A DNA stretch of 22,934 nucleotides from a virus. Positions 1 through 22,934 of this stretch are shown here, piece after piece. The first letter of the stretch is position 1, and each line of letters opens with the position of its first letter. Location: positions 1 to 22,934 of IMG/VR virus record IMGVR_UViG_3300017963_007667. One strand, 5' to 3'. The notes under the pieces were generated by a model. That model searched no databases. It was not told where the DNA came from and worked only from the letters and a program-made list of their open reading frames with translations. The position numbers and the translations under genes are program-made.

Positions 1-165
1 TCAGGGACCGACGATCCGCTCCGTTGCCTCATAGATCTTGTGTTCTGCAAGTTTCTTTTTTGCCTTTGAGGTTGCAGCCTTTCGCACCTCTGGGACAAGA
101 GCCAGCAAGTCAGAGATCGAGGAGGCTTGTTCCAAGGCATTGATCTTGTCGTCAAACTTGGACAT
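1..165 (-). CDS. Small hypothetical protein, 54 aa
   Basis: Complete reading frame from ATG at 165 to TGA at 1-3. A clear AGGAGG site sits four bases upstream of the ATG, which fixes the start. The product is small and mostly charged or helical, with a Lys/Ala-rich middle (AATSKAKKKLAEHK) and no membrane segment or cysteine. It begins eight bases after the stop of the beta-helix gene, so it is probably the next gene of the structural operon. I recognise no family. A small head-completion or tail-assembly accessory role would fit its position between capsid and the presumed tail genes beyond the left edge, but nothing in the sequence shows this. Confidence 0.72.
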   Translation of the reverse strand: MSKFDDKINALEQASSISDLLALVPEVRKAATSKAKKKLAEHKIYEATERIVGP

Positions 166-173
166 GGATCCTC

Positions 174-1151
174 CTACGTTGGTGCCAGGATGCTGAAACC
201 GTTGTCTCCGACCTCAGCCTCTGCCACATCGTCACACATGTTGCCGATCCAGATGTCTGCTGCGCCGCCACTGTACCCACCGGCGACGGAGTAGTCTCCG
301 GTCATGACGTTCTGCGTGACAAGGTTGTCGTCTCCAGGGTTCCCGCCAACGGTCGTGTTCAGGGATTGTACAGCGGTGTAGGCATAGCCGACCTGCTGGA
401 AACGGTTGCCCACAAACTCGCACCCGTTGCACGGAAAGATCGCATGGTTGTCGTTGTCCCAAAAGACACAACCAATGATGTGGTTGCGGTATGGGATTGC
501 CAGGGGAGTTGTCCCCGCGAACAGGCCACAAGCATCGTTCGCTACGTTGTTCCAGAGTTGGAACACACAGTCGATGATCCAGACGTCATAGCAGCCGTGC
601 GACCAGATGCCATACTGCCCTGTGGTCAGGCCGTCAAACAGGCAGTTCTGGATGACGGTACGGATCGCGATGTCATCTGCCCCTGAGTCAGTATGCCGCA
701 ACTCGATGCACGCGGCAGCGGTCTGCCCCAGGAACCGGAATCCCTGGACCATCCAGCCGACTGCGCGCATGTCTAGGGCTGGTTCATCGGCAGCATCTGA
801 CTGCCAGGAGGGGCTGTAGCCGGTAGGCCCTGCCCCGATGATCGAGACGTAACTGGGGCCGGTCACATAGTCGGGCGTGACCACTGACTCCTCAACCGTC
901 CCATTGACCACGATGATAGAATAGTCGGTCAGGAGTGAGGAGCTAACAGCCGCCTGGACGGTCGCCAAGGGCTGTTCTCGGTTGGTTCCGTCCGCGTTGT
1001 CGCTGGCGTCTGCATGGCCAGAGTCAACGTAGAGAACCACAGCGTCGGGGCTCCACCTGAGTCCCTGTGGAGCTTCTGAACCCGGCACCCCAAACTGACC
1101 ACCGAAAAATGGCTTCAGCTTGAGGAGCGGGAAGTGCATGTTTGTGATCAT
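174..1151 (-). CDS. Right-handed beta-helix (pectate-lyase-like) virion protein
   Basis: 325 aa, ATG preceded by AAGGAG. Residues about 40-70 carry the entry motif typical of phage beta-helix proteins (VDSGHAD... then REQPLATVQAAV, like the usual 'PFATIQAAI' of pectin-lyase folds). The rest is repetitive short beta-strands with Asn/Asp/Gly turns and aromatic stacks (for example VIQNCLFDGL, HIIGCVFWDN, CEFVGNRF), as expected of rungs about 22-28 residues long. Such proteins in phages are tailspikes, head fibres or depolymerases. No catalytic residues can be assigned. It follows the capsid and coiled-coil genes directly, an early position for a tailspike, so a capsid-attached fibre or decoration is equally possible. 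Several cysteines lie in the rungs. Confidence 0.75.
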   Translation of the reverse strand: MITNMHFPLLKLKPFFGGQFGVPGSEAPQGLRWSPDAVVLYVDSGHADASDNADGTNREQPLATVQAAVSSSLLTDYSIIVVNGTVEESVVTPDYVTGPSYVSIIGAGPTGYSPSWQSDAADEPALDMRAVGWMVQGFRFLGQTAAACIELRHTDSGADDIAIRTVIQNCLFDGLTTGQYGIWSHGCYDVWIIDCVFQLWNNVANDACGLFAGTTPLAIPYRNHIIGCVFWDNDNHAIFPCNGCEFVGNRFQQVGYAYTAVQSLNTTVGGNPGDDNLVTQNVMTGDYSVAGGYSGGAADIWIGNMCDDVAEAEVGDNGFSILAPT

Positions 1152-1162
1152 GACGTCTCCTT

Positions 1163-1594
1163 CTAGGATGAAACGGAAGGCTTATAGATGTGCATCCCAG
1201 GAGGACTAAAGATCGCCGGTGCATCTGGCGGCGGTTGGGGGATGCCACTTTCCAGGCAGTTGATCTTTTGACGGAGAACCAGTTTGATCGCCTTGGTCGG
1301 TTCAATGGGGCGCATCATACGGATCGCTGCCATTTCGTCGGCCAGACGAAAATGCCGGTCGCTCTCTCGGGCTGCCAGAAAAGTGTACTGATCCTCCTTT
1401 GCCGCGTCTAGATCCTTGACTTCGATCAGACCCAGAAAGGTAGCATGCTCTTCCGACCCAAAGGCTATGTAGTCGGATCGCTCCTCGGGGCGTGCCGCCT
1501 TGTCTGGAGGTACGACCCCGAGTTGCTCAAGCATCGCTTGCATCTGCGCGACTTGTTCCCTGAGTGCCTTTACTTCTTGTGCCGTTGTTGCCAT
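1163..1594 (-). CDS. Hypothetical protein with N-terminal coiled coil (possible head accessory)
   Basis: 143 aa, ATG after a purine-rich GGAGGGGG site. Residues about 5-26 form a heptad-like helix (EVKALREQVAQMQAMLEQL), then a Pro-containing break and a second charged helical region (about 50-110), ending in a Pro-rich tail (GIPQPPPDAPAIF). It sits between the major capsid gene and the beta-helix gene with short gaps, so it is co-transcribed with virion genes. The oligomerising helix at the start is compatible with a head or head-tail joining accessory, but I do not recognise the family. Confidence 0.72.
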   Translation of the reverse strand: MATTAQEVKALREQVAQMQAMLEQLGVVPPDKAARPEERSDYIAFGSEEHATFLGLIEVKDLDAAKEDQYTFLAARESDRHFRLADEMAAIRMMRPIEPTKAIKLVLRQKINCLESGIPQPPPDAPAIFSPPGMHIYKPSVSS

Positions 1595-1618
1595 TTTTCC
1601 CCCTCCCTAGGGTAGAGT

Positions 1619-2752
1619 CTAGGCGACGGTTCCGCTGGAGTAGTAACCGCCACGAAAATCAAACCAGTTGCCTTCCGTCGAGTCGACATAGGTCCCGAAC
1701 ACATCCATGACCTTGAGCACCACATTGCCGGTATCAAAGTCTCCCATCATCGGCTCAACCGCTGCACCCGCACCGAGCATTGAGGTTACAGCCTCGATGT
1801 CGGACTTTTTGCGGAAGATCTTTGGTCCTGCCCATCCCGACATGCGCGCCAGCACGAACGGACGGATGTTATTTTCTGTCCAGGCCGGGAACCCGTACCA
1901 AGGGAGGTTGGGCGCTGTGCCCGCCATGTAGGGGTCCTCGATGGGGGTGAAGTTCCTGGCGACGTTGACAGCATTGGTCGCCAGTTCAGGAACCAGTTCA
2001 CTGTTCAAGATCTGGAGGACCGTGTCTGCGAGGCCAGCGTGATGGACGATGTACCGCAGGGAGGCATTGATCGGCTCATTGCGGGCATCGACCCGCTGAT
2101 TGTAGGCCATCCGGGCCTCAGAGACTCGGGCCGAGGTCAAACGTCCGTTCTGGGAGTAGAGTGCACCCAGGCCGGTGAGTCGGGCGATCGATACGGCGTT
2201 GGTGTACATTCGGGAGACGAACTTTTCCAGGGTTCGGCGTGCGGCCTCACCCATTTGTCGGGCCGTGTCCTCAAAATAGCCCAGATCGTCGTTGCGAATG
2301 GCCTCCCAGGAAAAGTCAAACTGCTTCTCCCACCGAGAGACCCGATAGGACCGGGCGGTTGCGTCATCGACGGAGCCGGGACGCGCCTGTCCCTTTTCGC
2401 CCACCAGTTCCAGGTCATCAAGAGAGCCGCGATTCTGGTAACGGTCGTGCGGCAAAAAGTTGGTCAGTGTATCCATCCAGACCAGAGGCTCAAAGGCGAA
2501 AACCTTTTTCTCATAGCCGGGGATCGCCAGTCGGCTCACAAACGTCTGGATCGCGTTTGTAAAGTCTGCACTGGTCATGGTCTCCTGAAGCAGGAGGTTG
2601 TTGGTTCCGGTTGGTGACATGCCTGAGAGGTTGTGATCGATGTCCTCAAACAGGCCCTGGCATTCTGCCAGTCGTTCTGGAGTCGCCCCAGCGTCAGCGA
2701 GTTCGCCTTTCCAGGTCTCGCACATCGCTCGGAGCAGTTTCCTTGTGATCAT
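1619..2752 (-). CDS. Major capsid protein (HK97 fold)
   Basis: 377 aa; ATG preceded by AGGAGG six bases away. Residues 135-180 carry the signature region of HK97-type capsid proteins (SYRVSRWEKQFDFSWEAIRN followed by DDLGYF and an ARQMGEAARRTLEKF helix), which matches the spine-helix/E-loop area of many phage capsid proteins. The N-terminal about 75 residues are helical and may act as a delta domain removed by the protease encoded just upstream. This is inferred from gene order, because no cleavage site can be read. The C-terminal half has the mixed beta/alpha P-domain style (GFPAWTENNIRPF, ending in VLKVMDVFGTYVDSTEGNWFDF). Order protease/scaffold, decoration, capsid is the usual siphovirus head order and supports the call. 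Confidence 0.9.
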   Translation of the reverse strand: MITRKLLRAMCETWKGELADAGATPERLAECQGLFEDIDHNLSGMSPTGTNNLLLQETMTSADFTNAIQTFVSRLAIPGYEKKVFAFEPLVWMDTLTNFLPHDRYQNRGSLDDLELVGEKGQARPGSVDDATARSYRVSRWEKQFDFSWEAIRNDDLGYFEDTARQMGEAARRTLEKFVSRMYTNAVSIARLTGLGALYSQNGRLTSARVSEARMAYNQRVDARNEPINASLRYIVHHAGLADTVLQILNSELVPELATNAVNVARNFTPIEDPYMAGTAPNLPWYGFPAWTENNIRPFVLARMSGWAGPKIFRKKSDIEAVTSMLGAGAAVEPMMGDFDTGNVVLKVMDVFGTYVDSTEGNWFDFRGGYYSSGTVA

Positions 2753-2800
2753 GATGATCCTCCTATGATCTCTGTTCAGTAGGTCAGTACGCCCCGAGAT

Positions 2801-3400
2801 CTAGATGTCGCGGGTTGCGTTGGTCAAAACGATGCAGAATACCTGTTCTACCAGCGAGTTGGCCAGGGCCGTGTCGAACGTTGGTGCCTCGTTCGGGCCA
2901 CCGGCGAACGAGTCTCCCATTTCATCCTGGCAGTAGGTCAGGTAACCAGCCAGGGGGTTGTCGTCGCCGTTTTCGTTCAAGGGAGACATAGAGAGAGTCA
3001 CACCCTCCCCGATGTCATCTGAGTCATCGACATAGACCGGCTGTCCAGGCTGTGGGGTCTGCTCGAACGTAGCTGGCACCCCAGCCACATACGTCAAGAC
3101 GTTAGCGACATAGTCTCGGATGATCATGCCGGGGGCAATGTTGACCACGATAAAATCATAGTCTCCATTGATCGAGTTCTCTGCAACGGTATAGACAACG
3201 CCGGTGAGGAGTTGACCACGGAAAGCAGCGGTGCGTTCACCGATCGCCACCACTGGGTGATGACCGGGCTCCAATTCGTCCTTGGTTCCCGATCGGCTAT
3301 TGTCTGAGATGGGCCAAATGTCTTTTTCGTGAACGTTGAACGGGATCAGCGGCCCTGAACTCTGTTCCCAGTCTGTGCCTGTACGGAAAGTTGCTGGCAT
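2801..3400 (-). CDS. Putative capsid decoration / cement protein
   Basis: 199 aa. The start is ATG at 3400 with a TAGGAGGAATATCC leader (AGGAGG, seven-base spacing). The product is beta-rich and acidic, with no membrane segment. Residues about 60-110 (GQLLTGVVYTVAENSINGDYDFIVVNIAPGMIIRDYV) suggest a small barrel like those of cement proteins. It lies exactly between the protease/scaffold and the major capsid gene, the classic slot for lambda gpD-like or DUF2190-like decoration proteins. The assignment rests on position and general character, not on a diagnostic motif. It could also be another head-stabilising protein. Confidence 0.62.
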   Translation of the reverse strand: MPATFRTGTDWEQSSGPLIPFNVHEKDIWPISDNSRSGTKDELEPGHHPVVAIGERTAAFRGQLLTGVVYTVAENSINGDYDFIVVNIAPGMIIRDYVANVLTYVAGVPATFEQTPQPGQPVYVDDSDDIGEGVTLSMSPLNENGDDNPLAGYLTYCQDEMGDSFAGGPNEAPTFDTALANSLVEQVFCIVLTNATRDI

Positions 3401-3443
3401 TGGATATTCCTCCTATAGCTAGGTCTGGTTGATGGGTAGAGTC

Positions 3444-3944
3444 CTAGAGCCTCTGGGAGTAGGTCGGATCGACCTCTGCCATAATGGCCTTGAACCTGTC
3501 CCGTGCATTTTTCTCCCGCTCCGCGGCTGTGACCTGTTTGGGAGTCTCTGGCTCACTCTCGCCCAAAGCGAATGGGCGACCCGCACCGGTCTGGAGAGAC
3601 GTGACAAACTCTGTCATCTCCCGAATGGCTTGGTCCAGTTCCTCCCGGCTGGCATAGCTCGAGCGGACCAGGAATGACTTGGCGTCAGGAGAGAGGTCCG
3701 ATTCATCTAGCACATCCTGGACCTGATCGGGAGTGAACTCGGGAGCTGCTTCCGTGGTCTCTGCAGAATCCGGTTCGGTCTCCGATTCAGGAGCGGGATC
3801 GGCGTCGGTCTCGGGAGCCTCTGCCTCCGGTGCCTCGTCGTCCTGGGTTGCTTCTGCTTCTGGGGCTTCGGTTTCCTGTTCCTCGATAGGGACTTTCTCC
3901 TGTTCCCCCTCCGTGATGGTTTCTTTCTGGTCCTTGTCGTTCAT
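3444..3944 (-). CDS. Nested scaffolding protein from internal start (predicted)
   Basis: Within the protease-scaffold frame, Met347 (ATG at 3944) is preceded by GGAAGGAGATCCGACC, a near-ideal ribosome site with AGGAG eight bases upstream. It falls exactly at the junction between the protease core and the acidic scaffold tail. Translation from here would give a 166-aa scaffold (MNDKDQKETITEGEQ... to the same C-terminus). Nested scaffolds sharing the protease C-terminus are known in lambda (C/Nu3) and related phages. That the site is used here is inference from the sequence and from this precedent. Confidence 0.55.
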   Translation of the reverse strand: MNDKDQKETITEGEQEKVPIEEQETEAPEAEATQDDEAPEAEAPETDADPAPESETEPDSAETTEAAPEFTPDQVQDVLDESDLSPDAKSFLVRSSYASREELDQAIREMTEFVTSLQTGAGRPFALGESEPETPKQVTAAEREKNARDRFKAIMAEVDPTYSQRL

Positions 3945-4982
3945 GGTCGGATCTCCTTCCATTTCAGAGAGGGACAGTGCGTGCCCCCCTGCACCTGCCT
4001 TTGAGACGAGATCGACGCTGGACGCATCAGTGATCTCCTCTACGATAAAAGCCTTGCGCCCGGCGTGCTCTCCCATTCGGCCTAGGCCAGAAGCATAGAT
4101 CGAACAATGTAGGGAGGAGAGCTCCCCGGCGTCGGCCCGGTTGCGGGTCTTTTCGGCCATGTCTGGATCGTAGATCAGGAACTGCCCGACAAGGCCGTGT
4201 TCAGAGAGGCCCACGACGGATCGGACTTTGCCGACTTTGGTACGTTCGCTCTTTTCCGTTTCCTTGTGGTTGGTAGCGTACACGTCCACGCCCTCAAAGA
4301 CCGATCCGTCGCGTTCCAGTAGCTGGGGAGAGTAGTACCGGTTATCCCTGGTGTTACCCATCCCCGGCTTGACGATCACAAAATCGACCAGAACAGGGAG
4401 TCGGCGCGGGTTCTCTGCCGTGACCGCTAGCTCCTCGAGTTCTGCCTGATCGCGTTCAGAGAGGGAGAGGACGTTGCCGGTCTCCTCCATATCCCCATCA
4501 GAGAGGGAGAGACCTACAACCTGTAGGAACTCCCCAAAGAGAGCCGAGAGAGCCGTTCCCTTGTCGTCTATCTCTGGATCATTCAGCGTGTTGTGCATCA
4601 GCATCCAGAGTTGGGCCATTCTCTCTTGGAGGTCTGCGACCTGTTCCTGGGCCTCGATCTCCTTGTCAAGGTCAGAGAAGGACGTTGCCGACCAGGAGTA
4701 GTGATCAGGGACCATCCACCCTTGGTATTCTTGGAGGTTGGGATCATCGGTCTGCTGATCGTCCACCGGTTGCTCAATCTCTTTTTGCAGTAGAGTCATT
4801 TCCTGTTCCTCCAAGGTAGAGTTGGCGATACGGATCGCTCTCGCCTCACATGTTTTGGTCGTGCCGCCATCATCTAGGCACTTGGCTAGGGCCGAGTTGG
4901 CGGCAGCGGCCCAGGCTTTTTTCTGCTTGTCGGTCTTGGCCTTTTTGGTATGCTTGGTGGCATCAGACGGTTCCCAGGGCAT
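3444..4982 (-). CDS. Prohead protease fused to scaffolding domain
   Basis: 512 aa from ATG at 4982 (an in-frame GTG at 4985 is also possible; AAGGA lies five bases before the GTG and eight before the ATG). Domain order: residues 1-55 are the ChaB-like lysine-rich start seen in phage head proteases (MPWEPSDATKHTKKAKTDKQ..., CLDDGG, ARAIRIANS); 100-190 helical linker; about 195-340 protease core. Candidate catalytic residues are His239 (YATNHKE) and Ser294 (ELSSLHCSI). The following SSVDLVSKAGAGG (321-333) matches the conserved strand of prohead proteases. Residues 347-435 are very acidic and Pro/Ala/Thr/Glu-rich, and the end is helical, as in scaffold domains that are digested during maturation. 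It precedes decoration and capsid genes. An internal start for a free scaffold is listed separately. Confidence 0.85.
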   Translation of the reverse strand: MPWEPSDATKHTKKAKTDKQKKAWAAAANSALAKCLDDGGTTKTCEARAIRIANSTLEEQEMTLLQKEIEQPVDDQQTDDPNLQEYQGWMVPDHYSWSATSFSDLDKEIEAQEQVADLQERMAQLWMLMHNTLNDPEIDDKGTALSALFGEFLQVVGLSLSDGDMEETGNVLSLSERDQAELEELAVTAENPRRLPVLVDFVIVKPGMGNTRDNRYYSPQLLERDGSVFEGVDVYATNHKETEKSERTKVGKVRSVVGLSEHGLVGQFLIYDPDMAEKTRNRADAGELSSLHCSIYASGLGRMGEHAGRKAFIVEEITDASSVDLVSKAGAGGHALSLSEMEGDPTMNDKDQKETITEGEQEKVPIEEQETEAPEAEATQDDEAPEAEAPETDADPAPESETEPDSAETTEAAPEFTPDQVQDVLDESDLSPDAKSFLVRSSYASREELDQAIREMTEFVTSLQTGAGRPFALGESEPETPKQVTAAEREKNARDRFKAIMAEVDPTYSQRL

Positions 4983-5028
4983 CACGAAATTCCTTGCGGG
5001 GGCATGTCGCTATCGTGCCTCGACATTC

Positions 5029-5592
5029 TTACCCCTCATACTCATGGAGGCCAAAGTAAAAGTCCATCCAACCATCGACTGCACCGGGAACCTTGCACTG
5101 AGCCCAGAGCAAAGAGCCTGCGGGAGCACGACCCGTCTGAACAGGGATGATACCCGTCTCTTTTTGCACCGAGGCCCCATAGACGAACTCAGTATAGGTG
5201 CCCGCCGCTAGAGCCGCGGCCCCGCTTGCACCACGACCCACCCGAACGAAGTAGGTAGAGGCTCGCTCCGTGTCATCCACGATGAACTGGTGAGGGTCAA
5301 AGTAGGCTTTGCCTACCACGGTCGGTGTATCCGTACCGCCCAGTATCTGGACCCACGTCCCCCAGTCATCATTGCCTGCGTCAATGCGGAACGGCCCGTT
5401 GCCTGAACCGATCTCGTCCGCAGCATGATCCGTCAGATTGGGCACCGCAGCGACCTCAAACCAACGTGCTGCACTGTGCAGGTGCCTTTCGATCTCATGC
5501 ACCTTATAGGCCAGGGAGTTGTTTGTCCCGAGAAGGCCCTCAACCGTTTTCCGATCAATAAGTTCTGTACTTGTCTGCGTGTATCTTGGCAT
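5029..5592 (-). CDS. Putative virion structural protein, 187 aa
   Basis: The ATG overlaps the stop of the upstream gene (TAATG), so translation is probably coupled. Residues 10-45 are helical (TELIDRKTVEGLL... YKVHEIERHLHSAARWFEV). The remainder is beta-rich with aromatic and Gly-rich strands (GPFRIDAGNDDWGTWVQILG, YFVRVGRGASGAAA, YTEFVYGASVQKETG, ending MDFYFGLHEYEG), resembling a jelly-roll or beta-sandwich virion protein with an N-terminal anchoring helix. It shares the first four residues MPRY with the preceding gene product. No named family is recognised. Its place directly before the protease/scaffold gene suggests a particle component such as a head fibre or accessory protein. Confidence 0.7.
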   Translation of the reverse strand: MPRYTQTSTELIDRKTVEGLLGTNNSLAYKVHEIERHLHSAARWFEVAAVPNLTDHAADEIGSGNGPFRIDAGNDDWGTWVQILGGTDTPTVVGKAYFDPHQFIVDDTERASTYFVRVGRGASGAAALAAGTYTEFVYGASVQKETGIIPVQTGRAPAGSLLWAQCKVPGAVDGWMDFYFGLHEYEG

Positions 5593-6437
5593 TATTGCAC
5601 CCTATGTCCTATGCCCAGGATATACATGGAGTCCAATCCGGTTAGGTCATCATGAATGACCATTCTCAACTCATCCCGGCCTCCTGGTGTGAGCACTCCG
5701 CTTGTAGTCCCACGCAAGCGAATGGTTACCCCCCAGGCATATCGGAACTCGGCCCGAACCAGAACGGTATAGCTGCCTGCTCCACCTTTGTCAGTGTACA
5801 CTGTCTGAACGCCAGTGAACAGAGTCATGTCCCCGTTCCTACGAGCAGTGCCAAGGTTGTTGATCTCGCCTGTCTCGCCGTTCAACTGGTACAGCTCGAC
5901 CCCGTTGGTCAGTGCTGCCAAATCTCCAAACAGGGACTCGTCTGGCTGGCTGGAGCAATTGATAAAAATATGCATCTCTGTCACATCGAGATCATAGGCA
6001 GGCAGAGAAGCCGTGTAACTGACTATGGGAGTCACAGAGCCATTGACCGCAAGGTCAACGTTGATCTCCTCAACCTGGGTGCCTATGGCATAGTCGGTAT
6101 TGATCACACGATCCATCGTCAGGGTATTGACCGCTACGGATACTACATAGCCGATATATCCCTCTGTTGCTGTACCGATGGCGATCCATTCACCGCCAGT
6201 CAACCCGTGACCAGCCGACACGACTACCGTGTAGTCGCCGGGGGATGCAGCGCTGGCTAGAGTCATCACATTGCCAGCGAGATACAGAAACGGTCCAAAC
6301 ACAAGGTTGGTATGCTGATCCTGTTGGTTGATCGCCAGGGCACCAACACCAATCTCAGGATCGATCTTGATCGGGAGAATGGAACCACCCCACCCGGTCA
6401 ACCCATAGATTAGGTTAGAACCAGCATATCTGGGCAT
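5592..6437 (-). CDS. Putative beta-rich virion structural protein, 281 aa
   Basis: I start this at ATG 6437, two bases after the stop of the upstream gene; an 18-residue upstream extension would lie inside that gene and has an unlikely composition. The protein begins MPRYAGSNLIYGL. Residues about 60-115 form a barrel-like segment (VMTLASAASPGDYTVVVSAGHGLTGGEWIAIG) of a kind frequent in phage tail and fibre proteins, where 'GHGLTxGxxI' marks a small beta domain. The second half is also beta-rich. No enzyme motif, signal peptide or membrane span is seen. It belongs to a four-gene overlapping set under the promoter at 7394-7423. Confidence 0.72.
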   Translation of the reverse strand: MPRYAGSNLIYGLTGWGGSILPIKIDPEIGVGALAINQQDQHTNLVFGPFLYLAGNVMTLASAASPGDYTVVVSAGHGLTGGEWIAIGTATEGYIGYVVSVAVNTLTMDRVINTDYAIGTQVEEINVDLAVNGSVTPIVSYTASLPAYDLDVTEMHIFINCSSQPDESLFGDLAALTNGVELYQLNGETGEINNLGTARRNGDMTLFTGVQTVYTDKGGAGSYTVLVRAEFRYAWGVTIRLRGTTSGVLTPGGRDELRMVIHDDLTGLDSMYILGIGHRVQ

Positions 6438-6439
6438 CG

Positions 6440-6829
6440 CTACACCACCGCGTATGGTACGTTCACAGAGCCAGCCCCACCGCCTCCACATTGCAGAGTG
6501 ATCTTGAGGTCAGAATAGACTGTGAATCCTTCGACCAAGACGCCATCGTCGTCAGCTACCGCCCAGACATTCTCTTGGAACTTGCGGTAGTTGGTTCCGT
6601 CGATCTTGTGATAGACACTGATCGTGGTCTGCTGGGTGACGTTGACCATATCCAACCAGATCGATCCGATGTGGACGGGAGAGGCGATAGCCTGATCGAG
6701 CAAGGTTTGCTCTGTATTGTCGGTTTCATCATAGGAAAAAGTAGCAGAGATCGCGGGGATGTCGCCAAGGACGACGCCACCGCCAGCGGCTGTAGGAGAC
6801 TGGTTAACGAGGGAGGTCGTTCGCTTCAT
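6440..6829 (-). CDS. Putative small beta-sandwich virion protein, 129 aa
   Basis: The ATG overlaps the stop of the upstream gene as ATGA. After a Gly-rich N-terminus (SPTAAGGGVVLGD) the protein is almost all strand-like: ISATFSYDETDNTEQTLLD, IGSIWLDMVNVTQQTTISVYHKIDG, FTVYSDLKITLQCGGGG. The 'TISVYHKIDGTNYRKF' segment is typical of small jelly-roll proteins near phage head or fibre genes. Coupled translation with both neighbours suggests the four products are made together, perhaps as one complex. Function is not recognised. Confidence 0.7.
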   Translation of the reverse strand: MKRTTSLVNQSPTAAGGGVVLGDIPAISATFSYDETDNTEQTLLDQAIASPVHIGSIWLDMVNVTQQTTISVYHKIDGTNYRKFQENVWAVADDDGVLVEGFTVYSDLKITLQCGGGGAGSVNVPYAVV

Positions 6830-7302
6830 GCTAGTTCTCCTATCACGCCAAGAGTACCGGGAGTACCAACGGCCCCTGACTCTCGGGCGACGATGCGGTA
6901 TCGCTCCACATTGCCAGAAAGGGGGACGTCAACAGCAAAAGTCTCGACTGCCGCGCCTGTGGCTTGGTAGGTGTAGTACTCTCGCTGTAGGTCGCTTTGG
7001 GTGTCTGCACCGGGGACGACCGCACCGGCTGCATAGATGGGTTGGCGGTGCCATGCCTGTTGGCCTGCGGGGACGGTCGCGGTAGCAGAGAAGGGAGAGA
7101 TCTCCAGGTAGTAGTCAAACGCACCTCCCACACCACCCCGAGTATAGGTAAAATGTAGGTGCAGGGTCTGGGCGTACGCACTGAGTTGGGTTACGGGAGT
7201 GGTCCATGCCCCGGCAGCGGGGAGAGCCGCGGCAGCAAGGATCTCTTGCTGGTTACTGTGCCCGGTTGGATAGGGCCACAATGGATCGTTTGGGCTGCGC
7301 AT
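6826..7302 (-). CDS. Putative beta-rich virion protein, first gene of the structural operon
   Basis: 158 aa. I prefer ATG at 7302 (TTGAGGAGTGACT leader, AGGAG five bases away) over the in-frame GTG at 7308, which overlaps the ribosome site. The protein is rich in Ala, Gly, Thr and Tyr with strand-like stretches (LHLHFTYTRGG, FDYYLEISPF, ETFAVDVPL, ERYRIVARESG), with no membrane span. It resembles the next gene product in size and style, and both may be beta-sandwich appendage or decoration proteins. It is the first cistron downstream of the minus promoter at 7394-7423 and its hairpin leader. No named family is recognised. Confidence 0.7.
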   Translation of the reverse strand: MRSPNDPLWPYPTGHSNQQEILAAAALPAAGAWTTPVTQLSAYAQTLHLHFTYTRGGVGGAFDYYLEISPFSATATVPAGQQAWHRQPIYAAGAVVPGADTQSDLQREYYTYQATGAAVETFAVDVPLSGNVERYRIVARESGAVGTPGTLGVIGELA

Positions 7303-7324
7303 AGTCACTCCTCAAGGTAAAACG

Positions 7325-7367
7325 AAAACGGGCCACCCCTCCCTATGGAGGTAGTGCGGCCCGTTTT
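7325..7367 (-). promoter_or_regulatory. Terminator-like hairpin in the leader of the structural operon
   Basis: The outer stem AAAACGGGCC / GGCCCGTTTT is perfect over 10 bp. Inside it a second near-perfect helix of about 9 bp can form (CACT-CCTCC against GGAGGGGTG with one bulged A). On the minus strand the stem is followed by TTTTCGTTTT, so it has the form of an intrinsic terminator. It lies between the promoter at 7394-7423 and the first cistron at 7302, so it would act as an attenuator or antitermination target unless bypassed. The symmetry means it may also stop plus-strand transcription. Confidence 0.7.
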
Positions 7368-7393
7368 CCGCTGGGTAGTATTCTGCTGAGATC

Positions 7394-7423
7394 ATTGTAC
7401 CATAGGAGGCATCGGATTGTCAA
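7394..7423 (-). promoter_or_regulatory. Sigma70-type promoter for the structural operon
   Basis: On the minus strand: -35 TTGACA (7423-7418), 18-bp spacer, -10 TACAAT (7399-7394) preceded by ATGG. Predicted start is near 7387. It drives the genes from 7302 leftward and is back to back with the plus promoter at 7431; the two -35 boxes are only seven bases apart, so two polymerases could hardly bind at once. Confidence 0.8.
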
Positions 7424-7430
7424 GAGAGCA

Positions 7431-7459
7431 TTGACTTGGAGGTCTGGATCTGGTATAAT
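7431..7459 (+). promoter_or_regulatory. Sigma70-type promoter for small RNA
   Basis: -35 TTGACT (7431-7436), 17-bp spacer, -10 TATAAT (7454-7459) with TGG just upstream of the -10. Predicted start is about 7464-7467. It points away from the structural operon into a region with no credible gene, which ends in a strong terminator at 7566-7603. Confidence 0.82.
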
Positions 7460-7465
7460 GGGGAC

Positions 7466-7603
7466 AACTTAGAGAGTTCCACCGCAACACCCATTATGAG
7501 ACCAAGGGGCTCAGCGCGCCGAGGCATCCATATGGGTGTTTCGTTGTCGAACGGTGTGTAAGAGGAGAGGCCAACCGCTGGGTGTGACGGTTGGCCTCTT
7601 TTT
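7466..7603 (+). ncRNA. Predicted small RNA, about 138 nt, between the two late operons
   Basis: This is the stretch between a consensus plus promoter (7431-7459) and an intrinsic terminator (7566-7603). It contains no reading frame with a ribosome site. It can fold strongly: AACACCCAT (7486-7494) pairs with ATGGGTGTT (7532-7540), extended by ATG/CAT (7496-7498 with 7529-7531) around one bulged T. That gives a 12-bp stem capped by a GC-rich 30-nt region, followed by a small TTCG/CGAA hairpin (7540-7551) and the 12-bp terminator stem. It matches no RNA family I know. The terminator loop CTGGGTGTGA can pair with leaders of both late operons (see findings). An open end is its exact 5' start. Confidence 0.68.
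7566..7603 (+). terminator. Intrinsic terminator of the small RNA
   Basis: Perfect 12-bp stem AGAGGCCAACCG (7566-7577) / CGGTTGGCCTCT (7588-7599), 10-nt loop CTGGGTGTGA, followed by five T (7599-7603). On the other strand the stem lacks a U-run, so it is directional for plus transcripts. Confidence 0.88.
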
Positions 7604-7630
7604 GTGCGGGGCTGTTTGGTAGGATGCCGC

Positions 7631-8062
7631 CTACCGGAGTGGGACTGAGAGCTTTGGGACGGTCGCCGGGTTGTGACGATGGGGTGGTAGGAGGTTGCGG
7701 TAGGATGGGTAGGTGCGGCAGGTCTGGCGGTAGAGTTGACGGCGGGTCAGGAGCCGAGAGCCAGACAGGTATTGCTTACGGGTTGGGTTGGGTGTGAAGG
7801 AAATGCCCAGGGCATCATTGTATCGTTCAATGAAGTCCTGGAGACGCTGGATCACCTCCTCTATGGGTCCGTGGAATGCGGAGCAGATGTCGGCAAAGTA
7901 GGAGACGGCTTGACGTAACTCTATGGCCCAGAGGTCACAGTAGAACTCTATGCGGGTGATTGTCTCTCGGGAGAGGCCAGGCCAGTGGTCCCAGTGGTCC
8001 CAAGAGGTCGTGCCTGTGTCTGGGGGATCTGGATCTGGATCAGTGTAGCTTGTATCGTACAT
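7631..8062 (-). CDS. Hypothetical protein, 143 aa, last gene of the terminase-portal operon
   Basis: The ATG overlaps the upstream stop (TGATG) and AGGAGG lies four bases before it. The N-terminus is Asp/Pro/Thr-rich (YTDPDPDPPDTGTT) and probably disordered. Residues about 30-90 are helical (SRETITRIEFYCDLWAIELRQAVSYFADIC... IEEVIQRLQDFIERYNDALG). The C-terminus is basic and Pro-rich (RRQLYRQTCRTYPSYRN). No family is recognised. Position after the MuF-like gene suggests a head-assembly accessory. It is the last gene before the intergenic control region, and no minus-strand terminator with a U-run directly follows it. Confidence 0.7.
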   Translation of the reverse strand: MYDTSYTDPDPDPPDTGTTSWDHWDHWPGLSRETITRIEFYCDLWAIELRQAVSYFADICSAFHGPIEEVIQRLQDFIERYNDALGISFTPNPTRKQYLSGSRLLTRRQLYRQTCRTYPSYRNLLPPHRHNPATVPKLSVPLR

Positions 8063-8295
8063 CAGTCCTCCTGTTCAGAGATCGCCATAGCCAGGAATGA
8101 GGTCATGGCATCTTTGGGTTCTACCTTGCGGTAGATCGGCTCGTACCACGCAACGGGTTGGCCTCCTTTGACTAGGACGGTTATGTTGATCACGGCGGTT
8201 CCGGTCGGGAGCTTGGTTGAGCAGAGTAGCCGGAGGCGGCGAACGATCGCGTCCCAAGGGTAGGCCTGGAGGGGGAGCGGTTTTTTTAGTTGCAT
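8062..8295 (-). CDS. Hypothetical protein, 77 aa
   Basis: I start at ATG 8295 (MQLKKPLPLQAYPWD...), which overlaps the end of the MuF-like gene by 10 bases. A longer upstream frame would run through that gene out of frame and has low-complexity Arg/Pro content. The sequence looks like a small alpha/beta domain (RLRLLCSTKLPTGTAVINITVLVKGGQPVAWYEPIYRKVEPKD), with strands alternating with a C-terminal helix (AMTSFLAMAI). The ribosome site is weak (CAGGTG), consistent with translational coupling. No family is recognised; it is co-transcribed with head genes. Confidence 0.65.
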   Translation of the reverse strand: MQLKKPLPLQAYPWDAIVRRLRLLCSTKLPTGTAVINITVLVKGGQPVAWYEPIYRKVEPKDAMTSFLAMAISEQED

Positions 8296-9014
8296 AGAGC
8301 ACCTGCGGGAAAACGCCCCTTTGTGATCGGGAGGTCGGGAGCAGGAGTCAGGCGACACTGGCAGTATCGACCGGTGCAGCACAGGCGGTAGGATCTCGGG
8401 ATCGCGTTGTGCTTGAGCCACGTGGATGCACGATAGACGCGACCGGAGAACGTGAGGCAGGTTGAGCAGTGATCGGTCGGTCCCATCGTCCAGATCATTT
8501 TCTGGTCTTGTCGGGCCAGGAGTTCTGCACGCGTGGCGACTTCGCTGTAGCGGTTGGTCCATTGGACCGCACGATTGTAGGCTTGGTCCAGGGCCAGCTT
8601 TTTCTCTCCATCCGCGTACATCACGTTCCGGACGGAGAGAAAAGAGGCAAAAGACGGTACGTGCATATAGTCTGTGCTGATCGCTTGGGCCAGCATCTGT
8701 TGACCTTCGGGAGGGAGGTCAAGGACGGTGGAGCCGCCCCGCTTTGCGCCTTCACTCCAGGCTTGGGTCAGGCCTTGATCGATGATCGAGTACATCGACT
8801 CGATGAAACCGGGCGTGTCAAAGATGTCCGTCACGTAGCCGCGTACCATCGCCCGAATCGCCTTGATGTAGGATCGCTCTCCTTTGGAGGGGGAACGGTC
8901 AGGCGGGTAGAAGGCAACCTCAGCCAGAGGAGCATGGACGATCACGCCCTCGGGAGGCAAGAGATCGTCGTCCGATGGTTCAGGATGGACAATGTACGGA
9001 TACTTAGTCTCCAT
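8286..9014 (-). CDS. MuF-like minor head (head morphogenesis) protein
   Basis: 242 aa from ATG 9014, which overlaps the portal stop by 11 bases; an upstream extension lies inside the portal gene. After an acidic, Pro-rich N-terminus the middle is helical (SYIKAIRAMVRGYVTDIFDT, LALDQAYNRAVQWTNRYSEVATRAEL). The C-terminus has the signature of SPP1 gp7 / Mu gpF proteins: TDHCSTC (183-186), GRVYRASTW, then a P..Y..CC...YCQCRL block (Cys212, 213, 218, 220), probably a zinc-binding knuckle. These proteins sit inside the procapsid next to the portal. Position right after the portal agrees. It lacks any toxin or ADP-ribosyltransferase extension. Confidence 0.8.
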   Translation of the reverse strand: METKYPYIVHPEPSDDDLLPPEGVIVHAPLAEVAFYPPDRSPSKGERSYIKAIRAMVRGYVTDIFDTPGFIESMYSIIDQGLTQAWSEGAKRGGSTVLDLPPEGQQMLAQAISTDYMHVPSFASFLSVRNVMYADGEKKLALDQAYNRAVQWTNRYSEVATRAELLARQDQKMIWTMGPTDHCSTCLTFSGRVYRASTWLKHNAIPRSYRLCCTGRYCQCRLTPAPDLPITKGRFPAGALCN

Positions 9015-10992
9015 TGTCTGCGACTCCCGCAAGGACGAATTGGGCAAACTGGTCTGGGGAGATGTAGCCCGATTGTAGGCGGGCGTGGGCTTGTTCATAG
9101 ACCGAGATCACCATCTCCTCTAGGTCCGGTTCCTCTGGGGCCTCCTCTGTTTCATCCCCGCCCATTTCGTCGTCGTCGGGAGGGGTCTCCTCGTCGTCCG
9201 TGTCTGGAGGAGTGGGATCGTCCTCCTCCTCCGGTTCAGTGTAGAATAGGTCCAGGGAGGCGAGATCTGGGGCGTTGTTGATCCCGAGGGCTTGGAGAGT
9301 CACGCGCCAGAGTTCTGCAGCGAGACTGGCAGCGGCCTTGGGCTCGATGATGCCACCGGAGACCAGGGGCGTGAGCATCTGGGAAGCGAAAGAGCCGATG
9401 GACGATGCGACGTCCGGAAAGTCCGAGAGGGAGAACGAGTCTATGGAGATCTGGGCGACTCGTTGGGGTTCTGGGATCGTGACCGGGGCATACTTGTCTG
9501 CCAGGGTCAGGACGGCGTAGGCCAGGGTCTCCATCGTCTCGATCCAGAGATCCTGGTATCGCTCGAAAACCATCGCCTGGGCCTTGTCCATCTCCAGAGC
9601 CGTCGCCCATCGGGACGTGTCCAGGCCGGCAGAGGTCGGGAATAGGCCCGAGCCTAACAGGGCCATCCAGGAAAACTGCTCGTTGTCGGCCTTGGCGTCG
9701 GACGCGCCGGTACGCATGGGTAGCTCTTTGGTGTTTGATGCTTTGTTCTCGACGTGCCAGGACCCGGCAGCGCCAGGCGGGTTTCCGTCCAGATAGTTGG
9801 ACCGGGAGAGGGTAGAGGCTATCGTGTTGATCACAGAGTCTACGGCACGGGAGCCGCCTTCGACCTGGGTACGGCGCACGAACTGGGCGATGGCGAGAGC
9901 CACGCCCAGGCGCGACTCTGCGAACTTTTTGTGTCCTCGGATCCAGGGAGCGGAGGTTGTGGAGAGAGGCCAGCCGAGTGGGTCGGACTCCTCCTTCTGG
10001 TTATGGGCGATGTGGAGGATACAGACGTTTGTGTCGGCCTTGGTCTGGTCGGCGCGCTTGGCGTCGGCAGGGACTTTCTTGGAGGTCTGGAGGAGGGTCC
10101 AGCGCTCCTCGAGATCGGGAGCAAGAGAGGTCTCCCAGGATGGGTAGTAGTAGGTCTCTGAGCCGGTGCCGGTCGTGTTGTCGCTCCAGGTACGTTTCCA
10201 GAACCAGATGTCGGCCTTGTCGTCTGGGTTGAATATGGGGGACATCTCGGACTGTTCGATCACTCGGAGCGTCGTGCGCCCGGCGTTCTCTCCGGAGGTC
10301 GCGGTGAATAGGGCCAGGAACCGGTTGCCTTTGATCAGGAGCCAGTCAGACAAGCGGTGGATCGCCTCTCTGCCCAGGACGGATCTGTTGCGTCGGGAGA
10401 GGTAGAACTCGTCCCACCATTTTTGGGCTTTGGTGGTCGGGAGAGTGGCGGTCACGTTGTCGCCTAATCCCCATCCGGTCCAGAGCCAGATGGACCACTG
10501 GTAGAGTGGGGAATATCGCCAGAGTCGAACGGATTGCTTGACCGCCCGTTCGCGTTCGCTGGTCAGGGAGGAGGACGAGCCGTAAGCTGCGAGTTGGTCC
10601 CACCCGAGTTGTGTCGTGAGATCGAGTAGCAGGGCCTCGTCTACCCCGCCCTCCTTGAGGGAAGCCAGCGCTTCGGCGGGAGCAAGGGAGAGACCGGACT
10701 GGTCCAGGTGTAGGCCCAGGACGGCGATCGAGTCCTTGAGGGCGCGGATCGTGGTCTCGGACTCTCCCAGGAGACGGTCACGCTCTTGTGACATAACAAG
10801 AAGTTCTTTTGCCATGTCCTCATGTTGTCCCGCAAGCAGCGTTTTCTCTAGGCGATGTTGCTCCCGAATGTCGTCTATCAAGTCTGCGTATTTTCCGCAG
10901 ATCTCGACAGTGGCACGATGATCGTCATGTTGCTTGGGAAAAACGAGATTATGGATCTTTTCTTTCCAAGTCAGGGGCTGAGTGCTTGGCAT
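9004..10992 (-). CDS. Portal protein
   Basis: 662 aa, ATG preceded by AAGGAG. The first about 110 residues form a long charged coiled coil (YADLIDDIREQHRLEKTLLAGQ...), an unusual N-terminal extension. The portal core follows: SVRLWRYSPLYQWSIWLWTGWGLG, then RLSDWLLIKGNRFLALF, typical of the wing/clip area, and a long helical part (GVALAIAQFVRRTQVEGG, WATALEMDKAQAMVFERYQDLW) typical of the stem. Residues about 580-635 are extremely acidic (EPEEEDDPTPPDTDDEETPPDDDE), and the end is a short helix. Portals form dodecameric rings through which terminase packs DNA. Order large terminase, portal, MuF supports the call. The length is above the usual 400-550 aa because of the two extensions. Confidence 0.85.
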   Translation of the reverse strand: MPSTQPLTWKEKIHNLVFPKQHDDHRATVEICGKYADLIDDIREQHRLEKTLLAGQHEDMAKELLVMSQERDRLLGESETTIRALKDSIAVLGLHLDQSGLSLAPAEALASLKEGGVDEALLLDLTTQLGWDQLAAYGSSSSLTSERERAVKQSVRLWRYSPLYQWSIWLWTGWGLGDNVTATLPTTKAQKWWDEFYLSRRNRSVLGREAIHRLSDWLLIKGNRFLALFTATSGENAGRTTLRVIEQSEMSPIFNPDDKADIWFWKRTWSDNTTGTGSETYYYPSWETSLAPDLEERWTLLQTSKKVPADAKRADQTKADTNVCILHIAHNQKEESDPLGWPLSTTSAPWIRGHKKFAESRLGVALAIAQFVRRTQVEGGSRAVDSVINTIASTLSRSNYLDGNPPGAAGSWHVENKASNTKELPMRTGASDAKADNEQFSWMALLGSGLFPTSAGLDTSRWATALEMDKAQAMVFERYQDLWIETMETLAYAVLTLADKYAPVTIPEPQRVAQISIDSFSLSDFPDVASSIGSFASQMLTPLVSGGIIEPKAAASLAAELWRVTLQALGINNAPDLASLDLFYTEPEEEDDPTPPDTDDEETPPDDDEMGGDETEEAPEEPDLEEMVISVYEQAHARLQSGYISPDQFAQFVLAGVADNGD

Positions 10993-11116
10993 TGGGGATC
11001 TCCTTCTTGCGGTTGTACACTACAGCGAGTCTCCATACTATGATACCAGATAGGAGGACGCCAGTCAATAGGCCGAGAGAGTCCCCGGCCCAGAACAGAG
11101 GGACGTAGATAGTCAT
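10949..11116 (-). CDS. Small single-span membrane protein, 55 aa
   Basis: The start ATG at 11116 overlaps the upstream stop as ATGA; the stop TAA is at 10949-10951, 44 bases inside the portal gene in another frame. The product begins MTIYVPLFWAGDS, then has one hydrophobic span about 22 residues long (LGLLTGVLLSGIIVWRLAVV) followed by a basic stretch (YNRKKE), so it is predicted to be a membrane protein with its C-terminus in the cytoplasm. The portal ribosome site lies within it. Small membrane proteins in terminase-portal operons may be holin-like or superinfection proteins. No family is recognised. Confidence 0.62.
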   Translation of the reverse strand: MTIYVPLFWAGDSLGLLTGVLLSGIIVWRLAVVYNRKKEIPNAKHSAPDLERKDP

Positions 11117-11652
11117 GGGATCTCACACTCCAGTTTTCGGGCGATGATCTGCAGGACGTCATCTGGGTCGGAACCGAGATCGCACATCTTGATGAACTCG
11201 GAGCGGGTCATGGATGGCTGGTGCAGGCTGGAGACGTGCCGCCCGGGATTGTCCTCCTCCATCGCTAGCCGGTGGGCATAGTCGACAACGTTGTAATTCT
11301 TGCCTTGTATGGAGATCAGGGCGTTGGCGATGGAGAACAAGGAGAGGATCATGCTCGAGAGGACTTCCTTGATCGGGAGAGGTACGGCATCCCGGTCTCT
11401 GATAGAGATACATCCCTCCCAGTAGCTTGTGTCTCCGAGATGGGTCTGGGCGTGCTCTGCGGCGAAAAAGATGTCTCTTGCCAGGGAGTCGTCCATGTAT
11501 TGCAGGGTGATCTCTGAGAGTGAGGAGAGATCGACCTGGAGCTTGGCGGTAAGCCAGGAGAGTAGACCCAGCCGGGTCAAGGTTGGCGGTTGGGTCTTAC
11601 AAGCGAGGTCGGAGATCTTTTGTTGTTGTAAGAGCTGGCTTTCATAGTCCAT
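11113..11652 (-). CDS. Hypothetical protein, 179 aa, between large terminase and portal
   Basis: ATG with AGGAGGGG nine bases upstream. It is predicted mainly helical and soluble (LTRLGLLSWLTAKLQVDLSSLSEITLQYMDD, LPIKEVLSSMILSLFSIANALISIQG, MTRSEFIKMCDLGSDPDDVLQIIARKL). The middle segment (about 95-117) is hydrophobic enough to be membrane-associated but has no clear topology signals. It begins 13 bases after the large terminase stop and ends overlapping the small membrane protein, so it is part of the packaging operon. I do not recognise a family. A packaging or head-assembly accessory is a guess from position. Confidence 0.7.
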   Translation of the reverse strand: MDYESQLLQQQKISDLACKTQPPTLTRLGLLSWLTAKLQVDLSSLSEITLQYMDDSLARDIFFAAEHAQTHLGDTSYWEGCISIRDRDAVPLPIKEVLSSMILSLFSIANALISIQGKNYNVVDYAHRLAMEEDNPGRHVSSLHQPSMTRSEFIKMCDLGSDPDDVLQIIARKLECEIP

Positions 11653-11665
11653 TGCGTTACCCCTC

Positions 11666-12985
11666 CTAGTAGGATGGTCCTATTGCTGTTGATACGTCGA
11701 CAATCTGGCTTTTGGGTTGGGGAGAGGTCAGGAACGAGACGATGTAACGCAGGGCATCTAGCATGTGGTATGCCTCTTTGTTCTCGATCACGTTGGTGAA
11801 CTCTCCCGTTCGCTTGTTCTGTTTTCTCGCGTAGGCTCCGATCTCGGAGAGGAGAGCTACGCAGCAGTCATGGATGACGATACGGCCCTCTCGCAAGAGT
11901 TGTTGGACGCGGTCAATCTGCGTCCAGACCTCTGTGATCGGCGGCTCCTGGAGAGGGATGCCGGCTCCCGTAAAATCTACGCGCTGTTGCCGTTCTGAGG
12001 GACCGCCGCCGACCCAGGCATAGATGGGCTCGGCCCGGTTGGTCGGCACGCCCTTGGGACTGTAGCCAGATGCCTCCAGGATCTGGGCGACGTGTTTGGG
12101 AGTGGTTACGCCGAAAGGCTGTTCATACTCCCGGTAGACGTGGAGCGTTGCGCCGAGGGCGTCCCAGGCCAGCCAGACCGCGCCTATCTGCGCGCCGAAG
12201 GGATCTATGCCGACGAATCGAGGCCACATCTGGGGGATGGGGATCGCCTCGATCTTGTGCTTTTCGTCGTCGTACGCGGTATAGATTGCTCCCTCTGGGG
12301 ATGCCCACTGCCCCAGATAGAGACGCTTGTAGCGGTGCCCGGTCATGGAGGCGAGACGCCCCAATCGCTGGATGCCGGCCTCTGTCATCTCGCCCGTTGT
12401 CTGGTCAAACAGGGCCGGGTTGTCGCGGTGGGTTGTGTCGTAACGGGTCAGGGAGGGAGTGTCACCCTTGGACCGCTGCATGATCCAGTGAGTCGGCGGG
12501 CCGGGGTTACAGTCCCCGACGAGTTGGGTGTAGGGCATCGTGGCGCCGCGTCCGGTGACCATTCGGATCAGATACTCCCAGTCTGAGACGGTCAGTTCCT
12601 CTGCCTGGACGACATAGATTATGTCTCGCTCACCGGATAGGGTCTTGCCGGGATTGTCTAGGCCGCCGAGCCAGATACGGGCACCGTTGGGATAGTCGTA
12701 CCATTGGGGGATCTTGCCGCCGTAAGGCTCGACGTAGGGCGCGTAGGGCTCTAGGATGTCTCTTGTAAAAGTGCGAATGACTGTGCCGTGTATGTCGGAC
12801 TTGACCTTGCGGAGGATCGAGATCTGCGCGCCCGGGTACTTTGTGGCACACATGTGGATCTTGTAGAGGAGTGCGAGCGTCTTGCCAGTGTCGGCGGGTC
12901 CTGCTAGCATCACCTCGGGATCTCGGCATAGCATTCCTCTCTTGACGTTCCCGTAGAATGAGTACGGGAGGGAGATCGTCGGCAT
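11666..12985 (-). CDS. terL: Terminase large subunit (DNA-packaging ATPase/nuclease)
   Basis: 439 aa. The ATPase half has Walker A GPADTGKT (29-36, a slightly deviant loop) and Walker B-like IIYVVQAEE (122-130) with the catalytic Glu pair. A likely motif III area is TQLVGDCNPGPPTHWI (153-168). The linker carries LGQWASPEGAIYTAYDD (224-240), a hallmark of large terminases. The nuclease half has Asp261 in FVGIDPFGAQIGAVWLA and Asp410 in AYHMLDALRYIV, the expected metal-binding acids. With the small subunit and portal it forms the packaging motor that cuts and pumps DNA. The start follows the upstream stop by three bases with only a weak ribosome site, suggesting coupling. Confidence 0.92.
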   Translation of the reverse strand: MPTISLPYSFYGNVKRGMLCRDPEVMLAGPADTGKTLALLYKIHMCATKYPGAQISILRKVKSDIHGTVIRTFTRDILEPYAPYVEPYGGKIPQWYDYPNGARIWLGGLDNPGKTLSGERDIIYVVQAEELTVSDWEYLIRMVTGRGATMPYTQLVGDCNPGPPTHWIMQRSKGDTPSLTRYDTTHRDNPALFDQTTGEMTEAGIQRLGRLASMTGHRYKRLYLGQWASPEGAIYTAYDDEKHKIEAIPIPQMWPRFVGIDPFGAQIGAVWLAWDALGATLHVYREYEQPFGVTTPKHVAQILEASGYSPKGVPTNRAEPIYAWVGGGPSERQQRVDFTGAGIPLQEPPITEVWTQIDRVQQLLREGRIVIHDCCVALLSEIGAYARKQNKRTGEFTNVIENKEAYHMLDALRYIVSFLTSPQPKSQIVDVSTAIGPSY

Positions 12986-12988
12986 CGG

Positions 12989-13198
12989 TCACCAGGAGTT
13001 TTCTATATCCTTGGTCCAGTCGGTCAAAAAAGCACAGGCCCAGTCAAAGTAGAGATCGGAGAGTCGCCCTGGTAGGATTGTAACCAGGACCTGAGAGACC
13101 TTAGAGAATAGCCACCCGTTAGCGATGGTCCACCACATCTTGATGTCGATCCAGAAACAGAGCAGGGCTATCTGGAGGTCTAGCCAGAGATCATACAT
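12989..13198 (-). CDS. Small Trp-rich hydrophobic protein, 69 aa
   Basis: ATG six bases after the upstream stop with no strong ribosome site, so translation is probably coupled. The product is unusually rich in Trp (eight), Leu and Ile (MYDLWLDLQIALLCFWIDIKMWW...), with two amphipathic or membrane-associating helices (about 3-23 and 25-45) and a third near the end. No family is recognised. It could be a peripheral membrane or holin/antiholin-like peptide, but this is only suggested by composition. Confidence 0.58.
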   Translation of the reverse strand: MYDLWLDLQIALLCFWIDIKMWWTIANGWLFSKVSQVLVTILPGRLSDLYFDWACAFLTDWTKDIENSW

Positions 13199-13204
13199 AG
13201 TCCA

Positions 13205-13498
13205 TCAGTCTACCCTCGGGCATGGGAGGTATGGATCGATGTGATCGGTACAGCCGTTGGCGTGCCAGACTTGTGATAGATCTTTCCTCAGGGTTCGGGC
13301 GGTCTCAGGATGACAGACAAAGGTCCAGCCAGAGAGTCCCCTGATCCGGTAGACGTTCGGATCGGGGACGTGGATCATGATCTCGCGGGTCTTGATCCAG
13401 GGTCGCCAGGGCCAGGACCAGAGACGTTCCTTCCAGGTGAGAAGGACGGTCCTGCGCTGCTCGGTATAGAGATGATCAAACTCAATGATCGGGATCAC
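13205..13498 (-). CDS. Hypothetical protein, 97 aa
   Basis: The likely start is GTG at 13498, overlapping the upstream stop as GTGA, with AAGGAG eight bases before it. The alternative upstream ATG gives a 136-aa frame inside the membrane-protein gene and is less credible. The sequence has a basic aromatic segment (LTWKERLWSWPWRPWIKTRE, about 20-39), then a small alpha/beta part (IMIHVPDPNVYRIRG, GWTFVCHPETARTLRKDL). The 'TWKERL..PWRPW' block is reminiscent of small proteins in other phage packaging regions, but I cannot name a family. Two Cys and several His near the end (HANGCTDHIDPYLPC) could bind metal. Confidence 0.62.
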   Translation of the reverse strand: MIPIIEFDHLYTEQRRTVLLTWKERLWSWPWRPWIKTREIMIHVPDPNVYRIRGLSGWTFVCHPETARTLRKDLSQVWHANGCTDHIDPYLPCPRVD

Positions 13499-13791
13499 TT
13501 TGAGGTCTCCTTGTCGATTATGGCATAGCCTATCAGGAGGAATGGGATCGCCAGGAGATAGGGCCAGGACTCGATTGCAAGTTCCATTTGAGTCCAGGCG
13601 GGATGGAGCGCCCACCGGATCAGGAATCCGTAGACCAGGATGCAGACAGAGCAGATGAACAGGATCACTCCAAGTGTAAGCATTGGTAGATACCTTTTGT
13701 CTGAGGAGGTAAGAGAAACACCGTCAACATCAATGCGGCTAAGAAAGATCTGGCTGTTGGTGATCTGCACTCTTGGATCTTTTTCGTTCAT
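13495..13791 (-). CDS. Two-span membrane protein, holin-like in form
   Basis: 98 aa from ATG 13791, which overlaps the small-terminase stop (TGATG) with GGAGG seven bases upstream. A soluble N-terminus of about 35 residues is followed by a span LTLGVILFICSVCILVYGFLI, a short loop with Trp (RWALHPAWTQMELAIESW), a second span PYLLAIPFLLIGYAII and a charged tail DKETSK. Both ends are predicted on the same side. Size and topology resemble class II holins, but no endolysin is present nearby and holins are not normally placed between terminase subunits, so the role is open. Confidence 0.68.
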   Translation of the reverse strand: MNEKDPRVQITNSQIFLSRIDVDGVSLTSSDKRYLPMLTLGVILFICSVCILVYGFLIRWALHPAWTQMELAIESWPYLLAIPFLLIGYAIIDKETSK

Positions 13792-14372
13792 CAAAAATCC
13801 TCCGGTTCGACGTTGCCCGAGAGTCTGACGTCAAAGGACCCATCCTCCCCCGCCCCTTGGACTGTATGGAGGTCTCCGAGGCCGGTCGACTGGCGCTGTA
13901 GCTTGGAGGTCAGTTCCAGGGCACGCAACAGGGTTGACTCTTTGACGCCGACTGTGATGATCTCGCGCTCAGGCATACCGTCTTTGGCAGGGATAACGCG
14001 TCGCTCTGTCTTGACAAAGTTCTGGAGTTGATCCAGGGTAGAGTCAACAACGGCACGGAGCTTTTCGGCCATCTCATAGTCTGCCTGGAGCACGGCGGCG
14101 CGCCGTTCTGCCCAGAGAGCTTGTTCTGCCTCGCTTCGCTCGACCTCTTGTTGGGCGAATGCCTCTGCTAGTCGGGCTTGCCATGAGTGGGACTTTGACC
14201 AGCCTCTGATAGTTTGCTCGCTTTTTGTCGGGGGGATCTCTGGGCCTTCTGGGGCGTTTGTATAGGAGCGCCAGAGATCTCGGAGCTTGGCCCCCGGTCC
14301 CATTCTGTACAGGTCCATTAGAGCACGATGCGCTCTGCTCGTCTCGCCTTTTCGTCGTTCAAGGGGTTCCAT
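13791..14372 (-). CDS. terS: Terminase small subunit (probable)
   Basis: 193 aa; the ATG overlaps the mutase stop by 14 bases. The N-terminus looks like a helix-turn-helix (SRAHRALMDLYRMGPGAKLRDLWRSY, then SEQTIRGWSKSHSWQARLAEA); the pattern 'I..W....W..R' is common in phage small terminases that bind the packaging start site. A long Glu/Ala/Arg-rich helix follows (AEAFAQQEVERSEAEQALWAERRAAVLQAD), suited to the oligomer ring, and the C-terminus is acidic and Gly-rich, as expected for the part that contacts the large subunit. The position upstream of the large subunit supports this, although three small genes intervene. Confidence 0.75.
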   Translation of the reverse strand: MEPLERRKGETSRAHRALMDLYRMGPGAKLRDLWRSYTNAPEGPEIPPTKSEQTIRGWSKSHSWQARLAEAFAQQEVERSEAEQALWAERRAAVLQADYEMAEKLRAVVDSTLDQLQNFVKTERRVIPAKDGMPEREIITVGVKESTLLRALELTSKLQRQSTGLGDLHTVQGAGEDGSFDVRLSGNVEPEDF

Positions 14373-15486
14373 AGTGATCCACCATTACCTTTGCTATGTT
14401 CAGGGCGCGATAGATAGCCTCGTCCATGTCGATGTAGGCATAGCCGCCGAGCCGTCCACAGAACGTGACGTCTGGATCGTGGTTGTTCGCGTGGTCCAGG
14501 TATTGCTGGTATAGGTGCTGGTTACGGACGGTTGGAACAGGGTACTCAAAACGGGTTGGATCGTCGGGAGAGTAGGGATACTCGCGGGAGACGTATGTCC
14601 AACGCGTCGTGGCTCTTTTCTCTGGGGGGAGGAGCCAGCGCCACTCAGTGGTACGGATGTGTGCGCCTCCAGAGGGCAGCGGGTTATTGACCTGCACAGC
14701 GCCCTGGTAAGAGTCTACGCCGTCAGGGAGCAGGAGGGGATTATGCAGCCGCCGTTGTCCCCTGTACTCGAGTCGGCCCAGAGAGTAGTCGTAGAACTCG
14801 TCAATGGGACCGGTGTAGACCATGTGATCAAAAGACCAGTCCTCTTTGTTCATGAACTGTTGATAGGAGGCACCCAGGACACAGGGGACTCCCTCTAGCA
14901 TTTTGTGGACCATTTCATGGTAGCCGTTGGAGGGGATTCCGCGCCACTTCCGATCGACAAATGCGCGCTTTTCGTGCGGGTCGTCTCGGAGCGTGTAGCG
15001 GGAGCCGATACGCGGCAGTAGATCGGTCGCAGGGATGCCCCATTGCTTGAGATTGTAGGAGGCAATGAACAGATCATAGACTGGACGTGGGAGGTACTGT
15101 AGCCAGTACTCCTGTAGGGAGAGAGGTTCCCGATCTGAGGTCAGGAGATAGGCCAGTGGCGGCTCATGGCCAGGAGCCAGGGCCTCTACTGTGTACCGGT
15201 GCAGAGGCCAGGGATAGGTATTATCACCGAGGCGGGTCCGGATATAGTAGTCTACTTGCTGGAAGGTTGTGAAGCGGTGGCAGAACTGCCATACCTCTGG
15301 GTAGGAGGTCCGGAAGTAGTGCGGTCCTCCCAGGTGATAGGGTATGCCGGTAGTGGCGTCGACGTCGTCGGCACAGTGACCGCCCACGTATGGGAGCCGG
15401 TCAAGGACAAGACAGGGTATGTTGTGGTCAGTGAGCACTCGGGCCACTGTTGCGCCGGTCAGCCCAGCGCCGACAATCAGGATCAT
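14359..15486 (-). CDS. glf: UDP-galactopyranose mutase
   Basis: 375 aa, near the usual length. The enzyme is a flavoprotein that interconverts UDP-galactopyranose and UDP-galactofuranose. The sequence shows the FAD-binding GAGLTG (6-11) with an acidic residue ending strand 2 (LVLDR), GGHCAD (35-40), GPHYFRT, a YSLGRLEYRGQR active-site region, and GRLGGYAYIDMDEAI (344-358), the family's diagnostic C-terminal block with the conserved Arg. The ATG follows the upstream glycosyltransferase stop by two bases, so it is translated with it. A sugar-nucleotide enzyme paired with two glycosyltransferases suggests it makes their donor. Unusual in a phage head operon; likely transferred from a bacterial polysaccharide locus. 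A glycan target other than DNA is possible. Confidence 0.9.
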   Translation of the reverse strand: MILIVGAGLTGATVARVLTDHNIPCLVLDRLPYVGGHCADDVDATTGIPYHLGGPHYFRTSYPEVWQFCHRFTTFQQVDYYIRTRLGDNTYPWPLHRYTVEALAPGHEPPLAYLLTSDREPLSLQEYWLQYLPRPVYDLFIASYNLKQWGIPATDLLPRIGSRYTLRDDPHEKRAFVDRKWRGIPSNGYHEMVHKMLEGVPCVLGASYQQFMNKEDWSFDHMVYTGPIDEFYDYSLGRLEYRGQRRLHNPLLLPDGVDSYQGAVQVNNPLPSGGAHIRTTEWRWLLPPEKRATTRWTYVSREYPYSPDDPTRFEYPVPTVRNQHLYQQYLDHANNHDPDVTFCGRLGGYAYIDMDEAIYRALNIAKVMVDHYGTP

Positions 15487-15488
15487 GA

Positions 15489-16259
15489 CTAGGTCCCTGG
15501 TATGTTGATACGGACGAACGTGTTTAGGATGTTATTGCCTTTGGCTCCCTTACCACCCGCTGAGCCACCGGGACGGATGACCTTCGGGCCGTATCTGGCT
15601 ATGAGTCGGTCTATCGCGTCCAGTTCTCGCTTCATGGTGCGCATGGAGACTTGGCCTCCAGTGCCTTGCGCGTGCCGGTGATGGTAGTGGTACTTGTTGG
15701 CCCGTAGAGTGAACCGGTGACGGATGATCATACGGAGCCAAAAGTCATAGTCCTCCTTGAGGTCCAGGTACTCGTCAAAGCGGAGATCGTGATCGAGATG
15801 TCCGTGGAACGGGCCAAGGATGGGAGACAGAAGAGAGAACGGGCGGTAGGTGTAGTGGCCTAAAGGGTCCTGGTTCTGTTGAACGCCCCACATCTTGACG
15901 CCTAGTTGGTCGGCAAGGCAAAAGTGATGCTCGACAAATGCGCGCATGTGAGTGGGGTCCATTGGGATGTGCTCTCCGGACTCATAGTAGCACATGCGGG
16001 TTATGTCGTCATCCAGGATCAAGATCCAGGGACAGCCGGTCTCAGTGGGAGCGCGGTCCAGGATCGCGTTCTGCTTGCGGCACAGGTTTCCGTCGAGGTC
16101 GTCAGGGATCGAGATGATACGACCGGGATAGTTGGCCTCATAGTCTGCGGCCTGGGACTCGGGCACCCAGATGTAGGCAAAGGGAAACGCCTTGATCGTG
16201 GTCACGGAGTCGGGCCGCTTGTAGGATTTTATGGCTACGTGGATCTGAGAGTCTATCAT
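15489..16259 (-). CDS. GT-A glycosyltransferase, TAGT-like (copy 2 of tandem pair)
   Basis: 256 aa. It begins with a strand and phosphate-contact motif (IHVAIKSYKRPDSV, 6-19), then FAYIWVPESQAADYEANYP, IPDDLDGNLCRKQNAIL (51-67), a metal-binding acidic triad ILILDDDITR (Asp83-85), a GPFHGHLDHDLRFDEYLDLKEDYDFWLRMI region that matches the acceptor/base part of GT-A enzymes, and a His-rich YHYHHRHAQ segment. The look is that of the TET-associated glycosyltransferases of phages, proposed to glycosylate hydroxymethylated cytosines; I give that family from recollection of its style and from context, not from a search. It is a paralogue of the next gene upstream, and the mutase immediately downstream may supply its donor. 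Confidence 0.72.
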   Translation of the reverse strand: MIDSQIHVAIKSYKRPDSVTTIKAFPFAYIWVPESQAADYEANYPGRIISIPDDLDGNLCRKQNAILDRAPTETGCPWILILDDDITRMCYYESGEHIPMDPTHMRAFVEHHFCLADQLGVKMWGVQQNQDPLGHYTYRPFSLLSPILGPFHGHLDHDLRFDEYLDLKEDYDFWLRMIIRHRFTLRANKYHYHHRHAQGTGGQVSMRTMKRELDAIDRLIARYGPKVIRPGGSAGGKGAKGNNILNTFVRINIPGT

Positions 16260-16262
16260 GGG

Positions 16263-17021
16263 TCACTGTCCCGGGATGACGGTAGAGTTGATCGCGCCGT
16301 ACCTGCCGGCGCGTATGGGATCACGGAATATGGCAGGGCCGAATTGAGAGACCATACGCAGATGATCGGCACGCGCCAGGGCGAGAGTCTTGTCTATACC
16401 GCCCTCTACGTTGGCATCGCCTTTCTCGATTATGGCCTGATGATGGGCGAGAACGACCTTGTTGAACCGGAGCGTACGCCGGTAGGTGTAGATCTGGAGG
16501 AGCCACATGGCAATGTCGTCCATTGTACGGATCTCCTCGTCAAAGCGGAGAGAGTGGGAGAGATGACCGTACAGTGGGCCGTAGATGGGCTTGAGCAGGG
16601 AGAACGGCGTATAGGTCTGGTAGTAGAGTGGATCGTCATGGGTTCGCACACCCCAGAGATGGACGCCTAGCTCCTCAGCCAGTTGGAAGCAGTGGCAGAT
16701 CCAGAGCCGGAGGTCTGAGGGGGACAGGTCGTACTTTTCGCCGCCCTCATAGAGAGAGACGCGGGTAACGTCATCGTCCAGCATCAGGATCCAGGGAGAG
16801 GGGCAAAGATCGAGAACGGCGTTACGCTTGCGTGCGCAGGAGCCGTCCAGTTCGTCAGGGATGGACCGGACAGAGGAGCCATAGGAGGAGCGGTAGTCGG
16901 CCTCCTGAGACTCGCAGACCCAGATCGTGGCAAAAGGGAAAACGTCAAGAGTCTTGACGGACTTGGGCCGCCCGTATGAGATTATGGCGACGTGGATCTT
17001 GCCCGAGTCAATCAGATCCAT
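16263..17021 (-). CDS. GT-A glycosyltransferase, TAGT-like (copy 1 of tandem pair)
   Basis: 252 aa from ATG 17021, which overlaps the ParB-like stop by 14 bases and has GGAGG nine bases upstream. It shares with its neighbour IHVAIISYGRP, FPFATIWVCESQEADY, SIPDELDGSCARKRNAVL, ILMLDDDVTR (Asp82-84), YTPFSLLKPIYGPLYGHLSHSLRFDEE, and the final 'IPGQ/IPGT'. It differs at the presumed base region (TMDDIAMWLLQI against LKEDYDFWLRMI) and lacks the His-rich segment, which suggests a different donor or acceptor. Role: sugar transfer to phage DNA bases is the favoured idea from the ParB-like, mutase and terminase context; transfer to virion proteins is the main alternative. Confidence 0.72.
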   Translation of the reverse strand: MDLIDSGKIHVAIISYGRPKSVKTLDVFPFATIWVCESQEADYRSSYGSSVRSIPDELDGSCARKRNAVLDLCPSPWILMLDDDVTRVSLYEGGEKYDLSPSDLRLWICHCFQLAEELGVHLWGVRTHDDPLYYQTYTPFSLLKPIYGPLYGHLSHSLRFDEEIRTMDDIAMWLLQIYTYRRTLRFNKVVLAHHQAIIEKGDANVEGGIDKTLALARADHLRMVSQFGPAIFRDPIRAGRYGAINSTVIPGQ

Positions 17022-17829
17022 TCTTGGCAGCCTCCTTGGCAGCATCGATCACCGCGAACAGTCTGGAGGCAGGGAGGACGCGCCCGGTCCCCTTCTGCTT
17101 GATCGTCTTGCCTTTGACCGGGGCTGTGTAGACCTTTTCCAGGGAGAACAGTTCCTCGGCAACGTTCCAGTCTAGCTGGTTGTCAAAGTAGATCACGAGG
17201 TAGTCATGACGCTCCAGGAGCTCGGGAGAGATCTCCAGTTCAGGCGCGCCGGGATCGTCCTCATCGGGCTCTGGGTCTGGGTTCAGTTCTGCCAGGAGCG
17301 CATCGGCCTCCTCTGGGGAGAGTGAGACCGGCAGGACGTCGTCGTCTACAGCCTGTTGGATCAGCTTGGCGTATCCATCCGCGTCCCAGACCTGGGCCTG
17401 TTGTTCTGGAGTGAGACCGGTCATGGTCAAGTTGTTGGCGTCGATGGCATAAGCACGGGCCAGGGCGCGGGAGGCGGCATCTGTGCCGATGACCAGGGGC
17501 ATCGCCCATGGGCCGTTGTCTGGTTCTCGGGCGAGGCCGCGAGGGAGGTCTACGCCGCGCTTCTCTAGCTCGTCCAGGGCCTCGATCCGCCCGTTGCCCG
17601 ACTTGATCGCACCGGAGAGGCCGACCGTTACAGGCGTGAGGTTCTTGTCAAACTTGGGGAGATCTTGGAATCCGTGATCCCTGATCGACCGTTCGACCTT
17701 GGGGAGGTCGTGCCGCTTGGGATTGTCCACCCAGAGGTAACGCATCGCGTCTCTTACCCTGATCCATATCAGAGTCGGGGCATCGTTCATCTCTAGCGTG
17801 CTCTGGTCAAGGGTTGGCAGATCGGACAA
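17008..17829 (-). CDS. ParB/Srx-fold domain protein, first gene of the terminase-portal operon
   Basis: 273 aa. I choose the TTG at 17829 because a perfect AGGAGG lies five bases upstream; the next ATG (17790) has a poor site, and upstream codons would enter the leader hairpin and promoter. The ParB N-terminal fold is seen in VDNPKRHDLPKVERSIRDHGF (34-54), LTPVTVGLSGAIKSGNGRIEAL (64-85, with GNGR as the box II-like loop), and AYAIDANNLTM. An acidic Glu/Pro/Asp linker follows, then a C-terminal domain with HDYLVIYFDNQLDWNVAEEL. ParB-like proteins of this type occur with phage DNA-modification genes and adenine or cytosine methylases. Here it precedes two glycosyltransferases and a mutase. Function may be NTPase, nuclease or DNA binding. 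Confidence 0.75.
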   Translation of the reverse strand: MSDLPTLDQSTLEMNDAPTLIWIRVRDAMRYLWVDNPKRHDLPKVERSIRDHGFQDLPKFDKNLTPVTVGLSGAIKSGNGRIEALDELEKRGVDLPRGLAREPDNGPWAMPLVIGTDAASRALARAYAIDANNLTMTGLTPEQQAQVWDADGYAKLIQQAVDDDVLPVSLSPEEADALLAELNPDPEPDEDDPGAPELEISPELLERHDYLVIYFDNQLDWNVAEELFSLEKVYTAPVKGKTIKQKGTGRVLPASRLFAVIDAAKEAAKNGSD

Positions 17830-17850
17830 GATGACCTCCTGGTCAAGCTT

Positions 17851-17880
17851 GGCCCGAGGGCTGGGTAGGACCCTCGGGCC
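17851..17880 (-). promoter_or_regulatory. Perfect hairpin in the leader of the terminase-portal operon
   Basis: GGCCCGAGGG and CCCTCGGGCC form a perfect 10-bp stem around a 10-nt loop (RNA loop UCCUACCCAG on the minus strand). It lies between the promoter at 17923-17951 and the TTG start at 17829. There is no U-run after it, so it is not a simple terminator. It could stabilise the mRNA, hold a protein, or pair with another RNA (see findings). Confidence 0.78.
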
Positions 17881-17922
17881 GATACAAGGGAGAGTAGGAA
17901 CAATGGATCTGGGATCGTCTAC

Positions 17923-17951
17923 ATTGTACCATGAGCCGTGATCGTTGTCAA
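17923..17951 (-). promoter_or_regulatory. Sigma70-type promoter for the terminase-portal operon
   Basis: On the minus strand: -35 TTGACA (17951-17946), 17-bp spacer, -10 TACAAT (17928-17923) preceded by ATGG. Predicted start is near 17916, leaving a leader of about 87 nt with the hairpin at 17851-17880. Confidence 0.85.
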
Positions 17952-17953
17952 GG

Positions 17954-17980
17954 GGAATTATGGGAATTGTAGGAATTGTC
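17954..17980. repeat. Three tandem 9-bp repeats between divergent promoters
   Basis: GGAATTATG, GGAATTGTA and GGAATTGTC follow one another without gaps at 17954-17962, 17963-17971 and 17972-17980. They sit between the -35 boxes of the leftward late promoter (17946-17951) and the rightward early promoter (17992-17997), where an operator for a regulator would be expected. Confidence 0.7.
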
Positions 17981-17991
17981 CGAGAAAACGC

Positions 17992-18020
17992 TTGACAACG
18001 GAGTGGGATTATGGTACTAT
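17992..18020 (+). promoter_or_regulatory. Early promoter 1 (plus)
   Basis: TTGACA (17992-17997), 17-bp spacer, TACTAT (18015-18020), with ATGG before the -10 and CTTGACA shared with the other early promoters. It drives the unit 18068-19598, which ends at the terminator near 19645. Confidence 0.85.
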
Positions 18021-18025
18021 GTTGG

Positions 18026-18041
18026 TGACAGTGAGTTGATT
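18026..18041 (+). repeat. Early leader element, copy 1
   Basis: TGACAGTGAGTTGATT begins six bases after the -10 box, that is at or near the transcription start. It is identical to copies 2 and 3 downstream of the other two early promoters. Confidence 0.82.
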
Positions 18042-18067
18042 CTAGAGTTGATCTGAGGAGGATCAAA

Positions 18068-18241
18068 ATGGTATTCTATCATGTGAACGGTGATGATCTT
18101 TATGTCGTTTTTTCTGAGGGGGATTATGGATCGGTCAAGGCCACCCTCCTGATGGGTTGTGATCTGGTCAGTGAGACCGAGTACTGTTCTTTTGAGGCCG
18201 CACGCAAGAATTTCCCGCCAGAGCACTGGGTAGAGAAGTAG
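18068..18241 (+). CDS. Small hypothetical early protein, 57 aa
   Basis: ATG preceded by TGAGGAGGATCAAA, a strong ribosome site (AGGAGG, seven-base spacing). The stop is TAG at 18239-18241. The product starts MVFYHVNGDDLYVVFSEGD and ends FEAARKNFPPEHWVEK; it looks like a small alpha/beta domain, with two strands followed by a helix, and is acidic. It is the first gene after early promoter 1 and was not obvious from long reading frames. I recognise no family. First-expressed small phage proteins often target host functions, but no such role can be read here. Confidence 0.75.
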   Translation: MVFYHVNGDDLYVVFSEGDYGSVKATLLMGCDLVSETEYCSFEAARKNFPPEHWVEK

Positions 18242-18255
18242 AGAGAGGGATCGAG

Positions 18256-18555
18256 ATGGATCTGACGACCGTGTTGTTCGTGTATGATGGGGTCACCTAC
18301 AAGGGTATGGTGACCGTCGGGGAGATGCTAATCGAGGTTGGCAAGGGGTTCTCGGGCAAGGCATTCCCGTACCGGGGCAAGCGGATTCACTTCATGCCCT
18401 TGTTTGACCGGGGAGAGGTCTCCGAGATGGAATACGAGGTCTCCGGGCCGAATCGGACGTGCACGGTCACTGAGGCCGGGGCCGTCGAGATGCTGACCAA
18501 GATCCGCAAGGACTGGATCTTTGAGGCCAGCGTACAGAATAGGGAGGTAGAATAG
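18256..18555 (+). CDS. Hypothetical early protein, 99 aa
   Basis: ATG with AGAGAGGG six bases upstream; the site includes the stop of the previous gene (TAGAGAGAGGG). Strand-rich start (LTTVLFVYDGVTYKGMVTVGEMLIEVG), basic middle (KAFPYRGKRIHFM), then strands and a C-terminal helix (CTVTEAGAVEMLTKIRKDWIFEASV). No membrane span and no metal motif. It belongs to a five-gene unit under early promoter 1. The general look is of a small SH3- or OB-like barrel with a helix, but I cannot name it. Confidence 0.75.
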   Translation: MDLTTVLFVYDGVTYKGMVTVGEMLIEVGKGFSGKAFPYRGKRIHFMPLFDRGEVSEMEYEVSGPNRTCTVTEAGAVEMLTKIRKDWIFEASVQNREVE

Positions 18556-18556
18556 A

Positions 18557-18751
18557 ATGGACAAGAGGACTATCAGGAACGTACTGCGCCCGACCACAGA
18601 TGCACTGACCGTTGTACTGGCTTGTGCAATGGTTGACCCAGAGAACTGGGCCGACCGCGCAGAGCACATGCTGAACGGCACCCTCAAATCACTGCACGGT
18701 GAGTGGGTGCTTTTTGCAGAACGCAAACTCAGATCACTACTGGACCAATAG
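18557..18751 (+). CDS. Small helical early protein, 64 aa
   Basis: The ATG is one base after the previous stop; GGGAGG lies about nine bases upstream inside the preceding gene. The protein is almost wholly helical with a basic N-terminus (MDKRTIRNVLRPTTDALTVVLACAMVDPENW) and an amphipathic end (WVLFAERKLRSLLDQ). The hydrophobic stretch around residues 17-26 is too short for a span. No family is recognised. Confidence 0.68.
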   Translation: MDKRTIRNVLRPTTDALTVVLACAMVDPENWADRAEHMLNGTLKSLHGEWVLFAERKLRSLLDQ

Positions 18752-18760
18752 GAGGTCATC

Positions 18761-19357
18761 ATGGGAACGTACCGCAAGTGGGTAGCTCTGCACGGAAACA
18801 AGGATCGTTACAGTCGTATCATCAGCGTCGGCGCTGAGAACGTCGAGGCGGGCGTGGAGGAGATCAAGAGACAGCTCAACCGGCCTGGACGGTATGGGGC
18901 GTTTAGGGTCTGGCAGGAGAGTGGTTTCATGGTCCTGGACGAGAATGGGATCATCTCGACGGAGAAGGAGCGGATAGGGGACGGTGAGCCGATGCGCTAC
19001 CGGTACTATCTGGTCAACCGCCCTCCCTCGATAGGCTGTCAGCCAAAGGGGGACGTTGCTCGGGAGGTCTGGAGTCCGAGACGCAAGATGTCTGCACAGG
19101 GACGGTTGGTACATGGTTGGGTAGAGTATGACCAGCCGCTGAGCGCATACAACATCTGGAGCTATGAGCTCTTTCCCGCAAGCATTCAGGAACAGGCCCA
19201 AATGGTGTTTGTGGAGGGAGGCGAGTACAATTCCTCCCGGCACGAATACTGGTGCAGCCAGAACCTGAAGGATCTCAAGAGACTGTACAAAGAGATGGAC
19301 GACCAGAAGGCTTGGGCCGCGCTGGTCTTGCTGGGAGAGATCGACCAGCCTTTCTAG
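18761..19357 (+). CDS. Hypothetical early protein, 198 aa
   Basis: ATG with AGGAGG five bases upstream. The largest product of the first early unit: an N-terminal alpha/beta part (YRKWVALHGNKDRYSRIISVGAEN, EEIKRQLNRPGRYGAFRVW), then MRYRYYLVNRPPSIGCQPKG (about 77-96), a segment seen in small conserved phage and Firmicute proteins whose first strands read 'RYYLxxRPPxxGxxP', and finally YNIWSYELFPASIQEQAQMVFVEGG with a helical end. It has no catalytic motif I can assign. Single cysteines occur at 92 and near 163. Function unknown; I am confident it is a real gene. Confidence 0.78.
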   Translation: MGTYRKWVALHGNKDRYSRIISVGAENVEAGVEEIKRQLNRPGRYGAFRVWQESGFMVLDENGIISTEKERIGDGEPMRYRYYLVNRPPSIGCQPKGDVAREVWSPRRKMSAQGRLVHGWVEYDQPLSAYNIWSYELFPASIQEQAQMVFVEGGEYNSSRHEYWCSQNLKDLKRLYKEMDDQKAWAALVLLGEIDQPF

Positions 19358-19370
19358 AGAGGAGAAAACG

Positions 19371-19598
19371 ATGCCGAGGATCGACAATCAGAGTTTAGAC
19401 GTAGCGCAGTATTATGGATTCGATCACATCCCCATCGATCAGTATGCACGGCCTACAGTGGACCTGTGCCGGGCATGTGCCGCCGAATGGGAGATCGAGG
19501 ACAGGGACGACGAGATCGACCACCCAGATTATGAGGAGCAGCACCCCCGGTATAGGTGTCTGGACTGTGGGGAGGAGTTGACCGAGGAGGACAACTGA
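19371..19598 (+). CDS. Small zinc-ribbon protein, 75 aa
   Basis: ATG with GAGGAG seven bases upstream (TAGAGAGGAG junction). Two Cys pairs, Cys33-x2-Cys36 (LCRAC) and Cys63-x2-Cys66 (CLDCG), are spaced as in a four-cysteine zinc ribbon, with an acidic insert (EDRDDEIDHPDYEEQ) between. Such small ribbons in early phage genes often bind nucleic acid or host polymerase; the acidic surface would favour protein binding. It is the last gene before a strong terminator. Confidence 0.75.
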   Translation: MPRIDNQSLDVAQYYGFDHIPIDQYARPTVDLCRACAAEWEIEDRDDEIDHPDYEEQHPRYRCLDCGEELTEEDN

Positions 19599-19611
19599 GA
19601 GGAAAAAAACC

Positions 19612-19645
19612 AAAGAGAGGTCGGCCTGTTGGTCGGCCTCTTTTT
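19612..19645 (+). terminator. Intrinsic terminator of early unit 1
   Basis: Stem AGAGGTCGGCC / GGTCGGCCTCT (11 bp with two G-T pairs) with a TGTT loop and a T-run CTTTTT (19640-19645). An A-rich stretch before it pairs with the T-run. Located 13 bases after the zinc-ribbon stop. Confidence 0.88.
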
Positions 19646-19667
19646 CGATCCAGTCTGGACCAAACGC

Positions 19668-19697
19668 TTGACATCCACGCAAGTTTTGTGGTACTAT
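19668..19697 (+). promoter_or_regulatory. Early promoter 2 (plus)
   Basis: TTGACA (19668-19673), 18-bp spacer, TACTAT (19692-19697). It shares ACGCTTGACA and TGGTACTATGT with promoter 1. It drives the genes 19744-20813. Confidence 0.85.
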
Positions 19698-19702
19698 GTC
19701 TC

Positions 19703-19718
19703 TGACAGTGAGTTGATT
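19703..19718 (+). repeat. Early leader element, copy 2
   Basis: TGACAGTGAGTTGATT starting six bases after the -10 box, identical to copy 1. The sequence between the -10 and the element (GTCTC) equals that of copy 3. Confidence 0.82.
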
Positions 19719-19743
19719 ATGAGAGTCATAGAGGAGGTTCCAA

Positions 19744-19932
19744 ATGAAGTTTATGGATCGTTTTGTCAAAGAGTTGTTAGAGGTCGGGATCGAGTTGTCG
19801 GCAGAGGATCGTCGTCGTTACTGGAGAGGGATCTATACGACCAGAGAACTCGCTGAGGTTCTGGGAGTTGATCAGGAGATCGTAGACGCGGCATGTGACC
19901 GCGCTGACCCCATCCGTGTGGAGGATCTGTAA
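19744..19932 (+). CDS. Small HTH-like early protein, 62 aa
   Basis: ATG with AGGAGG six bases upstream. The N-terminus is an amphipathic helix (FMDRFVKELLEVGIEL). Residues about 31-50, TTRELAEVLGVDQEIVDAAC, fit a helix-turn-helix with the usual 'T..ELA..LGV....V' pattern, suggesting DNA binding. It is the first gene of its unit, the position often held by a phage regulator. The protein is short for a full repressor. It would be a candidate binder of the operator repeats near 17954-17980, but that is inference only. Confidence 0.72.
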   Translation: MKFMDRFVKELLEVGIELSAEDRRRYWRGIYTTRELAEVLGVDQEIVDAACDRADPIRVEDL

Positions 19933-19933
19933 A

Positions 19934-20338
19934 ATGTCTGAACGTCGAAACGTTGTTGTGGATGGTCAAGAGTTCACCGTGGTTCGGTACTGGGTGATCG
20001 GGTCTGGGCTGGTCGTTTTTACCGCTCTGGAGGAGGAGTCAGGGAAGTTTCCAGAGTCCAGCCACTCGTCGGTCTATTCGTTCGGCGGCGGGGAGAGTTT
20101 GGGCAAAGTGTATTCTCGACGTCTGCCCGAGCGGTTGGCAAATCTGCCCTCGTACACGGTGGATCGATATGATCGAGTTGTAGCGTGGTCTGAGGGGCTG
20201 AAAAAGTTCTGCCACAAGGTCATCCTGGAGGCTTATCCGGAGTTGGTAGAGTCTGGGAATGTTCGTATCTCGGGCGAGGACTACGAGTTGATTTTTGAGA
20301 ATGGCGCAGAGGCCAAGGCCTACTGCGGTCTATCATAG
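19934..20338 (+). CDS. Hypothetical early protein, 134 aa
   Basis: I choose ATG 19934, one base after the previous stop, with GGAGG nine bases upstream; a longer frame would start inside the HTH gene. Strand-rich first half (NVVVDGQEFTVVRYWVIGSGLVVFTALEEES, HSSVYSFGGGESLGKVYSR) and helical second half (VVAWSEGLKKFCHKVILEAYPELVE), ending in YELIFENGAEAKAYCGLS. No motif is recognised. It is translated between the HTH protein and the double zinc-knuckle protein. Confidence 0.74.
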   Translation: MSERRNVVVDGQEFTVVRYWVIGSGLVVFTALEEESGKFPESSHSSVYSFGGGESLGKVYSRRLPERLANLPSYTVDRYDRVVAWSEGLKKFCHKVILEAYPELVESGNVRISGEDYELIFENGAEAKAYCGLS

Positions 20339-20351
20339 AGAGGGGATCGAG

Positions 20352-20813
20352 ATGAACTGCAAGCATTGTCGTTGGGATGGTAACATCATCGCGTGTCGGA
20401 ACGTGGTAGAGGCAGGGAACTGCCCGATGGAGCCGAGCCAGTACGTGTACGAGCAGGATCGCCGCGAGGAGGATCGTCAAGAGTGGGCTGACATATTGAC
20501 CGATATCCAAGCACAGTTGGGTACCATAGTCAACCAGTTGGAGATGTTTGCTCGTGAGGAGGATCGCAGGGATCTGGAGGTCTACATGATCGCTCAGATC
20601 AAGACCATCATGGGCGGGATGGGGTATCGCACGCATAACACGACCGTTCAGGACTTGATCGATAGTATGTCCACCTCAGAGTTGGGAGAGTTCTGCGAGA
20701 TGTGCGGTTGTGAGTTGCAGTCTGGAGAGGAGAGGGACGTAGGGATCTGTGGTCACTGTCAGGAGGTCATGGAGGAGGAGATCGCTCAGGACGAGGCTCT
20801 GGCGTGCGCGTAG
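20352..20813 (+). CDS. Early protein with two putative zinc-binding sites, 153 aa
   Basis: I choose ATG 20352 after TAGAGAGGGGATCGAG; an upstream in-frame ATG lies within the previous gene. The N-terminus has Cys3-x2-Cys6 with Cys15 and Cys24 (CKHC... ACRN... GNCP), a pattern seen in small phage zinc proteins. The middle is a long charged helix (YEQDRREEDRQEWADILTDIQAQLGTIVNQLEMF). The C-terminus has Cys114-x2-Cys117 and Cys133-x2-Cys136 (CEMCGC... ICGHC), a second ribbon. The architecture, two metal sites joined by a coiled coil, suggests a dimeric nucleic-acid- or protein-binding factor. Function unknown. Last gene before a terminator. Confidence 0.76.
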   Translation: MNCKHCRWDGNIIACRNVVEAGNCPMEPSQYVYEQDRREEDRQEWADILTDIQAQLGTIVNQLEMFAREEDRRDLEVYMIAQIKTIMGGMGYRTHNTTVQDLIDSMSTSELGEFCEMCGCELQSGEERDVGICGHCQEVMEEEIAQDEALACA

Positions 20814-20821
20814 GTCTGGAG

Positions 20822-20855
20822 AAAACGGGGAGATCTTGGAGATCTCCCCGTTTTT
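20822..20855 (+). terminator. Intrinsic terminator of early unit 2
   Basis: Very strong: ACGGGGAGATCT and AGATCTCCCCGT pair perfectly around a TGG loop, extended by A-T pairs, followed by five T (20851-20855). Confidence 0.92.
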
Positions 20856-20869
20856 GTTGCAATTGACTC

Positions 20870-20898
20870 TTGACAGTGGGTGCATTCTATGGTACTAT
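20870..20898 (+). promoter_or_regulatory. Early promoter 3 (plus)
   Basis: TTGACA (20870-20875), 17-bp spacer, TACTAT (20893-20898), with the shared CTTGACA and ATGGTACTATGTCTC. It drives the genes from 20943 to beyond the right edge. Confidence 0.85.
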
Positions 20899-20903
20899 GT
20901 CTC

Positions 20904-20919
20904 TGACAGTGAGTTGATT
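20904..20919 (+). repeat. Early leader element, copy 3
   Basis: TGACAGTGAGTTGATT starting six bases after the -10 box, identical to copies 1 and 2; the bases after it diverge at once. Confidence 0.82.
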
Positions 20920-20942
20920 AAATTCTGAGAGGGAGTCCAAAA

Positions 20943-21146
20943 ATGTCTCAAGTTATGGATGTCAAAAGGATGTACATGGTTGCTGGTGGGTATATGGAGG
21001 ATACGCCCGAGGTTGCGTGGGAAAAAGGTTTCTGCGCCCGCGAGTCTGGGGAGTCCCTTGAGCCGAACCTGTATGAGGAGTCAGATCAAGATCGTCACGC
21101 TGCGTTTGAGCGGGGCTGGCGTTTCGCAGATGGTCAGGAGGGGTAG
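20943..21146 (+). CDS. Small hypothetical early protein, 67 aa
   Basis: ATG with GAGGGAG eight bases upstream. An alpha-helical, acidic product (MSQVMDVKRMYMVAGGYM, EVAWEKGFCARESGE, DQDRHAAFERGWRFADG). The two 'xxAWEKGF / AAFERGWRF' helices resemble each other and the pattern seen in small phage proteins of the 'AFxxGW' type. No family is assigned. First gene of the third early unit. Confidence 0.7.
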   Translation: MSQVMDVKRMYMVAGGYMEDTPEVAWEKGFCARESGESLEPNLYEESDQDRHAAFERGWRFADGQEG

Positions 21147-21148
21147 AG

Positions 21149-21490
21149 ATGTTCAAGATCAAAGAGGGTAGCAAGGTGCTCGTCAAGCATGGGTCCGAGA
21201 TCCGTGTCCTGGAGGGTACGGTAGAATGGGCCAACAAGGACAAGGATCGCGGTGGATGGTCCTACATGTGTTCTTTTGGTGGGGACATGGGGAACGTGCA
21301 CGAGAGTGAGATCCAGTGCGTCGAGGTCGGAGAGTTGTACACGGTGACCTGGTTGATCGATGGGATGCCGGGAGCAATGTCAACGTTCGAGCGGGACAAG
21401 GCCCTCCGCAAGCAGAATTGGGTTGACCGCAAGGGCGGGCAGTGTTGGACGACGACACGCGTCCTGGATCAGTGGGTCGCCTATGAGTAG
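21149..21490 (+). CDS. Hypothetical early protein, 113 aa
   Basis: ATG after GGAGGGGTAGAG, the ribosome site lying across the stop of the previous gene. Strand-rich first part with a KOW/SH3-like look (FKIKEGSKVLVKHGSEIRVLEGTVEWANKD, VHESEIQCVE) and a second part with YTVTWLIDGMPGAMSTFERDKALRKQNW, reminiscent of small RNA-binding barrels. Its end overlaps the next gene by eight bases (ATGAGTAG). Function unknown. Confidence 0.74.
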   Translation: MFKIKEGSKVLVKHGSEIRVLEGTVEWANKDKDRGGWSYMCSFGGDMGNVHESEIQCVEVGELYTVTWLIDGMPGAMSTFERDKALRKQNWVDRKGGQCWTTTRVLDQWVAYE

Positions 21491-21716
21491 TGCAGAGGAG
21501 GTCAGGGCATCGGCTGAAATACTGGTCAATGCCCACGACCGTTGTCAGAGAGGGGAGATCGGGACAGAGGTCGTGCATTGGTTGGCAGAGGAGCATCGCA
21601 AGGTGCTCAAGGCCTACGCGCCCGAATGGAAGCGGAAAACGGGGAAACGGCTGTTTATCCCCGCAGATAACAGGAGGCTGATCACGGTTGTTGTGAGAGG
21701 TCGCAGAGGTTACTAG
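21483..21716 (+). CDS. Small hypothetical early protein, 77 aa
   Basis: I start at ATG 21483, overlapping the previous stop; the longer upstream frame is a shadow of the preceding gene. A helical first half (AEEVRASAEILVNAHDRCQRGEIGTEVVHWLAEEHRKVL) and a basic second half (EWKRKTGKRLFIPADNRR, VVVRGRRGY) that could bind nucleic acid. No strong ribosome site lies near the ATG, in line with coupling to the upstream gene. No family is recognised. Confidence 0.66.
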   Translation: MSSAEEVRASAEILVNAHDRCQRGEIGTEVVHWLAEEHRKVLKAYAPEWKRKTGKRLFIPADNRRLITVVVRGRRGY

Positions 21717-21729
21717 AGAGGGGTCTAGG

Positions 21730-22212
21730 ATGGAAAACGTACAAGAGTTGGTTAGAGATCTTGCAAAGATTGAACACAGGGTACAGGTCGGTCAAGAGTT
21801 GATCGAGGGGATGCCAAAGGAATTGCCGGGAGTCGCCAAGATCCTGTACACCGGCGCAATGCTGTTTGATGTTCAGGGATGGAACGACTTTTGGGTCTGG
21901 CGTAGGCTGATGGGTAACCGGCTGTTGCCCGGGAACGTGGGCCATGATGTGAGCTTCGAGACTGGAGTGATCACACGCAAGCCGGCGCACAACTATTTTG
22001 GCGAGTTGACAATGAGCTTCTTTTACTCTGATCAGGAATGGCCCGAGGAGGTCTGGAAGAAACGGTATCTCAGTTACTCGGGCGAGGACTCTTGGGAGGA
22101 GGAGCACGGCGTCAAGTGGATCAAGGTGGCGGTATGCGTCTGCGGGACCAATTGCACAAAGGTCCAGGTCGGGACGGAGCCGAAATACGAATGGAGATGT
22201 GAGGGAGCATGA
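21730..22212 (+). CDS. Hypothetical early protein, 160 aa
   Basis: ATG with AGAGGGG upstream (TAGAGAGGGG junction). The N-terminus is helical (VQELVRDLAKIEHRVQVGQELIEGM), the centre mixed with several Trp and aromatic residues (FDVQGWNDFWVWRRLMGN, ELTMSFFYSDQEWPEEVWKKRYLSY). The C-terminus has Cys136, 138, 142 and 157 (VCVCGTNC ... RCEG), a possible but irregular metal site. No family is recognised. The stop overlaps the next gene's start codons. Confidence 0.74.
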   Translation: MENVQELVRDLAKIEHRVQVGQELIEGMPKELPGVAKILYTGAMLFDVQGWNDFWVWRRLMGNRLLPGNVGHDVSFETGVITRKPAHNYFGELTMSFFYSDQEWPEEVWKKRYLSYSGEDSWEEEHGVKWIKVAVCVCGTNCTKVQVGTEPKYEWRCEGA

Positions 22213-22490
22213 TGAAAAGAAAAAAGATCAAGGTCTGGAGGAGAAAACGGGCATCGCCAAAGAGAGGCTTTGGCAAGTGGCGTCTGTACGTGATCAGTGT
22301 AGAAGCAGGTAGGCCGTGGTATGGGTACAGCCTCGTGGTCTTGGCGAGGAGTCGGAGAGAGGCTGAGCGCCTGGTGTACACCACCCTGGATGGCAGGATC
22401 GTATGGGAGGACATTCGGGCGGCGCAAGACAGCCTCATGATCCTGGACATCAAGCCGCAGGCAATTGTCTCCCGGTGGGGCGACTGGTAG
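22209..22490 (+). CDS. Small basic hypothetical protein, 93 aa
   Basis: ATG at 22209 overlaps the previous stop (a second ATG at 22212 is equally possible). The N-terminus is strongly basic (MMKRKKIKVWRRKRASPKRG), then strands (KWRLYVISVEAG, YGYSLVVLARS), a helix (RREAERLVYTTL) and a short acidic end. A nucleic-acid-binding role fits the charge but is not demonstrated. No family is recognised. Confidence 0.7.
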   Translation: MMKRKKIKVWRRKRASPKRGFGKWRLYVISVEAGRPWYGYSLVVLARSRREAERLVYTTLDGRIVWEDIRAAQDSLMILDIKPQAIVSRWGDW

Positions 22491-22502
22491 AGAGGGAGAG
22501 TC

Positions 22503-22934
22503 ATGAAGATCTACAACGTGGAGGTCTTGGATTCCTGCCCCATATGTAAGGGACAGGAGGTCCAGGTCAGGTACGTAGGCGTGGAGGTTGATCAGGATGG
22601 GACACCGCTCCGGTCGGTCTGGAGATGTGAGGACTGTGCCGGGGAGATCTCGGGCAACTTGTTTGACTGTGAACCGATGATCCTACACAAGGCCACTATG
22701 CCCGGGGCCATTCATGATGTTCGCAGGATCATGATGGCGTCGATCATAAAGGGGGTCCGTCTGGAGATCACGCATCCAGAGTGCTACTATAATCTTGTCG
22801 TCTCAGTAGGTGACCGGCCTGTGTATCTCGCCAAGGTAAGATCTCGCAAGTATCACAGTCACTGGGACTATGAGATGACAGGTCCGCAGAGGACGAGAGC
22901 GCGACACCATATGGTCCAGGTCGCCTGTTGTGGA
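22503..22934 (+). CDS. Zinc-ribbon-containing protein, truncated at the window edge
   Basis: ATG after TAGAGAGGGAGAGTC; the frame is open for 144 codons to the end of the window without a stop. The N-terminal part has Cys12-x2-Cys15 (CPICKG) and Cys42-x2-Cys45 (CEDCAG), a four-cysteine ribbon. Strands and a short helix follow (HDVRRIMMASIIKGVRLEI). It is the third protein of this kind in the early region. Function unknown. Confidence 0.72.
   Translation, partial: MKIYNVEVLDSCPICKGQEVQVRYVGVEVDQDGTPLRSVWRCEDCAGEISGNLFDCEPMILHKATMPGAIHDVRRIMMASIIKGVRLEITHPECYYNLVVSVGDRPVYLAKVRSRKYHSHWDYEMTGPQRTRARHHMVQVACCG

Follow-up and report, generated by a model that had tools for sequence, protein, structure and literature searches.

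A phage operon of ParB-like, TAGT glycosyltransferase and UDP-galactopyranose mutase genes beside the terminase: a candidate DNA-glycosylation module

The window analyzed in this work is the whole 22,934-nt stretch of the IMG/VR record IMGVR_UViG_3300017963_007667. On its minus strand, a compact operon encodes a ParB-like protein (17008..17829, 273 aa), two TAGT glycosyltransferases (PF20691), GT2 (16263..17021, 252 aa) and GT1 (15489..16259, 256 aa), and a UDP-galactopyranose mutase (UGM; 14359..15486, 375 aa), and ends at the gene for the terminase small subunit TerS (13791..14372; phrog_6299, 5.2e-10). The terminase large subunit TerL is encoded on the same strand (11666..12985; phrog_2, 2.5e-22). 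The ParB-like and GT2 genes overlap by 14 nt, GT2 and GT1 are separated by 3 nt, GT1 and UGM by 2 nt, and the UGM stop overlaps TerS by 14 nt. These distances confirm the initial annotation, which had described four abutting or overlapping genes next to the small terminase. The TTG start assigned there to ParB (17829) has a good Shine-Dalgarno sequence (AGGAGG), and the most likely GT2 start, ATG at 17021, also has one, both as read by eye; a longer GT2 reading frame begins at 17045. IMGVR_UViG_3300028840_002618, a 64-kb record with a 144-base terminal repeat that is probably a complete phage genome, contains these genes at 99.9% nucleotide identity. This recurrence, together with the shared order of ParB and TAGT homologs in numerous other phages, excludes chance for the window genes. 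The 64-kb record also carries two putative non-C5 DNA methylases.

GT1 matches the TAGT profile PF20691 with 46.0 bits (cut-off 27.5) and GT2 with 28.0 bits, barely above this cut-off. Both match phrog_842, 'beta-glucosyl-HMC-alpha-glucosyltransferase' (9.7e-19 for GT1, 2.8e-13 for GT2), as does Ggt of phage T6 (PF20691, 35.8 bits; phrog_842, 5e-78). The TAGT-like nature of the transferases and the family number named in the initial annotation were both correct, and with both enzymes in PF20691 neither fell into a protein- or polysaccharide-directed family. TAGT identity extends to all 34 members of an alignment of the two window transferases and 32 viral homologs, the latter taken in at E-values up to 0.01. 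A TAGT set of 82 sequences (70 of the 78 loci from the first viral scan and 12 others) was reduced to 33 representatives at 70% identity; the eight loci left out comprise L008, a repeat of the window's gene, and seven for which a simple ORF caller gave no clustered transferase. The 78 loci include many near-copies. The acidic metal-binding DDD motif and D170 are present in all 33 representatives. GT2 keeps both, with D at the position of E169, which rules it out as a dead paralogue. In the tree it pairs with GT1 (support 97/86), has an end branch of 1.08 versus 0.37 for GT1, and by these sequence criteria is a diverged tandem duplicate of GT1. The predicted GT1 model (mean pLDDT 88.8) has a GT-A fold, and in the PDB it comes closest to GT-A type enzymes. 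This fold search did not point to an acceptor; the nearest structures, judged partly by their titles, are enzymes acting on lipids, glycans, teichoic acid or protein. A PDB sequence search with GT1 gave no meaningful match.

The mutase assignment was likewise upheld: UGM scores 125.6 bits against PF03275 (cut-off 26.3), and it matches solved UGMs over nearly its whole length, the best being 3gf4 (residues 2-369 of 375, E 4.2e-43). Seven active-site residues (Y155, W160, R174, R280, Y314, Y349 and D351) are all conserved, and Y185 is replaced by F; numbering is of the K. pneumoniae type, counted by hand on the alignment from the 3gf4 search.

The Pfam search of window proteins assigned no family to ParB or TerS. 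The longer ParB reading frame (17008-18066) matches phrog_620 (2.6e-6), and the AlphaFold model of the window protein (mean pLDDT 77.2, pTM 0.58) matches the ParB-N domain of pNOB8 (5k5d, E 5.3e-4). The N-terminal ParB/Srx-type core is followed by a C-terminal domain of ~80 aa (Y..F.N..DW...L...GRV) that an alignment of 31 ParBs shows to be common to TAGT-linked ParBs. Among 12 tested phage ParBs, the N-terminal model matches all and the C-terminal model only those of Javan291 and Piperis; in the tree, the transferases of these two cluster with those of the window. ParBs of the other TAGT clade have a different common C-terminus, as seen by eye from their tails and less clearly in Porphyromonas. 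The ParB C-terminal type matches the TAGT clade across the two main clades. In HCTV-2 gp11 (ParB_N plus N6_N4_Mtase) a ParB core forms a single protein with a DNA methylase, and the DNA methyltransferase profile phrog_498 has phage ParB matches in its first part. A plasmid-partition ParB was ruled out: no ParA family was found (22 Pfam families in 36 proteins of the 64-kb record), and an actin-like protein is present instead (ALP_N, 72.5 bits).

Many viruses that are not related to one another share the ParB-TAGT pair, and common E. coli prophages are among them. Altogether, 89 of 92 viral loci have ParB upstream of TAGT; the contigs of the other three begin at the transferase. Of the 78 loci in the first viral scan, 74 have ParB no more than 700 nt upstream of the transferase, the four exceptions being these three contigs and the relative of this phage (ParB-GT2-GT1); the second scan found ParB in 14/14 new loci. 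Six ParB queries were used, four of them taken from the loci themselves. The ParB-like protein is a genuine partner of the transferase, and the pair is near-obligate. Across the 78 loci, one ParB cluster covers 71, and the largest TerL cluster covers 44 and lies two genes downstream in 38 of these. A separate neighbor scan covered 108 of 158 listed proteins, with 25 of its 59 families among the matches listed.

The pair usually stands beside the terminase. For instance, ParB, TAGT and then terminase genes are found in Lactobacillus phages c5 and jlb1, a Porphyromonas phage, E. coli 611R4 and Javan291. Nocardia NTR1 shows this arrangement too, with orf1 identified as ParB-like from its similarity to the E. 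coli protein. In HHTV-2, TerL is ~3 kb downstream of the pair; in one locus (L079) the terminase lies upstream, and in Piperis at the opposite end of the linear map. Phages T6 and Vibrio pv27 have TAGTs without an adjacent ParB, and the pv27 enzyme falls inside a ParB-linked clade. In Piperis, consecutive genes encode ParB, a transferase and an incomplete UDP-glucose dehydrogenase, another instance of a sugar-nucleotide gene joined to the pair; the Piperis transferase belongs to the family only weakly (4.9e-4 against phrog_842 and no match in Pfam). Streptococcal IPP66 and Javan254 were rejected as additional cases, their ParB being fused to DUF4417.

Carrier hosts include Lactobacillus, Streptococcus, Porphyromonas, Nocardia, Microbacterium, E. 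coli and Haloarcula. Rac-type E. coli prophages carry the pair, and its segment was matched in 1572 of 5426 complete E. coli genomes, 885 of them over at least 80% of the segment. The ynaK gene of E. coli ECCHD184 is 100% identical at the DNA level to a 263-codon reading frame of phage 611R4 over the whole query; it is annotated as incomplete. Scans of genome contigs with two alignments returned pattern matches and no relatives.

Our preferred reading, to which we give an even chance, is a ParB-guided phage DNA-glycosylation module, extended in this phage by UGM and a duplicated TAGT. The ParB-like protein would bind phage DNA via its ParB core and recruit the TAGT via the transferase-specific C-terminal domain; the transferase would then add a hexose to the phage DNA, either ahead of packaging or while it proceeds, shielding the genome from host nucleases. 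With the transferase gene duplicated and the mutase added, a galactofuranose-bearing adduct would be the most likely product, possibly a disaccharide with one sugar per transferase. We infer DNA as the substrate, ParB as the targeting subunit, UDP-Galf or another UDP-furanose as the donor and protection as the purpose. A bolder and rather improbable extension is that ParB-TAGT pairs glycosylate phage DNA directly, without C5 hydroxylation or hydroxymethylation, with a ring atom, exocyclic atom or terminal hydroxyl chosen by ParB. If true, this would be a DNA chemistry of its own in tailed viruses of bacteria and archaea and in E. coli prophages, with galactofuranose used in the window phage's version.

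It is unlikely that the TAGT pair and UDP-Galf modify a phage protein (ParB itself, a terminase subunit, the portal or the capsid), with ParB as substrate or scaffold. The genes stand at the head of a string of packaging and head genes, no base-hydroxylating enzyme was found in the 64-kb record or 50 sampled records, and the nearest GT-A structures include enzymes that glycosylate protein hydroxyls, such as LH3 and COLGALT1, with query TM-scores of only 0.36-0.49. However, T6 Ggt, the closest functionally known relative, is a TAGT member with DNA specificity, according to the available part of PMC13216743. The fusion of the ParB core to a DNA methylase also argues against a protein target, as does the retention of ParB-TAGT while terminases vary (71 versus 44 of 78 loci for the respective clusters).

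A further alternative, to which we assign a low probability, is that an unrecognized phage or host enzyme first hydroxylates or hydroxymethylates the base and the TAGTs then add sugars, in line with the initial annotation. The T-even TAGTs work in this way (PMC13216743, in the part available). The initial annotation had placed the genes in a TET/methylase context; that part of its reading was not supported, whereas its TAGT, ParB and UGM assignments stood. Tet_JBP (a profile without positive control), Thymidylat_synt and the C5 methylase family DNA_methylase (PF00145) were all absent from the 64-kb record, so a TET/methylase pathway was rejected for this phage. Among 59 predicted proteins of this record no dioxygenase family appears (22 + 6 families found), and the scanned proteins include no alpha/beta-GT family. 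As far as profiles tell, the genome has no recognizable cytosine-hydroxylating enzyme, an outcome named beforehand as counting against hypermodification. Among 50 sampled TAGT-type records, many of them fragments, Tet_JBP (again without positive control) and Thymidylat_synt were each found in none and a C5 methylase in four. These records are those of 49 of the 78 loci, two of which (L017 and L028) are cut before any ParB, plus Javan291; the rest, near-duplicates for the most part, fell outside a sample capped at 50. The TET and thymidylate-synthase profiles could miss divergent enzymes, but Thymidylat_synt does find the T6 dCMP hydroxymethylase (56 bits) and yet finds none in all eight named ParB-transferase records, one partial. 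A shared host hydroxylase is also unlikely because the carriers infect hosts from Lactobacillus to Haloarcula.

Within the DNA-glycosylation reading, UGM plausibly makes the furanose supply, and galactofuranose may be the sugar on phage DNA. The mutase is an add-on, linked to the transferases by position. Six neighborhoods were inspected among 85 phage records matching UGM. In three rhizobial or agrobacterial phages the gene is near an amidase, and in Aeromonas Aes012 and Erwinia FBB1 it follows a MotA-type gene; the Aeromonas and Erwinia neighbors were discarded as uninformative, their families not being recognized. In Lactobacillus phage ATCCB, UGM lies next to a T4-type glucosyltransferase homolog (PF09198, 78 bits) in a cluster with a thymidylate-synthase homolog (PF00303, 96 bits), which supports UGM as a DNA-sugar gene. 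It is doubtful that UGM acts apart from the transferases, its UDP-Galf going into a surface glycan that changes a receptor or decorates the virion, with its operon place due to chance: five of the six neighborhoods lack a recognizable DNA glycosyltransferase and UGM was found in 1 of 71 searched records of the window transferase type, but here both it and the duplicate transferase lie within the ParB-TAGT-Ter string, 2 nt separating it from GT1, 59 other predicted proteins of the 64-kb record include no further glycosyltransferase family, and the ATCCB mutase adjoins a DNA glucosyltransferase homolog.

The ParB-TAGT pair probably sugar-coats viral DNA. Solitary TAGTs gain a near-invariant ParB partner, a clade-matched ParB domain and a usual place beside the terminase. 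Both the window and ATCCB hint that phage DNA may bear furanose sugars. Carriers that are easy to work with include the lactobacillus phages c5 and jlb1 as well as the Rac-type prophages of E. coli.

Literature searches found no paper on UGM with phage hydroxymethylcytosine, on ParB, glycosyltransferase and terminase in phage base modification, on a Microbacterium phage ParB-like nuclease with a glycosyltransferase, or on a phage with ParB, JBP and a glycosyltransferase. A paper found for ParB, glycosyltransferase and hydroxymethyl phage DNA modification concerns, in its accessible part, another topic than the ParB-TAGT pair, and the accessible part of a galactofuranose/phage DNA-modification paper that names a UGM gene has no DNA-bound galactofuranose. 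TET/JBP-TAGT loci of phages reportedly contain TAGTs with ParB proteins nearby. They share TAGT and ParB with the system described here, in which the 64-kb record has no TET/JBP or C5 methylase. Co-occurrence of ParB and TAGT may already have been described there (Iyer et al. 2013; Burke et al. 2021). Neither ParB nor glycosyltransferase appears in the accessible main text of PMC8651126.

The T-even sugar system (dCMP hydroxymethylase, alpha/beta-GT, T2/T6 Ggt) has the TAGT family in common with the window; however, hydroxymethylase and alpha/beta-GT were not found here, and a ParB partner, terminase linkage, a duplicated TAGT and UGM are present instead. According to the available part of a recent survey, 288 of 753 phage genomes have TAGT and neither alpha- nor beta-GT, and such solitary TAGTs are possible novel transferases without a known role (NAR 2026 gkag531, PMC13216743). 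Those linked to ParB probably make up much of this group. The word ParB is absent from the accessible main text of that survey, to which our analysis adds the ParB partner, its clade-matched C-terminus and the terminase position. The ParB-methylase fusions such as HCTV-2 gp11 have a homologous ParB core, but here the modifying enzyme is a glycosyltransferase with a gene of its own, not a methylase joined to ParB. In the ATCCB cluster, whose genes a term search did not find named in the main text of its description (PMC6563214), UGM adjoins a DNA-glycosyltransferase gene as in the window, but the enzyme is of the T4 type, a thymidylate-synthase homolog is present and the 9 kb shown include no annotated ParB. 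Mosigvirus/RB69 arabinosyl-hydroxycytosine, as presented in the available part of PMC13390438, involves sugar-nucleotide genes and two putative sequential transferases that place mono- or disaccharides on DNA, with the base made by a thymidylate-synthase-family 5-hydroxy-dCMP synthase. The window resembles this system in combining sugar-nucleotide gene and two transferases, and differs from it in the base synthase and other pathway genes.

The window is a single virus record of 22,934 bases. The four-gene arrangement described in the initial annotation holds: genes for a ParB-like protein (17829-17008), two glycosyltransferases, GT2 (17021-16263) and GT1 (16259-15489), and a UDP-galactopyranose mutase (UGM, 15486-14359) all lie on the minus strand with tight junctions, and are followed on that strand by the small terminase gene TerS (14372-13791) and then by that of the large terminase TerL. 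The junctions from ParB to TerS are -14, +3, +2 and -14 nt in this order. The ParB-like protein and the terminases were named by PHROGs, UGM matched its Pfam family at 125.6 bits, and the starts of the ParB and GT2 genes were picked by their Shine-Dalgarno sequences. As had been suspected, both transferases belong to the TAGT family (PF20691), scoring 46.0 bits (GT1) and 28.0 bits (GT2) above a cut-off of 27.5 bits; PHROGs labels both as beta-glucosyl-HMC-alpha-glucosyltransferase. Judged from sequence and gene context, the most likely function of the operon is ParB-guided glycosylation of phage DNA, with galactofuranose supply in the window phage.

The association of ParB with the transferase extends across viral loci. 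The query alignment combined GT1, GT2 and their Javan291 homologue; with it, a scan of viral contigs yielded 78 loci. In 74 of them the transferase has a ParB no more than 700 nt upstream; the four exceptions are the window phage's relative, in which ParB precedes two transferases, and three contigs that start at the transferase. Of 20 loci returned by a further scan, which used a closer alignment, 14 had not been in the first set, and each of these 14 has ParB upstream. Both scans together place ParB upstream in 89 of 92 loci, which are not independent and include many near-copies. PF20691 is matched by all 34 transferases of an alignment comprising the window's two and 32 viral homologues. 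A single TerL cluster is present in 44 loci of the first set, two genes downstream in 38 of these, and one locus (L079) has its terminase upstream instead of downstream. Another locus (L125) carries two ParB-like stretches (1794-1985 and 2667-3275) upstream of a single transferase.

Among named carriers, the order ParB, transferase, terminase genes was found in the Streptococcus prophage Javan291, Lactobacillus c5 and jlb1, E. coli phage vB_EcoS-611R4 and a Porphyromonas gingivalis phage. Nocardia NTR1 orf1 shares 32% identity with the ParB of E. coli and is located upstream of TAGT and TerL, and ParB adjoins TAGT in the archaeal virus HHTV-2, with TerL ~3 kb further on. Microbacterium phage Piperis combines ParB, a transferase (phrog_842 match of only 4.9e-4, no Pfam family matched) and a partial UDP-glucose dehydrogenase, and has its terminase genes at the opposite end of the linear map. 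The dehydrogenase annotated after its ParB and transferase genes (Piperis locus L088:7346-8128) is 260 aa long, and its activity appears doubtful because the match above cut-off is limited to the family's central domain. ParB of the E. coli carriers is ynaK of Rac-type prophages; the ParB-TAGT segment was matched in 1572 of 5426 complete E. coli genomes, in 885 over at least 80% of its length. Rac of K-12 MG1655 (L098:6378-6981) has only a short ynaK of 87 codons overlapping ydaY; TAGT and terminase genes, which are annotated in the Rac-type prophage of strain ECCHD184, have no annotated counterpart there. No hydroxylase, thymidylate synthase or methylase is annotated in the ECCHD184 prophage itself, several genes of which are hypothetical.

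TAGTs separate into two main groups in the tree. The first contains c5, HHTV-2, E. coli, Nocardia, jlb1, Porphyromonas and Vibrio phage pv27; the second holds the window, the viral loci and Piperis, and T6 joins it on a long branch. A model built on the N-terminal part of window-type ParB matches all 12 tested phage ParBs, including one methylase fusion and two DUF4417 fusions, while the C-terminal model matches only those of Javan291 and Piperis, the transferases of which fall in the window's group. A different C-terminus is common to ParBs of the other group (by comparison for Nocardia and E. coli, by eye for the rest, and less clearly for Porphyromonas). When the C-terminal domain of ParB from viral locus L012 was used in tblastn, Javan291 was the sole match among 50,697 phage records and Piperis was missed; the whole Javan291 ParB matched 548 records, and 49 of the 50 matches listed are confined to at most 113 N-terminal residues. 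Of these 49, 21 carry methylase or methyltransferase annotations, although such names can be wrong. Such a pattern would be expected of a ParB core that delivers different enzymes to DNA, with a C-terminus particular to each enzyme. In Streptococcus phages IPP66 (L091:3492-4586) and Javan254 (L092:3492-4589), the same ParB core, fused to DUF4417, lies directly upstream of the terminase genes, possibly representing another ParB-linked enzyme class.

Among the TRANSFERASES, DDD and D170 are invariant across 33 representatives. GT1 and GT2 are sisters in the tree (support 97/86) and GT2 has the longer branch, which suggests a duplication followed by a specificity change. The GT1 model has a GT-A fold (mean pLDDT 88.8), and its best PDB matches act on widely differing acceptors, so the fold gives no substrate.

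Almost all of UGM can be aligned with solved enzymes. By hand count on the alignment to 3gf4, residues at 155, 160, 174, 280, 314, 349 and 351 are conserved and F replaces Y at 185, all of them positions with roles in the active site. The galactofuranose proposed initially is still a plausible candidate. UGMs accept UDP-arabinose in vitro, and arabinofuranose is therefore a possible alternative sugar. UGM occurs in one of 71 searched records having a window-type transferase, some of which are fragments. Apart from the UGM of Lactobacillus phage ATCCB, five phage UGMs were inspected out of the 85 records that match; they have amidases or MotA-type genes nearby, so UGM by itself is no proof of DNA modification. 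One of the five phages, Atu_ph04, is described (PMC6630229) as having a deoxycytidylate hydroxymethyltransferase gene at another place in the genome.

The UGM scan of viral contigs found only one other record, IMGVR_UViG_3300028840_002618 (64,290 bases), which is 99.95% identical to the window across 18.6 kb and 99.92% across 4.9 kb and, given its 144-base direct terminal repeat, is probably a complete circular genome. The TET-type pathway proposed initially is unsupported, as family searches of this record gave no Tet_JBP, Thymidylat_synt or DNA_methylase (PF00145) match. No dioxygenase family was among the 22 and 6 Pfam families matched in scans covering 36 and 23 of its predicted proteins. 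It does encode two putative non-C5 DNA methylases: a Dam-like one, which scored 24.9 bits, under the Pfam cut-off of 28.1 (the best phrog_111 match within the protein set was 3.5e-23), and one that matched a PHROG DNA-methyltransferase at 2.5e-19. The same genome encodes an actin-like partition-type protein (L006:4805-5803; ALP_N 72.5 bits, MreB-like_C 49.9 bits) and, with its terminal repeat, may be maintained as a phage-plasmid. It also encodes a PAPS-reductase family protein (L006:11088-11867, 85.4 bits); such proteins occur frequently in phages, with roles in DNA modification or defence. Divergent from the window operon, a DarA_C domain protein (18761-19357, plus strand; PF18789, 6.6e-14), DarA_C being the C-terminal part of P1 'defence against restriction A', is a possible second anti-restriction function.

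Regarding known systems, a ParB link to TAGTs may already be contained in Iyer 2013. Solitary TAGTs are already described in a published account (PMC13216743). TAGTs without an adjacent ParB were observed in T6 and Vibrio phage pv27, both of which have Thymidylat_synt matches, including the dCMP hydroxymethylase in T6; the search that detected these found none in eight ParB-transferase records, one of them a partial genome. In Lactobacillus phage ATCCB (MK504445), a weakly kinase-like gene, a thymidylate synthase homologue, a T4-type beta-glucosyltransferase (PF09198) and UGM lie in a row (L111:1522-5086); a term search of its published description found no mention of the last three genes. ATCCB offers an independent precedent for UGM in a putative DNA-sugar setting, and this cultured phage is predicted to have furanosyl-pyrimidine DNA.
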